From Massilia polaris (GTDB lineage Bacteria > Pseudomonadota > Gammaproteobacteria > Burkholderiales > Burkholderiaceae_D), in the NCBI RefSeq assembly GCF_012927275.1, contig NZ_JABBGG010000007.1:1-64000 (forward strand): 64,000 nt of DNA, read 5' to 3'. A program made the translations under genes and the position numbers. The first letter of the stretch is position 1; each line of letters begins with the position of its first letter. Shown here in pieces: positions 1 to 64,000 of this stretch. The notes under the pieces were generated by a model that worked only from the letters and a program-made list of their open reading frames with translations, searched no databases and was not told the DNA's origin.

Positions 1-2
1 GC

Positions 3-113
3 GAAAGGCTGGTTAGCCTCCTGAGTGACGAACGGCCCGATCGCAAATACGACCGGGCCGTCAAAGCGACACCGAAGCGCTACGCCGTTCGCGTCATTAA
101 GAAATCACCTTAA
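3..113 (+). CDS. C-terminal end of an unidentified protein (partial)
   Basis: A frame is open from the window edge to a TAA at 111-113 and gives about 36 residues ending RYAVRVIKKSP. The tail is rich in Lys and Arg. It would converge on the TPR gene that ends at 170, leaving a 56-base gap with no clear terminator. The start and most of the protein lie outside the window, so no function can be assigned. It could also be a chance open frame in GC-rich DNA. Confidence 0.4.
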   Translation, partial: ERLVSLLSDERPDRKYDRAVKATPKRYAVRVIKKSP

Positions 114-169
114 CTGAACGGCATTACTGGCAGAAGCCAGGCTTTCATGATGCGCCGGAAACGCGGTGC

Positions 170-1492
170 TTACTTGACCGGAGCCGGGGCTGGCGCCGCT
201 GCCGCGCCCGCCGGGGCGTTCAGGTAAGTGATCCAGTACTTCGACAGGTCGGTCAGGCCATCGTTGCCCTTCAGGCCTTCGAACGCCTTGATCGCATCCG
301 CCTTGCGGCCAGCTTTCGCGTAGGCAATCGCCAGGCGCAGCTTGGATTCGTCAGTGCGCTTCAGGCCGCCCTTGGCGATACCTTGCTCCATCAGCTTGAT
401 GCCCTTGTCGAACTGGTCCATGGTCACGTAAGCGTAACCGAGGTTGACCAGGCCGGTGCCGTCCTTCGACTTCATCGCGCTCGCTTCGCCAGCGGCAATG
501 TTTTTGGCATCGTCGGCGGCTTGCTTGTTAGCCTTGTCGCGCAGTGCCTTGTGCGGGCCGGCATTGTTGCCTTTGCCCATCACGCCAGCAGCGTAGCCTT
601 CGTCCATCGCCTTTTTCGCCTCGGTCGGGAAGCCTGCCAGCAATGCCAGCTCAGCCATTTCGTTGTACTCGAGCGGATCCAGCGTCTTCATCGCCATATC
701 CTGCAGGCGCAGCACGTCGAGGCGGAAACGGTCGTTCCAGGTCGGCTTGCGCTGCATGCGGCTCAGCAGGTCGGTCCAGAAATCGTCGCTCGGGTGGTAG
801 GTGACCAGCTTTTCCATCGCCATGATGTAGGTAGGATCATCCTTCAGCTTGGCGGCCGAGCTGCCCAGCAGGCGCAGGTCTTCCAGCTCAGGCGCCTTGC
901 CTGCCTTTTCCGCATCGGCGATCACCGGCAGCAGCTCGGTCTTGGCGCCGGCGTAGTCGCCGCTCAGGTAGTAGGCGCGTACCAGCGCGTTACGGACCTT
1001 CTCCGGTGCTGGGCTTTCTTTCTGGTAGCGCTTCAGCCACTCGATTGCCTTTGGGTAGTTCTTGGCGTTGTAGTGGTAGTTGCCAAGTGCCTGGGTGAAT
1101 TCAGCCTGTTCGTTTGCCGGCAAGCGGCCCGAAGTGATGACCGCTTCCAGTGCGCCCATTGCCATCGCATCGTTCCCCGACGACGAGCCCAGCGCCAGCT
1201 TCATGCGGTTCAGGACGTAGTCTTCGTACGGGGTGCGGTTCGGGAAAGCCTCGGCCTGGGTAACGCGCTCCTGCAGCTCGGGGAATTTCTTTGCAGCCAT
1301 CATCTCTTTGAACACGGCCGGGTCGAGCAGCTTGAACATCTCCGGGCGGACGGTGTCCTTAGGCGCTTCGGCGGCGGCCGGGGCGGCTGCCGGTTTCGCC
1401 TGGGCATGCGCGCTGGTAAGCAGGGCAGGTGCCGCGTTCAGGCCGATAGCGGCCAGGAGCAAGCTGATACGAGCAAGACGGAATTGGGACAT
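170..1492 (-). CDS. Exported tetratricopeptide-repeat protein
   Basis: The 440-residue protein starts with a Sec signal peptide (about residues 1-30, ending AHAQA). A helical-repeat region follows, with TPR-like helix pairs such as the stretch around YNAKNYPKAIEWLKRY and another near GYAYVTMDQFDKGIKLMEQG. The C-terminus is an Ala/Pro-rich tail. The start is supported by AAGGA a few bases upstream of the ATG. TPR proteins act as scaffolds; the periplasmic partner cannot be read from the sequence. It sits downstream of the GlcNAc operon on the same strand, but a large palindrome separates them, so it is probably transcribed on its own. Confidence 0.75.
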   Translation of the reverse strand: MSQFRLARISLLLAAIGLNAAPALLTSAHAQAKPAAAPAAAEAPKDTVRPEMFKLLDPAVFKEMMAAKKFPELQERVTQAEAFPNRTPYEDYVLNRMKLALGSSSGNDAMAMGALEAVITSGRLPANEQAEFTQALGNYHYNAKNYPKAIEWLKRYQKESPAPEKVRNALVRAYYLSGDYAGAKTELLPVIADAEKAGKAPELEDLRLLGSSAAKLKDDPTYIMAMEKLVTYHPSDDFWTDLLSRMQRKPTWNDRFRLDVLRLQDMAMKTLDPLEYNEMAELALLAGFPTEAKKAMDEGYAAGVMGKGNNAGPHKALRDKANKQAADDAKNIAAGEASAMKSKDGTGLVNLGYAYVTMDQFDKGIKLMEQGIAKGGLKRTDESKLRLAIAYAKAGRKADAIKAFEGLKGNDGLTDLSKYWITYLNAPAGAAAAPAPAPVK

Positions 1493-1656
1493 GAAAGATC
1501 CTTCAACAATGACAAAGAGGTGGAACCAGCACTACAACGCGCGAGCCCGGCAATCCGTGGACAAAGGCGAATCCGACGATGCCGAACGCAGAAAAGCGCA
1601 CATTGTGGCATAAAGTAGACAAACAGACCCGGCAATCGTGTGAGCAAACGTTTCCG

Positions 1657-1756
1657 ACTTCGGCGGCAACTTCGGGGTCCGTCCCCGGGGACAGACCCCG
1701 GGGACGGACCCCGAAGTTGCCGCCGAAGTTGCGGCGCCGAAGTTGCCGCCGAAGTT
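1657..1756. repeat. Large perfect palindrome plus direct repeats
   Basis: Arms of 34 bases at 1657-1690 and 1696-1729 are exact reverse complements separated by ACAGA. Each arm contains the core GGGGTCCGTCCCCGGGG. The outer motif GAAGTTGCCGCCGAAGTT at 1713-1730 recurs as a direct repeat at 1739-1756. The element lies between the end of the GlcNAc operon and the start of the TPR gene. It could fold into a very stable hairpin on either strand and may end transcription of the operon, although no T-run follows. A REP/BIME-type mobile repeat is the other reading. Confidence 0.9.
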
Positions 1757-1766
1757 GGGGGAATGT

Positions 1767-3254
1767 TCAGGCGTTGTCGAAACCGGGGACGGGGACGTGG
1801 CCGTTGGCGTCGAGTTCGCCGGCAAGCCAGGCGTCGACGGCGTCGAGCGCCGGGGCGGCGAAGCCGTAGGTGATCAGCGCGGGCGCGTCGAAGTCGAGCG
1901 CCTGGTACGGATTCCACAGCGCGAGATGCAGGTCAGGCCTGAAGCGCGCGCGCGCATTCGGGCCGTAACGTACGCGCGAGGTGGACGCCAGGATGACGAA
2001 GCGGCCATCGTCAGGCAGCGCGCTCCAGTCGAAGGCTTCAGCGTCCGCATACGTCACGGTATCGACATCGAACCTGCGCGCCAGCACCGTGGCCAGCACG
2101 CTGGCCGTGACGCCGGCTTCCGACACGCCGTCGCTGACCGCATCCTGGCGCATCACCAGCCGTACCTTGCCGCCCACCGGCGGTCGCTGCGGATTGCCGC
2201 GCGCGGTCAGCGCACGCTTCCAGCCTTCGGCCATCAGCGCGCGGTCGTCTTCATCGGCCGCGTAATCGCACTGCGCGCACGCATAGGCGGCGGTCAGCGA
2301 CGCCAGGCGTTCTAGCTTGCGCTCGACGTCGGCCATCGGCAGCTCGCCCGATTCGATCGCGCGCGCAATGGCATCGATGGTTTCTTCTTGCGTGACCGGG
2401 GTGCCGAGCGCCATGACCATGTCGGCGCCCGCGACCAGCGCCAGTACGGCTGCATGGCCGATGCCGTAGCGCCCCGCGATCGCATGCATGTCCATGCCGT
2501 CGGTGATGATCACGCCTTTGTATTGCCACTCGTCGCGCAGCAGGTCGCCGAGGATGCGGCGCGACATCGTGGCCGGGTGGTCCGGGTCGAGCGATGGGTA
2601 CACGATGTGCGCGGTCATCATCGCCGGCGCCGCCTTCGAAGCGAGCCGGAACGGCTTGAATTCGAATTGTTCGAGTTCGGCCAGCGGCTTGTCGACCGTC
2701 GGCAGGTCGCGGTGCGAGTCGACGTGGGTGTCGCCGTGTCCCGGGAAGTGCTTGACGCAGCAGGCCACGCCTTCCGATTCGCTGCCGGCCATCCAGGCCA
2801 TCGCCAGTTCGGTGGCGCGCTGCGGGTCGGCGCCGAACGAGCGTTCCGCGATCACCGGGTTGTGCGGGTTGTTGTTCAGGTCCAGCACGGGCGCGAAGTT
2901 CCAGTTGAACCCGAGCGCCTTGACCGCGCGCGCAACGGCGGCGCCGGTGCGCCAGGCGAGATCGGTGTTGTCGGCCGCGCCCAGCGCCATCGCCGACGGC
3001 GGCGCCGGCACCCAGGTCGAGCGAACGACAGCGCCGCCTTCCTGGTCGAGCGCGATCAGCGCGCCCGCTCCCATCGCCTCGGACAGATCGGACGTCAGCC
3101 GCTTGAGCTGCGCGGCGTCGGTCATGTTCTGCCTGAACAGGCAGGCGCCGCGCACGCTGTTGGCGCGCATGAAGTCAGCCGTCGCTTCGTCCAGCACGGT
3201 GCCGGGGAAGCGGATCATGATCAGCTGGCCGGCGAGTTTGCGGTATTGGTTCAA
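1767..3254 (-). CDS. nagZ: Glycoside hydrolase family 3 beta-N-acetylhexosaminidase (NagZ-like)
   Basis: The GH3 (beta/alpha)8 domain covers about residues 1-330. The signature KHFPGHGDT (168-176) followed by DSH carries the His/Asp dyad of NagZ enzymes, and the nucleophile segment TDGMDM is at 251-256. NagZ releases GlcNAc from muropeptides or chitooligosaccharides. At 495 residues it is about 150 longer than classical cytoplasmic NagZ; the extra C-terminal region resembles the additional domain of longer GH3 enzymes but is not identified. No signal peptide is visible, so a cytoplasmic location is likely. It is the last gene of the nag operon, 21 bases after the SIS gene, which fits a role in supplying free GlcNAc to the kinase. 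Confidence 0.85.
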   Translation of the reverse strand: MNQYRKLAGQLIMIRFPGTVLDEATADFMRANSVRGACLFRQNMTDAAQLKRLTSDLSEAMGAGALIALDQEGGAVVRSTWVPAPPSAMALGAADNTDLAWRTGAAVARAVKALGFNWNFAPVLDLNNNPHNPVIAERSFGADPQRATELAMAWMAGSESEGVACCVKHFPGHGDTHVDSHRDLPTVDKPLAELEQFEFKPFRLASKAAPAMMTAHIVYPSLDPDHPATMSRRILGDLLRDEWQYKGVIITDGMDMHAIAGRYGIGHAAVLALVAGADMVMALGTPVTQEETIDAIARAIESGELPMADVERKLERLASLTAAYACAQCDYAADEDDRALMAEGWKRALTARGNPQRPPVGGKVRLVMRQDAVSDGVSEAGVTASVLATVLARRFDVDTVTYADAEAFDWSALPDDGRFVILASTSRVRYGPNARARFRPDLHLALWNPYQALDFDAPALITYGFAAPALDAVDAWLAGELDANGHVPVPGFDNA

Positions 3255-3275
3255 TTGGCTGCTCCGTGGCCGTGC

Positions 3276-4298
3276 TTAGTTTGTCTTGGTGACTTTGCTC
3301 AGGTGGCGCGGACGGTCCGGGTCCATGCCGCGCGCTTCGGCCAGCTTGGCGGCCATCACGTAGAACGCCTGCACCGCGACGATCGGGTCGAGGTCCGGCG
3401 TGGCGGCGGTCGGCAAGGTCAGGTCGCGTTCGGCGATGTCGCTTGGCGCCGCCAGCAGCACGCGCGCGCCGCGGCCGCGCATCTCGGCTGCCAGCTGCAC
3501 CAGGCCTGCCTGGGTCGGGCCGCGTGTGGCGAAGATCATCAAAGGGTAGCCTTCTTCGATCAGCGCCATCGGGCCGTGCTTGATCTCGGCGCCCGAGAAT
3601 GCCTCTGCCTGCAGGGCCGAGGTTTCCTTGAACTTGAGCGCCGATTCGAGCGCGATCGGGAAGCTGATGCCGCGGCCGACGACCATGATGTTGCGGGCTG
3701 GCGCCAGCACTTCGATCGCAGGCGACCAGTCGGCTTGCGCCGCGACGGCCAGCGCGTCCGGCAGCGCGGCCAGGCTTTCTTTCAGCTCAGGGTCGTTCTG
3801 CCATTCTGCGACCAGGCGCGCGCCGGCGACCAGGCTGGCGATGAAGCTTTTGGTGGCGGCGACGCTTTGCTCTTTACCGGCGTGCAGCGGCATCGCCCAT
3901 TCCGCGGCCTGCGCCAGCGGGGAGGTGATGTCGTTCACCAGTGCGACGGTGGTGGCGCCGCCGTTGCGGAAGTAGCCGGTCGGTTCGACCACGTCCGGGC
4001 TCTGGCCCGACTGCGAGATGGCGATGGTCAGCGTGTTGCGCGTGACGAGCGGCGACTTGTAAAGGGTCAGCAGCGACATCGGCAGCGACGCGACCACGCG
4101 GCCCATGCGCGCCATGATCAGGTAGGCGCAGTAGTTCGCGGCGTGGTCCGAGCTGCCGCGCGCGATGGTCAGCGCGGTGTTGAACTGCGTGGTCCGGAGC
4201 GTTTGCCCGAGGGCGGCGTAGCGGTCGGCGTCTTGCGACAGTTGCAGGGCGACGCATTCTGCCGCGGATACGGCCTCTTTAAGCATCATTGAGGTCAC
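3276..4298 (-). CDS. SIS-domain glucosamine-6-phosphate deaminase (NagB-II type)
   Basis: The 340-residue protein has two SIS (sugar isomerase) domains, about residues 35-150 and 195-325, with the phosphosugar-binding segment SQSGQSPDVV in the first. It resembles the isomerase half of GlmS without the glutaminase half, which is typical of NagB-II enzymes converting GlcN-6-P to fructose-6-P and ammonia. A GTG start at 4298 is preceded by GGAG at good spacing; the gene overlaps the end of nagA by 20 bases, indicating translational coupling. No classical NagB is present nearby, so this gene supplies the last step of the pathway. An AgaS-like activity is the main alternative. Confidence 0.85.
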   Translation of the reverse strand: MTSMMLKEAVSAAECVALQLSQDADRYAALGQTLRTTQFNTALTIARGSSDHAANYCAYLIMARMGRVVASLPMSLLTLYKSPLVTRNTLTIAISQSGQSPDVVEPTGYFRNGGATTVALVNDITSPLAQAAEWAMPLHAGKEQSVAATKSFIASLVAGARLVAEWQNDPELKESLAALPDALAVAAQADWSPAIEVLAPARNIMVVGRGISFPIALESALKFKETSALQAEAFSGAEIKHGPMALIEEGYPLMIFATRGPTQAGLVQLAAEMRGRGARVLLAAPSDIAERDLTLPTAATPDLDPIVAVQAFYVMAAKLAEARGMDPDRPRHLSKVTKTN

Positions 4299-5391
4299 AG
4301 GCTTCTCCTTCGATATAAACAGATTTGATGTTCAGGTTGCGGTCGAGGACCACGAGGTCGGCGAAACAGCCAGGCGCGATGCGCCCGATCTGCGTTTCGC
4401 CCAGATAGTCGGCGGCATAGGTCGATACGCGGCGCGAGGCGTCGGCCAGGTCGAGGCCGAGCGAGACCAGGTTGCGCAGCGCCTGGTCCATCGTCAGCGT
4501 GCTGCCGGCCAGCGTGCCGTCGGGCAGGCGCACGCCGCCCATGCATTTGTGGACGACCTGGCGGCCCAGCATGTACTCGCCGTCCGGCATGCCGGTGGCC
4601 GCGGTGGAGTCGGTCACGCAGTACAGGTGCGGGATCGCGCGCAGCGCCACCTTGATGGCGCCTGGGTGCACGTGCAGCAGGTCGGGAATCAGTTCGGCGT
4701 ACTGGGCATGCGCCAGCGCCGCGCCGACCATGCCGGGCTCGCGGTGGTGCAGGCCGTTCATCGCGTTGAACAGGTGGGTGAAGCCGGCCGCGCCGTGCTC
4801 CAGCGCGGCCACGCCGTCTTCATAAGAGCCCATCGTGTGCCCGATCTGGACGCGGATGCCGGCGTCGGCAAGCTGGCGCACCAGTTCGAGGTGGCCTTCG
4901 AGTTCGGGCGCCACGGTAATCAGGCGCATCGGCGCATGTTCGCCCAGCTTGTTGACTTCATCCAGCGTCGCCGAGCGCGCGAACGGCGGCTGCGCTCCGA
5001 GCTTGCCGGAGTTGATGTACGGGCCTTCGAGGTGTACGCCGAGGATGCGCGCGCTGCCTGCCACCGGATTGGCGCATGCCGCGCCGATTGCCTTCAAGGC
5101 GGCGACGATGTCTTCCGGCGGCGCCGTCATCGTGGTCGCCAGGAGGCTGGTGGTGCCGTGCTTCGCGTGCATCTTCGCGATCACCTGCGGTGCGTCGCCG
5201 CCCTGCATGACGTCCTTGCCGCCCGCGCCGTGCACGTGCAGGTCGACGAAGCCGGGGATGATGTAGTCGTCGCTGTTGATGGCCGGGTCGGTGGCGCCGC
5301 CATCGATGGCATCGATGCGCTTGCCGAAGCGGACCTCGCCGCTTACCCAGCCTTCAGGTGTAAGGATGTTGCCCTTGATTGCAGTGCTCAT
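4279..5391 (-). CDS. nagA: N-acetylglucosamine-6-phosphate deacetylase
   Basis: The 370-residue amidohydrolase removes the acetyl group from GlcNAc-6-P. The metal-binding beta-barrel signature GFVDLHVHGAGG lies near residue 50. Further family motifs are LEGPYI, the His-bearing QIGHT, THLFNAM and VTDSTAATGM. Length matches the family. Its ATG overlaps the stop of the upstream kinase gene (ATGA), and its end overlaps the deaminase gene, so the three are a tight translational unit. The enzyme is cytoplasmic and acts between NagK and the deaminase. Confidence 0.93.
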   Translation of the reverse strand: MSTAIKGNILTPEGWVSGEVRFGKRIDAIDGGATDPAINSDDYIIPGFVDLHVHGAGGKDVMQGGDAPQVIAKMHAKHGTTSLLATTMTAPPEDIVAALKAIGAACANPVAGSARILGVHLEGPYINSGKLGAQPPFARSATLDEVNKLGEHAPMRLITVAPELEGHLELVRQLADAGIRVQIGHTMGSYEDGVAALEHGAAGFTHLFNAMNGLHHREPGMVGAALAHAQYAELIPDLLHVHPGAIKVALRAIPHLYCVTDSTAATGMPDGEYMLGRQVVHKCMGGVRLPDGTLAGSTLTMDQALRNLVSLGLDLADASRRVSTYAADYLGETQIGRIAPGCFADLVVLDRNLNIKSVYIEGEACDLNDA

Positions 5392-6266
5392 TGCACGCCT
5401 TTCTCGATGTGCTGTTCGATCATGCGCAGCGCGCCGCTGGCGGCGTCGCCGTGCGGTGCGACTGTGCGCGCGAGGAGTTCAGGAGGCAGGTAGGCGCGCA
5501 GCGCTTGACCGAGGCCGCCGCATAGTGCCAATGGTAGTTCCGCTGCCGGATCGAGGGCGCGCGCAATGACGGCCACTTCGCTGCCCGCATCGGCCAGGAT
5601 CTGGCGCGCGGTTGCGTCGCTGGCCGCATGCGAGACCACGATCGGCGCCAGCGATGCGTACGCGGTCTGCGTCGCCTTGCCAAGCCAGACCTGGATGGCG
5701 TCGCGGTTGCCGCCGCAGGCGTCGATCACCTGCTGTGCAAACGGCGAATGCGGCTTGCGGCCGTCGAGAACCTGTTCGATGTGGTTGATGGCGCGCAGGC
5801 CCATCCAGCCGCCGCTCGCTTCGTCGCCGGCGGGGAAGCCCCAGCCGCCGACTTCGTGCTGTTCGCCGTCCGGCAACAGCACCTGGCCGACGCTGCCGGT
5901 CCCGATGGCGACAATCGCGCCGGGCTGGCCCTGGTGCGCGCCCATCAGTGTCGTGAAGCCGTCGGTCTCCAGCCGCAGCGCGGCATAGCCCGGGTTCGCG
6001 GCGACGAATTGCGCAGCCCACTCCTTGTTATGCACGCCCGCCAGGCCAAGGCCGATGGCGAGCAGGGACAGGGGAGGGTGTTCAACGCCGGCGGATGCAA
6101 AGGCGGCTGCGACCGCGTCGCCGATCGCACGCCACGCCTTGTCGATGCCGTGTGCGAGGCCGGATGGACCGCCCTGCGCCTGCGCGATTTCCTGGCCGCC
6201 TGCGCGCGCGAGGCGAACCCGCGTGCCAGTGCCGCCGCCATCAACGCCGATGAGATATTCGATCAT
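5388..6266 (-). CDS. N-acetylglucosamine kinase of the BadF/BadG ATPase family
   Basis: The 292-residue protein opens with the ASKHA phosphate-binding loop DGGGTGTRVRLA and has the second loop IGTGSVGQ near the middle. This family includes glucosamine and N-acetylglucosamine kinases. It is the first gene of the operon and would phosphorylate GlcNAc imported without phosphorylation, or released by the GH3 enzyme, giving GlcNAc-6-P for NagA. AGGATCC lies about 10 bases before the ATG as a plausible ribosome-binding site. No transporter gene is linked in this window. Confidence 0.88.
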   Translation of the reverse strand: MIEYLIGVDGGGTGTRVRLARAGGQEIAQAQGGPSGLAHGIDKAWRAIGDAVAAAFASAGVEHPPLSLLAIGLGLAGVHNKEWAAQFVAANPGYAALRLETDGFTTLMGAHQGQPGAIVAIGTGSVGQVLLPDGEQHEVGGWGFPAGDEASGGWMGLRAINHIEQVLDGRKPHSPFAQQVIDACGGNRDAIQVWLGKATQTAYASLAPIVVSHAASDATARQILADAGSEVAVIARALDPAAELPLALCGGLGQALRAYLPPELLARTVAPHGDAASGALRMIEQHIEKGVQ

Positions 6267-6334
6267 ATGGAGTGGGATCCTGTGCTGCCGTGAAGGTCAG
6301 GGCACTATAGGGATGCCAAACTCGTGTGTCAACA

Positions 6335-6372
6335 GGTATTTAATTGGTATTGGTGGGGTTTAAACTGGTATT
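6335..6372. promoter_or_regulatory. Phased GGTATT repeats, probable operator of the nag operon
   Basis: GGTATT occurs at 6335, 6346 and 6367, with a degenerate GGTTTA at 6357, so four units are spaced 11, 11 and 10 bases apart, about one helix turn each. Two are preceded by T, giving TGGTATT. The array sits about 70-105 bases upstream of the kinase start. GlcNAc operons in other proteobacteria are commonly controlled by GntR-type repressors that bind TGGTATT-like repeats; that link is from memory and the regulator gene is not in this window. Confidence 0.55.
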
Positions 6373-6392
6373 GTGGTGGTGCTGTGTTTCGT

Positions 6393-6425
6393 GCGCCAAG
6401 TCCTTGATTTTTAAGGACTTGGCGC
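6393..6425 (-). terminator. 13-bp perfect stem-loop after the GIN-domain gene
   Basis: GCGCCAAGTCCTT (6393-6405) and AAGGACTTGGCGC (6413-6425) are exact reverse complements with the loop GATTTTT. Pairing continues outward through TTTCG/CGAAA with a small bulge. It lies downstream of the minus-strand GIN gene and upstream of the nag operon promoter region. There is no T-run right after the stem, so it is either a weak or bidirectional terminator or a regulatory inverted repeat. Confidence 0.55.
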
Positions 6426-6474
6426 GAAAGTGGAATGGTGGTGCGGGGAAGGTGGTATGCGACCAGCCGGCGGA

Positions 6475-6505
6475 CCGTCATCCCCTCCTGCTGCGGGAAT
6501 GACGG
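6475..6505. repeat. Degenerate copy of the TTCCCG...CGGGAA palindromic repeat
   Basis: CCGTCATCCC and GGGAATGACGG face each other across TCCTGCTGC. The outer CGTCAT/ATGACG arms and the inner CCC/GGG match the better copies elsewhere in the window. It lies just past the stop of the GIN-domain gene. Confidence 0.5.
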
Positions 6506-6509
6506 GACC

Positions 6510-7862
6510 TTACTCTTCGCGCGCGCCCTTGCGGTCGATGGTGACCATGCGCGGCTTGTCGAGCATCGCGGTGCGGGTTTCGATTTTCGAGCGCACGTTG
6601 ACGACGGCGTTACCAGGACCGCTCACGACAACGTCGGCGTGGCCGGCGGTCAGGGTGCGCGCATTCAGGCTGCCCGATCCCGACAGTTGCGCATTGATGC
6701 CTTCGACCGTGCCGCTGATATCGGCGTCGGCAGGGCCCATCATCTTCAGCAGCAGGCGCTTGCCGGACAGCGCGGCCTGCAGGCCGCCGGAGCCGTGCAG
6801 TTCGGCGTCGAGCGTGCCGGCCACGGTGGCCAGTTCCGCCGAGCCCGGGCCGCGCGTGCGCACGGTGGCGTTGGTGACCGCCAGGCGCGAGCCATCCAGG
6901 TCGCCCGATCCGGAAATGTCGGCATTCAGGGTGCCGGTGCTGCCGGCCAGGTCGACATTGCCCGGTCCTGCCATCAGCACGCGCACGTCGCGTGCGGCCA
7001 GGCCGCTGACCGACAGGTCGCCCGATCCATGCACTTCGCCTTCGAATTTTTTCAGGTTGCCGGCGATGCAGCCGTTGCCCGGCCCGTGCATCTGCGCGGT
7101 CGCGGATTCCACCGCCAGCGAGCAGGCTTCGAGGTCGCCGGAACCGTGTACTTCGGCGCGCAGGTCGCGGCTGCTGCCATCGAGGCGCGCGCCGCCCGGA
7201 CCGTGCAGGTCGATGTTGGCCGATGCCAGGCGCAGGCGCCGCGCTTCCAGGTCGCCCGATCCGCTGACGCGGGCCGACAGCGTGCCGCTGATGTCGGCCA
7301 GCGTGACGTCGCCGGGGCCGGACATGGCCAGGTTGGCGCGCGTCGCGCGCATCAGGTGCAGGTCAAGGTCGCCGCTGCCGCTGCTGGTGACCTGGAGGTC
7401 GCGCACAGCGCCGCTGGCGCGCACGTCGCCTGGGCCGTTGAGGGTGACGGAAAAGCGTTCGCCGCCGACCTGGTCAAGTTCGACGTCGCCGCTGCCGGAC
7501 GAGGTCAGCTTGCCCACCATCGCCGCGCTGATATTGACGGTGATCCGCTCGCGCGGCTTGCTGAAGCCGATGAAGAAGCCGCGCCGCTTCACCGGCCGCA
7601 CCACCAGCGTGTCGCCGCTGACGAAGGTTTCGACGTCCGCCAGATCCTTGCGCGGGCCGGTCACCGACAGTGCGTTGCGGCCCTGCGCCTTGATGATCAC
7701 GCGATAAGGGCCCGACAGTTCGATCGATTTGAACGCGCCGACCTCGCGCTGCACGGAGACGAGCTCCGAATCCTGCGGCGCTGCTGCCTGCAGCGATGGT
7801 GAGGCGAGGATGCCGGCGGCGACGGCGACGGCGAGACTGGTTTGCTTGAGCATCGTTTTCAT
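6510..7862 (-). CDS. Exported GIN-domain (DUF2807) beta-solenoid protein
   Basis: The chosen start at 7862 (MKTMLKQ) gives a signal peptide of about 25 residues ending LQAAA; an earlier in-frame start would add 43 unlikely residues. After an N-terminal head, residues from about 130 on form eight near-identical units in which GSGD-type and GPGD/GPGN-type turns alternate every 20 and 19 residues. This suggests a right-handed beta-helix with one turn per rung. GIN (head GIN domain, adhesin-like) proteins are exported and of unknown function. At 450 residues it is about twice the size of a single-domain member. It lies between the nag operon and a small exported protein gene, with no clear operon partner. 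Confidence 0.8.
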   Translation of the reverse strand: MKTMLKQTSLAVAVAAGILASPSLQAAAPQDSELVSVQREVGAFKSIELSGPYRVIIKAQGRNALSVTGPRKDLADVETFVSGDTLVVRPVKRRGFFIGFSKPRERITVNISAAMVGKLTSSGSGDVELDQVGGERFSVTLNGPGDVRASGAVRDLQVTSSGSGDLDLHLMRATRANLAMSGPGDVTLADISGTLSARVSGSGDLEARRLRLASANIDLHGPGGARLDGSSRDLRAEVHGSGDLEACSLAVESATAQMHGPGNGCIAGNLKKFEGEVHGSGDLSVSGLAARDVRVLMAGPGNVDLAGSTGTLNADISGSGDLDGSRLAVTNATVRTRGPGSAELATVAGTLDAELHGSGGLQAALSGKRLLLKMMGPADADISGTVEGINAQLSGSGSLNARTLTAGHADVVVSGPGNAVVNVRSKIETRTAMLDKPRMVTIDRKGAREE

Positions 7863-7996
7863 GTCTTCTTTTCGTGGATGTGATCGAACCGAAGCATGAC
7901 AATACGACAGGCCCTGGCCGGGCGCGACCGGAAACCGACAGAAGCGCAAAAACGTGGCCTCAAATGCAAAAGCGGCGGATAAACCGCTCAAGCCTC

Positions 7997-8071
7997 GTCA
8001 TTCCCGCGGAGGCGGGAATCCATGGCATCGCGGATCATCCGGGCATGGCGTTCCCACCTGCGCGGGAACGC
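7997..8071. repeat. Pair of palindromic TTCCCG...CGGGAA repeats
   Basis: ATTCCCGCGGAGGCGGGAAT (8001-8020) is a near-perfect palindrome within CGTC...CCATGG. A second copy, GTTCCCACCTGCGCGGGAAC, lies at 8050-8069. They sit between the GIN gene and the end of the small exported protein gene. The same core recurs at 53.8, 55.1 and 62.6 kb, so this is a dispersed intergenic repeat family. Confidence 0.8.
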
Positions 8072-8079
8072 CGGCTGGC

Positions 8080-8355
8080 TTAGTTCTTGTACTGTTCCAG
8101 CTGCACGGCCAGCGCAGTTTTGTGGTTTCGTACGAACGCCACGGCTTCGGCCTTGACGGCGGCGCGGTCGCTTGCCGACGATTTGCCGATCGTGACGGTC
8201 GGGATGTTGAGCTGGTCGGCGCTGGCGCTGTTGGCGGCTGCGGTTGCTGCTGCTGCGGCGGTCACGGCGGCGTTGGCCAGTGGCGCGTCGGCGGCGAATG
8301 CGGAACCTGCTGCGACGAACACAACAGCAGCGGCGATGAATTTGGTTGCTTTCAT
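8080..8355 (-). CDS. Small exported Ala-rich protein of unknown function
   Basis: The 91-residue protein starts MKATKFIAAAVVFVAAGSAFA, a clear Sec signal peptide. The mature part (about 70 residues) is Ala-rich, with no Cys and a C-terminus VRNHKTALAVQLEQYKN. The start at 8355 follows GGGAGAAACACC, a good ribosome-binding site; longer frames in the same phase are not credible. It is divergent from the LysR gene at 8489, so LysR-type control is possible. No family was recognised. Confidence 0.65.
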   Translation of the reverse strand: MKATKFIAAAVVFVAAGSAFAADAPLANAAVTAAAAATAAANSASADQLNIPTVTIGKSSASDRAAVKAEAVAFVRNHKTALAVQLEQYKN

Positions 8356-8416
8356 GGTGTTTCTCCCTGTGTGTGGATGTCGCGGTATTGCTCGTCCAAT
8401 GAAAGTCAGTGTACAC

Positions 8417-8474
8417 ATTGCGCCCTGAGCAAAAAAGGCGAATAATCGCAATGCTCCGTTGCGGTGGGCGCAAT
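8417..8474. promoter_or_regulatory. Inverted repeat between the divergent exported-protein and LysR genes
   Basis: ATTGCGCCC (8417-8425) and GGGCGCAAT (8466-8474) are exact inverted repeats. Between them GCGA-ATAA-TCGC forms a shorter dyad at 8438-8449. LysR regulators usually bind dyads in the gap to a divergent target gene, and this is the only such gap here. The link to the adjacent regulator is inference. Confidence 0.4.
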
Positions 8475-8488
8475 AATCAAAGGACAAC

Positions 8489-9451
8489 ATGGACAGATTG
8501 CAATCGATGCGGGTATTCGCGAAGGTGGTCGAGATGGGCAGCTTCGCCAAGGCCGCCGACGCGCTCGAGCTGTCGGCCACGGTCGTCACGCGCAACCTGG
8601 CCGATCTCGAAACGCATTTGGGCAGCCGGCTGCTCAACCGCACAACCCGCAAACTGTCGCTCACCGAATCGGGCCAGGTCTACCTGGCGCGCGTGCGGCA
8701 GATTTTGTCCGATATCGAGGACGCCGATGCCGAAGTGTCGTCGCAATCGCGCACGGCCAGCGGCGTGCTGCGTATTTACTGCCAGCCGGGTTTCGGCCAG
8801 TCGCAGCTTGGGCGCCTGCTGCCGCTGTATGCGCGCGACATGCCCGACGTGGTGCTCGACGTGACCTTGTCCGATCACGGCGTCGACCTGGTGCAGGAGG
8901 GCTTCGATGTCGGCATTTTCCTCGGCGTGCAGAAGTTCGACAGCAGCCTGGTCGCGCGCCAGCTGGCCACGTCCAACCTGATCCTGTGCGCGTCGCCGGA
9001 GTACGTGGCGCGCCGCGGCGAGCCGATCGCACCGGCCGACCTGTCCAATCACGACTGCCTGAACTTCGCCTACGAACAGCTGCGCCACCACTGGCCGATC
9101 CAGTGGGGCGACCAGCATGTCAATGTGCCGATCCACAGCCGGATGATCTCGAACAATGGCGCGGTGCTGCGCGAGGCGGCGCTGGCCGGGATGGGCGTGG
9201 CGATCCGGTCGTCGTTCGCGATCGAGGACGACCTGACCAGCGGTCGGCTGGTGCAGCTGCTGAAAGGTCGCCACCTCGGCCAGACCTCGGTGATGATTGT
9301 CTATCCGAGCCGGCGCCTGATGTCCTGGAAGACGCGCACCTTCATCGACTTCATGGCCGCCCGGTTCCCCCATCCGAAGTGCGATCCGTGGCTGGCGGAG
9401 ACCGAGGCTGTGGCTGAGGCGTCCCCGGACGCCGCTTGTCGGGCGAAGTGA
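8489..9451 (+). CDS. LysR-family transcriptional regulator
   Basis: The 320-residue protein has the standard N-terminal winged helix-turn-helix (about residues 1-60, including FAKVVEMGSFAKAADAL and LETHLGSRLLNRTTRKLSLTE). A substrate-binding domain of the CrgA/PBP2 type follows from about residue 90. AAAGGA precedes the ATG. The effector is unknown. It is divergent from a small exported protein gene, which is the likeliest target. The C-terminal 20 residues (AEASPDAACRAK) are a non-conserved tail. Confidence 0.9.
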   Translation: MDRLQSMRVFAKVVEMGSFAKAADALELSATVVTRNLADLETHLGSRLLNRTTRKLSLTESGQVYLARVRQILSDIEDADAEVSSQSRTASGVLRIYCQPGFGQSQLGRLLPLYARDMPDVVLDVTLSDHGVDLVQEGFDVGIFLGVQKFDSSLVARQLATSNLILCASPEYVARRGEPIAPADLSNHDCLNFAYEQLRHHWPIQWGDQHVNVPIHSRMISNNGAVLREAALAGMGVAIRSSFAIEDDLTSGRLVQLLKGRHLGQTSVMIVYPSRRLMSWKTRTFIDFMAARFPHPKCDPWLAETEAVAEASPDAACRAK

Positions 9452-9535
9452 TAGCCGCGCTGGCCGCGCCGGTGTCATAATGCAGGCATTGGCGCGGGCC
9501 CACGGGCATATCGCGCGCGCAAGTGGAGAATGGTA

Positions 9536-9721
9536 ATGATTCGTTATATGGGTACGCAGAAGAACCCGGACGGTGCGACTGTCTACGTATTCCTCGTAAA
9601 CGGCTTGCAAAAAGAAGTACGCGAGAGCGCGCTGAAACAGCACCCCGGGTGCTATGAAGCTTTGCCTGCATCGGCCAAGGCCAAGATCGCGGCGAACCGG
9701 CAATGGCTGTCAAAGCTGTAG
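9536..9721 (+). CDS. Small conserved-looking protein of unknown function
   Basis: The start at 9536 (MIRYMGTQKNPDG) is chosen because GTGGAG lies 7 bases upstream; an ATG two codons earlier is too close to it. The 61-residue product is basic, without signal peptide or membrane segment. It contains the stretch DGATVYVFLVNGLQKEVRE and ends AANRQWLSKL. Its last 19 bases overlap the next gene, so the two are probably co-translated. The family was not recognised. Confidence 0.6.
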   Translation: MIRYMGTQKNPDGATVYVFLVNGLQKEVRESALKQHPGCYEALPASAKAKIAANRQWLSKL

Positions 9722-10200
9722 CAGTGCGTCTCTGCGCCGCGCTGGCCTTCACCCTGGCCGGTCTGGCGCCGTCCTTTGCGCTGGCGGCGCCATCCACCTT
9801 CGGTCCCGTGATCGGCAGCGCGCTGCTGTGCCGCAGCCATCTCGATAATGCCTACTTCCATTCGTACCTGACCTCCGCTTTCGGCCCCTCGTACAAGCAC
9901 GAAGGCGGCGCGTACTGGTTCAAGGCCGACGGCAGCCTGTGGGGCGCGCAGGTCACGGACATCATCGTCAGCGACGATACCAGCGAACTGGTTTTCGTCG
10001 GCGCGGTCGCCGAAACCTCGCCCGACAAGCTGGAACAATCGATCCGCAGCGCGTCCGGCGTGCGCCATCTTCCCGCCGACGGCTCGGTCTTTCCGGTGAG
10101 GCGCTCGGTGCCGGGTAGTAAAATCGTCTACTTCAACGACAAGTCGAAGATTTACTGCGCCCGCTACAAGCCTTTGCCGCCGGCGCGCCAGGTCAGGTAA
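9703..10200 (+). CDS. Exported protein of unknown function upstream of gspA
   Basis: This 165-residue protein has a signal peptide of about 28 residues (ends ALAAPS). The mature part has two Cys (CRSH near the N-terminus, YCARY near the C-terminus) that could form a disulfide. The body reads like a small alpha/beta periplasmic domain (SYLTSAFGPSYKHEGGAYWFK). It overlaps the preceding small gene and ends 2 bases before gspA, so it may share the secretion-related transcript. No family was recognised. Confidence 0.65.
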   Translation: MAVKAVAVRLCAALAFTLAGLAPSFALAAPSTFGPVIGSALLCRSHLDNAYFHSYLTSAFGPSYKHEGGAYWFKADGSLWGAQVTDIIVSDDTSELVFVGAVAETSPDKLEQSIRSASGVRHLPADGSVFPVRRSVPGSKIVYFNDKSKIYCARYKPLPPARQVR

Positions 10201-10202
10201 AC

Positions 10203-11762
10203 ATGTACACCCAATTCTTCAGCCTGACCCAGCCTCCGTTTTCCATCGCGCCCGATCCGCGCTACCTGTTCATGAGCGACCGCCACCGCGAAGCGCTGGC
10301 GCACCTGCTGTTCGGCGTGGGCAGCGGCGGCGGCTTCGTGCTGCTGACCGGCGAGATCGGGGCAGGCAAGACGACCGTGTGCCGCTGCTTCCTCGAGCAG
10401 GTTCCCGAGCACTGCGAGCTTGGCTACATCTTCAATCCGCGCCTGAGCGTGGAGGAGCTGCTGCAATCGGTGTGCGAAGAATTCCACATCGCGCTGCCCG
10501 CCAGTGCAAGCGTCAAGGCGTACGTGGATGCGATCAACCGCTACCTTCTGGACTGCCACGCGCAAGGCAAGAACAACGTGCTGGTGATCGACGAGGCGCA
10601 GAACCTGTCGGCCGGCGTGCTTGAGCAACTGCGCCTTCTGACCAACCTCGAAACCAGCGAACGCAAGCTGCTGCAGGTGATCCTGATCGGCCAGCCGGAG
10701 CTGCGCAGCATGCTGGCGGAGCCGGGCCTGGAACAGCTTGCCCAGCGCATCATCGCGCGCTACCACCTTGGTTCCTTGTCCGAACAGGAAACCGGCAGCT
10801 ACGTCGGCCATCGCATGGCGGTGGCGGGAGCCGTTGGTGCGCCCGCGTTCCCGCCCGCGCTGACGCCCTTGATCCATCGCCTGTCGAAAGGCGTGCCGCG
10901 CCGGATCAACCTGCTGTGCGACCGCGCGCTGCTTGGCGCCTATGTCGAAAACACGCTTCAGGTGACGCGGGCCATCCTGCGCAAGGCGGCTTCCGAGGTA
11001 TTCCACGAACAGGGCGAGGCGCCGGCACACAAGCGCTGGGCGATGCTCGCCGGCGGCGTGCTGGCAGGCGCCGCGATCAGCGCCGCGGCGCTGCAGTTGG
11101 TGCCACAACAGCGGCAGGCAAAGTCCGTGGCCGTTCCGGCAGCGGCGCCGGCGCCGGTTGCAGCCGCCATCCCAAATGGCCACGAGTCGGCGGCCCCCGC
11201 GCTGCGCGAGCTGGCGGCGCTGTGGGGGCAAACGCTTTCCATGGGCGATCCATGCGAGGCAGCACTGCTGCAAGAACTGCGCTGCCTTCAGGGCAAGGGC
11301 GGCCTGTACGAAATGCTTCAGCTGGACCGCCCCGCGGTATTGACGCTGCGCGATGGCCCGCTGACGCGCCACGCCGTGCTGGTGGCGCTGGACGACGACA
11401 AGGCCACGCTGTCGGTCGCCGGTGTCAGGCGCGTTGTGACGGTCGCCGCACTGGCTGCGCGTTTCGACGGCAGCTTCATCACGTTCTGGCGCGCACCGCG
11501 CACGTTCCGTGATCACGTGCCTTCAGGCGGGCAGGGCGCGGACGTCGACTGGATCGCGGCGCGCCTCGCACAGCTTGACCGTGCCGACGCACCGGCTTCG
11601 GGCCAGCTGCTCGACGCGGACATGCAGAAGCGGCTGCGCGCCTTCCAGGCCGCGCAAGGCCTGAAAGCCGACGGCATGGCAGGCCCGCGCACCTACATGC
11701 GTTTGAACCAGTTGGGCGGGGTCGCGGAACCGCGCCTGCTCGCCCAGCGCAAGGAACACTGA
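10203..11762 (+). CDS. gspA: GspA/ExeA-type AAA ATPase with C-terminal peptidoglycan-binding domain
   Basis: The 519-residue protein begins with the family hallmark FFSLTQPPFSIAPDPRYLF. Walker A is GEIGAGKTT (about residues 48-56) and Walker B is VLVIDEAQN (about 120-128). One membrane segment lies near residue 285 (GGVLAGAAISAAALQLV). A middle periplasmic domain of cysteine-peptidase-like type is followed by a PG_binding_1 domain near the C-terminus (QKRLRAFQAAQGLKADGMAGPRT). ExeA/GspA works with ExeB/GspB to insert the type II secretin through peptidoglycan. gspB follows after 4 bases, which strongly supports this call. No other gsp genes are in the window. Confidence 0.88.
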   Translation: MYTQFFSLTQPPFSIAPDPRYLFMSDRHREALAHLLFGVGSGGGFVLLTGEIGAGKTTVCRCFLEQVPEHCELGYIFNPRLSVEELLQSVCEEFHIALPASASVKAYVDAINRYLLDCHAQGKNNVLVIDEAQNLSAGVLEQLRLLTNLETSERKLLQVILIGQPELRSMLAEPGLEQLAQRIIARYHLGSLSEQETGSYVGHRMAVAGAVGAPAFPPALTPLIHRLSKGVPRRINLLCDRALLGAYVENTLQVTRAILRKAASEVFHEQGEAPAHKRWAMLAGGVLAGAAISAAALQLVPQQRQAKSVAVPAAAPAPVAAAIPNGHESAAPALRELAALWGQTLSMGDPCEAALLQELRCLQGKGGLYEMLQLDRPAVLTLRDGPLTRHAVLVALDDDKATLSVAGVRRVVTVAALAARFDGSFITFWRAPRTFRDHVPSGGQGADVDWIAARLAQLDRADAPASGQLLDADMQKRLRAFQAAQGLKADGMAGPRTYMRLNQLGGVAEPRLLAQRKEH

Positions 11763-11766
11763 GCCG

Positions 11767-12387
11767 ATGTCATACATCCTTGAGGCCCTTAAAAAAGCAC
11801 AGGCGGAGCGCGAGCTTGGTTCCGCGCCGAGCATCCATGCAGCACCGGTCCACGCCGCGCCTGTGCGTCCGGCGGCCAGCCGCAAGCCGCTCTTGATCGG
11901 ACTGGGCGCGGGCGCGCTGCTTGCCGGCGTCGCGGCCTTCGCGATGCTGCGCCAGAGCGCGCCGCCGCCACAGCCGAAGCTGGTCGCCATGGCTCCGGCG
12001 CCGGCGCCGGCCATCGTCGCCGTTCCGCCCGCACCTGTCGTCGCGCCGGCGCCGGTTCCGAAGCCCCCCGTGGCAGCGGTAAAGCCGCCGCCACCGAAAC
12101 CGCAGCCAAAGCCTGAACCCGCGCCCGCGCCGGCCGCGCCGCCGCAACCGGTCGAGGACACCACCCCGCCGCTTAGCCAGCTTCCCGACGCCATCCAGCG
12201 CGAAGTGCCGCAGATCGCTGTCGGCGGCTACATCTACTCCGCCAATCCTGCCGATCGCCTGCTCCTGATCGACAAGGTGCTGCGGCGCGAGGGCGAGGAA
12301 GTGGCGCCCGGCCTGACCCTGGAGAGGCTGCTGCCCAAGGCGGCGGTGATGAACTACCGCGGTTACCGATACCGTCTACCGTATTAG
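11767..12387 (+). CDS. gspB: General secretion pathway protein B (GspB)
   Basis: The protein opens MSYILEALKKAQAERELGS, the signature of GspB/ExeB. One membrane segment follows at about residues 40-60 (LLIGLGAGALLAGVAAFAM). A Pro/Ala linker of about 70 residues leads to a conserved C-terminal domain (about 140-206) ending MNYRGYRYRLPY. Such linkers span the periplasm. It pairs with GspA in secretin assembly. Confidence 0.9.
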   Translation: MSYILEALKKAQAERELGSAPSIHAAPVHAAPVRPAASRKPLLIGLGAGALLAGVAAFAMLRQSAPPPQPKLVAMAPAPAPAIVAVPPAPVVAPAPVPKPPVAAVKPPPPKPQPKPEPAPAPAAPPQPVEDTTPPLSQLPDAIQREVPQIAVGGYIYSANPADRLLLIDKVLRREGEEVAPGLTLERLLPKAAVMNYRGYRYRLPY

Positions 12388-12399
12388 AAAGCGCCGAAC

Positions 12400-12930
12400 A
12401 TGCAGAACGAAACACGGCCCGGAAACGTGCTGGGCGTGGTCGGCTGGTCCGGCAGCGGCAAGACCACCTTGCTCGAATACCTGGTGGCGCAGCTGGCGGC
12501 GCGCGGCGTGCGCGTCAACGTCGTCAAGCACAGCCACCACGACATCCCGCTCGAACCGCCGCACAAGGACAGTGCGCGCCTGCGCATGGCCGGCGCGGCC
12601 GAGGTGATGATCGCGTCGCCGTTCCGGGTGGCGATCATGCGCGAACTGCACGGCGCGGCCGAACCATCGCTGCCTGAGCACCTGCAGCGCCTCGCCGCCG
12701 CCGACCTGACGCTGGTCGAAGGGTACAAGTGGGAGCCGATCCCCAAGCTGGAGGTGCATCGGCCAGCCCTGGGGCAGCCGGCGCTGTATCCGGACGACCC
12801 GGACATCGTCGCCGTCGCAAGCGACGCGGCGCGGCCGGCGCAGTTGCGCGCAGGCGTCGAGTGGCTCAACCTGAACGACCAGGCGGGCATCCTGGACTGG
12901 CTTGAGCGCCGCCTGCCTAAAGTTCGCTGA
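12400..12930 (+). CDS. mobB: Molybdopterin-guanine dinucleotide biosynthesis protein B
   Basis: The 176-residue P-loop GTPase has Walker A at GWSGSGKTT (about residues 13-21). The family segment [21 protein letters not shown] follows, with the conserved HxxHD-like cluster, and then [17 protein letters not shown]. MobB binds GTP and assists MobA in adding GMP to molybdopterin. It starts 12 bases after gspB but has no functional tie to secretion, and no mobA or moe gene is adjacent. Confidence 0.9.
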
Positions 12931-12974
12931 AAACCTGCCGTTACCAGGGCATAGCCCCTATCACGGAGAACGCC

Positions 12975-13175
12975 ATGGACGTCGCTGCAATCGCAAAATT
13001 ATCGAGCTCGATCGCTGAAACCGGCAACCGCCAGGAAGTGCAGGCTGCTCTCCTCAAGCGCGCCCTGCAGATCGAAGGATCGACCGCCACCCAGCTGATC
13101 GATGCCGTTAAGACAGTGCCATCCGTACAGAACTTGCCTTCGAACCTAGGCAATACCATCAACACGACTGCCTGA
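12975..13175 (+). CDS. YjfB-like putative motility protein
   Basis: The 66-residue protein starts [26 protein letters not shown] and ends in a Asn/Thr-rich tail. The short length and layout fit the YjfB family (putative motility protein), whose role is undefined. CGGAGAACGCC precedes the ATG. It stands alone between mobB and the bufferin locus. Confidence 0.65.
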
Positions 13176-13230
13176 TCGTGCCACGGTTGGAAAACGCGGT
13201 AGAATCCGCCATCCAACCGAGGAGAGTTAC

Positions 13231-13512
13231 ATGAACAAACGTCAAGCCATGATCGCCGCAGCCCTTGCCGGCATGTGCGCAGCGGCCAGCAGCACCGCAT
13301 TTGCCCATAACCACGGTTCCGAAAAAGGTGACAAGGCCGAACAGGAAAAGTGTTTCGGCGTCGCCAAGACCGGCCAGAACGATTGCGCCAGCTCCAACGG
13401 CTCGCACGGCTGTGCCGGCCAGGCCAAGGCCGACAACGATGCGACCGAGTGGAAGTACGTTGCCAAGGGCACGTGCGAGAAGGCCGGCGGCAAACTGCCG
13501 GAGAAGAAGTAA
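13231..13512 (+). CDS. bufA: Bufferin precursor peptide, DUF2282 (BufA1 type)
   Basis: The 93-residue precursor has a Sec signal peptide (about residues 1-25, ending STAFA). Four core cysteines stand at 41, 52, 61 and 82 in the pattern [14 protein letters not shown]...GC...GTCEKAGGK. This matches DUF2282 peptides, recently described as bufferins: exported RiPPs whose cysteines are modified by a DUF692 (MNIO) enzyme and which bind copper. The mature N-terminus carries HNH, a possible metal ligand. GAGGAGAG precedes the ATG. The modifying enzyme is encoded 9 bases downstream. Confidence 0.9.
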
Positions 13513-13521
13513 TTTTCCTCC

Positions 13522-15174
13522 GTGACGCTTGAACAGCGTGCAGGACTGGCGCCGGACATTGCTGCCGGCGTCGGCCTCCGCGTCCCGCATTACCGCGATT
13601 TTCTTGAGCAGCGGCCGAAGGTCGGCTGGCTCGAAGTCCACACAGAAAACTTCCTCGACCGTTCCGGCTGGGACTGGCACGTCCTGACCCAGCTGCGGCG
13701 CGACTATCCGGTCAGCCTGCATGGCGTCGGACTCGGCCTTGGTTCCGCACGCGGATTCTCCGAATCGCACCTTGAGCGCGTCCGCGCGCTGGTCGCCGGC
13801 GTCGAGCCGATGCTGGTGTCCGAGCACCTCTGCTGGGGCGCCACACATGACCGCAACCTGAACGACCTGCTGCCGCTGGCGCTGGATAACGCCGCGCTGG
13901 ACCTGCTGTGCGAGCGGGTGGGGCGCGTGCAGGATGCGCTCGGCCGCCAGCTATTGCTGGAGAACGTCGCGACCTATGTCAGGTTCCGTTCTGACCAGAT
14001 GAGCGAGGCCGAGTTCATGGCGGCGTTGTCGAAGCGGACCGGCTGCCGCCTGCTGCTTGACGTGAACAACCTGTACGTCAACCAGCGCAACCATGGCGAG
14101 GATGCGCTGGCCGCCATCGCCGCGATCGCGCCAGGCAGCGTCGGTGAAATCCATCTTGCGGGACACCTCGCCACGCCCGCAGCCGTTGTCGATCATCACG
14201 GCGCGGCGGTTGCGCCCGAAGTGTGGGAACTGTACAAGGCGGCGCTGGCGCGTTTCGGCCGGCTTCCAACGCTGGTTGAATGGGATACGGACGTGCCCTC
14301 GCTCGATGTGCTGCTGGCCGAAGCGTACAAGGCCGATGAGATCGCCGCCGGGTTCACTCGCCGTGCGGACATTGCCCCGGCGCAGCCCCGTCCGGGCAGC
14401 GGCGCCGCCCATGATGCGCTTGCCGCCAGCCAGGACGCCTTTGCGCGCGCCTTGTTCGATGCAAACGGCGAGGCCGGCGTGCTGGCGCACTTCAGCAGTG
14501 GCGGCGCCGAGCGTTTCGGCCTGTACCGCGGCAACCTTACCGTCACCTGGGACAAGGTCCTGTCCGCCGCCTTTCCGGTCATACGCCAGCTCGTTGGCAA
14601 AGAATTTTTCACCGCGTTGAGCCGCGCCTGCGGCATGGCGTATCCCTCGGCCGACGCCGACCTGAACAATTTTGGCGCTGGCTTCGCCGCCTTCCTCGCC
14701 GATTTCGAGCACGTTGCCCAGTTTCCCTACCTGCCCGACATGGCGCGCTTCGAGTGGGCGCTGCACCGCAATCACTTCGCCCCGGACGCTGGCGCTGTCA
14801 CGGCGGCACAGCTCGGATCGCTCGACCCCGTCCGTTTCGAGCAGGCGTGCGCCAAGCTCCACCCGGCCTGCACCTTGTTCGCCTCCGAGTGGGCGATCAT
14901 CCCGCTGTGGCAGGCGCACCAGCCAGGCAGCGGCATCGCCTTCCCTGAAGACATGTCCAGGCCATCGTTCGGACTGATCGCGCGGCCGCGCTGGAAAAGC
15001 GAAGTCGCGGCAATTCCCGCCGCCGCACATGCCGCATTGAAAGCACTTGATTCGGGAGAAAACTTCGGCGCCGCGCTCGACGCAGCCTTCGCCATCGACG
15101 ACGATGTCGACGTGGCTGCACATTTGGCGCAATGGATCGCGCTGGGTGTGTTCGGTTCGCTGGAAGAAGGGTAG
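13522..15174 (+). CDS. bufBC: Fused bufferin-modifying enzyme: DUF692 (BufB/MNIO) plus DUF2063 (BufC)
   Basis: Residues 1-280 form a DUF692 multinuclear non-haem iron oxygenase. The metal and active-site motifs are complete: WLEVHTENF (E42), [10 protein letters not shown] (H67), SEHLCW (E101, H102), LLENVATY (E147), [10 protein letters not shown] (D180, N182), EIHLAGH (H211, H215) and LVEWDTDVP (E253, D255). After a short Pro/Gly linker (281-300), residues 301-550 match DUF2063 ([36 protein letters not shown]), normally a separate protein, BufC. BufB modifies precursor cysteines and BufC recruits the precursor. Start is GTG at 13522, with GGAG rather far upstream. No DoxX-type gene is in the window. 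Confidence 0.9.
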
Positions 15175-15222
15175 GGGATGCGGCGCCGGGCCCGGACGCC
15201 GCACTGGTCCTGCTGGAACTAC

Positions 15223-15507
15223 TCAGTGGAAAGCACGCAGGACGCGCGCTTCGCCGGACTGGTCGGCATGCTGGACGGCGGCGGCGTTGGTCGCTTCGAT
15301 CATGCGGGACAGCTGGGCGTCTTCGAACCGCGCCAGTTCCTCGGTCGCGGCGGTGAGTGCATGCGCCAGCTTGGCGCGCGCGTTCTGGTAAATCACACTG
15401 GTGTACTGGTCGGTGTTCTTGAGTAGTTCCTCCGCATTTTCGATGACGAGTCGCAGGTCTCCGATGAGCCTTTCCTGTGCCTGAGACCTTTCTTGAGGGC
15501 TGTTCAT
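15223..15507 (-). CDS. DUF883 (YqjD/ElaB-like) protein lacking an obvious membrane anchor
   Basis: The start at 15507 (MNSPQERSQ) follows GGAGGAGGCCGCC. The 94-residue protein is helical and charged, with the DUF883 core LIGDLRLVIENAEELLKNT, then YQNARAKLAHALTAATEEL. Typical YqjD/ElaB proteins end in a Gly-rich hydrophobic tail that tethers them to the inner membrane. Here the C-terminus is hydrophilic (ATNAAAVQHADQSGEARVLRAFH), so this is a soluble variant. Related proteins bind ribosomes in stationary phase; whether this one does is unknown. Confidence 0.7.
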   Translation of the reverse strand: MNSPQERSQAQERLIGDLRLVIENAEELLKNTDQYTSVIYQNARAKLAHALTAATEELARFEDAQLSRMIEATNAAAVQHADQSGEARVLRAFH

Positions 15508-15672
15508 GGCGGCCTCCTCCAACGGTTGATCACGGTTACAATATAAACAAGCAAGAACGGCTGAGTTTGTCTGCGCGCAAATGAATGCGGGCACTTATCC
15601 CCGGCCCAAAGAGCCGCCTGATCCTTGCTTTGTTTCCATCATTTCCCGTCAACCGCGACGCTTCACCGACCC

Positions 15673-15885
15673 TTATTGCACGCGAATCCGCACGTCGCCG
15701 ACACTGACGGTCTGGCCCGAGCGGATCTTCGCGGTCTTGCGTAATTCACGCTTCCCATCGACGGCGACCACGCCGCTCGCGACCATGTTCTTTCCGGCGC
15801 CGCCGCTGGCGCACAAGCCAGCCAGTTTTAGCAGCTGGTTGAGCTCGACGAACTCGCCTTCCAGATCAAAAGTGACATTTTGCAT
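15673..15885 (-). CDS. Small S4-domain RNA-binding protein (YbcJ-like)
   Basis: The start at 15885 (MQNVTFDLEGEF) is preceded by GAGGATAG. The 70-residue product is essentially one S4 domain: FVELNQLLKLAGLCASGGAGK, then VVAVDGKRELRKTAKIRSGQTVSV. YbcJ-type proteins bind structured RNA, possibly in ribosome assembly. It lies directly downstream of fumC on the same strand in order of position, but has its own site and is separated by 45 bases. Confidence 0.82.
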   Translation of the reverse strand: MQNVTFDLEGEFVELNQLLKLAGLCASGGAGKNMVASGVVAVDGKRELRKTAKIRSGQTVSVGDVRIRVQ

Positions 15886-15930
15886 TCTATCCTCAATTAA
15901 ATTTGTTGGTTTTTTGATACGCAAATCGCC

Positions 15931-17322
15931 TCATGGGGCAGGGTGGGTCATGTCCATCGGAACGATCCATTGGCCGAACTCCTGCTCCGTGACATAACCC
16001 AGCGCCAGCGCGGCTTGCTTGAGCGTGGTGCCGTCGTGCTGCGCCTTCTTGGCGATCTGGGCCGCGCGATCATAGCCGATGTGCGGCGCCAGTGCAGTCA
16101 CCAGCATCAGCGACCGCTCCATCAGCTCGCCGATGCGGGCCCGGTTCGGCTCGATGCCGCGCGCGCAGTGCTCGTCGAAGGAGCGCATGCCGTCGGCCAG
16201 CAAGCGCGCGCTCTGCAGGAAATTATGGGCAATCATCGGTTTGAACACGTTCAGCTCGAAGTTGCCCGACGCGCCGCCGACGGTGATCGCGACATCGTTG
16301 CCGAACACCTGGCAGCACAGCATGGTCAGCGCCTCGCACTGGGTCGGATTGACCTTGCCAGGCATGATCGAACTGCCCGGCTCGTTTTCCGGGATCGTGA
16401 TTTCGCCCAGGCCCGAGCGCGGGCCGGACGCCATCCAGCGCACATCGTTGGCAATCTTCATCAGCGCGGTGGCCAGCGTCTTGAATGCGCCGTGGGCCGC
16501 GACGAGGGCGTCGTGGCCGGCCAACGCGGCGAACTTGTTGGGGGCACTCTTGAATGCGACGGCGGTGCGCGAGCCCAGTTCGGCCGCGATGCGCGGCGCG
16601 AAATCAGGATGGGCATTGAGCCCGGTGCCGACAGCGGTGCCGCCTGCCGCCAGCTGCAGCAGGCCCGGCAACGTGGCCCTGATCATGTGTTCCGAAAACT
16701 CCAGCTGCGCAACGTAGCCGGAAAACTCCTGCCCCAGGGTCAGCGGCGTCGCATCCTGGAGGTGGGTCCGGCCGATCTTGACGATGTCGGCAAAGTCGCG
16801 CGCCTTGACGGCCAGCGTGGCACGCAGTTGCACCAGCGCCGGCAAGACGTTTTTCACCACCGCCTGGGCCGCTGCGACGTGCATCGCGGTCGGGAAGATG
16901 TCGTTCGACGACTGCCCCATGTTGACGTGGTCGTTCGGGTGCAGCAGCCGCGCTTCGCCGCGTTCGCCGCCCATCAGCTCGGATCCGCGGTTGGCCAGCA
17001 CCTCATTCATGTTCATGTTGCTCTGGGTGCCGGAACCGGTCTGCCACACGACCAGCGGGAACTCGTCCGGATGCTGGCCTTCCAGCACTTCCAGCGCGGC
17101 CTGCATGATGGCGTCGGCCTTGTCGGCGGGCAGCAGGCCCAGCGACCGGTTGACCGCGGCGGCGGCGCGCTTGACCTCGGCCAGCGCGTTGACCAGTTCC
17201 GCCGGCATCCGTTCGCTCGAAATGTGGAAATGCTCAAGCGAACGCTGCGTCTGCGCGCCCCACAAGCGGCCTGTTGGCACCGCGATCGGGCCGAAACTGT
17301 CCTTTTCCATCCTGGTTTCCAT
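15931..17322 (-). CDS. fumC: Class II fumarate hydratase
   Basis: The start at 17322 ([11 protein letters not shown]) follows AGGA and gives 463 residues, the normal FumC length. Signature motifs are [30 protein letters not shown] and the fumarase/lyase signature [11 protein letters not shown]. The enzyme interconverts fumarate and malate in the TCA cycle, needs no iron-sulfur cluster, and acts as a cytoplasmic tetramer. Confidence 0.95.
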
Positions 17323-17434
17323 GGCGTTTTTCCTGTTATGGGTGGATTTTGCTAAAGAGTTTACTCCAACGCTCGTTAATGACGTCAGGGTAGCAAATTC
17401 GCGCTGCCTACCTTTAGCCATTGGCCCAGATTCC

Positions 17435-18430
17435 ATGCCTCGTCGTTGCCTCGCCGTTCTCATCCGCACCGCAGCATTCCTTGCCCTCGGCGGGCTGCTT
17501 GCCAGCGCCCACGCGGTGGAACTCGGCGAGGTGGCCGTGCGCTCCCACATCGGGCAGCCGCTGGTGGCGGACATCGAACTGACCGGCTTCGCGGCGGACG
17601 GCGGCACGGTCGACGCGCGCCTGGCGCATCCGGACGTATTCCAGGGCGCGAACATCGGCATGCACCCGGTGCTGCCGAGCGTGCGCATGTCGGTGATGCG
17701 GCGCGATGGCCGCCAGTTCCTCCACATCACCTCGATCGCGCCGGTCCAGACGCAATACGTGCACCTGTTCCTCGACCTGGGTGAAGGCGGGCGCCGCAAC
17801 GTGCGCGCGGCCAGCCTGCCGCTGACGCCTGATCCGCGGCCAGCGCCTCCGCCACCTGCACCGACGCCAGCTGCGCCTGTTCCAATTCCGCTCGCGGCCG
17901 CTGCTGTACCGAAACCGGTTGCGCCAGCGCCGAAGCCCGCTGCCGCTGTGGTGAGAGCGGTTGCCGCCGCCTGCCCGACACCCCGTTACAGCGACGAAGA
18001 AATCCTGTCCTGCGCCACGCGCGACTACAAGAACGCGATGCTGTCGGCCCAGATCGTCGAACTGGAAGAGAAGGTCAAGGCGCTGCAGGCGGCGCTTGAC
18101 GTTCCCGCGCCCGCTGCGCCGGTCGCCCTGCCTGCCATCAAGCCGGCCAAGGCCGCGCCGCCGCCGATCCGTACCGCGCCTCGCACGAAGGCTTCGCCGG
18201 CGCCAGCGAAGGACGCGGCGTTCCCGTGGATGTGGATTGGCGTGGCATTGGCTGCCCTGGCTGCATTCGCGGTCGGCACGATCGTCGTGCTGAAACGCCG
18301 TAGCAGGGTAATGGTCGTCGCGCCGGAGCGGCCGAAGAGCAACCTGATGGGCCGTCTGAGGGATGCCCTGCACCGCGACAAGCGGCCCGGCGCGCCGGTC
18401 GAGGAAGCGCCTGAAGCTGTGGTGTCTTAA
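17435..18430 (+). CDS. FimV N-terminal-domain membrane protein
   Basis: The 331-residue protein has a signal peptide (about 1-30, ending ASAHA), then [24 protein letters not shown], the conserved start of FimV/TonB-adjacent pilus-assembly proteins. A long Pro/Ala linker is followed by [17 protein letters not shown], a short coiled coil, and one membrane segment near the C-terminus ([22 protein letters not shown]) with a basic cytoplasmic tail. FimV proteins bind peptidoglycan and organise polar type IV pili or secretion. It is much shorter than Pseudomonas FimV and lacks its TPR end. The start is uncertain because no strong ribosome-binding site is seen. Confidence 0.75.
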
Positions 18431-18492
18431 TTAATGTTACGAAAATGTTAAAAATACTTTGCGTGCATGGTGCACAAGCGAAAGAACTGGGC

Positions 18493-18800
18493 TATACTCG
18501 TTCCCATGGTCTTCAAGGCCAACAAAACAGGGCATGGACCTGGCGCAGCCACCACCGATAGCGTGGCGCGACAAACAGGTGATCGTTGAAGAAACGCCTG
18601 TCCTGGAAGCTGACTGCGAGGCTACGACGCCTTTCAGCCGCCGGATGCAACCGGCAACGAGGCGACACCAGGAGATACCTGGTGTTCGCTCTCCAGAATT
18701 CCTTCCTGTAGCAAATCCCTTTGTGTCTGCGCCAAGCCCCTCCCGGGGCAACTGTGCGTTTGTTTGCCGTAATAATCGGACGAGTTAAAGTCACAAGACC
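18493..18800 (+). ncRNA. Candidate structured RNA of about 290 nt
   Basis: A TATACT box at 18493-18498 precedes about 290 bases with no convincing gene. GGTCTT (18508-18513) can pair with AAGACC (18795-18800), closing the element. Inside lie consecutive stems: AGCTGA/TTCAGC enclosing AGGC/GCCT (18609-18638), GCCGG/CCGGC (18640-18655), a 12-base-per-side stem built on ACACCAGG/CCTGGTGT (18662-18689) and GCCCC/GGGGC (18736-18749). It matches no RNA class that I recognise. It lies between the FimV-like gene and a broken integrase. A 27-codon frame from 18506 is possible but unconvincing. Confidence 0.35.
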
Positions 18801-18879
18801 TCGACCGGCCGCTATCGACCCGAGGCAGACCGTCAACGTGAACAGGCGATGTGTCCCGTCTTACTAACGTTTCGCACAG

Positions 18880-19472
18880 CTATGAGGCGCACGACGTCAA
18901 AATCGTCTGTGTCTCCCTTCGCTGACTCATTACGGTCGCGGTGTACGGGGAGAGGAGGAGGGCGGTGCTTTCGCCCGGCGCCACCTGGCCCGGTAATCCA
19001 TAAGCGATACGGTAGCTCGCGAGTGACGCGAGCAGGATCGGCGTCACCGGGATGCGCCGTTCCTTCCCGCCTTTACCCGTTTCGGCGGTGACCAGGAACA
19101 CCCAGTACCGCTGTGCGGACTTTGGGTCCGACAATTGATAGAACGCACCCATCGACGCGCCTACCAGCTCACCCGGGCGCAGGCCCAGTTCGCGCAGCGC
19201 CACCAAAATAAAACAGTCGCGCCGTTTTTTTGTCGGCCGATCGCGCGATCAAAGGTGTCGCGTTCCAGCGTCTGCAGGACCAGTTGATACAGGTCGACGT
19301 CGATGGCGCGTCGTACGTTCACCTTCCGCTTGGATCCGGCGCCGTCCATCCCCATGGGGTTGATTCGGACGTATCTCATCGTGTGCCAGGCCTTGAACAT
19401 CGCGTCCACGCAGCGCACGATGTCCGACTGGCTGCCGACGGCGGGCTGCTGGCGGAAGGGTGTGTATCCGGT
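18880..19472 (-). pseudogene. Broken tyrosine recombinase (integrase) fragment
   Basis: The upstream frame gives FRQQPAVGSQSDIVRCVDAMFKAW, then VRRAIDVDLYQLVLQTLERDTFDR. After an A7 run near 19235 the protein continues in another frame as KKRRDCFILVALRELGLRPGELVG, then ETGKGGKERRIPVTPILLASL. This is a XerC/phage-integrase layout. The N-terminus is cut by an in-frame TAG at 19473. The C-terminal HxxR and Tyr catalytic region is missing. It is the only mobile-element remnant seen here and marks the left side of the decay zone. Confidence 0.75.
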
Positions 19473-19626
19473 CTACACCGAATGTTTGAGTTTCAAACGC
19501 TGCCACCCACGGTTTAGTAAACGCGATTAAACATATGCCGGATCAGCATGGTTCTCTTGCTCAACAAGCGAACTCGGCATATGTTTGCAAAACAATCAAG
19601 CGTTTGCTGCCACCGATGGAGACACC

Positions 19627-21984
19627 ATGACCAACCGTTTCGCCCGCTATGCCATCCCCTTATCTACCCTCGCTGCCATTACCAGCCTGGCCCTGCTGGC
19701 GGCCAGCGCCCTGCCTGCGCATGCCGCAGCCCCGGGCACCGCGGCCGCCGCGGTAAACGTCTTCATCGGCACCGGCGGCGACGGCCATACCTTTCCGGGC
19801 GCCAGCCGGCCCTTTGGCATGGTGCAGCCCGGCCCCGACAGCCAGGTGCGCCACTTCCGCCAGAGCTACCCATGGGCCGCTGGCTACCGCCACGAAGACA
19901 ATTCGATCCTGGGCTTCTCGCACACCCATTTCTCGGGCAGCGGCCATTCGGACCTGGGCGACGTGCTGCTGATGCCCTACAGCGGCGCCACCAAACTGGA
20001 ACCCGGCTATCCCGAGCGGCCCCACTCCGGCTACCGCTCGCGCTTCTCGCACGACGAGGAAAAGGCCGAACCTGGCTACTACGCGGTGCGCCTGAAGGAC
20101 AATGAGGTCGACGTCGAGCTGACCGCCAGCGACCGCGTGGCCATGCACCGCTACCGCTTTCACAAGAACGCGCCGGCCAAGGTGATCCTCGACCTGCGCA
20201 GCAGCATCTACGACTATGCCGGCAAGAACCTGTGGTCGCGCCTGCGCGTGCGCGACGCCACCACGCTGACCGGCATGCGCGAGACGCGCGGTTGGGCGCC
20301 GGGCCGCCAGCTGTATTTCGCAGTGCGCTTCTCGCGCCCGATGAGCGCGCGCCAGCTGCACAACCGCGAGGAAGCCATTGAGTACCGCGGCTTCACCCCG
20401 CCCGGCAAGACCCCGGCCGACAAGGTGGTAGTCGAGGGCAAGGCCCTGATGGCGGCGCTGGAATTCGGCGTTCCCACCGATGGGACCCTGCTGGTGAAAG
20501 TCGCCATTTCGCCGGTCAGCGAAGACAATGCCATGGGCAACCTCGACGAGATGCCCGGCTGGGACTTCGAGGCCGAACGCGCTGCCGCCTCGGCCGCCTG
20601 GAATGAGGCCCTGTCGGTGGCGCAGGTGCAGGCGCCCGAACCGATGCGCACCATGTTCTACACCGCCCTGTACCACAGCATGCTGGCGCCGTCGCTGTTC
20701 ATGGACCGCGACGGCAGCTACCGCGGGCCGGACAACGCGGTGCACCAAGCCAAGGGCTTCCGTTACCACTCCACCTTCTCGCTGTGGGACACCTACCGCG
20801 CCCTGCACCCGCTGCTCACGCTGCTGGCGCCGGAGCGCCGCAACGCCGACTTCGTCAATTCGCTGATCGCCTCGCGTGAGCACAGCCCCCACGGGATTTT
20901 GCCGGTGTGGCAGTTCCACGGCCAGGAAACCTGGTGCATGATCGGCTACCACGCGGTGCCGGTGATCGCCGACGCCTACATGAAGGGCATCCGCGGCTTC
21001 GACGCGAACAAGGCGCTAACCGCCATGACCGCCAGCGCAGAATACGGCCCCTACGGCGGCCTCGAACACTACATGAAGCTGGGCTACGTGCCGATCGACC
21101 GCGAGCCCGAGGCAGCATCGAAAACCGTCGAATACGCTTTCGACGACTGGACCATCGCCCGCATGGCCGAGAAGATGGGCAAGAAGGATGTCGCCGCCAC
21201 CTACTACAAGCGCGCACAGAACTACCGCAACGTGTTCGACCGCGAAACCGGCTTCATTCGCGCACGCAAGTCCAGCGGCGAATTCCGCACGCCCTTCGAT
21301 CCGGCCCAGTCGAACTTCGGCAGCGACTACACCGAGGGCAGTGCCTGGCAGTATTCCTGGTACATGCCGCACGACAATGCCGGCCTGATCTCGATGCTGG
21401 GCGGCGACGCGGCGCTGGCCGCCAAACTCGACCAGGTGTTCGACGCCAAGATCGACGAGAAAGTCTACGCCCACATGGAAGACATTTCGGGCCTGATCGG
21501 CCACTATGCCCACGGCAACGAGCCGTCGCATCACGTCGCCTACCTGTACGGCTTTGCCGGCGCGCCGTGGCGCACGCAGGAGCGCCTGGCCAACATCATG
21601 GCGACCCAGTACAGCAACCGCCCGGACGGACTGTCGGGCAACGACGACCTGGGCCAGATGTCGGCCTGGTTCGCCTTCACCGCGCTCGGCTTCTATCCGG
21701 TGGCGCCCGGCAGCAACGAATACGTGATCGGCCGTCCCTTCCTCGACAAGGCGGTGCTGAACCTGCCGAGCGGCAAGCGCTTCACCGTGCGCGCCGAGCA
21801 GTTGAGCGAGGCCAACCGCTACGTCGGCGGCGTGACCCTCAACGGCAAACCGCTCGCCCGCACCTTCCTGCGCCATGACGACATCACCTCCGGTGGCGAG
21901 CTGGTATTCACGATGCAGGCAAGCCCCAACAAGGACTGGGGCAAGGAACGCAGCGCCCGTCCGTACACCCAGACCAACTATTAA
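19627..21984 (+). CDS. Glycoside hydrolase family 92 alpha-mannosidase
   Basis: The start at 19627 (MTNRFARYA) follows GGAG and gives a signal peptide ending LPAHAAAPG. The 785-residue enzyme has the GH92 N-terminal beta-sandwich (VNVFIGTGGDGHTFPGASRP) and a long (alpha/alpha)6 catalytic domain. Key motifs are HGNEPSHHVAYLY, with the catalytic acid region, and GNDDLGQMSAWFAF, with the paired Asp acting as base. GH92 enzymes are Ca-dependent exo-alpha-mannosidases, mostly alpha-1,2 or alpha-1,3, and here would be periplasmic or secreted. A second GH92 gene follows after 4 bases but is broken. Confidence 0.9.
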   Translation: MTNRFARYAIPLSTLAAITSLALLAASALPAHAAAPGTAAAAVNVFIGTGGDGHTFPGASRPFGMVQPGPDSQVRHFRQSYPWAAGYRHEDNSILGFSHTHFSGSGHSDLGDVLLMPYSGATKLEPGYPERPHSGYRSRFSHDEEKAEPGYYAVRLKDNEVDVELTASDRVAMHRYRFHKNAPAKVILDLRSSIYDYAGKNLWSRLRVRDATTLTGMRETRGWAPGRQLYFAVRFSRPMSARQLHNREEAIEYRGFTPPGKTPADKVVVEGKALMAALEFGVPTDGTLLVKVAISPVSEDNAMGNLDEMPGWDFEAERAAASAAWNEALSVAQVQAPEPMRTMFYTALYHSMLAPSLFMDRDGSYRGPDNAVHQAKGFRYHSTFSLWDTYRALHPLLTLLAPERRNADFVNSLIASREHSPHGILPVWQFHGQETWCMIGYHAVPVIADAYMKGIRGFDANKALTAMTASAEYGPYGGLEHYMKLGYVPIDREPEAASKTVEYAFDDWTIARMAEKMGKKDVAATYYKRAQNYRNVFDRETGFIRARKSSGEFRTPFDPAQSNFGSDYTEGSAWQYSWYMPHDNAGLISMLGGDAALAAKLDQVFDAKIDEKVYAHMEDISGLIGHYAHGNEPSHHVAYLYGFAGAPWRTQERLANIMATQYSNRPDGLSGNDDLGQMSAWFAFTALGFYPVAPGSNEYVIGRPFLDKAVLNLPSGKRFTVRAEQLSEANRYVGGVTLNGKPLARTFLRHDDITSGGELVFTMQASPNKDWGKERSARPYTQTNY

Positions 21985-21988
21985 TGCC

Positions 21989-22599
21989 ATGATCATCGTT
22001 CGCCACACTGCCACCGCCCTGCTCCTGGCCAGCACCGCCAGCCTCCCCGTCCACGCCCAGGTCGTGGACAAGGTGCCCGACCCGGTCAAATGGGTCAATC
22101 CGCTGATGGGCACGGCGAGCAAGCCCGAGCTCTCGAACGGCAACACCTACCCGGCCATCGCGCTTCCTTGGGGCATGAATTTCTGGACGCCCCAGACCGG
22201 CAAAATGGGCAACGGCTGGGCCTATGCCTACGACGCCGACCAGATCCGCGGCTTCAAGCAGACCACCAACCCTCGCCCTGGATGAACGACTACGGCCAGG
22301 TCGCCATCATGCCGGTGACCCGGTCCAGGCGCTTCACCCAGGACGCGCGCGCCAGCTGGTTCTCGCACAAGGCCGAGGTCTCCAAACCGTATTACTACAG
22401 CGTGTATCGCGCCGACGCCGACGTCACCACCGAGATCGCGCCGACCGAGCGCGCGGCGCAGTTCCGCTTCACCGTCCCCAAGCCCGACGCCAGCTACGTC
22501 GTGGTCGACGCCTTCGACAAGGGCTCGTACGTGAAGATCCTGCCGGGCCAGCGCCGGGTGATGGGCTACAGCACCCGCCATAGTGAAAACAACGGATAG
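21989..22599 (+). pseudogene. Truncated, frameshifted second GH92 mannosidase
   Basis: An ATG 4 bases after the first GH92 opens a signal peptide (ends SLPVHAQ) and the GH92 start WVNPLMGTASKPELSNGNTYP. Near 22265 the frame breaks: QTTNPRPG then stop, while the next frame continues with the expected SPWMNDYGQVAIMPVT. One base missing from ACCCACC would explain it. The second part ends at SYVVVDAFDKGSYVKILPGQRRVMGYSTRHSENN at a TAG. About 550 residues, including the whole catalytic barrel, are absent. Confidence 0.85.
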
Positions 22600-22893
22600 G
22601 CTGACGCTCGATCGGACTGATCAGGAGACGAGCCCAGGCTTCGACCGAGCGACGAACAGGATCAACGTAAGCGACACTCGCCAGCATCGGATAGTGGTCG
22701 CACCTTTAAATGACTTCACCTCGTTGCGACTCATTGTTGCGTTAGCCGCACCATTACCTCGGGCGGCGCACCGACGGCACTCAGCCAATGTGGAACTGTA
22801 TTCATGGTTGATAACCTCTACTGGCTGACGCCTTTCGGGTAATGGGCTACGTCCGCAGCCGATAGCAGACATCGTGCCGAAGCGCTCAAACCC
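22600..22893. other. Stretch without a recognisable gene after the GH92 remnant
   Basis: About 290 bases follow the point where GH92 homology ends. Short frames exist on both strands but none has a credible start, ribosome-binding site or family match. The abrupt loss of homology at about 22585 suggests a deletion or insertion boundary. No terminal inverted repeats of an insertion sequence were found. Confidence 0.5.
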
Positions 22894-22921
22894 AAAAACA
22901 AAAAGCGCCCGCAGGCGCTTT
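22894..22921 (-). terminator. Rho-independent terminator of fliT
   Basis: On the minus strand AAAGCGCC-TGCG-GGCGCTTT is followed by TTGTTTTTG, an intrinsic terminator. It lies 22 bases beyond the fliT-like stop. Confidence 0.85.
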
Positions 22922-22943
22922 CGATGTGTCGGTCGGGCAGGGC

Positions 22944-23222
22944 TTAGTGAGCTGCGTGCATTACGTCCGACAATTGCCAAGGTTGGGTAACTTCGCGGAT
23001 GGCGCGGTCGTTGGCCATGATCTGCTTGATCAGCTCGATCTTGCGCAGGCGGGCAGCGCCTGCCAGTGCCGGCACGCCGGTGTCCACGCCAGCCGCTTGT
23101 GCTGCACACGCGTTTTCCATCGCAGCCAGGCCATTCCAGTCGCCGGTTTTTGCGGCGCCTGCCATCTTGGCAGTCAGGCCAGCAATATTTTCGTACATCG
23201 AGAGGACTTCGTTGGAGGTCAT
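22944..23222 (-). CDS. fliT: FliT-like flagellar protein
   Basis: The 92-residue helical protein (MTSNEVLSMYENIAGLTAKMAGAAKTGDWNGL, then LRKIELIKQIMANDRAIREVTQPW) matches short FliT chaperones that hold the filament cap protein FliD and can modulate FlhDC. The conserved C-terminal NDRAIREVTQPWL segment is present. No other flagellar gene is in the window, so it is an isolated copy. CCAGGTGTCACATG precedes the start as a modest ribosome-binding site. Confidence 0.75.
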   Translation of the reverse strand: MTSNEVLSMYENIAGLTAKMAGAAKTGDWNGLAAMENACAAQAAGVDTGVPALAGAARLRKIELIKQIMANDRAIREVTQPWQLSDVMHAAH

Positions 23223-23331
23223 GTGACACCTGGCCGAGAGTTAGCGGATTACCGCGTGTCCCTCTATATCGGTGCCCGTTTAGGAAACTTTAGGGTTTAT
23301 TTGGAAGTTTTTGAAAATAATTTCGATGTTG

Positions 23332-24158
23332 CTAATTGATTAATTCGTCCAGGCCGGCGCTGAGTTTGGACAATTGGGGGCATTTCCTCCAGCAGCAGCC
23401 CAGGCTCGAGCCCGAACATTGAAGCGGCTGCCGACGGCGCTTCGCCGGCAATGTCGTCCGGCGCTTCGCGCTTCATCGAGCTGGGCGCGCCATGCGGCAA
23501 GGTGCACGATGGCGGCGAGCCGGTCAGGGGGTGACGGAACCAGCGGAGTGGGCATCGCGCGGATCGTGCGTGTAAATACTGCCGGGAACTTCCAGCGTTG
23601 CGCGAGGTCAGCGCCGGCGTCGTAGAAACTGAAGCCGAACGACGCCATTTCCTGCTGCATCCGGCCCGGGTCGTAAGGGCTCACCACCTCATCGAGCTTC
23701 CGGGCTTCCACCGGCATGCCGGCATGAATGATCACCAGTCCGATCGCATGCATCAGGCCGATCGTGAAGGCCAGGTCGGTGTCGTCGCCGGTTTTCTTCG
23801 CGATCCATCGCGCCGCAACCGCGGTGTTCAGGCTGTAGCGCCAGAAGCGCTGCAGGTCGAGTCCGGGTGCGCTCTTGAATCCATTGACCAGCCCGCTGCT
23901 GATGACGAGGGTGCGTACCGTCACGAATCCGAGCATGCGCACCGCGTCATCCACCGTGGCCACGCTGCGCGATACGTTGTAGTAGGCGGAGTTGGCCAGG
24001 CGCAGCAGCTTTGCGCTCAGCACGGGATTGGCCGACAGGGTCCGCGTGATCTGCGCGACCGTCACGTCCGGGTTTTCGAAACTGTGGATCAGGTCTGCCA
24101 GCACCTTCGGCGCGGTCGGCAGGGCCTTGGGATTGTGCAGCAGTTCGTCCAGTGTCAT
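23332..24158 (-). pseudogene. HDOD-domain protein with two C-terminal frameshifts
   Basis: The first 220 residues are a clean HDOD domain: LPTAPKVLADLIHSFENPDVTVAQ, LLRLANSAYY, DDAVRMLGF, LMHAIGLVIIH. HDOD proteins are signalling scaffolds without hydrolase residues. Near 23490 the homologous reading moves to a second frame (KREAPDDIAGEAPSAAASMFGLEPGLLLEEM). Near 23390, at a C5 run, it moves to a third (PQLSKLSAGLDELIN then TAG at 23332). Two extra single bases, each in a C run, would explain both shifts. Either a recent pseudogene or two base-calling errors; uncorrected, it makes 272 residues with a nonsense tail. Confidence 0.7.
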
Positions 24159-24385
24159 TACAGCTGTCTCCTCGGTTGCGCGGTCACGACACCCCGACTA
24201 TATGGCGATTCTTCGCGCAGCGGTACAGGCGCCGGCACAGCCGGGGCATTCCGCGATTTGTGCAGTCTGGCGCTGGATTTTGCATCCTGTCGCAATTGCA
24301 CGCTGCGCCGTCGCCCGTTCGAATACAGTGCATGCTGGGGCGTTGCGGCATGTTGCGCGCCCACCTACAATAATAGAGAGACGAG

Positions 24386-27013
24386 ATGAGACATCCACAA
24401 TTGAAACAGTTGGCGCTGGCCGCCGCACTTGCGTTCGCCACGCTTTCCTCGCAGGCGGAAGCGCCGTATTCCTTCGCTGCCACGCCCGGCAAGCTTCCCA
24501 AGAACGTCGTGCCGGTGCTGTACACCGCGCACCTCGTACCTAATTTGACCGACAACACCTTCGCCGGTTCGCAGACTGTCGACATCGATGTATTGACGCC
24601 GACGTCGCGCATCATGCTCAATGCCGCCAACATCGAGATCGATGGCGCCAGTTTGTCGGGCACCGGGTTCCGTGAGCTCGCGCTGCGTCCGCAGCTGGAC
24701 AAAAAGGAAGAAACCGTCACCTTCGACGTCGGCCGGCAACTGGCTCCGGGCCGCTACCAGCTGGCGCTGAAGTTTCGCGGAGAGATCAACCGCGAAGCGC
24801 GCGGCATGTTCCACATGGATTACAAGGCGGGCAGTGTCGCCAAGAAGATGTTCGCCACCACGATGGAGCCGACCGACGCGCGCCGCATGCTGCCCACCTG
24901 GGACGAGCCGGCCTTCCGCGCCAGTTTCAAGCTGACGGTCGACGTGCCGGCCAGCTTCAAAGCTTACTCCAACACCGCGGTCGAAAAACAGGAAGCGCTC
25001 CCCGACGGCATGCAGCGCATCCGCTTCGGCGCGACGCCGAAGATGCCGAGTTACCTGGTGGTGCTGGTTGCGGGCGAGCTGGAACGCAGCAGCGACCGGC
25101 ATAACGGCGTCGACATCGGCGTCGTCACCACCGAAGGCAAGAAGGAATCCGGCGCGTTCGCACTCGAATCGACCAAGCGCCTGCTGGGCTACTTCAATAA
25201 CTACTTCGGCCAGCCATACCCGCTCGCCAAGCTTGACCAGATCGCGATCCCGGGCGGCTTCAACGGCGCGATGGAAAACTGGGGCGGTATCGTCTACAAC
25301 GAAGCGACCCTGCTGTACGACCCGAAGAAAAGCCCGGACCATGTGCGCCAGGGCTCGTTCGAAATCAACGCCCACGAAGTGGCGCACCAGTGGTTCGGCA
25401 ACCTGGTGACGATGGCGTGGTGGGACAACCTGTGGCTCAACGAAGGCTTCGCCTCGTGGATGGCGACCAAGGCCACCGACCATTTCTATCCGGACTGGCG
25501 CCCCTACCTGTCCAGCATGGCCGAACGCGATTACGTGATGGAGCTGGACGCGCGCAAGACCACGCATCCGATCCAGACCCCGGTGCTGAACGAGTCGCAG
25601 GCGGCCGACGCCTTCGATGCGATCACCTACACCAAGGGCCAGGCTTTCCTGCGCATGCTTGAAGCCTACCTGGGCGAGAGCGACTTCCGCAAAGGGATCC
25701 GCAGCTACATGGAGAAGCACCAGTACTCGAACACCACCACCGCCGACCTGTGGAGCGCGCTGGAAAAGGCGTCCGGCAAACCGGTCGAGAAGCTGGCCTC
25801 CGACTGGACCACGCAGCCGGGCTTCCCGGTGCTGAAGGTCGAGCAAAGCTGCGAGGGCGGCAAGCGCAAGGTCACCTTGTCGCAGCAGCAGTTCCGCCTC
25901 GACGAACCCGCCACGGAACAACGCCTGTGGAACGTGCCGGTGCAAGTGGGGACTGTCGGCGGCAAGGCCTACTACACGCTGCTGGCCGGCCCGAGCACGA
26001 CGATCACCCAGTCCGGCTGCGACGCGGCGCTGGTGGTCGATCCGCACAGCGTCGGCTACTTCCGCGTCCAGTACGACACCGCGTCGTTCGATGCGCTGTC
26101 CCGCCAGGCCGCGCGCCTGCCTGACACCACGCGCTTCAAGCTGCTGTCGGACACCTGGAGCATGGTGCAGGCAGGCCGGCTTGACCTCGGCAGCTACCTG
26201 AAACTGGTATCGGGCTATGGCGAGGAGCCGCGCCTGGCAGTGTGGGCGACGATTCTTAGCAACTTCGGGACATTGGACCGCATGGCGCAAGGCGAGCCGG
26301 AACAAAAGCTGATCCGCCGCTACCTCGTCCAGGTCGTCAAGCCGCGCTTCAGCAAGCTCGGATGGGACGAACGGCCAGCCGACACGATCGAAGACAAGCA
26401 GATGCGCGCGATGATGGCCGCGTCGCTGGCGCGTGCCGGCGACCTTGACGCGATCGCGCAGGCACGCGCGCGCTTCGCCAGCTTCCAGGCCGACCCGTCC
26501 AGCGTCAGCCCGGCGATGATCGACTTCACGCTCAGCGTGACGGGCCGCTATGCCGACGCGGCCACCTACGAGGCCTTGTCGAACAAGGCGATGACGGCGC
26601 AAACTGGCGAAGAGCGTAACCGCTACGGCCGCGCGCTGACCAACGTCCTCGATCCGGCGCTGTCTGCGCGCACGCTGGAAAAAGCCCTGTCGCCCGACCT
26701 GCCGCCGCAGCTGACCACCCGGATCGTTCCGGATGTCGCGCGCAGCGAGCATATCGACCAGGCCTGGGCGTTCGCCGTGAAGAACCGTGACGCGCTGATG
26801 AAAAACCAGGACGCCATCGGGCGCAACCGCGCATTCCCGAGCATCGTCGGTTCTTCGGCCGATGCACGCCATGCCGACCAGCTCGAAGCCTACGTCAAGG
26901 CCAACTTTGGCGAGGACGCGCAAGCGGAAGCGCAACGCGTAGCCAACGCGATCCGCACGCGCGCCGCGCAAAAAGCGATGCTGCTGCCGCAGGTACGCGC
27001 CGCCCTCAACTGA
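24386..27013 (+). CDS. M1-family aminopeptidase, exported
   Basis: The 875-residue protein has a signal peptide (about 1-25, ending SSQAEA). The substrate-anchoring GAMEN is at 294-298 and the zinc site HEVAH at 330-334, with the second Glu in LNEGFASW about 18 residues later. An ERAP1-like C-terminal domain follows. M1 enzymes remove N-terminal residues from peptides; export suggests periplasmic or extracellular peptide use. It lies next to two broken metallopeptidase genes, so this was once a peptidase cluster. Confidence 0.93.
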   Translation: MRHPQLKQLALAAALAFATLSSQAEAPYSFAATPGKLPKNVVPVLYTAHLVPNLTDNTFAGSQTVDIDVLTPTSRIMLNAANIEIDGASLSGTGFRELALRPQLDKKEETVTFDVGRQLAPGRYQLALKFRGEINREARGMFHMDYKAGSVAKKMFATTMEPTDARRMLPTWDEPAFRASFKLTVDVPASFKAYSNTAVEKQEALPDGMQRIRFGATPKMPSYLVVLVAGELERSSDRHNGVDIGVVTTEGKKESGAFALESTKRLLGYFNNYFGQPYPLAKLDQIAIPGGFNGAMENWGGIVYNEATLLYDPKKSPDHVRQGSFEINAHEVAHQWFGNLVTMAWWDNLWLNEGFASWMATKATDHFYPDWRPYLSSMAERDYVMELDARKTTHPIQTPVLNESQAADAFDAITYTKGQAFLRMLEAYLGESDFRKGIRSYMEKHQYSNTTTADLWSALEKASGKPVEKLASDWTTQPGFPVLKVEQSCEGGKRKVTLSQQQFRLDEPATEQRLWNVPVQVGTVGGKAYYTLLAGPSTTITQSGCDAALVVDPHSVGYFRVQYDTASFDALSRQAARLPDTTRFKLLSDTWSMVQAGRLDLGSYLKLVSGYGEEPRLAVWATILSNFGTLDRMAQGEPEQKLIRRYLVQVVKPRFSKLGWDERPADTIEDKQMRAMMAASLARAGDLDAIAQARARFASFQADPSSVSPAMIDFTLSVTGRYADAATYEALSNKAMTAQTGEERNRYGRALTNVLDPALSARTLEKALSPDLPPQLTTRIVPDVARSEHIDQAWAFAVKNRDALMKNQDAIGRNRAFPSIVGSSADARHADQLEAYVKANFGEDAQAEAQRVANAIRTRAAQKAMLLPQVRAALN

Positions 27014-27032
27014 CAACATCAAAAGGAAAACC

Positions 27033-27382
27033 GTGAAAACAAGCTGGAGACCTGCCCGTACCGCCATCGCGATGGCCTTGTGCGCCACCTTCGCGATCGG
27101 TACCGCCCAAGCGCAAACGCCCGCCGCCCAACCCGCGCCAACGGCCTCGATGACCGTTATGCCGGGCGACGACTTCTTCGCATACGCGAACGCCGACTGG
27201 CTGGCGAAGACCGAGATCCCCGCCGACCGCAGCGGCTGGGGCGCCGGCGCCGCGCTGGCCGAAGAGACCAATGACCGCATCCGCAAGATGATCGAAGCGA
27301 TCGCCGCGGACACAAGGCATTCGACGTGAAGCCGGGGCAGAAGCTGTACCTGTCGCCTGAGGAGCGCGTGCGCGTCTGGTAA
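27033..27382 (+). pseudogene. M13 (neprilysin/PepO) metallopeptidase with internal deletion
   Basis: The start encodes a signal peptide (ends AQAQTPA) and the M13 N-terminus MTVMPGDDFFAYANADWLAK. At about 27312 it jumps, out of frame, to the extreme C-terminus of the family: KAFDVKPGQKLYLSPEERVRVW and TAA at 27380. About 600 residues in between, including HExxH and ExxxD, are gone. The direct frame ends in ADTRHST. AAAAGGAAAACC precedes the ATG, so a 98-residue exported stub could still be made. Confidence 0.85.
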
Positions 27383-27390
27383 CCTGAGCC

Positions 27391-27422
27391 GGCGGATTGC
27401 GCTTTGCGCAATCCGCCATTTT
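27391..27422. terminator. 12-bp stem terminator between convergent remnants
   Basis: GGCGGATTGCGC-TTT-GCGCAATCCGCC is a perfect 12-bp stem at 27391-27417, followed by ATTTTT on the plus strand. It sits between the M13 remnant and the end of the convergent M4 remnant. Confidence 0.85.
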
Positions 27423-28524
27423 TCACGACGCCGGCCCATACTTCCGCGCCAGCGAATCCATAAAATCAAACAAGCGCAGCAAGCTCTTGCTGGTGCTCGT
27501 ATCGCACACTCCCGCCCCGCTGATCGGGAACTCGCGCGGGATGCCATCTTTGGTCATCGTCACCACCATCCCCGCGTGATTGCACGGGTCCAACGTGATC
27601 CCCGGCGGCACTGTCAGCGCCACCAGCAGGTTCTCCTCCTCCACGATCCTGCGCAGCGCCGCAAATTCATCCGCAGTGATCGACTTCGTCCACTCCTGCG
27701 TCGTAAGACCGGACCTCGCGGCGGAATACTTCATCGACTCCCGCTCGATCGCCGCCGTCCACGCCGGGCCGACGTTAATCCCACGCATGGCGCTCCACAC
27801 CGCGCGTTCCTCGGCGGAGTCGGGCCCGAACCGGTCGCGGCTTGCAGTGATCAGCGCCTGGCGCGCGGCGGCGTAATCGGTGGCAGTCGTGAAGTAGTAG
27901 TTCATCGCCCGGTACCAGATGCGGAAAGCGCTGTCGTTGCCGACGCCTGTCATGCCCGACGGGAGGTAAGTCGTCGAGGTCGATCCGGTGGTGGTGGCGC
28001 CGCGCGCAAGGAAGTAGGAGGCGCGGTTCATCGGCCCGCTGGATGTGTGCGGCCCGTACTGGTACAGCTTCGGCGTCCAGAGAAGCCCCCTTTGATGCCG
28101 GCGTCGCGCGTGGCGGCAAGGATCACGGTGCCGGACGAGACGCGGGGATTGACGTCGACGGCGGGGGATCGGTGCAACGCTAGCGTGTAAGGCAGCAATC
28201 GCTTGTCCGCATCCATGTGGCTGAGCAGCTGTCCACCCCAGACCTTCAGGTCGCGGTAGCGCTGCTGGAAACGCACATGGGTTATGCCGAACTGGTCCAC
28301 GGCGGACCAGATCGGCTCGAAATCGCTTTCCGCGATGACGCCAAGTTCTTTTTTTGCGGCGCGCACCGCAAGCAGCGAGCGCGCGACTCTTTCGTTTTTT
28401 TCGAGTGGATATATGCCAGCGTGCTTTCAGTCCTTATGGCAAGCTGGGCTTGCGCCAGCGGCGCCGCGATTGCCGATATGGCGAGAATGATTGCCCCCGG
28501 GTGCAGCCTGATCGATGACCACAT
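27423..28524 (-). pseudogene. M4 (thermolysin-like) metallopeptidase with internal deletion and frameshift
   Basis: The start at 28524 (MWSSIRLHPG, after GGAG) gives a signal peptide ending APLAQAQ. The frame shifts in an A7 run near 28395, then the FTP propeptide continues: NERVARSLLAVRAAKKELGV, HVRFQQRYRDLKVWGGQLLSHMD. At about 28080 it jumps to the M4 C-terminal domain KLYQYGPHTSSGPMNRASYFLARG, which holds the equivalent of the proton-donor His, and runs to the stop at 27423. The zinc-binding HExxH and the second Glu helix are missing. Confidence 0.8.
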
Positions 28525-28738
28525 TTTTTTGTTCTCCACATGGATAGGCGCGGGACGGCGGGATCGACGGCCTCGCTGGTTAACGGTTGAGTTACTCAGA
28601 CACCGCGGCGTGGAAGTCGTTCGCCTCATATGTTAGGTATCGAACAGAGCCCGGCGGGTAAGGGCCCTAAGGTTGACCGGTCACATGCACCACGTGGCCC
28701 CGAGGTCAACGATTTACTCATCTAGCGAGGTAATTGAA

Positions 28739-28933
28739 ATGAACAAGGATCAGGTAAAAGGCAAGGCGAAGGAAGTCGGCGGCAAAATCCAGCAGAAAGT
28801 TGGCGAAGTGGTCGGCAGTTCCGAGCAACAACTCAAAGGCATGAAGAACCAGGCCGAAGGCAACATCCAGCAAAAGGCCGGTGATGTGAAGGAAGCTGCG
28901 AAGGACATAGCGAAAGACCGCGGCAACCGTTAA
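28739..28933 (+). CDS. CsbD-family stress protein, copy 1
   Basis: The 64-residue hydrophilic protein begins MNKDQVKGKAKEVGGKIQQKVGEVVG and continues with a KNQAEGN repeat. CsbD/YjbJ proteins are small, highly charged general-stress proteins of unknown mechanism. The start is supported by GCGAGG upstream and by the near-identical start of copy 2. A methyltransferase gene lies between the copies. Confidence 0.92.
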   Translation: MNKDQVKGKAKEVGGKIQQKVGEVVGSSEQQLKGMKNQAEGNIQQKAGDVKEAAKDIAKDRGNR

Positions 28934-29011
28934 GGTTTAGTCTCGCGCTCACTACCCGGCGTATTGAGCCTGCCCGCCCGTGATCCCTCACGGCGCGGGT
29001 AGAATGCGTTC

Positions 29012-29632
29012 ATGGACGAACTCGACGACATCGCGCAGCGCACGCTCGCACACTACGAACGCAACGCGCAGCAGTTTTTCGCCGGCACCATCGGCCACGA
29101 CGTCAGCCAGAATATTGCCGCGCTGCTCGGCGCGATCCAGGTGCAGGCGCCTTTCACCATCCTCGACCTGGGCTGTGGCCCGGGCCGCGACCTGAAGACC
29201 TTCGCGTCCATGGGGCATCGGGCGATCGGTGTTGACGGGGCGCAGCGCTTCGTCGACATGGCGCGCGAATACAGCGGCTGTGAGGTGTGGCGCCAGGACT
29301 TGCTCCACCTCGATCTTGCCCCGGCGATGTTCGACGGCATCTTTGCGAACGCGGTGCTGTTCCATGTTCCCAGCGCGGCGCTGCCGCAGGTGCTCGACCG
29401 GCTTTACGCCGCGCTTAAGCCGGGCGGGGTGCTGTTTTCATCGAATCCGCGAGGGCGCAACGAGGAAGGGTGGAACGGCGAGCGCTACGGAAGTTACTAC
29501 GATTACGAGACGTGGGAGCGGTTTGTCACCGCCGCAGGGTTTGTTTCGCTGCATCATTATTACCGTCCGGAAGGCTTGCCACGCGAACAGCAACCGTGGC
29601 TGGCGAGCGTCTGGCGCAAGCCCGCGGACTGA
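29012..29632 (+). CDS. SAM-dependent methyltransferase of class I
   Basis: The 206-residue protein has the SAM motif I ILDLGCGPGRDL (about residues 49-60), then the acidic strand end GVDGAQRFVDMAR, and the later motif LKPGGVLFSSNPRG. The substrate cannot be predicted; the fold is that of small-molecule methyltransferases. It lies between two CsbD genes on the same strand. Confidence 0.85.
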   Translation: MDELDDIAQRTLAHYERNAQQFFAGTIGHDVSQNIAALLGAIQVQAPFTILDLGCGPGRDLKTFASMGHRAIGVDGAQRFVDMAREYSGCEVWRQDLLHLDLAPAMFDGIFANAVLFHVPSAALPQVLDRLYAALKPGGVLFSSNPRGRNEEGWNGERYGSYYDYETWERFVTAAGFVSLHHYYRPEGLPREQQPWLASVWRKPAD

Positions 29633-29730
29633 TAGCAATGTGCGTGTGCGAACAGAAGAGTTCGCAGGGAAGGGATATTCTGGCCTCGATGCATCGCCAT
29701 TGTGGCCATGCACCTTCTAAGGAGCTCACC

Positions 29731-29910
29731 ATGAACAAAGACCAAGTCAAGGGCGCACTGAAAGACCTCGGCGGCAAAATCCAGGAAGAAGCCGGCAAGC
29801 TGACGGGCAGCACCGAACAGCAGGCCAAGGGCCTGGCGAACCAGATCGAAGGCAAAACCCAGGAAAAAGTGGGCGACGCTAAAGAAGTAATCAAGGACGC
29901 GCTGAACTAA
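29731..29910 (+). CDS. CsbD-family stress protein, copy 2
   Basis: The 59-residue protein starts MNKDQVKGALKDLGGKIQEEAGKLTG. It is clearly homologous to copy 1, about 1 kb upstream. AAGGAG lies 6 bases before the ATG. A strong terminator follows within 20 bases. Confidence 0.93.
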   Translation: MNKDQVKGALKDLGGKIQEEAGKLTGSTEQQAKGLANQIEGKTQEKVGDAKEVIKDALN

Positions 29911-29926
29911 GCCGTTTCCCGAAAAC

Positions 29927-29958
29927 AAAACAGCCGCTTGTCATCAAGCGGCTGTTTT
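29927..29958. terminator. Bidirectional terminator between csbD copy 2 and the DPP-IV gene
   Basis: AAAACAGCCGCTTG (29927-29940) and CAAGCGGCTGTTTT (29945-29958) form a perfect 14-bp stem around TCAT. A/T-rich ends on both sides let it work for both convergent genes. Confidence 0.92.
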
Positions 29959-29978
29959 GCATTGGGCGCGGCTAAAAA

Positions 29979-32195
29979 TCAGCGTGCGTCATTGCCGACG
30001 TGGCGGTGGAAGAAAGCTTCGATCGTGCCGTACACATGGCGCTGGCCAGGACGCGACGAAATGCCGTGCTTGGCGCCAGGGTAGGTCATCAGGTCGAACC
30101 TGACGTTGCGGTTCACCAGCGCGTCGATCAACTGCGTGCTGTTCGAGAACAGGACGTTATCGTCGGCCATGCCGTGCACCAGCAGCAGCGGCGACTTGAG
30201 GCCGTCGAGGTGTGCGAACACGCCGCTGGTCTTGTACGCTTCCGGATCGGACTTCGGCGTCGCACCGACGAACTGCTCGGTGTAGTGGGTGTCGTACAGC
30301 GACCAGTCGGTCACCGGCGCCACCGACACGCCCATCGCGATCTTGTCCGATGCCGCAGCCAGCAGGCGCAGCGTCATGAAACCGCCATAGCTCCAGCCGA
30401 ATACGCCGATACGCTTCGGATCGACGAAGGCCTGCTTGCCGAGCCACTCGATGCCGGTCAGCTGGTCTTCGACTTCATGCTTGCCGAGGCCACCGTAGAT
30501 CGCATCGGTGAAGCTGCGTTCGCGGCGCGACGAGCCGCGGTTATCAAGGCGGAACACCACATAACCCTGCTGCGCCATGTACTGGTCGAAGTTGTTGCCC
30601 CACTTGCGCGCCACGTGCTGCGCGTGCGGGCCGCCGTAGGTCGACAGGTACACCGGATAGCGCTTGCCCGAATCGAAGGCCGCCGGCTTGATGATCGAGT
30701 AGTGCAGCGTATGGCCGTCGTTGGCCTTGAGCGTGCCGTATTCGGTCTTCAGGTGGTCGGCCTTGTACTTGGCGTACGGGTGGCTGTCGTCCAGCTCATT
30801 CTTTTCCAGCCACTCGACCAGCGAGCCGTCCGCGCGGCGGATCGCCACTTGCGGCGGGGTCGACGGATCGGAGAAGGTGTCGACGAAAATCTCGCCGTTA
30901 TGCGCGAACGAGGCGTCGTGCCAGCCGTCGGCCTTGGTGATGCGGACCGGCTTGTCGGCGGTGCTGCCGTCGAGCTTGAGCGCGTAGGTTTGCTTGTCGA
31001 CGACCGCGTCGCGGTTGGACGACACGAACACGCGGCCCGATTTCTCATCGACCGCGAGGATGTTATCGATGCCCCATTCGCCGCGCGAGATCGGGTGCAG
31101 CAGCTTGCCGTTCATGTCGTACAGGTACAGGTGGTTGCGGCCGGTGCGCTCGGACGCCCAGATGAAGGCCTTGCGCTTCTTCAGGAACTTCAGGTCGTCA
31201 TGGATGGTGGTCCAGGTCTTCGACGTTTCGGAGAGGAGCGGGCGCTGTGCCAGCGTGGCCGCGTCGACGGCGATCAGGTCGAGGCGCTTCTGGTCGCGGG
31301 TCTGGCGCTGGTACACCAGCTGCTTGCCGTCCTCGCTCCAGTCGGCGCGCACCAGGTAAATGTCCTTCTCCGCGCCCAGGTCGACCTTGCGCTGTTCGCC
31401 AGTGGTTGGCGAGACGATCATCAGGTCGACCAGCACGTTCGGGTCGCCGGCCGATGGATAGCGCTGCTCGACCACTTCGGTGCGGTCGGCGAAGATCTCG
31501 AAGCGGCGCACGACCGGCACCGGAGCCTCGTCGTAGCGCTTGTAGGCGATGGCGGAATCATCCGGCGCCCAGTAGTAGCCGGTGCTCTGGCCCATTTCTT
31601 CCTGCGCGATGAATTCGGCTTCGCCGTTGTGGACCGTGCCTTTGCCATCAAGCGTCAGCTGCTTCTCGGCGCCGGTCGCCAGGTCGATCACGAACAGGTT
31701 CTGGGCGCGCACGAACGACACGTAGCGGCCCTTCGGCGAAATCTTCGGATCGCCCACGTTGCCCGATGCGACCTTGCGCGCCGCTTCCGGCTTGCTGGCG
31801 TCGACCAGGTACAGGTCGCCGGCGATCGGTACCAGCAGCTGCTTGCCGTCCGGCGACCAGCTGTAGCTGATGATGCCGTTCAGGCTCGCGGTGCGCGCGC
31901 GTTCGCGGCGCGCTTTTTCTTCAGGCGACAGGGTCTCGTTCGGGACCAGCTGTTTGGAGTCGACCAGGCGCTTGGTGGTCTTGTCCTTCATGTTGTATTC
32001 CCAGAGGTCCAGCTGGAACTGGTTGTCCGGACGGCCGCGCAGGAAGGTCACGCGGGCGCCGTCTGGCGACACGCGCAGGTTGCGCACGCCTGGTCCCGCC
32101 AGCGCCGGGTCGGCGTGGATGCGGTCCAGCGTCAGGCGCTCCGCGGAGGCAGGAACGCACGACAGTGCAGCTAACAAGGGAAGTAGAAAACGCAT
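29979..32195 (-). CDS. Exported S9B dipeptidyl peptidase IV
   Basis: The 738-residue serine peptidase has a short signal peptide (MRFLLPLLAALSCVPASA), an eight-bladed propeller (about 30-480) and a C-terminal alpha/beta-hydrolase domain. The nucleophile is Ser602 in GWSYGG; the Asp is in GMADDNVLF and the His in AKHGIS. The propeller Glu pair QEEMGQS that anchors the substrate N-terminus is present. It removes X-Pro or X-Ala dipeptides from peptides in the periplasm. Confidence 0.92.
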   Translation of the reverse strand: MRFLLPLLAALSCVPASAERLTLDRIHADPALAGPGVRNLRVSPDGARVTFLRGRPDNQFQLDLWEYNMKDKTTKRLVDSKQLVPNETLSPEEKARRERARTASLNGIISYSWSPDGKQLLVPIAGDLYLVDASKPEAARKVASGNVGDPKISPKGRYVSFVRAQNLFVIDLATGAEKQLTLDGKGTVHNGEAEFIAQEEMGQSTGYYWAPDDSAIAYKRYDEAPVPVVRRFEIFADRTEVVEQRYPSAGDPNVLVDLMIVSPTTGEQRKVDLGAEKDIYLVRADWSEDGKQLVYQRQTRDQKRLDLIAVDAATLAQRPLLSETSKTWTTIHDDLKFLKKRKAFIWASERTGRNHLYLYDMNGKLLHPISRGEWGIDNILAVDEKSGRVFVSSNRDAVVDKQTYALKLDGSTADKPVRITKADGWHDASFAHNGEIFVDTFSDPSTPPQVAIRRADGSLVEWLEKNELDDSHPYAKYKADHLKTEYGTLKANDGHTLHYSIIKPAAFDSGKRYPVYLSTYGGPHAQHVARKWGNNFDQYMAQQGYVVFRLDNRGSSRRERSFTDAIYGGLGKHEVEDQLTGIEWLGKQAFVDPKRIGVFGWSYGGFMTLRLLAAASDKIAMGVSVAPVTDWSLYDTHYTEQFVGATPKSDPEAYKTSGVFAHLDGLKSPLLLVHGMADDNVLFSNSTQLIDALVNRNVRFDLMTYPGAKHGISSRPGQRHVYGTIEAFFHRHVGNDAR

Positions 32196-32283
32196 GGAAG
32201 GTCTCGAAGTTTTGATTAATTGGGTCGGAAACTGCGAGACGATACCAGAGTCGCTGGCAAAACGCTGTAAATATGGCCTTCTT

Positions 32284-33681
32284 TTAGCGGTCCGATTGCA
32301 GCACGCGTTCGCGCGACAGGTAGTGCAGCGACCACGTGAGCAGCACCGCGGCGATGGTCAGTCCGACAACCAGGCCGATCCAGTAACCGGCGGCGCCCAT
32401 CGGCGCCGCCGGGGCCCACGCGAACCACGACGGCGCGCGGCCCAGCAGGTAGCCAAGCGGCAGCGAGAAGCCCCAGAACGCCAGCAGCTGGATCTGCATC
32501 GGCTGGCGCGTGACCCGGTAGCCGCGCAGCGCGCTGGCGGTGGCGACCTGGGTGGCGTCGGACAGCTGGAAGAAGGCGGCGAACAGCAGCAGGTCGACGC
32601 ACATGCTTTGCACCGCCGGGTCGGAGGTATAGGCGCGCGCGATCTCCCAGCGGAACAACGCGATGAAGGCGGCCGACAGCACGCCGAAGGCCACCGACAT
32701 CCCCACCCCGACCCACGACGCGAAGCGGGCGCGCGCCGCATCGCCTTCGCCCAGCGCCTGGCCGACCCGCGTGACCATGCCGATGCCGAAGCTGAGCGGC
32801 ACCATGAACACCAGCGCCGAGAAATTCAGCGCGATCTGGTGCGCCGATACCTGCACCACGCCGAAGCGCGCGACCAGCAGGCTGATGGCGCCAAACGCGC
32901 TCGCTTCGGCAAAGTAGGTGATCCCGATCGGCGCCCCGAGGCGCAGCATGCTGGCGATTTCCGGCAGGTGCGGCCACTCCCAGTGGGTGAAGGGGAAGGT
33001 GATTCGGTAGGCCGGGGCGATGCGCATCCACGCGATCATCGCGGCCAGCATCAGCCACATGCCGGTGGCGGTGGCCACCGCGCAGCCGATGCCGCCCAGT
33101 TTCGGCATGCCCCAGTTGCCGAACACGAGCAGCCAGTTGATGAATATGTTGAACAGCAGTCCGAGGATGGCGATCACCATCACCGGCTTGGTGGCGTTGA
33201 TGCTGGTGGTGTAGCCGTACAGCGCGCGGTAGCAGCCGAAGGCCGGCATGCCGAGGCTGATGATGTGGACAAACAGCGCGGCGCGGCCGGCGACCGCCGG
33301 GTCGAGCCCGATATGGTCGAACAGAAGGGTGGCGACGTTGGTCAGCACCATGGCGATGAGGCCGACGCCGAGTCCCTTCCACAGGCCCTGGCGCACCACG
33401 TGCGGGATGCGGTCGAACTGGCCGCCGCCGGTTTCGTGGGCGACCACGGTATTCATCGACATCATGGTGCCCATCACCGTGACCAGGATGATCGACCAGA
33501 CCGACGTGCCGATCGACACCGCGGCCAGTTCGTCGGCGCTGACGTGACCCGTCATCGCGACGTCGGCCACGCCCATACCGACGGTGGCCAGCTGCCCGAT
33601 CAGCATCGGCCATGACAGGCGCCACAGGGCATCGATTTCAGTGCGGGCGGAGTAGTGCGGACGGGTGGTGGTGGAATGCAT
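32284..33681 (-). CDS. MATE-family multidrug efflux transporter (NorM-like)
   Basis: The 465-residue protein has about 12 membrane segments in two homologous halves. It opens ALWRLSWPMLIGQLATVGMGVADVAMTGHVS, a MATE N-terminus with the conserved Asp/Gly helix-1 region. MATE proteins export cationic drugs in exchange for Na or H. It is a single gene, not obviously linked to its neighbours. Confidence 0.92.
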   Translation of the reverse strand: MHSTTTRPHYSARTEIDALWRLSWPMLIGQLATVGMGVADVAMTGHVSADELAAVSIGTSVWSIILVTVMGTMMSMNTVVAHETGGGQFDRIPHVVRQGLWKGLGVGLIAMVLTNVATLLFDHIGLDPAVAGRAALFVHIISLGMPAFGCYRALYGYTTSINATKPVMVIAILGLLFNIFINWLLVFGNWGMPKLGGIGCAVATATGMWLMLAAMIAWMRIAPAYRITFPFTHWEWPHLPEIASMLRLGAPIGITYFAEASAFGAISLLVARFGVVQVSAHQIALNFSALVFMVPLSFGIGMVTRVGQALGEGDAARARFASWVGVGMSVAFGVLSAAFIALFRWEIARAYTSDPAVQSMCVDLLLFAAFFQLSDATQVATASALRGYRVTRQPMQIQLLAFWGFSLPLGYLLGRAPSWFAWAPAAPMGAAGYWIGLVVGLTIAAVLLTWSLHYLSRERVLQSDR

Positions 33682-33745
33682 GGGCGGCGCGAATCGGGCG
33701 AAACCGTGGATTTTAACGGCTTTGCCCGCGCCGCGGGCGTCGATC

Positions 33746-34648
33746 TCAGTGCTGGCCGGCCGCGCGCGGCGGCAGTGTCTTCAGGTAGGCGTGCAGCGCG
33801 TCGATGTCGACGTCGTTCATTCCGCCCAGCGACGCGAACGGCATCACCGTGCTGACCGCGCTGCCGTCGGGCCGGCGGCCGCTGCGCAGCATCGCCTTGA
33901 GCGCCTGCGCGGTCGGGTAGTGCGCCATCGCGCCGCCCTTACCCGGAGTGAGGTTGGCCGCATGCGGCCAGTCGGGCGGCGCGCCGGGGATCTTGCCGCC
34001 GCTCAGGCGGGCGCCATGGCAGCTGATGCAGCTGTTGGCTACATAGGCGCCATGGGCGACCGTGGCCGCCACCGGATGCGGCGCAGCCGGCGGCAGGGCG
34101 TGGTCGATCTTTTCGGCGGCATCCTGGATCATGCCGAAGCCATACTGCACCTTGTAGATCCACGGCAGGCTGATGACCGCCTCTTTGCCTGCCACCGGCG
34201 GCAACTGCTGCGCGTAGCTGATGATGGCGGAGATGTCCTCGTCGGTGAGCCGGTTGTAGTCTTCGCTCGGCATGATCATCACCGGCGTGCCGTCCGGCCT
34301 GACCCCGTGGCGCAGTGTGCGCACCCAGTCCATCATCGCGTAGTTGCCGGTGACGCTGCCGGCGCCGCGGGTGAGGTTGGGCGAGACCACCAGCGTGCCG
34401 CCGCCGTTGACCACTTCCTTGCCGGCGCCGTTGGCGCCGTGGCAGTCGGCGCAGCCGCGGGTAGAGAACAGGTAGCGGCCATGTTCGATATGCGCGGCGT
34501 CGGCGCGCAGCGTCACCGGCGACGCCGGTACGGTCAGCGTGCGCGCCATTTTGCGCTCGCCAAGCGCCTTGCCGAGGGCAAGCACGGCCAACACCAGCAA
34601 CCCCAGCGCGGCGATGGCCGCCGCGACCGATTTGATCCACGTTTTCAT
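33746..34648 (-). CDS. Membrane-anchored dihaem cytochrome c
   Basis: The start at 34648 (MKTWIKSVAAA) follows GGAGATCGC. An N-terminal membrane anchor (about residues 8-28) precedes two c-type haem motifs, CADCH at 66-70 and CISCH at 207-211. Possible Met axial ligands are in VMIMPSEDYN and TVMPFASLGG. This resembles the cytochrome subunits of periplasmic dehydrogenases, but no dehydrogenase gene is adjacent. It would pass electrons to the respiratory chain. Confidence 0.88.
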   Translation of the reverse strand: MKTWIKSVAAAIAALGLLVLAVLALGKALGERKMARTLTVPASPVTLRADAAHIEHGRYLFSTRGCADCHGANGAGKEVVNGGGTLVVSPNLTRGAGSVTGNYAMMDWVRTLRHGVRPDGTPVMIMPSEDYNRLTDEDISAIISYAQQLPPVAGKEAVISLPWIYKVQYGFGMIQDAAEKIDHALPPAAPHPVAATVAHGAYVANSCISCHGARLSGGKIPGAPPDWPHAANLTPGKGGAMAHYPTAQALKAMLRSGRRPDGSAVSTVMPFASLGGMNDVDIDALHAYLKTLPPRAAGQH

Positions 34649-34775
34649 GCGATCTCCTTCGTTGCCGCCTGCTGCTATGGATGAGTGATAAAAGGAATGG
34701 GGCCGGTGCGGAAACGTGCGCCTGCGGCCGTGGCTGCGCAGTACGATGATGCAAACCGATTCCGGAGTGCCGACC

Positions 34776-35702
34776 GTGGAATACAAGGACTACTATCAGA
34801 CGCTTGGAATCGAAAAAAACGCATCCGCGGATGACATCAAAAAGGCGTACCGCAAGCTGGTGCGCAAGTACCATCCGGACGTCAGCAAGGCGAGCGACGC
34901 CGAATCGAAAACCAAGGAACTGAACGAAGCCTACGACGTGCTGGGCGACGCCGAGAAGCGTTCGGCCTACGACGAGCTTGGCCGCGGCCACCGCCATGGG
35001 CAGCCATTCCAACCGCCGCCGGAATGGGGATCGGCCTACGATTTCGGCGGCGGCGGCGGCGCCGAGGACTTCTTCTCCGACCTGTTCGCCAATGCGGGCC
35101 GGCGCGGGCAGCGCGGCGGCGGCGCCCAGTTCAAGATGCGCGGCGACGATGCCCACGCATCGATCGCCATCCCTTTGCGCGACGCCTACCATGGCGCCAG
35201 CCGCACCATCACGCTGCGCGCGCCTGAACGCGACGCGCAGGGCAGGGTGGCGATGCGCGAGCGCTCGCTCAGCGTCAGTATTCCAACGGGCGTGGTCCCC
35301 GGGCAGCAGCTGCGCCTGGCCGGCCAGGGCCATCCCGGCGTCAACGGCGGCGCCGCCGGCGACCTTTTCCTGGAAATCCAGCTGCAGCCTGATCCGCGTT
35401 ACCGCGTGGAGGGACGCGATGTGTACGAAAACGTCCCGGTCGCGCCATGGGAAGCGGCGCTGGGCGCGCAGATCGATGTGCCGACGCCCTCCGGCCAGGT
35501 GCAGGTCACCGTGCCCGCCGGTTCGCAGTCCGGGCGCAAGCTGCGCCTCAAGGGGCGCGGCATTCCTGGCCACCCGGCCGGCGACCTTTACCTGATCCTC
35601 GACCTCGTGCTGCCGCCGGCGAAGGACGACCGCGCGCGCGCGCTGTACCAGCAGATGGCGCGTGAAATGGCGTTCAACCCGCGCGCCGGCATCGGAGCGT
35701 GA
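34776..35702 (+). CDS. cbpA: Curved-DNA-binding protein CbpA (DnaJ-like co-chaperone)
   Basis: A GTG start at 34776 (EYKDYYQTLGIEK) with GGAG upstream gives 308 residues. The J domain (about 1-70) has the HPD motif in KYHPDVS. A Gly-rich linker follows, then the two-part DnaJ C-terminal domain. There is no zinc-finger, which separates CbpA from DnaJ. CbpA stimulates DnaK and binds curved DNA in stationary phase. Its modulator cbpM follows after 3 bases. Confidence 0.93.
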   Translation: MEYKDYYQTLGIEKNASADDIKKAYRKLVRKYHPDVSKASDAESKTKELNEAYDVLGDAEKRSAYDELGRGHRHGQPFQPPPEWGSAYDFGGGGGAEDFFSDLFANAGRRGQRGGGAQFKMRGDDAHASIAIPLRDAYHGASRTITLRAPERDAQGRVAMRERSLSVSIPTGVVPGQQLRLAGQGHPGVNGGAAGDLFLEIQLQPDPRYRVEGRDVYENVPVAPWEAALGAQIDVPTPSGQVQVTVPAGSQSGRKLRLKGRGIPGHPAGDLYLILDLVLPPAKDDRARALYQQMAREMAFNPRAGIGA

Positions 35703-35705
35703 ACC

Positions 35706-36017
35706 ATGAGTACCAACCAGTCCCTGGCATCCCAGTTGCTCGACGAAGCTGCGCTGACGCTGGACGAACTTGCCCATGCCTGCGGCGTGGAACCGGACTG
35801 GGTCGTGCAGCACGTCCAGGCGGGCGTGCTGGGCGGTAACGTGGAAGTGGAAGTGACCAGCTGGCGCTTCGGCAGCGGCGATCTCGGCCGAGCGCGCCGG
35901 CTGCTGCAGATCGAGCAGGACTTCGACGCCAACGAAGACGTCGCGGCGCTGGTGGTCGACCTCGGCGATGAAATACGCCGGCTCATGGCGCGGCTCGCCG
36001 CGCTGGGCGCCCGCTAA
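35706..36017 (+). CDS. cbpM: Chaperone modulator CbpM
   Basis: The 103-residue protein has the CbpM layout: LTLDELAHACGVEPDWVVQHV (a MerR-like helix-turn-helix), then SGDLGRARRLLQIEQDFDANEDV and DLGDEIRRLMARL. CbpM binds the J domain of CbpA and blocks its co-chaperone and DNA-binding activity. It follows cbpA closely, as in enterobacteria. Confidence 0.93.
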   Translation: MSTNQSLASQLLDEAALTLDELAHACGVEPDWVVQHVQAGVLGGNVEVEVTSWRFGSGDLGRARRLLQIEQDFDANEDVAALVVDLGDEIRRLMARLAALGAR

Positions 36018-36270
36018 GCGCGCCCGCGAATTCCAGCGGCGACCATGCAACATGAGAGCTCCCTCCTGGCGGGCTGATGTACGGACTATGCTACTGGTGC
36101 GGTTCCGATCATTGATGCACAACAACACCCTTGCTGTTTGATCATGCTGGCCGGGTCTTGGCAAGCGCCGCGCGATGCCGCTGTAGCGAACTAACCCATC
36201 CGGGCGACGCCATCGGCCGATGGGCCTTAGACTTCAATATCAGGACAACAAGACTCACCCAAAAGGAAAA

Positions 36271-36864
36271 ATGATGGAAACGAACAATGGACACGCGCTG
36301 AAAGGCAAACGGGTTGCTGTGCTGATGACCGACGGGGTCGAGCAGGTCGAGTACACGAAGCCGCGCGGTTTCCTCGAACGACACGGCGCGATCGTCACCC
36401 TGATGTCGCCGAAAGCCAAAGGCGAACAGGTGCAGGGCAAGAACCACGACACCAACGGCGATACGTTTACCGTCGAAATGCACGTGCGCGATGCCAAACC
36501 AGGCGATTTCGACGCGCTGATGCTGCCGGGCGGCGTAGAAAATCCGAAGAAATTGCGCGAAAGCGCGGAAGCGATCGACTTCATCCGCCAGTTTGGGCTC
36601 GAGGGCAAGCCGATCGCCGCCATTTGCCATGGTCCGCTCGCGCTGATCGACGCCGGCCTCGCGCAGGGGAGCCACCTCACCAGCTGGCCCGAATGCAAGG
36701 ACGAACTGACCGCTGCCGGCGCGGAGTGGAGCGATGATGAGGTGGTGGTCGACGACAAGCTCATCACCAGCCGCAAGCCGGCCGATATTCCGGCGTTCAA
36801 TGAAGCGCTGTTCAAGGCGCTGCGCATCGACGCGCAGGTTGCCGACATGGGGCCGTCGTCTTGA
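36271..36864 (+). CDS. DJ-1/PfpI-family protein (YhbO-like)
   Basis: The start at 36271 (MMETNNGH) follows AAAGGA. The 197-residue protein has the nucleophile elbow AICHGPLAL with Cys and His, and the conserved Glu in DGVEQVEYTKP. Members are described as stress proteins, glyoxalases/deglycases or peptidase-like amidotransferases; the exact activity is debated. About 250 bases upstream hold no gene that I recognise. Confidence 0.88.
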   Translation: MMETNNGHALKGKRVAVLMTDGVEQVEYTKPRGFLERHGAIVTLMSPKAKGEQVQGKNHDTNGDTFTVEMHVRDAKPGDFDALMLPGGVENPKKLRESAEAIDFIRQFGLEGKPIAAICHGPLALIDAGLAQGSHLTSWPECKDELTAAGAEWSDDEVVVDDKLITSRKPADIPAFNEALFKALRIDAQVADMGPSS

Positions 36865-37071
36865 ATCGAACGGCATTCAGCGATGAGGGATGGCTGTGCG
36901 CATCGTACAGCCCGGTTCGCATCGTCGCTTATTTTGATGATTGGACATCGCATGCGCTAAATGTCCAAGCGGATGTATGCCTTTTGAAACATTGATCGCT
37001 TGCAATGTGTTAACGAAGCCAGTAGCCTGTGCTGCACGGCCGTACCTTCTAAAGATTTCAAAAGGCTTGCA

Positions 37072-37659
37072 GTGAGCACCGATCCAAATCTCGACCCACA
37101 GCAGCTGCGCACCTGGCTCCAGGCCGCCGCGCGGCGCGACGCCAAATCCTTCCGTTCGTTGTACAACGCAACTTCACCGAAACTGTTCGGCTTCGCGCTG
37201 CGTATACTTCGTAAGCGGGAGCTGGCGGAGGAAGCGATGCAGGAAGCGTTTGTCGCGATCTGGAATAACGCCGGCAACTATGATGCGCAGCTGGCCGCGC
37301 CAATGACCTGGATGGCGACAATCGTGCGCAATAAAGCCCTGGATGTATTGAGGCGTACCGACCACGTGGTCGAGATCGATGCTGCGCAGTTCGACAGCGA
37401 AGTCCTGAACGCGTTCCGTGATCCGGGCGCGACCCCGATCGAAGCGCTGCAGATCAGCAGCGACGCCCGTGCGCTGGCCTACTGCATGTCGCTGCTGGAA
37501 GGCCAGCACCGGCAGGTGGTGGGGATGGCCTTCTTCCATGACCTGTCCCACAGCGAAGTCGCGCAGAAAATGGCGATCCCGCTTGGGACAGTCAAGACGT
37601 GGATCCGGCGCAGCCTCGAGCGCCTGAAGACCTGCCTGGCGAAACGGCAGCAAGCATGA
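37072..37659 (+). CDS. ECF-type RNA polymerase sigma factor
   Basis: A GTG start at 37072 (STDPNLDPQQLRTWLQ) with AAAGG upstream gives 195 residues. Region 2 runs from about 20 (FRSLYNATSPKLFGFALRILRKRELAEEAMQEAFVAIWNN) and region 4 includes SHSEVAQKMAIPLGTVKTWIRRSLERLK. It resembles SigK/RpoE-like factors. Its stop overlaps the ATG of the anti-sigma gene (ATGA), so the pair is co-translated. Regulation by release from that partner is expected. Confidence 0.92.
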   Translation: MSTDPNLDPQQLRTWLQAAARRDAKSFRSLYNATSPKLFGFALRILRKRELAEEAMQEAFVAIWNNAGNYDAQLAAPMTWMATIVRNKALDVLRRTDHVVEIDAAQFDSEVLNAFRDPGATPIEALQISSDARALAYCMSLLEGQHRQVVGMAFFHDLSHSEVAQKMAIPLGTVKTWIRRSLERLKTCLAKRQQA

Positions 37660-38357
37660 ACATACGCGATAACCTGCCGTTACGCGAGAAGCTCGCGGCG
37701 GAATACGTGCTTGGCACCTTGAAGGGCCACGCGCGCCGCCGTTTCGAAGGCTGGATGCACAACGACGCCGCTTTGCGCCGCACGACGGCGGAGTGGCAGG
37801 ACCGCCTGATGCCGATGGCCGAGCTGTCCGGCGCGGTCAACCCGCGCCCGCAGGTGTGGCGCGGTATTGAGCGGCGGCTGAACCTGAAGGCGGAGCGCAG
37901 ATCGTGGCAGGTGTGGGGCGACGAGGCGGCCGGCTTCTGGCGCTCGCTCGGCCTCGCGTCCAGTGCGTTCGCCGCGGTGCTGCTGTTTGTGCTGGCGACG
38001 AGGACGCTTGACGCGCCGGTAATCGATCACGTGGCGACACTGACCGATGCGCAGGCGCAGACCGCGTTGCTGGTGACGGCCGACACGCGCCGCAAGAGGC
38101 TTGGCGTGCGGGTGATGGATAATGTGGCGGTGGCGAGCGACAAGGTGCTGCAGCTGTGGGCGATTCCAAAGCAGGGCGCGCCAAGGTCGCTGGGCGTGCT
38201 GCCGAAACATGGCAGTGTGGAGCTGGCGCTGACGGACCGGGCGATCGGCAGCGATGTGGTGATGCTGGCGATCAGTCTGGAGCCGCAGGGCGGTTCGCCG
38301 GATCCGAATGGGCCGACCGGGCCGGTGCTGTACAAGGGTGCCTGGGTAAGGATGTAG
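37656..38357 (+). CDS. Anti-sigma factor, RskA-like
   Basis: The 233-residue protein has an N-terminal cytoplasmic sigma-binding part (REKLAAEYVLGTLKGHARRRFEGW), one membrane segment (about 105-125, SSAFAAVLLFVLATRTL) and a periplasmic RskA C-terminal domain (LQLWAIPKQGAPRSLGVLP; LAISLEPQGGSP). There is no Zn-binding HxxxCxxC motif. It would hold the adjacent ECF factor at the membrane until a periplasmic signal releases it. It converges on the DUF4331/HupE operon. Confidence 0.9.
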   Translation: MNIRDNLPLREKLAAEYVLGTLKGHARRRFEGWMHNDAALRRTTAEWQDRLMPMAELSGAVNPRPQVWRGIERRLNLKAERRSWQVWGDEAAGFWRSLGLASSAFAAVLLFVLATRTLDAPVIDHVATLTDAQAQTALLVTADTRRKRLGVRVMDNVAVASDKVLQLWAIPKQGAPRSLGVLPKHGSVELALTDRAIGSDVVMLAISLEPQGGSPDPNGPTGPVLYKGAWVRM

Positions 38358-38375
38358 AGCTTCCGCTTATCGGTC

Positions 38376-39515
38376 CTACGTAAATCTCGCCTGGACTTGC
38401 GCCAGCAGCTCGACGTCGAACGCGCGTTCACCCAGCCAGACGACGGCGAGCAACGCGATCACCGCCGAGCCGCCAACCAGTACCACCCTCCGGTAGAACC
38501 AGCTGGCCCTTACTGCGTAGGCCAGCGGCAGGAACGCAGCGACAATCGCCACCTGTCCCAGTTCAACGCCCACGTTGAACCCAATCAGTGCCAACGCCAG
38601 CGAGTCTTGCGGCAGTCCCAGGTCCGCGAGCACGCTCGCGAATCCGAACCCGTGAATCAGCCCGAACGCCAACGCGGCAACCCAGCGCTTTCCGTGGACG
38701 ATCGGTGCGACGTTATTCAGGGCTGCAATCACCACCGAGGCCGCAATCGCACTTTCAACCCAGCGCGACGGCAGGGAAATAATCTGCAGCGCGGCCATGC
38801 TCAGCGTTACAGAATGCGCCAGCGTGAAGGCGCTGATAATCTTCAGCACATCGACGGCGGCGCTGCGGAAGTCCGGCGCCTTCCGCCACCCGCCAGCGCG
38901 CCAGACCAGCACCGCCGGAAGCAGCAGCGACAGCAGGAACAGGATATGGTCGAAGCCGATCCAGATATGCCATACGCCGTGCTTCACGTAGTCGACAAAC
39001 TCGCCCATGCGGCTCGCGTTGCCCGCCAGGGCAAACGCCTGTTCCGGCTGCTCGACACCGAAGATGGCAGTCCTGGTCGAACCGTTGGCGCTGATCTTCA
39101 CCAGCCCTTTATGCTGCGGGTCGGTGTCGGCGAACAGGCGATAGGCCACTTGCAGCTCTCGCGGCGCCACTCCGCACGCAGCGGTGAAGCGCAACACGGT
39201 GTATGCGCCGTCGGTGTGGTTGTCGATCAGCTGTTCGCCGGCGGTGACAGGGCAGCCGGCAATGCTGAGGCGCGCCAGCGCATACGCCGCAATCGCTTCA
39301 TGCCGTGCACGGATTTCGTCCCAGGTCAGCTGGCCGTCGGCGTTGCCGTCGACGCCGATGGCGAATTCCAGGTCGCGCAAGGCGATGTCCCATTGGCCGT
39401 GGACTTTTTCTCCAACGACCGCCAGCGTCAGGTAGCTGTCGCTCGGCTTGTGCGCGGAGGCTGGCATTGCCGCGCCAACGAACAGCGCGAGTACAAACAG
39501 GGCGCGGACCATCAT
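38376..39515 (-). CDS. HupE/UreJ-family membrane protein with an EF-hand loop
   Basis: The 379-residue protein has a signal peptide (ends PASAH), a periplasmic N-domain of about 175 residues, then about six membrane segments starting KHGVWHIWIGFDHILFLLSLLLP, the HupE/UreJ signature with conserved His and Asp. The N-domain has a canonical EF-hand loop, DGNADGQLTWDE, at 56-67. HupE/UreJ proteins are thought to move nickel or related metals. Its ATG overlaps the stop of the TPR gene. It is the last gene of a four-gene operon with DUF4331. Confidence 0.85.
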   Translation of the reverse strand: MMVRALFVLALFVGAAMPASAHKPSDSYLTLAVVGEKVHGQWDIALRDLEFAIGVDGNADGQLTWDEIRARHEAIAAYALARLSIAGCPVTAGEQLIDNHTDGAYTVLRFTAACGVAPRELQVAYRLFADTDPQHKGLVKISANGSTRTAIFGVEQPEQAFALAGNASRMGEFVDYVKHGVWHIWIGFDHILFLLSLLLPAVLVWRAGGWRKAPDFRSAAVDVLKIISAFTLAHSVTLSMAALQIISLPSRWVESAIAASVVIAALNNVAPIVHGKRWVAALAFGLIHGFGFASVLADLGLPQDSLALALIGFNVGVELGQVAIVAAFLPLAYAVRASWFYRRVVLVGGSAVIALLAVVWLGERAFDVELLAQVQARFT

Positions 39516-40684
39516 GACGGGGACCTCAGGCGCTGGACCAGTGCGGCGATCGCCACGTCCTCGAGGCGGGTCTTCTCGATCCAGCGCACCACCGGTTCGG
39601 CCGCGGCGCGGTTGCCGGCGCCAAGCGCCGCTTCTAGTATGAGCCTCGTATCGGCCGGCTCCTTCTGCACCATCCAGTTCTGCTGCGCCAGCGCAAGGGC
39701 GACCCTGGGCTCGCGGCGCAGGTGCAGCGTGTAACGCGCCTGCTCGCGCTGGTGCACGCTGTCGCCGCGCTGCATGGCGGCGCGGAAGCGCGCGTCAAGC
39801 TCCTTCGTCGCCGCATCGAGTTCATCCTTGCGTGCGGATTGCTGCTGCAGGGCCAGCGCATATCGCAGCAGCAGGGCGTCGATGCGGCGATGCTCACGCA
39901 GCAGGTTCGCCACGTCGCGCGGACGCTTCTGGCCTAGCAGGAGGTCGGCGTAAGCGCCCAGCACATAGCTGTCGCGCGGGTTGGTGGCAAGGACGCGGCG
40001 GTAGCGCGCCTCCGCCGTTGCGGCGTCGCCCCGGCGCGTCGCCATCTCGGCGAGCAGCGTCAGTGCCCACGCCTTTTCATCCGCCGAAGCGTCGGCATTG
40101 CGGGCAAGCGCTTTGTCGAGCAGTCGTTCGCTGGCCTCCAGGCGCCCGGTCACGCCGGTGACATTGCCAAGGCAAGCGAGGCTGGCCAACTGAGATGCGA
40201 GCGATGAGAGCCGTGCGCAGCTGGCGGCGGCGCCTTCAAAGTCGCCGCGCACGGTCTGCACCGTGGCGCTGGTAAGCCAGGCCTGTGCGTTGGCGGGATC
40301 GGCGACGGTGATCGCATCCAGGTCTGCCATCGCCTGGTTGAAGCGGTGGGTCGATTGCATCAGCGTCGCGCGCAGCAGGCGCACGTCGTGGGGCGGTGAT
40401 TTGGCGTCCCACCAGGGCGCAAGCGCGGCCTGCGCATAGCCGAAGTAGCGCGGGTCCGTTTCGCTGCGGCCGATATCGATATAGCGCCGTGCCAGCATGG
40501 TGGCCAGCCGGACGTCGTTCGGGGATGAGCGGACCTGCTTGCGCATCCGCTCGATATCCTGAAGCGCCGGATCGGAGCGGCGCGGCATTGTCTCGATCAC
40601 CTGGGCGCCGGCAGCGGGCAGGTATGGCGCCGCGCAAGCGGCCAGCGCCGCCAGGAACAGCGCAATGAACAGAATTAGTCTCAT
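39512..40684 (-). CDS. TPR lipoprotein linked to DUF4331/HupE
   Basis: The start at 40684 (MRLILFIALFLAALAAC) gives a signal sequence with a possible lipobox LAAC at 14-17. The 390-residue mature protein is a TPR solenoid: LLRATLMQSTHRFNQAMADLDAI, TLLAEMATRRGDAATAEARYRRVLATNPRDS. It overlaps HupE by 4 bases. It is probably a periplasmic adaptor of the DUF4331 system, an inference from the operon only. Confidence 0.8.
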   Translation of the reverse strand: MRLILFIALFLAALAACAAPYLPAAGAQVIETMPRRSDPALQDIERMRKQVRSSPNDVRLATMLARRYIDIGRSETDPRYFGYAQAALAPWWDAKSPPHDVRLLRATLMQSTHRFNQAMADLDAITVADPANAQAWLTSATVQTVRGDFEGAAASCARLSSLASQLASLACLGNVTGVTGRLEASERLLDKALARNADASADEKAWALTLLAEMATRRGDAATAEARYRRVLATNPRDSYVLGAYADLLLGQKRPRDVANLLREHRRIDALLLRYALALQQQSARKDELDAATKELDARFRAAMQRGDSVHQREQARYTLHLRREPRVALALAQQNWMVQKEPADTRLILEAALGAGNRAAAEPVVRWIEKTRLEDVAIAALVQRLRSPS

Positions 40685-40751
40685 ATTATTCAAAAGTGGC
40701 GATGAACGAAAAAGCCGGGCCGCGCGCCTGGCGTGGCCCGGCTGTGACGGG

Positions 40752-40997
40752 TTACTGCACCGGTTCCGTGCGTTCCGGCGCGGTAGCGGCGATGGAGTCG
40801 ATCGCGACCGGCTCCGCATCCTCCGGCGATGAGCCGGCCAGCGACTGCACCGCTGCGAAGAACGAGTCGATCATCGACACCGGCGATGGCGGTGGCGTTG
40901 GCGTCGGCGCTGGGGGCGGCGAACTCTCGGTGTGGCTGCTGCCGCCGCACGCAGTCAGCGCGGCTGCGATTGCGGCTATGAGTACGAGCTTTTTCAT
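40752..40997 (-). CDS. Small proline-rich lipoprotein
   Basis: The 81-residue protein has a classic lipoprotein signal with lipobox LTAC at 14-17 (MKKLVLIAAIAAALTACGG). The mature part begins with Ser/Pro-rich repeats and has no recognised domain (MIDSFFAAVQSLAGSSPED). It lies 10 bases after DUF4331 in the same operon. The family is not recognised. Confidence 0.75.
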   Translation of the reverse strand: MKKLVLIAAIAAALTACGGSSHTESSPPPAPTPTPPPSPVSMIDSFFAAVQSLAGSSPEDAEPVAIDSIAATAPERTEPVQ

Positions 40998-41007
40998 GGC
41001 GGTCTCC

Positions 41008-42507
41008 TTATTGCTGCGGCGATCCAGCCAGCGGCGTTTTCAGGTAAGGGAAGCCCGCGGTGAAGAAGGTCTCATCGAGGAAGGCGCCGTCGGTGAAGCG
41101 GATCGCGCCGGCAGGTGCGTCGGACGGTGCACAGCCGAGGTTCAGCGTGCACAGCTTGCCCATTACAACGCGCAGCGCGATGTCGACCACGTCGTCGCCA
41201 GGGCGGCGGCCGTTAGGGAAGCCGGCATTGTCGCCGTCGATCACGCCGAGGCGCTTCTGCGCGCCGACAGCAGTCGGGGCGATCGACGTATTCAGGCGCA
41301 GCATTTCGGCTGGCGTGACGGTGGCAGGCTGGTTGACGCCTTTGACGCCGGTGAGGAAGGCGGCAATGAGGTCGTTGCGCGGGAAGTTGGTCGGCGCCTT
41401 GGCGCCGGCGCTGCCGTACAGGACTTCGATCAGCGCAGGCAGGGTCGGGTTGGTGACGTAGTCGGCAAACTGGCCATCGGCCGACGGCTTGCTGTGGTTG
41501 AACGTGTCCTTGTCCTTCAGGCCGATCACGACTTCGTTCACCAGCGGCATGCCCAGGCGCGACACCTGGGTCCATGCGCCGCCTTCTTTCGATGGCGCGC
41601 TGGCGCCCGGGGCAGGATTCAGCAAACGGCCCTGGCGCAGGCTGGCCGTGGTCCAGCCGCCGATGACAGGGTCGCTGCCGGTGGACGCGGTCAGGCAGGA
41701 TGCGGCCACTTCCAGCTCGATCGAGGTGACGTTCTTGCCAGCCAGGTCATCGCGCGCATTGCGTTCGGCATTGGCGAGGAATTCGACGGCAGGCGCCTTG
41801 ATGTTGATAAGGTCGAAGGTCTCGCCGAGGTTGACCACGAACGAATCCTTGCGCTGGCCGACGAACATGCGGGCAGGCGTGGCGCAGCCAGGGATGTCGA
41901 CCGCGTAGACGTGCTTGGCGGCGTAGGCCGCGTAGTCGGGAATCGACTTCTTGCCGATGTTATCGATCGGCTTGTCGAAGGTCGTTGCGCCCCCGGTGGC
42001 GTTGGTGACTGCCGCACGGGTGCCGGAACGGCGGTCGCCGCGCACCACGGAAACGCTGTACGTTTCGCGCACATTGGTGCCGGCCGCGTTGACGTCGGCG
42101 ATCGGGCCGCCGTTGATCACCAGCGGGATCGACACTTTCTTGCCGCCGACGGTGAACTGCGCGTCTTTTCCGGTATTTGCGAAGCGAAACTGGAAGGTGA
42201 GGTCTTCTTTCGCGTCGCCGTTATTGTCGACGTGGATTTCGTACAGCGCGTCCGGGTCCATCTGGAAGTAGTTAGGGCCGGCGCCCGGGTCCTGCAGGGG
42301 GACGTAGTTGGCGATCAGGGTGACGAATTTGTCGCGGCCCGATTCGTAGCTGCGGAACATGTAGAAGTCGGTGGCGTCGATCTTCGGGCTTTTCGTGATG
42401 AACGGCGCTTCCCGGTGGCTCGAAGCCATGGCGTTTGGCGCCGCCACCGCCGCCAGCGCTATCCCTGCCAGCATCGCCCGCAAGGGCTGCTTGATTATGT
42501 GTGACAT
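41008..42507 (-). CDS. DUF4331 exported protein
   Basis: The start at 42507 (MSHIIKQPLRAML, after GGAGATACC) gives a signal peptide ending NAMASSHREAP. The 499-residue protein has the DUF4331 hallmarks ASSHREAPFIT, IDATDFYMFRSYE, DPDALYEIHVDNNGDAKEDL and the later KNVTSIELEVA. The family is periplasmic or secreted, of unknown biochemistry, and usually lies with TPR and HupE-like genes, as here. It is first in the operon. The acidic segment DNNGDAKED may bind Ca. Confidence 0.92.
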   Translation of the reverse strand: MSHIIKQPLRAMLAGIALAAVAAPNAMASSHREAPFITKSPKIDATDFYMFRSYESGRDKFVTLIANYVPLQDPGAGPNYFQMDPDALYEIHVDNNGDAKEDLTFQFRFANTGKDAQFTVGGKKVSIPLVINGGPIADVNAAGTNVRETYSVSVVRGDRRSGTRAAVTNATGGATTFDKPIDNIGKKSIPDYAAYAAKHVYAVDIPGCATPARMFVGQRKDSFVVNLGETFDLINIKAPAVEFLANAERNARDDLAGKNVTSIELEVAASCLTASTGSDPVIGGWTTASLRQGRLLNPAPGASAPSKEGGAWTQVSRLGMPLVNEVVIGLKDKDTFNHSKPSADGQFADYVTNPTLPALIEVLYGSAGAKAPTNFPRNDLIAAFLTGVKGVNQPATVTPAEMLRLNTSIAPTAVGAQKRLGVIDGDNAGFPNGRRPGDDVVDIALRVVMGKLCTLNLGCAPSDAPAGAIRFTDGAFLDETFFTAGFPYLKTPLAGSPQQ

Positions 42508-42691
42508 GGTATCTCCTCCAAAAGGTTTATGTGCGTGTGCAGGGCCTTGTACGCTGCAAGCTGGCAACCGGTTTCACCTTTTCCGGGTATTTTCGCAACT
42601 TGTTGCGCGAAGGTTGCGCACGATTCGAAGGCGCGCACTGAACAATGTTTCACAAGTAGAATAAGGCTCGCAATCCGAAAGCAAAAAAAGC

Positions 42692-43846
42692 ATGCGTATT
42701 TCCAAACGAATCGCCTCGGCATCGCCGCTCGCCACGACCGCAATGCATGGGCGTGTCGACCAGATGAAGCTGCAGGGTGAAGAGGTCATCGATTTCTCCA
42801 TTGCCATCTCGCATTTCGCCGCGCCGGAAGCAGTGCGCCGTGACGTTTCGGACATGGCGCTGCATGATGTGCTGCCCTACACGGCCGTTGGCGGCGCGCA
42901 TGGATTGCGCGCGCGCCTTGTCGAGAAGTTAAAAATGGAAAACGAAATCGACGCGCTTCCGGAAGAGGTGATCGTCACCAACGGGGCCAAGCAGGCGCTT
43001 TACGAAGCGATGTATGCGATGACCGATCCGGGCGACACGGTGATTGTGTTCCGCCCGTACTGGCCGGCCTACCTCGCAACGGCGCGCCTGCTGGGACTTG
43101 AGGTCGTGCTGGTGGACCTGCCCGAGGTGCTGACCGCCGGGCTGCTGGACACGCTCCCGCCCGCCCGCCTGCTGATCCTGAACAACCCGCACAACCCGAC
43201 CGGCAAAGTATTTGCGCGCGACGAACTCGACCTGCTCGAAGGCTGGCTGGCGCGCACCGGTTGCGGCGCCATCGTCGATGAAAGTTACGAAAAACTGTTG
43301 TACAGCCAGCCGCACCACAGCCTGTCCAGTGCCGGCCAGTGGCGCAAGCTCGGCATCGTGACGATCTTCTCGGCCTCCCAGAGTTACGCGATGATGGGCT
43401 GGCGCTGCGGTTTCGCGGTCGGGCCCGCCGACGTGGTGAGCGCGATGGAAACCCTGCAGGGACCAATCACGGCCGCGCCGTCGGCGTTGACCCAGGCGGC
43501 CTGCGAGGCGGCATTCTTCTCCGGCGAACCGCACCACCTGGTGGCGGACTACCAGGGCAGGCGCGATCTCGTCATGGACATGCTGTCCCCGGTCAAATGG
43601 ATGAAAGTGCGCATTCCCGATTCCGGCCCTTACATCTGGGTCGACGTGACCGCGCTCGGTTGCGACACCGTCGCGTTCTCCGAGCGCCTGCTGGCTGAAA
43701 AGCGGGTTGCCATCATGCCCGGCGACGCCCTCGGCATGCCTGGCTTCATCCGGATGGGATTCATTTCCGACGACATCGCCACGCTGCGCAAAGGCATGGC
43801 GGCAATCGTTGCGTTCGGCAACGAAATAAATCAGGACAGCAGGTAA
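42692..43846 (+). CDS. Class I/II aminotransferase-like protein lacking the PLP lysine
   Basis: The 384-residue protein has the fold type I layout. NNPHNPTG (164-171) holds the Asn, VDESYE the Asp196 and Tyr199 that hold the cofactor ring, and FIRMGF the carboxylate-binding Arg354. The motif that normally reads SKSYAMxGWR reads here SASQSYAMMGWRCG, placing Gln230 at the Schiff-base Lys. Codon 230 is CAG, one base from AAG. If real, the protein cannot be a normal transaminase. The start is at 42692 (MRISKRIASASP) with a weak upstream AAAGC; no clear operon partner. Confidence 0.85.
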   Translation: MRISKRIASASPLATTAMHGRVDQMKLQGEEVIDFSIAISHFAAPEAVRRDVSDMALHDVLPYTAVGGAHGLRARLVEKLKMENEIDALPEEVIVTNGAKQALYEAMYAMTDPGDTVIVFRPYWPAYLATARLLGLEVVLVDLPEVLTAGLLDTLPPARLLILNNPHNPTGKVFARDELDLLEGWLARTGCGAIVDESYEKLLYSQPHHSLSSAGQWRKLGIVTIFSASQSYAMMGWRCGFAVGPADVVSAMETLQGPITAAPSALTQAACEAAFFSGEPHHLVADYQGRRDLVMDMLSPVKWMKVRIPDSGPYIWVDVTALGCDTVAFSERLLAEKRVAIMPGDALGMPGFIRMGFISDDIATLRKGMAAIVAFGNEINQDSR

Positions 43847-43850
43847 GCGC

Positions 43851-46079
43851 GTGCCACGATGGCCTCTCCCAGGCTTTGACATGGCGCGGCTGAACAGCCT
43901 GCGCTGGCGCTTGCTGCTGCTCGTCGGCCTGGCGATCGCACCGATGGTGGCGATGACCGTTGCGGCCGGCATCCAGGAGCGCGCCAATGCGCTGGCTAAC
44001 GCGCGCCAGAACCTGCAGCGGCTCGCCAACCTGGCCGCGGCCAACGAAGCACAGTCGCTGGAGGGGGCGCGCCAGATCCTGCGCGACTTGTCGAGCGTCC
44101 CGGACGTGACCGCCAATGCCGCGAAGTGCAATGAGTTGATGGCGGACATCCTTGCCAAGAACTCGCTCTATGTGAACTTCGGCCTGATCGAGATGGATGG
44201 CAACGTCAGTTGCAGCGCGGTGCCGCTCGCCGCGCCCGTGAACCTGGGTGACCGCCTGCACTTCAAACGCGCCGTGGCGGAACGGCGGTTTATCGCCAGC
44301 CGCTATGTTTTCGGCCGCGTCATCCAGAAGCACACGATCAACCTGACTTACCCGGTCATCAAGCGGGGCGAGGTTGTCGCGGTGCTGTTCGCCGCAATGG
44401 ACCTGAGTGCGCTCGACAAGTTTGTCGCCGATGTAAAACTTCCTCCGGGTACGCTGCTATGGACGGTTGACGGTGAAGGGACGGTCATTTCGCGCCGTCC
44501 AGACTCCGGCATATGGCTTGGCAAGAAAACCAGCACGACACTGCACCAGGTCGCCCTCACTGGCCGCCCGCCGCTCATCGTGAACGACTTCGATGGCGTT
44601 GAGCGGCTGTATGCGTCGGCCGGCGTCGGGCAGGGCAACCTGAGCGACTATCGTGTCCTGATCGGTGTGCCGCAGATCGATTTCCTCGCGGCAGCCCAGC
44701 AGGACCAGCGCTTCGTCATCCTCGGCCTGATTGCCACGGTCCTGATGGCAGGCCTGGCAGCGTGGTTCGGGGGGGATATCCTGATCGTCCAGCGCATGCG
44801 CCGGCTCGCCGTCACGGCGAACCTGATCGCCTCCGGTTCGCTCGCCACGCGCACCGGAATGCGCTACGAGAATGAGGAGATCAGCGAACTGGCCCGCTCG
44901 CTCGACGAGATGGCGGCAGCGCTGCAGCGCAAGGATGCGCAGCGCGATCACAGCGAAGCCATGCTGGTGGCGGCCGACCGCCGCAAGGACGAATTCCTCG
45001 CGATGCTGGCGCATGAGCTGCGCAACCCGCTTGCGCCGATTTCCGCCGGCGCCGAAATCCTGAAACGTACGGCGACGGATGACCGGTCGATATCGCAAGC
45101 CGCGCTGATCATCGCGCGGCAGGCAGAGCACATGACGCGGCTGATTGACGACCTGCTCGACGTGTCGCGCGTGAATCGCGGCTTTATCGAACTGCACAAC
45201 GAAACGCTGGTGCTTGACGATATCGTGCATGACGCCGTCGAACAGGTCGGCCCGCTCATCACGCGAAAGACACAGCAGCTGGTGGTGGCCGTGTCGCCGG
45301 AAGCATGCCGGGTGAGCGGCGACCGCAAGCGCCTGATACAGGTCGTGGCGAACTTGTTGAACAATGCGGCGAAGTACACGCCGGTTGGCGGCCGGATCGG
45401 GGTCAGCGTTACTTGCATGCAGGATCATGTAACGCTGTCGGTGACGGACACCGGCATTGGCATGGCGCCGGACTTGCTGGCGCGCGCATTCGACCTCTTC
45501 GCGCAGGGTGAACGGGCGTCGGACCGGTCCGACGGCGGACTCGGATTGGGGCTGGCGCTGGTGAAGAAACTGGTTGGCTTGCACGGCGGTACGGTGATTG
45601 CCGAGAGCGCAGGACTGGGCCACGGCAGCCGCTTGACGGTTGAGTTGCCGCGCGTTGCCGCCGGCGCCGGGCGGATCGGGGAAGACCACGCGGCCAGCGT
45701 CGCGCCGATTGAATCGGGAGCGCGCTGCCTGCTGGTGGACGACAACAAGGATGCGGCGCAGATGCTGGCCATGTATCTCGAAGCCTTCGGCTTCGACGTG
45801 ACGGTGGCGTATTGCGGCGAGCAGGCACTGTTGGCGGCTTGCGAACATCCACCGGCGTTCTGCCTGCTCGATATCGGCTTGCCGGATATCGATGGGAATG
45901 AGCTGGTGAAGCGGTTGAGGAGACTTCCTGAAGCGGCGTCAGCGGTGATGATCGCGATTAGCGGATACGGCAGGGCCGAGGACCGCGCGCGCTCGCTTGC
46001 GGCAGGGTTTGATCATTACTTCGTTAAACCGGTGGATGTTGAGGCGTTACGGGGGCTGTTGATCACGACGGCCAAGTGA
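43851..46079 (+). CDS. Membrane-bound hybrid histidine kinase
   Basis: Domains of this 742-residue protein in order: membrane segment (about 20-42), periplasmic dCache sensor (45-285), second membrane segment (about 290-312), HAMP, HisKA with His388 in LAHELRNPLAP, HATPase_c (N-box NLLNNAAKYTP, GIGM, GLGLGLALV) and a receiver domain with Asp674 in LLDIGLPDIDG. GTG at 43851 is used, 4 bases after the aminotransferase stop; an ATG at 43881 is the alternative. The ligand and output are unknown; no response regulator gene is adjacent. Confidence 0.9.
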   Translation: MPRWPLPGFDMARLNSLRWRLLLLVGLAIAPMVAMTVAAGIQERANALANARQNLQRLANLAAANEAQSLEGARQILRDLSSVPDVTANAAKCNELMADILAKNSLYVNFGLIEMDGNVSCSAVPLAAPVNLGDRLHFKRAVAERRFIASRYVFGRVIQKHTINLTYPVIKRGEVVAVLFAAMDLSALDKFVADVKLPPGTLLWTVDGEGTVISRRPDSGIWLGKKTSTTLHQVALTGRPPLIVNDFDGVERLYASAGVGQGNLSDYRVLIGVPQIDFLAAAQQDQRFVILGLIATVLMAGLAAWFGGDILIVQRMRRLAVTANLIASGSLATRTGMRYENEEISELARSLDEMAAALQRKDAQRDHSEAMLVAADRRKDEFLAMLAHELRNPLAPISAGAEILKRTATDDRSISQAALIIARQAEHMTRLIDDLLDVSRVNRGFIELHNETLVLDDIVHDAVEQVGPLITRKTQQLVVAVSPEACRVSGDRKRLIQVVANLLNNAAKYTPVGGRIGVSVTCMQDHVTLSVTDTGIGMAPDLLARAFDLFAQGERASDRSDGGLGLGLALVKKLVGLHGGTVIAESAGLGHGSRLTVELPRVAAGAGRIGEDHAASVAPIESGARCLLVDDNKDAAQMLAMYLEAFGFDVTVAYCGEQALLAACEHPPAFCLLDIGLPDIDGNELVKRLRRLPEAASAVMIAISGYGRAEDRARSLAAGFDHYFVKPVDVEALRGLLITTAK

Positions 46080-46108
46080 TTGCCGGCGGTACGCCGCACG
46101 GCATCGGG

Positions 46109-46366
46109 TCAGTAGTGATATCGGCACGAGATTATGGTAAGTGCGTCCTCTCCGACTTGATAAACAAGGCGGTTTGCCTCATCGATTCTGCGCGACCAGT
46201 ATCCGGACAGGTTTCCCTTGAGTGGCTCAGGCTTGCCGATTCCGCTGAAAGGATCGCGTTGCGCGTCCTTGATTAGCAAATTTATTCGCTTTAAGGTGCG
46301 TTTATCCTGATTTTTCCAAAAGAGATAATCATTCCAGCAATCATCCGTGAATCGCAGGGTTCGCAT
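46109..46366 (-). CDS. yoeB: YoeB-type toxin (mRNA interferase)
   Basis: The start at 46366 ([23 protein letters not shown]) gives 85 residues, the usual YoeB size. The catalytic features are Glu in KPEPLKG, Arg in [11 protein letters not shown] and the C-terminal SCRYHY with His. YoeB cuts mRNA at the ribosomal A site. It overlaps the antitoxin gene by 26 bases, the normal order for yefM-yoeB. Confidence 0.93.
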
Positions 46367-46640
46367 TTGAAGGTTCCTGCGTTTCGGGGGCGTCAATCAA
46401 CTCTCGAGGCTGCGCATGACCACGGCGTGCTTGTTCGATTGATCGGCCAAGGTGAGCCGCATTGGCTGGTGAGCTGAGTAGGTGCACGGTTTCCATCAGG
46501 CTACTGTAATGATCGAAGGACATGATTACCGCATCCGGCGCGTCACGGCGCGAGATCACTGTCACGTCAGCGTCGTCCACGACTTGATCAATGACCGTTC
46601 GCAGACTTCCCCTAGCGTCGGAAAAGTTAATTATCCGCAT
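46341..46640 (-). CDS. yefM: YefM-type antitoxin
   Basis: The 99-residue protein begins [29 protein letters not shown], followed by [22 protein letters not shown], as in Phd/YefM antitoxins. The N-terminal half dimerises and binds the operator; the disordered C-terminus wraps YoeB. Start at 46640 is preceded by AGAGGTGAG. Local GC is clearly below the neighbouring genes. Confidence 0.92.
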
Positions 46641-46689
46641 TTTCTCACCTCTTATTCGATTTACAGGCAGTTCTTCGCTCAACTTGTTC

Positions 46690-46716
46690 AATATATTGTA
46701 CAGGTTAAAGTGTATC
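46690..46716 (-). promoter_or_regulatory. Probable yefM operator and promoter region
   Basis: TGTACA at 46697-46702 is a perfect palindrome of the kind bound by YefM, with a looser TGTATC at 46711-46716. An A/T-rich block (CAATATATTG) overlaps it. This lies 50-75 bases upstream of yefM and fits autoregulation. Confidence 0.55.
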
Positions 46717-46797
46717 TCTTGACTGCGGAATCGCAAGCGGGTTGGCCCAGCTTTTACGCGGGGTGAGGCAGTGCTAGTGGGAATGTTTCTTGAAATG

Positions 46798-46926
46798 AAA
46801 TCGCCTTCGGCGATTTAAAGGAGAGGCGGTGGAGGCGAAGAGCAAGAAATCGCTTTCGCGATTTCCCCTGGTCAGACGAATCGGAGAGCCTTGCCTTGCT
46901 AAGGCAGTCTGCCTTGCACGGCAGAC
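46798..46926. repeat. Series of short hairpins beyond the tmRNA terminator
   Basis: Three compact stems follow one another: AAATCGCC-TTC-GGCGATTT (46798-46816), GAAATCGC-TTTC-GCGATTTC (46846-46865) and GTCTGCC-TTGCAC-GGCAGAC (46907-46926). No gene is credible in 46767-47078. The first two share the ATCGC/GCGAT core, suggesting duplication. Confidence 0.7.
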
Positions 46927-47078
46927 TCGTTCCGCAGGGGCGCGGCAGACCGCGCCAATTCCCTGCTCCACCGCTTGCAAGCGCAAGTCGCTCCGGCGGC
47001 GCCGAGCAGTGCTCGCCGAAACCCCGCCTACGCCCTTGCGTCCGCGGGTTCGCTTCCCGCCGCCGGTTGGCGCAAACG

Positions 47079-47106
47079 AAAAAAAACCGCCTTTGGCGGT
47101 TTTTTT
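47079..47106 (-). terminator. tmRNA terminator
   Basis: AACCGCC-TTT-GGCGGTT with flanking A- and T-runs of at least six on both sides lies 10 bases beyond the tmRNA 3' end. On the minus strand it is a textbook intrinsic terminator, though symmetric. Confidence 0.93.
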
Positions 47107-47115
47107 AGCAAGCGG

Positions 47116-47476
47116 TGGTGGAGGCGGCGGGAATCGAACCCGCGTCCGCAAGCACTCTACAGACAGTTCTACATACTTAGCACTGCCATTTAATTTAACC
47201 CTGACAACGCGGACGTGCACGCTGTGCCAAGGCGAGTTACCTATTATTTAGTCTGATACTAAGTAACCCAGCATCGGACGAGTCCCTGTAAATGACTCTA
47301 GAGCTTTTGACGGCCCACCCCAGGGACGAGGTGTTCTAGAGCTAGCAGCAATTAAGCTGCGAGTGCGTACGAGTTATCGTTTGCAGTTATTAATTTTCTG
47401 GATGTATTTACGAGGTAACCAGTCCTCGGTATGCCCTGCGCTGCTTTGCAACCCACGTCGAAACCAGGTCGCCCCC
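47116..47476 (-). ncRNA. ssrA: Transfer-messenger RNA (tmRNA), one-piece
   Basis: On the minus strand the 5' end GGGGGCGACCTGGTTTCGAC and the 3' end GGTTCGATTCCCGCCGCCTC plus an encoded CCA form the tRNA-Ala-like domain. The resume codon and tag run at 47352-47384: GCA then AACGAT..., encoding ANDNSYALAA and TAA. At 361 nt it is a normal length. It rescues stalled ribosomes with SmpB and tags the product for proteolysis. No smpB gene is in the window. Confidence 0.97.
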
Positions 47477-47487
47477 AACAATTCCCA

Positions 47488-47525
47488 TTGTAGCAAACTC
47501 CGGGCCCGCGCGCCGGTTTGCTACA
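47488..47525 (-). promoter_or_regulatory. tmRNA promoter within an inverted repeat
   Basis: On the minus strand TACAAT (47488-47493) lies 12 bases before the tmRNA 5' end and is a good -10 box. It is part of an inverted repeat, TGTAGCAAAC (47489-47498) and GTTTGCTACA (47516-47525), with a GC-rich spacer. No consensus -35 box is seen. Confidence 0.55.
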
Positions 47526-47722
47526 GAGACTTACAAAGTTCCGTAAGAGACCTTGATGTCCTGCGCGTGCGCGGGCTGATGGAGAGGCTGCGCTTTACAG
47601 GGCAGTCCAGCCGGGCGATCCTGTGGGCGCAGTACGTGCGCTATCCCGGTGTTAAGCATGTTCCCCAGCGATGCCGTGGTCTGCATGTTCCTCAAACGCT
47701 GACCGGCATCGGCGGCCGCACC

Positions 47723-48247
47723 TTACCTGCTGGTGCGGTTCTGGATCTCGTTGCCGATCATGCCGCCGCCGATGATGCCCGCCAGCGTGGCCAGCTTCTT
47801 GCCGTTGCCGCCGCCGACCTGGTTGCCGAGCAGGCCGCCGATCACTGCGCCGGCGCCGATGCCGACATAGTTGGGCTGTTTTGGCGCTGGCTGGACCGCC
47901 GGCGCCTGGTAGGTCGGCGCGTCGTTCTGCGCGACGTGGTGGTGGTGCACTTCCTTCGGCTGCGGGCGTGGCCGTGGCTTTGGTTTTGGCTTCGGTTTCG
48001 GCGCAGGCTCCTCGTCGTACGCCGCGAGACGCAGTGGCGCCGCTGCCTTGACTGCGACCGGCAGCGGCGCAGGCGCGGCGTAGTACGCAGCGGGTGCCGG
48101 CGCTGCTACGGATACTGGCACATCGGCCTTGGATGTCGGCAGCAGGCCGGTGATGGCCGCTGTGCCGGCGATGCTGACGGTGATGACGGACAAGGCCGCT
48201 GCTGCCATCAGTGGGTGAATGCGTGTAGCGGTTTGGATCGATTCCAT
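47723..48247 (-). CDS. Glycine-zipper 2TM-domain membrane protein
   Basis: The 174-residue protein has an N-terminal membrane segment (about 13-36), a Pro/Lys-rich linker (EPAPKPKPKPKPRPRPQPK, then HHHH), and a C-terminal glycine-zipper hairpin: YVGIGAGAVIGGLLGNQVGGG, then LAGIIGGGMIGNEIQ. This is the Rick_17kDa/SlyB-like fold found in envelope proteins. The four-His run may bind metal. It is preceded by GGAGCAGACC and stands alone. Confidence 0.82.
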   Translation of the reverse strand: MESIQTATRIHPLMAAAALSVITVSIAGTAAITGLLPTSKADVPVSVAAPAPAAYYAAPAPLPVAVKAAAPLRLAAYDEEPAPKPKPKPKPRPRPQPKEVHHHHVAQNDAPTYQAPAVQPAPKQPNYVGIGAGAVIGGLLGNQVGGGNGKKLATLAGIIGGGMIGNEIQNRTSR

Positions 48248-48358
48248 GGTCTGCTCCTGTGACTTTTGTTTGTCGTGCAGGAGTAGATTAAGGCCGTTGC
48301 CTGTTCAGTGATAGACGCCAGGCTGTATCAATCGTAAGGATGTGTAAGGCGAGGACGG

Positions 48359-48440
48359 GACGGTGGATTGCGCTGGCGCTCCATCTACCCCACGGTCCCG
48401 ACAAATGTAGGGTGGATGGAGCGCAGCGAAATCCGCCTGT
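48359..48440. repeat. Imperfect long inverted repeat after gph
   Basis: GGTGGATTGCGCTGGCGCTC (from about 48361) and GAGCGCAGCGAAATCCGCC (to about 48438) face each other, with TAGATGG/CCATCCA-like pairing inside. About 28 of 33 positions pair. It lies just beyond the gph stop on the minus strand and may end its transcript. The core looks like a dispersed repeat. Confidence 0.6.
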
Positions 48441-48442
48441 GG

Positions 48443-49147
48443 TCAGGCAACCAGCGCGTTCAGCTTTCCCGTGGCGATCGCCTGGATCGCGCGCAGCAGG
48501 TCGAGCGGAGTGTCGATGAGGTAGTCGGCGCCCCACGTGGCAGGTTCCACCGTGCCGCAGTAGCCCCATGCGCAGGCCACCGTCACCATGCCGGCAGCGC
48601 GCCCGGCTTCAACGTCGCGCACGTCGTCGCCGACATACCAGCACTGCTCCGGCGCGATGTCGAGGCGGCGCGCGCCTTCGTACAGCGGGGCAGGGTGGGG
48701 TTTCGAATGCGGCGTGGTGTCGCCGGAGACCACGCAACCAGCGTGCGCAAGGCCGATCTGCGGAATCAGCGGATCGGTAAAGCGCGCCGGCTTGTTGGTC
48801 ACAATGCCCCACGCGATGCCTGCTGCACTGAGGCCTTCGATCAGTTCAGGCACACCGTCGAACAACGTACTGTGCACCGCCATCGCGGACTGGTAACGGT
48901 CGAACCACTCAAGGCGCAGGGTCTCGTAGCCGTCGTCCGCTGGCGTCAGTCCAAAGGCCGCGCCGATCATGCCGCGTGCGCCCGCCGAAGCGGTTGGACG
49001 CAAAATGGAATAGGGCGTCGGTTCCATGCCGCGCACCATGCGCAGGTGGTTGACCGCCGCCGCCAGGTCGGGCGCAGTGTCGGCCAGTGTGCCATCGAGG
49101 TCGAACAGAATGGCACGCGGTGCCTGCAGAGGAGTGGTGCGGGTCAT
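48443..49147 (-). CDS. gph: Phosphoglycolate phosphatase
   Basis: The 234-residue HAD hydrolase has motif I LFDLDGTLADTAPDL, motif II GIVTNKPARFTDPL, Lys in HSKPHPAPLYEG, and motif IV VGDDVRDVEAGRAAG. It removes phosphate from 2-phosphoglycolate made in DNA repair and by oxygenase side reactions. It follows ubiG after 21 bases, the common ubiG-gph order. Confidence 0.92.
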   Translation of the reverse strand: MTRTTPLQAPRAILFDLDGTLADTAPDLAAAVNHLRMVRGMEPTPYSILRPTASAGARGMIGAAFGLTPADDGYETLRLEWFDRYQSAMAVHSTLFDGVPELIEGLSAAGIAWGIVTNKPARFTDPLIPQIGLAHAGCVVSGDTTPHSKPHPAPLYEGARRLDIAPEQCWYVGDDVRDVEAGRAAGMVTVACAWGYCGTVEPATWGADYLIDTPLDLLRAIQAIATGKLNALVA

Positions 49148-49168
49148 GGAATAAAAGCGTAAGGATTT

Positions 49169-49864
49169 TTACAGCGGAAGGCTGCAGGCCACCATGTAGT
49201 TAACGTCGGTGTCCTGGTTTAGCGCGTAGATCTTGGTGAGCGGGTTGTAGCTGAGGCCCTTGAAGGCGTCAACCTGCAGCCCCGCTTCGCGCACGAACTG
49301 CGACAGTTCGGCAGGCGTGATGAATTTGGCGTAGTCGTGCGTGCCCTTCGGGAGCATGCGCAGCAGATACTCCGCGCCAACGACAGCGAACAGCCAGGCC
49401 TTCGGATTGCGGTTCAGCGTTGAGAAAAATACATGGCCGCCCGGTTTGACCAGCGTGGCGGCTGCGCGCACGATCGACGCAGGGTCCGGCACGTGCTCCA
49501 GCATTTCCATGCAGGTGACAACGTCGTACTGGCCCGCTTCCTGGGCCGCCATGTCTTCGGCCGCGATGTGCTTGTAGCGCACGCTCACTTCCGATTCCAG
49601 GCTGTGCAGGTCGGCGACCTTCAGCGCTTTTTCCGACAGGTCGATCCCGGTGACGTCGGCGCCTTTGCGCGCCATCGATTCGGCCAGGATGCCGCCGCCG
49701 CAGCCGATGTCGATCACCTTCTTGCCGGCCAGCGGCGCGCGCGCGTTGATCCATTCAAGGCGCAGCGGGTTGATCTCGTGCAGGGGGCGGAATTCGGACG
49801 TCGGGTCCCACCAGCGGTGGGCGAGTTCGCTGAATTTCTGGATTTCGTGTGGGTCTGCATTCAT
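49169..49864 (-). CDS. ubiG: Ubiquinone biosynthesis O-methyltransferase
   Basis: The start at 49864 ([21 protein letters not shown]) is the standard UbiG N-terminus. The 231-residue enzyme has SAM motif [14 protein letters not shown], then [10 protein letters not shown], and [13 protein letters not shown] and LKP-type motif [19 protein letters not shown]. It carries out both O-methylations in ubiquinone synthesis. Confidence 0.95.
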
Positions 49865-49911
49865 AGCGCGAATAATAGCGGGAAAATTGCGCACGCGACG
49901 GACGCGTGCAT

Positions 49912-49935
49912 AAAAAAAACCCCGCCGCAGCGGGG
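49912..49935 (-). terminator. Terminator of the OmpA-family gene
   Basis: On the minus strand CCCCGC-TGCG-GCGGGG is followed by eight T. It lies about 20 bases beyond the stop of the OmpA-family gene and within the ubiG upstream region. Confidence 0.92.
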
Positions 49936-49955
49936 TCGAGTAAAGCGCGTGAGGC

Positions 49956-50663
49956 TTAGTTGGTGGTAGTGCGGGTGCCCACAACTTCGATCTCTACGCG
50001 GCGGTTCTTGGCGCGGCCGGCGGAGCTCTTGTTGTCAATGACTGGCTGCTTCTCGCCCTTGCCTTCGGTGTAGATGCGGTTGGCTTCGATGCCCTTGCCG
50101 CGCAGGTAGGTCTTGACTGCTTCAGCACGGCGGATCGCCAGCTTCTCGTTGTAGGCGTCGGTGCCGATCGAGTCGGTGTGGCCCACAGCGATGATGACTT
50201 CCAGGTTCATGCCCTGCAGCTTCGAGGTCAGCTCGTCCAGCGATGCTTTGCCGGCTGGCTTGAGCACTGCCTTGTCGAAGTCGAAGAACGCGTCAGCGGC
50301 GTACGACACTTTTTCCGTGGTCGGCACTGGCGCAGGCGCTGGTGCCGGAGCAGGTGCTGGCTCGGCTGGCGGCGGTGCTGGTGGCGGCGGTGCTACGCAC
50401 TTGCCGTTCTCGAGCTTTTCTGGCTCTACGCAGATCGGCAGGTCGCAGCCTGGAACCGCATCGGCAGGAGTCCAGTAGCCGGTGCGCCAGCACAGGCCGA
50501 ACGGGTTGCGCGTGATGACGCCGCGCGAGTCCTGGACGTAGGCGCTGTGTGGCGTCTTGGCCTTGATGTCGGTGGTGAGCGGCGCGAACGGAGGCGAGGA
50601 CTGCGCGAATGCACTGCCCGCAATCGCTACACAGGCCGCAAGCATGAGCGTAATTTTCTTCAT
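49956..50663 (-). CDS. OmpA-family peptidoglycan-binding protein
   Basis: The 235-residue protein has a signal peptide (ends GSAFAQ), a small Cys-containing N-domain (four Cys from [21 protein letters not shown] to KCVAPP), a Pro/Ala linker and a C-terminal OmpA domain (about 125-230) with [20 protein letters not shown] and [23 protein letters not shown], which bind diaminopimelate. There is no eight-stranded barrel domain. AAAGGAAG precedes the ATG. It is likely abundant, as shown by the strong terminator. Confidence 0.92.
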
Positions 50664-51056
50664 TTTCTGGTCTTCCTTTCGGGGGTGGTCTCCGCAGCTG
50701 GACTGCGCAACTGTTCGTTAAGATTGCGAAACAGGCAATTAACTTCTCGACCATTTTGCCACATGAGCAGAAATAGCACGACCAGCGTTAAATCAAACGT
50801 CGGCGCAATTGCCAGCCACGTTGTTTTCGTGCAACATGTTGCAGTGACGGCATATTTTTCCCTTGCGCATTGCATAAATGCTATGGAAAGCCGTCGGGAA
50901 GGAATTGCGCTGCCGCTATACGGCGCATGCTAAAATCCCTCTCTTGTCTGTCGGGAGTTTTATCGGCCGCGCCGCGGCGCGGAAGCACCCCGGCAGGTCG
51001 TTCCGTGCAGTTTTGCGTACACCTATAAACAAAGCCTGAGAGCAGTCGACCCGCCA
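50664..51056. promoter_or_regulatory. Divergent promoter region of the OmpA-family gene and gyrA
   Basis: This 393-base gap holds no credible gene. An extended -10 box TGCTAAAAT at 50928-50936 points toward gyrA, about 120 bases before its ATG, implying a long leader. The ompA side has an A/T-rich zone near 50860-50885. Short frames here have no ribosome-binding sites. Confidence 0.5.
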
Positions 51057-53723
51057 ATGGATCAATTCGCCAAAGAAACAATCCCTATTTCCCTCGAAGA
51101 AGAGATGCGCAAGAGCTACCTCGATTACGCGATGAGCGTGATCGTTGGCCGCGCCTTGCCGGATGTGCGCGACGGCCTCAAGCCGGTGCACCGCCGCGTC
51201 CTGTTCGCCATGCACGAGATGAACAACGTGTACAACCGCCCGTACGTCAAGTGCGCGCGCGTGGTCGGCGAGACGATGGGTAAGTACCACCCGCACGGCG
51301 ACGCGTCGATTTACGACACGCTGGTGCGTATGGCGCAGGACTTCTCGCTGCGCTACACGCTGGTCGACGGCCAGGGTAACTTCGGCTCGATCGACGGCGA
51401 CAGCGCCGCGGCGATGCGATACACCGAGTGCCGCCTCGACAAGATCGCCAGCGAAGTGCTGGCCGATATCGACAAGGACACGGTCGACTTCCAGCCGAAC
51501 TACGACGGCAAGGAGAAAGAGCCGACCGTCCTGCCGACCCGCATTCCGAACCTGCTGATCAACGGCTCGTCGGGTATCGCGGTCGGCATGGCGACCAACA
51601 TCCCTCCGCACAACCTGTCGGAAGTGATCAAGGGCGCGCTGCACGTACTGAACAACCCGGACTGCTCGATCGATGAACTGATCGAACTGATTCCAGCGCC
51701 TGACTTCCCGACCGCCGGCATCATCTACGGCGTCTCGGGCGTGCGCGACGGTTACCGCACCGGCCGTGGCCGCGTCGTCATGCGCGCCAAGACCCACTTC
51801 GAAGAGTACGGCAAGGACGGCGGCCGCATCGCGATCATCGTCGACGAGCTGCCGTACCAGGTCAACAAGAAGTCGCTGCTCGAACGGATCGCCGAGAACG
51901 TGCGCGACAAGAAGCTCGAAGGCATCTCCGACATCCGCGACGAGTCCGACAAGTCGGGCATGCGCGTGGTGATTGAGCTGAAGCGCGGCGAAGTGCCAGA
52001 GGTTGTGCTGAACAACCTGTACAAGCAGACCCAGTTGCAGGACACCTTCGGCATGAACATGGTGGCGCTGGTCGACGGCCAGCCGAAACTGCTGAACCTC
52101 AAGCAGATGCTGGTGTGCTTCCTGCAACACCGCCGCGAAGTGGTCACGCGCCGCACCGTGTTTGACCTGCGCAAGGCGCGCGAACGCGGCCACATGCTGG
52201 AAGGCCTGGCAGTGGCGCTGGCGAACATCGACGACTTCATCGCGATCATCAAGGCCGCGCCTACGCCGCCGATCGCGAAGACGGAACTGATGCAGCGCGC
52301 CTGGGATTCGTCCGTGGTGCGCGAAATGCTGATCCGCACCGAAACCGGCGCCGCCGGCGGCATCGAGGCGTTCCGCCCTGAGCACCTGCCGAAGCACTAC
52401 GGCATGCAGCAGGACGGCCTGTACAAGCTGTCGGACGAACAGGCGCAGGAAATCCTGCAGATGCGCCTGCAGCGCCTGACCGGCCTTGAGCAGGACAAGA
52501 TCGTCAACGAGTACAAAGAAGTCATGACGCACATCGCCGACCTGCTGGACATCCTGGCACGTCCGGAGCGCGTCACCGCGATCATCACCGACGAGATGGG
52601 ACAGGTCGTCAACGAGTACACCGCCAACGGCAAGGATGCGCGCCGCTCGGCGATCGAACACAATCCGACCGACCTGGGAACCGAAGACCTGATCACGCCG
52701 CAGGACATGGTCGTGACCTTGTCGCACACCGGCTACATGAAGTCGACGCCGATTACCGAGTACCGCGCGCAGAAGCGCGGCGGGCGCGGCAAGCAGGCGA
52801 TGATGACCAAGGACGAGGACTGGATCGACCAGCTGTTCATCGCGAACACGCACGACTACATCCTGTGCTTCTCGAACCGCGGCCGCATGTACTGGCTGAA
52901 GGTATGGGAAGTTCCGCAAGGCTCGCGCAACTCGCGCGGCAAGCCGATCGTCAACATGTTCCCGCTGCAGGACAACGAGAAGATCACCGTGGTACTGCCG
53001 CTGTCGGGCGAGAACCGCACCTTCCCTGAAGACCACTACGTGTTCATGTCGACTAGCCTGGGTACCGTGAAAAAGACCCCGCTGCAGGACTTCTCCAATC
53101 CACGCAAGGCCGGCATCATCGCGGTCGACCTGGATGACGGCGACTTCCTGATCGGCGCTGCGCTCACCGATGGCAAGCATGACGTGATGCTGTTCTCCGA
53201 CGCCGGCAAGGCCGTGCGCTTCGACGAGAACGACGTGCGTCCGATGGGCCGTACCGCGCGCGGTGTGCGCGGCATGAACCTGGAAGATGGCCAGAACGTG
53301 ATCGCGCTGCTGGTTGCGGAAAACGAGCAGCAGTCCGTGCTGACCGCGACCGAGAATGGCTTCGGCAAGCGTACTCCGATCACCGAGTACACCCGCCACG
53401 GCCGCGGCACCAAGGGCATGATCGCGATCCAGACCAGCGAGCGTAACGGCAAGGTCGTTGCCGCGACCCTGGTCGAGCCAACCGACGAGATCATGCTGAT
53501 CACGACCGGCGGTGTGCTGATCCGCACCCGTGTCGCCGAGATCCGCGAGATGGGCCGCGCAACCCAGGGCGTGACCCTGATTGCGGTGGAAGACGGCACC
53601 AAGCTGTCCGGCCTGCAGCGCGTGGTCGAGACCGATCTGGAGGAAGTGGAGCTGTCGCCTGCGGATTCCAATGGTTCGGTTGATGCAGCGGAATCGACGG
53701 ATTCGTCCGACGCCGCCGAATAA
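51057..53723 (+). CDS. gyrA: DNA gyrase subunit A
   Basis: The 888-residue protein has the catalytic Tyr122 in [10 protein letters not shown]. The quinolone region reads [10 protein letters not shown], with Ala83 and Asp87 in E. coli numbering. The GyrA-box QKRGGRGKQ lies in the C-terminal wrapping domain, which has six repeated blades. The C-terminus is an acidic Ser/Asp-rich tail. With GyrB it adds negative supercoils. It heads the housekeeping block but has its own terminator. Confidence 0.97.
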
Positions 53724-53737
53724 GTCAGCGACGTATA

Positions 53738-53784
53738 AGGGCCAGGCCGTTTTCACCGGAAGGTGAGGGCGCCTGGCCTTTTTT
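53738..53784 (+). terminator. gyrA terminator
   Basis: GGCCAGGC (53740-53747) pairs with GCCTGGCC (53771-53778), followed by six T. An inner TTTTCACC/GGTGAG stem adds stability. Confidence 0.9.
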
Positions 53785-53792
53785 CATTGCAC

Positions 53793-53897
53793 CGTCGTTC
53801 CCGGCATTGCCGGGACCGACTTCCCGCGAAAGCGGGAACCCAAAGGCCGCCGATTGGAATGCTCAGCATGGGTTCCCGCCTACGCGGGAACGACGGC
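53793..53897. repeat. Cluster of three TTCCCG...CGGGAA palindromes
   Basis: Three hairpins are seen: GTTCCCGGCATTGCCGGGAC (53797-53816), TTCCCGCGAAAGCGGGAA (53821-53838) and GTTCCCGCCTACGCGGGAAC (53872-53891). Between the last two lies CTCAGCATGG, also present in the 62.5-kb copy. It fills the space between the gyrA terminator and serC. Confidence 0.85.
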
Positions 53898-53971
53898 AGT
53901 TTGATGACGATGTCGGCGGCACTCTGCATTTCATGCGAAAATCTAACTGTTCAACCAACAGAGGACCGTCA

Positions 53972-55060
53972 GTGACCCAGATCTTCAACTTCTCCGCCGG
54001 CCCGGCCGTTTTGCCGAAGGAAGTGCTCCAGCAAGCCGCTGACGAAATGCTGAACTGGCATGGCAGCGGAATGTCGGTGATGGAGATGAGTCACCGCGGA
54101 CCTGAGTTTATCTCGATCTACCAGGAGGCAGTGCGCGACCTGCGCGAGCTGCTCAATGTCCCTGGCAATTACCGCATCCTGTTCCTGCAAGGCGGCGGAC
54201 TGGCGCAAAACGCCGTCATCCCGATGAACATGATCGGCCGCAGCGCGCAACCGGCGACGATCGATTTCGTCCACACCGGCAGCTGGTCCGGCAAGTCGAT
54301 CAAGGAAGCCGCGCGCTACGCAAACGTCAACGTGGCCGCATCCGCGGAAGCTGGCAAGTTCACCTCGGTGCCGCCGCAGGAGAGCTGGAAACTGTCGCGC
54401 GACGCTTCCTACCTTCATATCTGTACCAACGAGACCATCGACGGCGTCGAGTTCAATTTCGTCCCGACCGTGCAGGGCGATACGCCAATCGTCGCCGACA
54501 TGTCGTCACACATCTTGTCGCGTGTGATCGACGTGTCCCAATACGGTGTCATCTTCGCCGGTGCCCAAAAGAACATTGGCCCTGCCGGCCTGACGCTGGC
54601 CATCGTGCGCGAAGACCTGGTCGGCCATGCGCTGCCGATCTGCCCGTCCGCGTTCGATTGGAAGATGGTGGCGGACGCCGACTCGATGTACAACACGCCG
54701 CCTACCTACGGCATCTATATCGCCGGACTGGTGTTCGCCTACCTGAAGCGCCAGGGCGGAGTGGCCGAGATCGAAAAGCGCAATATCGCCAAGGCCGAGC
54801 TGCTGTACGCTGCGCTCGACGCCGACGACTTTTACCAGAACAGGGTGGCGAAGGACTGCCGCTCGCGCATGAACGTGCCGTTCTACCTGCGCGACGAATC
54901 ACTGAACGAAAAATTCCTGGCCGGCGCCAAAGCGCGCGGGCTGCTGCAACTGAAGGGCCACAAGTCCGTCGGCGGTATGCGGGCATCGATCTACAACGCG
55001 ATGTCGATCGACGGGGTGCAATCCCTGGTCGATTATTTGAACGAGTTCGCCGGCCGCTGA
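53972..55060 (+). CDS. serC: Phosphoserine aminotransferase
   Basis: A GTG start at 53972 ([18 protein letters not shown]) follows GAGGA and gives 362 residues. The PLP Lys is in [12 protein letters not shown]. Other family motifs are [14 protein letters not shown] and QGGGLAQNA. It makes 3-phosphoserine for serine synthesis and the related step of pyridoxine synthesis. First gene of the amino acid cluster. Confidence 0.95.
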
Positions 55061-55073
55061 CGCGGCCCCAGCA

Positions 55074-55101
55074 CGTCGTTCCCGTTTTCACGGGAACGAC
55101 G
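55074..55101. repeat. Single perfect palindromic repeat between serC and pheA
   Basis: CGTCGTTCCCG and CGGGAACGACG form a perfect 11-bp stem around TTTTCA. It lies 14 bases after serC and 25 bases before pheA, inside the presumed operon. Confidence 0.85.
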
Positions 55102-55125
55102 GCATATAAAGACGCTACCGTAGAA

Positions 55126-56196
55126 ATGACAGACAAACTAAAACCACTCCGCGAACAGATCGACGCCATCGACGCGCAGATACTTGACCTTCTGTCGCGC
55201 CGTGCGCGGCTCGCGCAGGACGTCGGCCACGTCAAGGCCGAGACCAACGCGCCCGTGTTTCGCCCGGAGCGCGAAGCGCAGGTGCTGCGTGGCGTCGCCG
55301 AACGCAATCCGGGCCCGCTGAAGGACCCTGAAATCCAGACCATTTTCCGCGAGATCATGTCCGCCTGCCGCTCGCTCGAACGGCGCGTCACTGTTGCCTA
55401 CCTCGGCCCCGCCGGCACCTTCAGCGAGCAGGCGGTGTACCAGCAGTTCGGCCGCGCGGTCGAAGGCCTGCCGTGCGTGTCGATCGACGAAGTGTTCCGC
55501 GCCACCGAAGCCGGTACCGCCGATTTCGGCGTTGTCCCGGTCGAGAATTCATCCGAAGGCGCGATCAACCGCACGCTTGACCTGATGCTGGCCACCACCA
55601 CCGTCATCAGCGGCGAGGTCGCGATCGCGGTCCAGCACAGCCTGATGACCAAGACCGGCAGCATGGACGGCGTCACCGTCGTCTGCGCCCATTCGCAGGC
55701 GCTGGCGCAGTGCCAGGCCTGGCTCAACCTGCACCATCCGAACCTTGAGCGGCGCGCGGTGGCGTCGAACGCCGAAGCTGCCGTCATGGCCAGCAAGGAT
55801 CCGTCGATTGCCGCCATCGCCAGCGAAATGGCGGGCCAGCAGTACGGGCTCGCCGTCGTGGCGGGCCATATCCAGGACGACCCGCACAACCGCACCCGTT
55901 TCGCCGTCATCGGACACCTGCACACCAGTCCGTCCGGCCACGACCAGACCTCGCTGGTGCTGGCGGTGCCGAACAAGGCAGGCGCGGTGTACAACCTGCT
56001 GGCGCCATTGGCGACGCACGGCGTGTCGATGACGCGCTTCGAATCGCGCCCGGCCCGTATCGGAACCTGGGAGTACTACTTCTATGTCGACATCGAGGGC
56101 CACGAGCATGACCCTGCCGTCGCCCGCGCGCTGATTGAACTGAAAGATAATGCTGCATTTTTCAAAGTGCTGGGATCGTACCCGCTCAGCCTCTAA
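55126..56196 (+). CDS. pheA: Bifunctional chorismate mutase / prephenate dehydratase
   Basis: The 356-residue protein has an AroQ chorismate mutase domain (about 1-85: LREQIDAIDAQILDLLSRRARLAQDVGHVK), a prephenate dehydratase domain (about 90-270) with the TRF motif in NRTRFAVIG, and an ACT domain with ESRP in FESRPAR for phenylalanine feedback. It makes phenylpyruvate. The start at 55126 (MTDKLKPLREQ) has only a weak ribosome-binding site. Confidence 0.95.
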   Translation: MTDKLKPLREQIDAIDAQILDLLSRRARLAQDVGHVKAETNAPVFRPEREAQVLRGVAERNPGPLKDPEIQTIFREIMSACRSLERRVTVAYLGPAGTFSEQAVYQQFGRAVEGLPCVSIDEVFRATEAGTADFGVVPVENSSEGAINRTLDLMLATTTVISGEVAIAVQHSLMTKTGSMDGVTVVCAHSQALAQCQAWLNLHHPNLERRAVASNAEAAVMASKDPSIAAIASEMAGQQYGLAVVAGHIQDDPHNRTRFAVIGHLHTSPSGHDQTSLVLAVPNKAGAVYNLLAPLATHGVSMTRFESRPARIGTWEYYFYVDIEGHEHDPAVARALIELKDNAAFFKVLGSYPLSL

Positions 56197-56217
56197 CCAC
56201 TTTTAATCGAGATTTAC

Positions 56218-57324
56218 ATGTCCAAGCATTTCGGTCCAGATTACGTACGCGCCATCGCTCCTTACCAGGCAGGCAAGCCAATCGCGGAAGTCGCGCGCGA
56301 GTTCGGCCTCGACGAGGCAAACATCGTCAAGCTCGCATCGAACGAGAATCCGTTCGGCGTGCCTGAGTCGAGCAAGAAGGCGATGGCGCAAGTCGTGGCC
56401 GACCTCGGGCGTTACCCGGATGCGAACGGCTTCGACCTGAAGGCGGCGCTGGCCAAGCGCTACGACGTGCCCGCCGACTGGATCACGCTCGGCAACGGCA
56501 GCAACGACATCCTCGAAATCGCTGCGCACGCCTTCGTGCAAAAGGGCCAGGCGGTGGTCTACTCGCAGTATTCGTTCGCAGTGTACGCATTGGCCACGCA
56601 AGGCGTCGGCGCACGCGCGATCGTCGTGCCTGCGGCCGAATACGGCCATGACCTCGATGCGATGGCAGCCGCTATCGATGCGGATACCAGGCTCGTATTC
56701 ATCGCCAACCCGAACAACCCGACCGGCACCTTTATCCCGGCCGCGCAGATCGAAGCGTTCCTGAACCAGGTTCCTGAAACCGTCATCGTGGTGCTGGATG
56801 AGGCGTACAACGAGTTCCTCGCGCCCGAACACCAGTTCGAGTCCGCGCAGTGGGTGCGCAAGTATCCGAACCTGGTCGTGTCGCGCACCTTCAGCAAGGC
56901 GTACGGCCTCGCTGGCCTGCGCGTCGGCTTCGCGATTGCGCAGCCGGCAGTGACGGACCTGATGAACCGCATCCGCCAGCCATTCAACGTCAACTCGCTG
57001 GCGCAAGCCGCTGCGATTGCGGCGCTGAACGACACCGTGTTCCTGGAAGAGGGCGCGCGCAACAACGCCGCCGGCTACCAGCAGTTCGTCGAAGCGTTCG
57101 ATGAACTGGGCCTCGAATACGTCCCATCGTTCGGCAACTTCGTGCTGGTGCGCGTCGGTGACGACGACGAAGCCGGTGCGCGCGTCAACCTGGCGTTGCT
57201 GAAGCAGGGCGTCATCGTGCGCCCGGTCGGCAACTACGGCCTGCCGCAATGGCTGCGCATTTCCATCGGCCTGCCGAAGGAAAACGCAGTCTTCCTCGCA
57301 GCGCTCAAGCAGGCGCTGGGCTGA
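56218..57324 (+). CDS. hisC: Histidinol-phosphate aminotransferase (HisC-like)
   Basis: The 368-residue class II aminotransferase has NPNNPTGTFI, VVLDEAYNEF, the PLP Lys in SRTFSKAYGLAGLRVG, and RVGFA. Located between pheA and tyrA, it probably also transaminates aromatic keto acids, as is common for cluster-located HisC copies. Starts MSKHFGPDYVRAIAPYQ. Confidence 0.93.
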   Translation: MSKHFGPDYVRAIAPYQAGKPIAEVAREFGLDEANIVKLASNENPFGVPESSKKAMAQVVADLGRYPDANGFDLKAALAKRYDVPADWITLGNGSNDILEIAAHAFVQKGQAVVYSQYSFAVYALATQGVGARAIVVPAAEYGHDLDAMAAAIDADTRLVFIANPNNPTGTFIPAAQIEAFLNQVPETVIVVLDEAYNEFLAPEHQFESAQWVRKYPNLVVSRTFSKAYGLAGLRVGFAIAQPAVTDLMNRIRQPFNVNSLAQAAAIAALNDTVFLEEGARNNAAGYQQFVEAFDELGLEYVPSFGNFVLVRVGDDDEAGARVNLALLKQGVIVRPVGNYGLPQWLRISIGLPKENAVFLAALKQALG

Positions 57325-57325
57325 C

Positions 57326-58228
57326 GTGACGGGCAAGGTCGTCATCTTCGGCGTCGGCCTGATCGGCGGCTCGTTTGCGCGGGCGCTGAAGCGTGCCGGC
57401 GCGGCCGCGAAGATTGTCGGCGTCGGGCGTTCTCCCGAAGCGATGGCGCGCGCCCTTGAACTTGGCATCGTTGACGAAGTCGCCGCATCCCCGGCCGAAG
57501 CGATGCGCGGAGCCGATCTGGTACTGATTGCTGCGCCGGTCGCGCAGACCGGCGCGATACTCGCGTCTATCCTGCCGCACCTGGAACCGGGAACGGTCGT
57601 CACCGATGCCGGCAGCACCAAATCCGACGTTGTGCAGGCCGCGCGCGAAGCGCTGGGCGTCCGGATCGGGCAGTTCGTTCCCGGTCACCCGATCGCCGGG
57701 CGCGAAACCAACGGCCCGGATGCCGCCATTCCTGACCTCTACATCGGCAAGAAGGTCGTCCTGACGCCGCTGCCAGAAAACGCCGCCGCCGACGTCGAGC
57801 GCGTTGCCGCCGCATGGCGCGCTTGCGGGGCGCTGATCCACAAGCTGTCGCCAGCCGAGCATGACAAGGTATTCGCCGCGGTCAGCCACCTGCCGCACCT
57901 GCTGGCATACGCGCTGGTCGACGACATCGCCAACAAGCCGCACGCCAAACAGCTGTTCCAGTACGCCGCCAGCGGCTTCCGCGACTTCACCCGCATCGCC
58001 GGTTCGTCGCCAGAGATGTGGCGCGACATCAGCCTGGCCAATCGCGAAGCCCTGCTCGGTGAGCTTGACGCATATCTGGCACAATTAACCGGGCTGCGCG
58101 CCATGCTGGCCTCAAGCGACGGCGCAGCACTGGAATCGGTGTACGCCAACGCGCAGCACGCGCGCCGCGAATGGATCGAAGCCATCGAGGCCGCCGAGAC
58201 CCCGGCCGACCACGACAGCGCCAAATAA
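57326..58228 (+). CDS. tyrA: Prephenate dehydrogenase
   Basis: A GTG start at 57326 overlaps nothing but abuts hisC. The 300-residue enzyme has the NAD-binding motif [17 protein letters not shown] and the later [15 protein letters not shown] and [10 protein letters not shown] with the conserved His residues. It oxidises prephenate to 4-hydroxyphenylpyruvate for tyrosine. There is no fused mutase or ACT domain. Confidence 0.94.
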
Positions 58229-58245
58229 ACCCCAAGGAACCTGGC

Positions 58246-59583
58246 ATGACGCAGCAGCAACAGCAACACCCGCATTTCATCGACCTCGAACCTGTCATGC
58301 ACGTGGAAGGCGTCGTGCGGCTGCCAGGATCGAAGAGCATCTCGAATCGCACGCTGCTGCTGGCCGCGCTGGCGGAGGGCACCACCACCATCCACGACCT
58401 GCTGGCGTCCGACGACACCCTGGTGATGCTGGGCGCGCTGCGCTCGCTGGGCATCCGGTGGGAGCAGGTCGACGAGCGCACCCACATCGTGCATGGCGAA
58501 GGCGGCACGCTGCCGGCGCACGAAGCCGACCTGTTCATGGGTAACGCCGGCACGGCGATCCGCCCGCTGACGGCGGCACTGGCCGTGATCGGCGGCGACT
58601 ACACGCTGCATGGCGTCTCGCGCATGCACGAGCGCCCGATCGGCGACCTGGTCGACGCGCTGAACGCGGTTGGCGCACAGATCGAATACACCGGCGTCGA
58701 AGGCTTCCCGCCGCTGCGCATCCGCCGCGGCCATATCCACGCGCAGCAGCGCATGAGCGTGCGCGGCGATGTGTCGAGCCAGTTCCTGACCGCGCTGCTG
58801 ATGTCCGCACCGCTGATGGCAAAGGAGCACCCGGTCGTCATCGACGTCGAGGGCGAGCTCATTTCGAAGCCGTACATAGAGATCACGCTGAACCTGATGC
58901 GCCGCTTTGGCGTGACGGTGGAGCAGGACGGCTGGCAGTCCTTCACGGTAAAGCCGGGCCAGCGCTACGCCAGCCCGGGCAGCATCCACGTCGAAGGCGA
59001 CGCCTCGTCGGCCTCGTACTTCCTGGCAGCTGGTGCAATCGCCGGCGGTCCGGTACGGGTCGAGGGAGTAGGGCGCGACAGCATCCAGGGCGACGTGCGC
59101 TTTGCCGATGCACTGGAAATGATGGGCGCGACAATCACCCGCGGCGACAACTGGATCGAGGCGACGTCGAACGGCGTGCTGAAAGCGATCGACGCCGACT
59201 TCAACCACATTCCCGACGCCGCCATGACCCTGGCCGTGGCCGCGCTGTACGCCGAAGGCACCACCACGCTGCGTAACATCGCCAGCTGGCGCGTCAAGGA
59301 AACCGACCGCCTTGCCGCGATGGCCACCGAGCTGCGCAAGCTGGGCGCGACGGTGGAAGAGGGCGCGGACTACATCAGCGTCACGCCGCCGGTCGAAATC
59401 CAGCCGGCCAGTATCGACACCTACGACGACCACCGCATGGCGATGTGCTTCTCGCTGGCGACGCTGGATGGCAAGGCGCGGCGCGGCGCCCGGATGCGCA
59501 TCATGGATCCGAAATGCGTGGCCAAGACCTTCCCCGATTACTTCACGGCCTTCGCGGCCATCGCGCGCAACGAGCTGTTTTGA
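58246..59583 (+). CDS. aroA: 3-phosphoshikimate 1-carboxyvinyltransferase (EPSP synthase)
   Basis: The start at 58246 ([11 protein letters not shown]) follows AAGGA. The 445-residue enzyme has [35 protein letters not shown], the catalytic segment [19 protein letters not shown] and [12 protein letters not shown]. The NAGTAIRP form is that of class I, glyphosate-sensitive enzymes. It makes EPSP in the shikimate pathway. Confidence 0.95.
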
Positions 59584-59618
59584 CCGTTGCGCCCCGCAGC
59601 ACATAACTAATAACTTAC

Positions 59619-60284
59619 ATGCCAAACTCGCACATTCCCGTCATCACAATCGACGGCCCGACCGCATCGGGCAAGGGCACGGTGGCCCACAAGGTCGCCG
59701 ACAAGCTGGGCTTCCACTGCCTCGACTCCGGTTCGCTGTACCGCCTGACCGCGCTGACCGCGATCCGCCGCGGCAGCGACCTGCACGACGAGCACGCGAT
59801 CGCCAAGCTGGCCGAGCACCTGCCGGTCAGCTTCGCCGGCGGCGAGATCTTGCTGGCCCACGAAAACGTCAGCCAGGCGATCCGCGCCGAGGAAGTTGGC
59901 AACATGGCATCGCAGATCGCCGCCTTGCCGACCGTGCGCCAGGCCCTGTACGCGCTGCAACTGGGCTTCCGCAAGGCGCCGGGTCTGGTGGCGGACGGGC
60001 GCGACATGGGCACCGTGATCTTCCCCAATGCTCAGCTCAAAGTGTTCCTCACCGCAAGTGTCGAAGCACGGGCACAACGCCGATATAAGCAATTGATTGA
60101 CAAGGGGTTTTCTGCTAACATGGAAGACCTCCTGTCCGATTTGCAGGCGCGCGACGACCGTGACACGCACCGTGCGATCGCCCCGCTGGTACCGGCAGAA
60201 GGTGCGCATTTCCTCGATACATCCAATATGACGGCTGATCAAGCCATCGAACAGGTGCTCCAGTGGTATGCGCATTTGAAGTGA
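59619..60284 (+). CDS. cmk: Cytidylate kinase
   Basis: The 221-residue P-loop kinase has Walker [11 protein letters not shown], then [14 protein letters not shown], the CMP-binding [11 protein letters not shown] and [19 protein letters not shown]. It phosphorylates CMP and dCMP. Located between aroA and rpsA, the standard order. Confidence 0.95.
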
Positions 60285-60407
60285 CAGGCTGGATTTTCGG
60301 CCTTTAAGGTGCTCGGCTCCGGCATGTGTCGGGGACGGGTGTTGTTTTAACTCAACCCAGTTCAGGTCGCATTTGTGACGGTCCTGCTGGCTAACTCTAT
60401 TAATCCT

Positions 60408-62120
60408 ATGTCTACTGCAACAACTGAAGCAACCGGTATGGAAAGTTTCGCAGCGCTCTTCGAAGAGTCGCTGTCACGCCAGGATATGCGTTCGGGCGAA
60501 GTTATTTCCGCTGAAGTCGTTCGTCTCGACCACAACTTCGTGATCGTTAACGCCGGCCTCAAGTCCGAAGCTTTCATTCCTATCGAAGAATTCAAGAACG
60601 ACCAGGGCGAACTGGAAGTTCAAGTCGGCGACTTCGTTTCCGTAGCGATTGAGTCGCTGGAAAACGGTTTCGGCGACACCATCCTGTCGCGTGACAAGGC
60701 GAAGCGCCTGGCATCGTGGCTGGCACTGGAAAAAGCGATGGAATCGGGCGAGATCGTCGTCGGTACCGTCAATGGCAAAGTCAAGGGCGGCCTGACCGTG
60801 CTGACCAACGGCATCCGCGCATTCCTGCCGGGTTCGCTGGTTGACACCCGTCCAGTCAAGGACACCACCCCATTCGAAGGCAAGACCCTCGAGTTCAAGG
60901 TTATCAAGCTGGACCGCAAGCGCAACAACGTCGTTCTGTCGCGCCGCGCCGTTATCGAAGCTTCGATGGGCGAAGAGCGCCAGAAGCTGATGGAAACCCT
61001 GAAAGAAGGCACCGTGGTTACCGGCGTCGTCAAGAACATCACCGACTACGGTGCGTTCGTTGACCTGGGCGGCATCGACGGCCTGCTGCACATCACCGAC
61101 CTGGCATGGCGTCGTGTGCGTCACCCATCGGAAGTGCTGACCGTTGGCCAGGAAATCACCGCGAAAGTCCTGAAGTACGATCAGGAAAAGAACCGTGTTT
61201 CGCTGGGCGTCAAGCAGCTGGGCGACGATCCATGGACCGGTCTGTCGCGTCGCTACCCACAGGGCACCCGTCTGTTCGGCAAGGTCACCAACCTCACCGA
61301 CTACGGCGCGTTCGTGGAAGTCGAGCAGGGCATCGAAGGCCTGGTACACGTCTCCGAAATGGACTGGACCAACAAGAACGTCGCTCCTAACAAGGTTGTC
61401 CAGCTGGGCGACGAAGTAGAAGTGATGGTTCTCGAGATCGACGAAGAGCGCCGCCGTATTTCGCTGGGCATGAAGCAGTGCAAAGCGAATCCATGGGACG
61501 AGTTCGGCATGACCCACAAGAAGGGCGACAAAGTCCGTGGCGCAATCAAGTCGATCACCGACTTCGGCGTGTTCATCGGCCTGGCTGGCAACATCGACGG
61601 CCTGGTACACCTGTCCGACCTGTCGTGGACCGAAGCTGGCGAAGAAGCTGTTCGCAGGTTCAAGAAGGGCGACGAACTGGAAGCAGTTGTGCTGGCAATC
61701 GACGTTGAGCGCGAGCGCGTTTCCCTGGGCGTCAAGCAGCTCGAAGGCGACCCGTTCAACAACTTCGCGGCAATGAACGACAAAGGCTCCCTGGTAACGG
61801 GTACGGTCAAGTCGGTTGAGCCAAAAGGCGCTGTCATCCAGCTGTCCGAAGAAGTTGAAGGCTACCTGCGTGCTTCCGAAATCTCGCGCGACCGCGTTGA
61901 AGATGCCGGCACCCACCTGAAAGTCGGCGACAGCGTTGAAGCACTGGTCATCAACATCGACCGCAAAGCTCGCAGCATCCAGCTGTCGATCAAAGCGAAA
62001 GACAATGTTGAAACCCAGGAAGCAATGCAGAAGATGGCATCGACCTCCGACAGCAGCGCAGCATCGGGCACCACCAGCCTGGGCGCACTGCTGAAGGCCA
62101 AGTTCGACAACAAGAACTAA
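60408..62120 (+). CDS. rpsA: 30S ribosomal protein S1
   Basis: Six S1 RNA-binding domains fill the 570 residues, e.g. [47 protein letters not shown] and [23 protein letters not shown]. The start at 60408 ([20 protein letters not shown]) has no clear Shine-Dalgarno sequence, as is usual for rpsA. S1 unfolds mRNA at the ribosome. Codon use is more T- and A-rich than in its neighbours, as expected for high expression. Confidence 0.97.
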
Positions 62121-62138
62121 GACCTTCGGGACTGCCAG

Positions 62139-62444
62139 ATGACCAAGTCCGAGTTGATCAACCGCCTGGCTGAGCGTTACTCTCAGCTGGTGGCCAAGGA
62201 TGCGGAGTATGCTGTCAAGACCATTCTCGATGCAATGACCAACGCTTTGGCGACTGGCCAGCGCATCGAGATCCGTGGTTTCGGCAGTTTTGCCCTGAAC
62301 AGCAGGCCGCCACGCATTGGACGCAATCCTAAGTCCGGCGACAAGGTGATGGTTCCCGAAAAACGGGTGCCGCACTTCAAGCCAGGCAAACAATTGCGCG
62401 AGCGCGTAGACGCGATGGTCGGACAACCGATCATCGAAGATTAA
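62139..62444 (+). CDS. ihfB: Integration host factor subunit beta
   Basis: The 101-residue DNA-bending protein has [46 protein letters not shown] with the Pro that intercalates DNA, and [14 protein letters not shown]. It follows rpsA after 18 bases. Confidence 0.96.
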
Positions 62445-62461
62445 GTCGTCTGGCGATACAG

Positions 62462-62489
62462 AAAACGGCGTCCTCGGATGCCGTTTTTT
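62462..62489 (+). terminator. ihfB terminator
   Basis: AAAACGGCGTCC and GGATGCCGTTTT pair with a G-T wobble around TC, then more T. It ends the rpsA-ihfB transcript. Confidence 0.88.
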
Positions 62490-62540
62490 TATGGGTGAAG
62501 CATTCGTAGAGCGCAGCCCGTACCGTTATTTCATTGTTAG

Positions 62541-62637
62541 CATGTCGTTCCCGTGGAAACGGGAACCCATGCTGAGTTTGCTAAATTGGCTCAGCATGGA
62601 TTACCGCGGGGCCGCCGAGGCGGTCGCGGGAACGACG
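62541..62637. repeat. Compound palindromic repeat upstream of lapA
   Basis: GTCGTTCCCGTGGAAACGGGAA (about 62544-62565) forms a hairpin. CATGCTGAG and CTCAGCATGG face each other further on, and GTTCCCGCGACC-like sequence closes the element at 62637 on the other strand. It is a nested inverted element, like the 53.8-kb cluster. Confidence 0.8.
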
Positions 62638-62733
62638 TTTTAACTAGACGATTGCGTATCGGCAAGGCTCAATCGCCCCTGCTTATAATGGTAAGATGCC
62701 ACACCCGCGAACCCTTCCATTTGGACCCCGCTG

Positions 62734-63039
62734 ATGAAATTTGTATCCACCATTGTTGGCATTATCCTGTTCGTGCTGTTCTTCGGCTTCGCGCTGAAAA
62801 ACACGCAGGAAGTCGACCTGCATTTTTTCCTGAACTATGAACTGCGCGGCCCCCTGGTGCTGATGCTGCTGGCGTTCTTCGTCGCCGGCGCCGCCCTCGG
62901 CATCCTCGCCGTCACGCCGACCGTGTTCCGCCATCGCCGCCTCAGCTCGCAGCACCAGAACACCATCGAAGCGCTGCAAAGCGTCGCGCGCACCAGCACC
63001 GTGCAACCGCAGCCGGACAGCGTCAACAACCGGCAATAA
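62734..63039 (+). CDS. lapA: LapA-family inner membrane protein (DUF1049)
   Basis: The 101-residue protein has two membrane segments (FVSTIVGIILFVLFFGFALKN; GPLVLMLLAFFVAGAALGILA) and a cytoplasmic coil, the LapA layout. It pairs with LapB in control of lipopolysaccharide synthesis. lapB follows after 36 bases. Confidence 0.9.
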   Translation: MKFVSTIVGIILFVLFFGFALKNTQEVDLHFFLNYELRGPLVLMLLAFFVAGAALGILAVTPTVFRHRRLSSQHQNTIEALQSVARTSTVQPQPDSVNNRQ

Positions 63040-63075
63040 GCCAGCGGCGCCAATCAAACCAACAAAAAGAATCGC

Positions 63076-64000
63076 ATGGAATTTGAATTCTGGATGCTTC
63101 TTGGCATCCCACTCTTCTTCAGCCTCGGGTGGATCGCCGCCCGCGTCGACATCAGGCAGCTGGTGTCCGAATCGCGCACCCTCCCGCGCGGCTACTTCAA
63201 GGGCCTGAACTTCCTGCTCAACGAGCAGCCCGACAAGGCCATCGACGCCTTCATCGAAATCGTCAAGCTCGACCCCGAGACCGCCGACATGCACTTCGCG
63301 CTCGGCAACCTGTTCCGCCGCCGCGGCGAAGTCGAACGCGCGATACGCGTGCACCAGAACCTGCTCGCCCGCCCCGACCTGCCGCTCGACCAGCAGCACC
63401 ACGCCGGCTACGAGCTTGGCATGGACTACCTGAAGGCCGGCCTGCTGGACCGCGCCGAAGAGACCTTCAACGGCCTCGTGGACTCGCAGTACGGCGTGCA
63501 GGCGCAGCGCGCGCTGCTCGAAATCTACCAGCGCGAAAAAGAATGGAAGCGCGCGATCACCGCGGCCCAGGGCCTGCAGGCATCGGGCGCCGGCACGCGC
63601 CAGAAAGAGATCGCCCAGTTCTACTGCGAACTTGCGCAAGACGCGCTGGTGCACCTGCACACCGATGAAGCGATGGAGCTGCTCGACCAGGCGCTGCACT
63701 CCGATCGCACCAACGTCCGCGCCACCATCCTGATCGGCGACGTCCAGCTGGCCAAGGGCGATGTCGAAGGGGCGCTGATGACGTGGCGCCGCGTCGAACA
63801 GCAAAGCGTGCCGCACGTGGCGCTGGTCGCCACCCGCCTGATGGACGGCTACCGCAAGGTCGGGCGTCCGCAGGAAGGCGTCAACCTGCTCCGCTCCTAC
63901 CTGGCCGAAGCCTCGTCGATCGACCTGATTGAAGTCGTGTTCAAGGCCGTCACCGAACTCGATGGCGCGCAGGCAGCCAAGGACCTCGTGGTCGAAGAAC
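63076..64000 (+). CDS. lapB: Lipopolysaccharide assembly protein B (partial, cut by window end)
   Basis: About 308 codons are present. An N-terminal membrane segment (FWMLLGIPLFFSLGWIAARVD) is followed by TPR repeats: GLNFLLNEQPDKAIDAFIEIVKLDPET, LGMDYLKAGLLDRAEETFNGLV. The C-terminal rubredoxin-type zinc site lies beyond the window. LapB guides FtsH to LpxC. Confidence 0.95.
   Translation, partial: MEFEFWMLLGIPLFFSLGWIAARVDIRQLVSESRTLPRGYFKGLNFLLNEQPDKAIDAFIEIVKLDPETADMHFALGNLFRRRGEVERAIRVHQNLLARPDLPLDQQHHAGYELGMDYLKAGLLDRAEETFNGLVDSQYGVQAQRALLEIYQREKEWKRAITAAQGLQASGAGTRQKEIAQFYCELAQDALVHLHTDEAMELLDQALHSDRTNVRATILIGDVQLAKGDVEGALMTWRRVEQQSVPHVALVATRLMDGYRKVGRPQEGVNLLRSYLAEASSIDLIEVVFKAVTELDGAQAAKDLVVEE

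Follow-up and report, generated by a model that had tools for sequence, protein, structure and literature searches.

The 64,000-nt stretch of Massilia polaris DNA analysed here (hereafter the window) contains what we take, with a probability of roughly 0.8, to be a Buf1-type bufferin operon with a single-chain maturase, in which the MNIO enzyme BufB and its partner BufC are naturally tethered one to one. The open reading frames and searches of Pfam and NCBIfam confirm the original prediction of a DUF2282 precursor gene followed by one gene for a joined BufB-BufC protein (Table 1), with 9 nt between the stop codon of bufA and the GTG start of the fused gene, bufBC. Neither a stop nor a frameshift interrupts residues 280-300, where the two parts meet, and the same joined frame is found in many other loci.

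Table 1. Features of the bufferin locus (positions in the window)
Feature	Position	Strand	Basis or remark
Candidate promoter-like site, GTGCCA, 16 nt, TAGAAT (9/12)	13178..13205	+	upstream of bufA
bufA, DUF2282 (Buf1-type) bufferin precursor, 93 aa, ATG start	13231..13512	+	ORF, Pfam
BufA Sec-type signal peptide (putative), residues 1-25	13231..13305	+	cleavage AFA/H, by eye
bufBC, single 550-aa protein, MNIO (BufB) plus DUF2063-RRE partner (BufC), GTG start	13522..15174	+	
MNIO/DUF692 domain, residues 15-275	13564..14346	+	Pfam, residue alignment
Inter-domain linker, residues 276-303 (28 residues)	14347..14430	+	fast evolving, without in-frame ATG
DUF2063 domain (first half of the BufC/PME-type-1 part), residues 304-392	14431..14697	+	Pfam
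C-terminal RRE-like domain (putative), residues 393-550	14698..15171	+	assigned mainly via relatives

The N-terminal part of BufBC is recognized by the Pfam model MbnB_TglH_ChrH (residues 15-275, E = 2.1e-98) and exceeds the cut-off of the NCBIfam model MNIO_BufB (NF050167, 352 bits versus 310); among PDB profiles, it matches 3BWW, the 8HCI set (DUF692 protein) and MbnB chains. The match to DUF2063 foreseen for residues 301-550 was found at residues 304-392 (PF09836, E = 8e-17, 61.7 bits versus a cut-off of 27.2), whereas residues 393-550 lie outside the Pfam model. The C-terminal region is of the right length for a full RRE-type domain of the PME-type-1 kind; its match to HvfC, an RRE maturation protein, is partial and below the NCBIfam cut-off (residues 329-465, E = 2e-6), and longer matches, also below the cut-off, were obtained for relatives (residues 307-528, 3e-12, in L026 and 336-536, 1.7e-15, in L092). 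Matches to NGO1945_C are weak, reaching E<=0.1 in nine of 40 members, the window protein not among them, and the PDB profiles returned a weak match of the BufC part to 3DEE (E 0.075) beside one to FliF (0.65). We read residues 304-550 as a PME-type-1 partner, the assignment of its RRE half resting mainly on the relatives. BufA matches DUF2282 with E = 1.2e-22 (80 bits versus a cut-off of 22.4) and gave no NCBIfam match at E<=1. It contains five cysteines, at positions 16, 41, 52, 61 and 82; the last four form the core that had been predicted, while Cys16, which lies within the signal peptide (13276-13278), had been omitted.

Known bufB and bufC genes had been thought to be separate, which fits the literature passages we drew on; within the bacterial family, however, the fusion turned out to be common. 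A search for further DUF692-DUF2063 fusions found a single, nearly full-length and unbroken match to both domains in at least 144 of 392 sampled family genomes (counted by hand): some match was present in 268 genomes, and among the 147 matches listed, one genome each, 144 are free of stops and span almost the entire query, two contain one stop and one covers 7-426. Within the genus, 15 of 16 genomes have a nearly full-length single match, and in the sixteenth (G006, 48% complete) it is broken. Ten of 43 further family genomes are single-match as well (G017, G018, G019, G036, G040, G048, G052, G053, G058 and G059), while the genes of G033 and G055 (L038, L034) gave two matches each, yet they too are fused and have long linkers. 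The best 80 loci from the scan of named genomes include fused genes from Massilia, Duganella, Rugamonas, Janthinobacterium, Pseudoduganella, Herbaspirillum, Herminiimonas and Telluria, and separate genes from Paraburkholderia, Burkholderia, Undibacterium, Solimicrobium and some metagenome bins. These neighbours would place the window in the Massilia group of Oxalobacteraceae. From a class-wide survey of 369 genomes, 29 other loci were taken by score, so that the five fused among them (with 23 separate and one partial) are not to be read as a frequency; these five belong to three other families (L135; L139, L142 and L143; L140) and all possess both Pfam domains. The 20 plasmid records listed out of 351 are all from Burkholderia glumae, where the annotation shows two proteins. 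A fused gene from a record titled Acidobacteria (L085) groups with the fusions of Oxalobacteraceae, which suggests a binning error or transfer. At L036, in a 48%-complete genome of the same genus, an otherwise fused-like gene is broken by a frame change that may be an error or decay. Altogether, the fusion is a real, conserved and probably recurrent variant of the known bufferin system. The counts of 105 fused and 47 separate loci used below include the window and its near-copies, exclude L007 and L008 (the two other loci of the M. polaris genome) and treat L036 as separate; L134, a copy of the window, was left out, and L104 and L163 were dropped as having one domain only.

The linkers of 92 distinct fused sequences are 17-100 residues long (median 32, i.e. 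96 nt), and at the separate loci the gap between the two domains amounts to 37-183 nt (median 64). In all 18 separate pairs examined (L007, L008 and 16 from other genomes) a possible start of bufC precedes the stop of bufB, in another frame. On the other hand, the two frames are in register at six of 48 separate loci (L136, L137, L138, L141, L145 and L147), and joining would therefore have been a frame shift in some lineages and a stop loss in others. A scheme in which fusion always proceeds by a frame shift, followed by growth of the linker, is ruled out by these six loci and by the gaps that are already 37-183 nt long. At L147 the in-register frames are 27 nt apart; at the other five a single stop parts bufB from bufC, and its loss alone would fuse them. 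We also considered an internal start that would yield free BufC, and rejected it: an in-frame ATG occurs in the linker of 35 of the 92 distinct sequences, in many of them near the end of the MNIO domain, so it is not conserved, and there is none in the window.

The number of origins was approached with trees made by a 'quick' method from chosen rows, 78 for the MNIO domain (35 fused, 43 separate) and 59 for the joined domains and for BufC (29 fused, 30 separate); L135, L139, L142 and L143 entered the MNIO tree only and were outside the AU test. The fused state requires six changes on the MNIO tree, of which at least three are forced by starred branches, against about 26 in shuffles; on the joined-domain tree it requires four, at least three of them forced, and on the BufC tree five. 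In the joined-domain tree 25 fused rows come together in a main group, with a support of 89 (not starred). A clade of all 29 fused rows was rejected (p-AU 2e-66), a clade of the main group with L032 and L033 was not rejected (p-AU 0.617) and the addition of L037 to the main group was borderline (p-AU 0.041). The rejection of a single clade is in itself compatible with one gain and later losses; however, a single gain at the common ancestor would require 13 losses on the 59-row joined tree as opposed to four changes in all, so that several gains are simpler. At least two gains are likely (in the main group and at L140) and there were probably more, the number being unsure given the quick method and long branches. 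The row nearest to the fused L140 is L137, whose frames are parted by one stop. Within the main group, only one of the tree rows, L035, could represent a reversal.

Selection was estimated as dN/dS by the method of Nei and Gojobori, with our own script, for the window, L010, L011 and L012. Among the first three the values are 0.09-0.13 for MNIO, 0.13-0.17 for the BufC part and 0.67-1.16 for the linker; against L012 they are 0.13-0.16 for MNIO and 0.22-0.25 for the partner. Thus, both domains are under purifying selection and the linker evolves much faster, although its freedom from constraint is not established, because the linker value against L012 is 0.32 for the window (with synonymous change near saturation; the other two pairs are saturated). 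Of 12 candidate metal-site and neighbouring positions, 11 are invariant among the 105 fused MNIO domains and have the same residue in 48 or 49 of the 49 separate domains, in agreement with the prediction that the metal-site motifs of DUF692 are intact. The remaining position, His215, is conserved in 103 of the 105 fused domains and in 38 of the 49 separate ones. H67, H102, E147, D180, N183, H211, D224, H226 and E253 are identical at all 105 fused loci. The ligand roles of the mapped positions, except those that correspond to N175, D242 and H244 of HvfB, are presumed here. The mapping is based on alignment to 3BWW and MbnB and on the residues named for HvfB in the consulted passages of PMC13419390. 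Judging from these residues, BufBC would be an active enzyme.

At 103 of 105 fused loci, as compared to 39 of 47 separate ones, a bufA gene precedes the MNIO domain by at most 400 nt; the exceptions among the fused loci are L032, where the distance is 414 nt, and L140, with no bufA in the fetched stretch. All 104 bufA genes found at fused loci encode the four-Cys spacing that was searched for. Genes for DoxX, an ECF sigma factor and NrsF are frequent, but not defining, neighbours of Buf1 clusters. The window was predicted to lack a linked DoxX-type partner, and one query (DoxX of L008) indeed found none at E<=1 within its 64 kb. The accompanying description of the locus as minimal holds only locally and not as a trait of the fusion, because a DoxX homologue follows the fused gene at 40 of 105 fused loci (29 of 47 separate loci have one; the flanks compared differ in length), in the cases listed on the same strand and directly after the partner. 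With no DoxX found beside it, a role of the window locus in copper would be suggested by its family. Downstream of bufBC, on the opposite strand, are genes for a DUF883 protein, a protein with an S4 domain and a fumarase. Directly 5' of bufA is a frame for a small YjfB-like putative motility protein (12975-13175), and by eye a similar frame precedes the fusion of L034. In an alignment of eight sequences, the second hexamer region of the candidate promoter, itself a weakly supported site, is shared by the window, L010, L011 and L012. An operator-like inverted repeat upstream of bufA (13181-13191/13212-13222) was discarded, its left arm not being conserved in L010. Elsewhere in the window there is a tmRNA gene (47116-47476, minus strand) with the tag DNSYALAA.

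The M. polaris genome (4.52 Mb in 30 contigs) has three matches each to MNIO, DUF2063 and DUF2282 at E<=0.001, and each of its three loci contains one match of every kind. The other two, L007 and L008, resemble the window in having a BufB above the MNIO_BufB cut-off together with DUF2063 and DUF2282 matches; they differ in that bufB and bufC are separate, overlapping frames, and their MNIO domains are 43% identical to that of the window. L007 (288-3564) combines a Buf1-type (DUF2282) precursor with a BufA2-type one (NF050166, 82.6 bits versus a cut-off of 60), with an alpha/beta hydrolase between the two precursors and one separate BufB/BufC pair. At L008 (4143-4859) a DoxX gene is situated between bufA and a frame that by eye is hydrolase-like.

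Could the single chain be an artefact? An assembly or sequencing error that joins neighbouring genes is easy to envisage where a possible bufC start precedes the bufB stop in another frame, or where, as at five of the six in-register loci, one wrong base would remove the only stop, and L036 exemplifies the opposite error-like event, a break in a fused-like gene. However, the 92 distinct fused sequences come from many assemblies and purifying selection acts on both domains within a single frame, which leaves this explanation with almost no chance of being right. It is also very improbable that BufBC is a relative without activity or with a regulatory role. Its GTG start is not preceded by an obvious ribosome-binding site (by eye) and its expression may be low, but the metal-site residues are kept, dN/dS is low in both domains and the precursor gene is close by at nearly all the fused loci.

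Two further explanations were considered. The fusion may be neutral, a gene boundary lost by chance and without benefit between BufB and BufC proteins that are translationally coupled and meet one to one in any case. Most of the fused rows do fall into one group, this group can be united with L032 and L033, the linker is weakly constrained, and the small overlaps and single stops seen elsewhere make joining an easy mutation. Against this speak the rejected single clade and the 13 losses that one gain would entail versus four changes, the fused frames in three other families, and the scarcity of reversals, with L035 as the sole candidate; we regard neutrality as unlikely, albeit with an appreciable residual chance. 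Alternatively, tethering might insulate the pair from cross-talk with paralogous BufB and BufC proteins of the same cell, such as those of the two separate bufferin systems of M. polaris. This idea is weakened by the occurrence of the fusion without a visible paralogue, as the fused locus is the single match (E<=0.001) in four of 16 genomes of the genus (G003, G005, G013 and G015; G013 is 81% and G015 91% complete), and we consider it rather improbable.

The preferred reading, a Buf1-type operon with a naturally tethered maturase, can be compared with what is described in the parts of six papers that were covered (PMC12452194, PMC13097082, PMC13419390, PMC12710340, PMC13174530 and PMC12257519). 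Buf1 clusters (BufA1, BufB1, BufC1) share with the window locus a DUF2282 precursor with a Sec signal peptide and four cysteines, a BufB-type MNIO and a PME-type-1 partner after it; in their usual layout, according to the same passages, the partner is a separate protein, whereas in the window BufB and BufC form one chain of 550 residues (PMC12452194). We regard the window locus as a variant of the Buf1 cluster and not an outsider, despite its fused partner. The passages of PMC12452194 give an MNIO-nitroreductase and several bufferin-domain fusions and no MNIO-DUF2063 fusion, and a natural one was not found in the covered parts of the MNIO and bufferin literature, although supplementary tables or subscription papers may list one. 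The closest counterpart is artificial: in the sections of PMC13419390 that we used, HvfB is active only with HvfC, the pair binds weakly, and a zero-linker fusion of the two, reported in 2026, is highly active and gives more product than the coexpressed pair. That fusion also contains more of the mixed-valent Fe(II)/Fe(III) form, whose signal appears only with the partner (PMC13419390). The domain order is the same, the C-terminus of the MNIO being joined to the N-terminus of the PME-type-1 partner; unlike the natural protein of the window, with its 28-residue linker and DUF2282 precursor, the HvfBC fusion is laboratory-made, lacks a linker and acts on an EGKCG-repeat precursor (PMC13419390). 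MovX, as described there, is another natural protein in which an MNIO is covalently joined to a domain that recognizes the precursor, but this domain is a C-terminal RRE only, as opposed to the DUF2063 plus RRE-like partner in BufBC (PMC13419390).

By analogy with these relatives, a mode of action can be proposed. The Sec signal peptide of BufA would at the same time be its leader, a dual role that figures in the title of a 2026 paper cited in PMC13419390. The C-terminal BufC part (DUF2063 and RRE-like) would bind this leader and dock onto the tethered MNIO, whose Fe(II)/Fe(III) cluster would, with O2, convert Cys52 and Cys61 to 5-thiooxazoles; Cys41 and Cys82 would form a disulphide after export, and the mature periplasmic BufA would bind copper. 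This assignment follows the passages on Buf1 in which the central cysteines are the modification targets and a disulphide links the outer two (PMC12452194), and on bufferins as a group of 5-thiooxazole copper-binding peptides (PMC13097082); BufBC presumably performs the same chemistry as its relatives. With a flexible linker, the BufB:BufC complex would be permanent and one to one, and its activity would therefore be independent of two free chains meeting. Tethering may matter if the separate complex is weak, an argument transferred from HvfBC, a different enzyme.

The precursor offers some evidence on the role of the signal peptide. Residues 1-26 of BufA show no amino-acid change among the window, L010 and L011, at dS values of 0.28-0.46. 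For wider comparisons the BufA starts were chosen by a script rule (L109, for which it found none, was left out) and identities were scored as the best of several offsets. In fused pairs with an MNIO identity of 0.65-0.75, identity amounts to 0.71 in the signal peptide and to 0.33 in the spacer before the core, while the 24 separate pairs in this bin score 0.57 and 0.47, respectively; at 0.55-0.65 the signal peptide scores 0.57 in fused versus 0.35 in separate pairs. The difference is small or reversed in the two closest bins (0.82 versus 0.76 and 0.95 versus 0.97) and small in the widest one (MNIO identity 0.45-0.55), with 0.35 in fused versus 0.30 in separate pairs; there the signal peptide of the fused pairs is hardly above the spacer (0.31), and the two are near-equal in separate pairs too. 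Only 24, 20 and 7 separate pairs fall into the three closer bins, respectively, and their spacer is also more alike there (0.47-0.82). The data fit a second function of the signal peptide as the leader without proving it; such a recognition role is likely on the sequence evidence, while fusion itself as the cause of the conservation is unproven. A cysteine in the signal peptide occurs at 78 of 91 distinct fused loci, in 77 of them at position 16, versus one of 40 separate loci, and this one is L035, the separate-gene neighbour of the main fused group. Cys16 tracks the main fused clade and not the fusion as such, because fused loci outside or at the edge of that group lack it (L033, L037, L085, L135, L139, L142 and L143); it is also missing from six fused rows nearer to the window (L014, L016, L017, L030, L031 and L061). 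As a lineage marker it does not make the loci that carry it independent cases. A more far-reaching proposal, which we put forward as a long shot, is that fusions recurrently lock the MNIO cluster in its partner-dependent active state, and that in the main clade the leader has co-evolved with the fusion, Cys16 taking part in recognition or gating; if so, dissociation of the partner would be removed as a control point.

The natural fusions bear on the question of how its partner activates an MNIO; the weak binding of the HvfB-HvfC pair prompted one group to build its fusion (PMC13419390). The suggestion that a fixed one-to-one complex of enzyme and recruiter would make a useful natural model is supported by our analysis: the natural single-chain proteins, with linkers of 17-100 residues, and the separate-gene paralogues that share a genome with them provide material for structure determination, spectroscopy and comparison of split and fused forms. 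The covalent union of BufB and BufC is evidently tolerated, or favoured, in nature.
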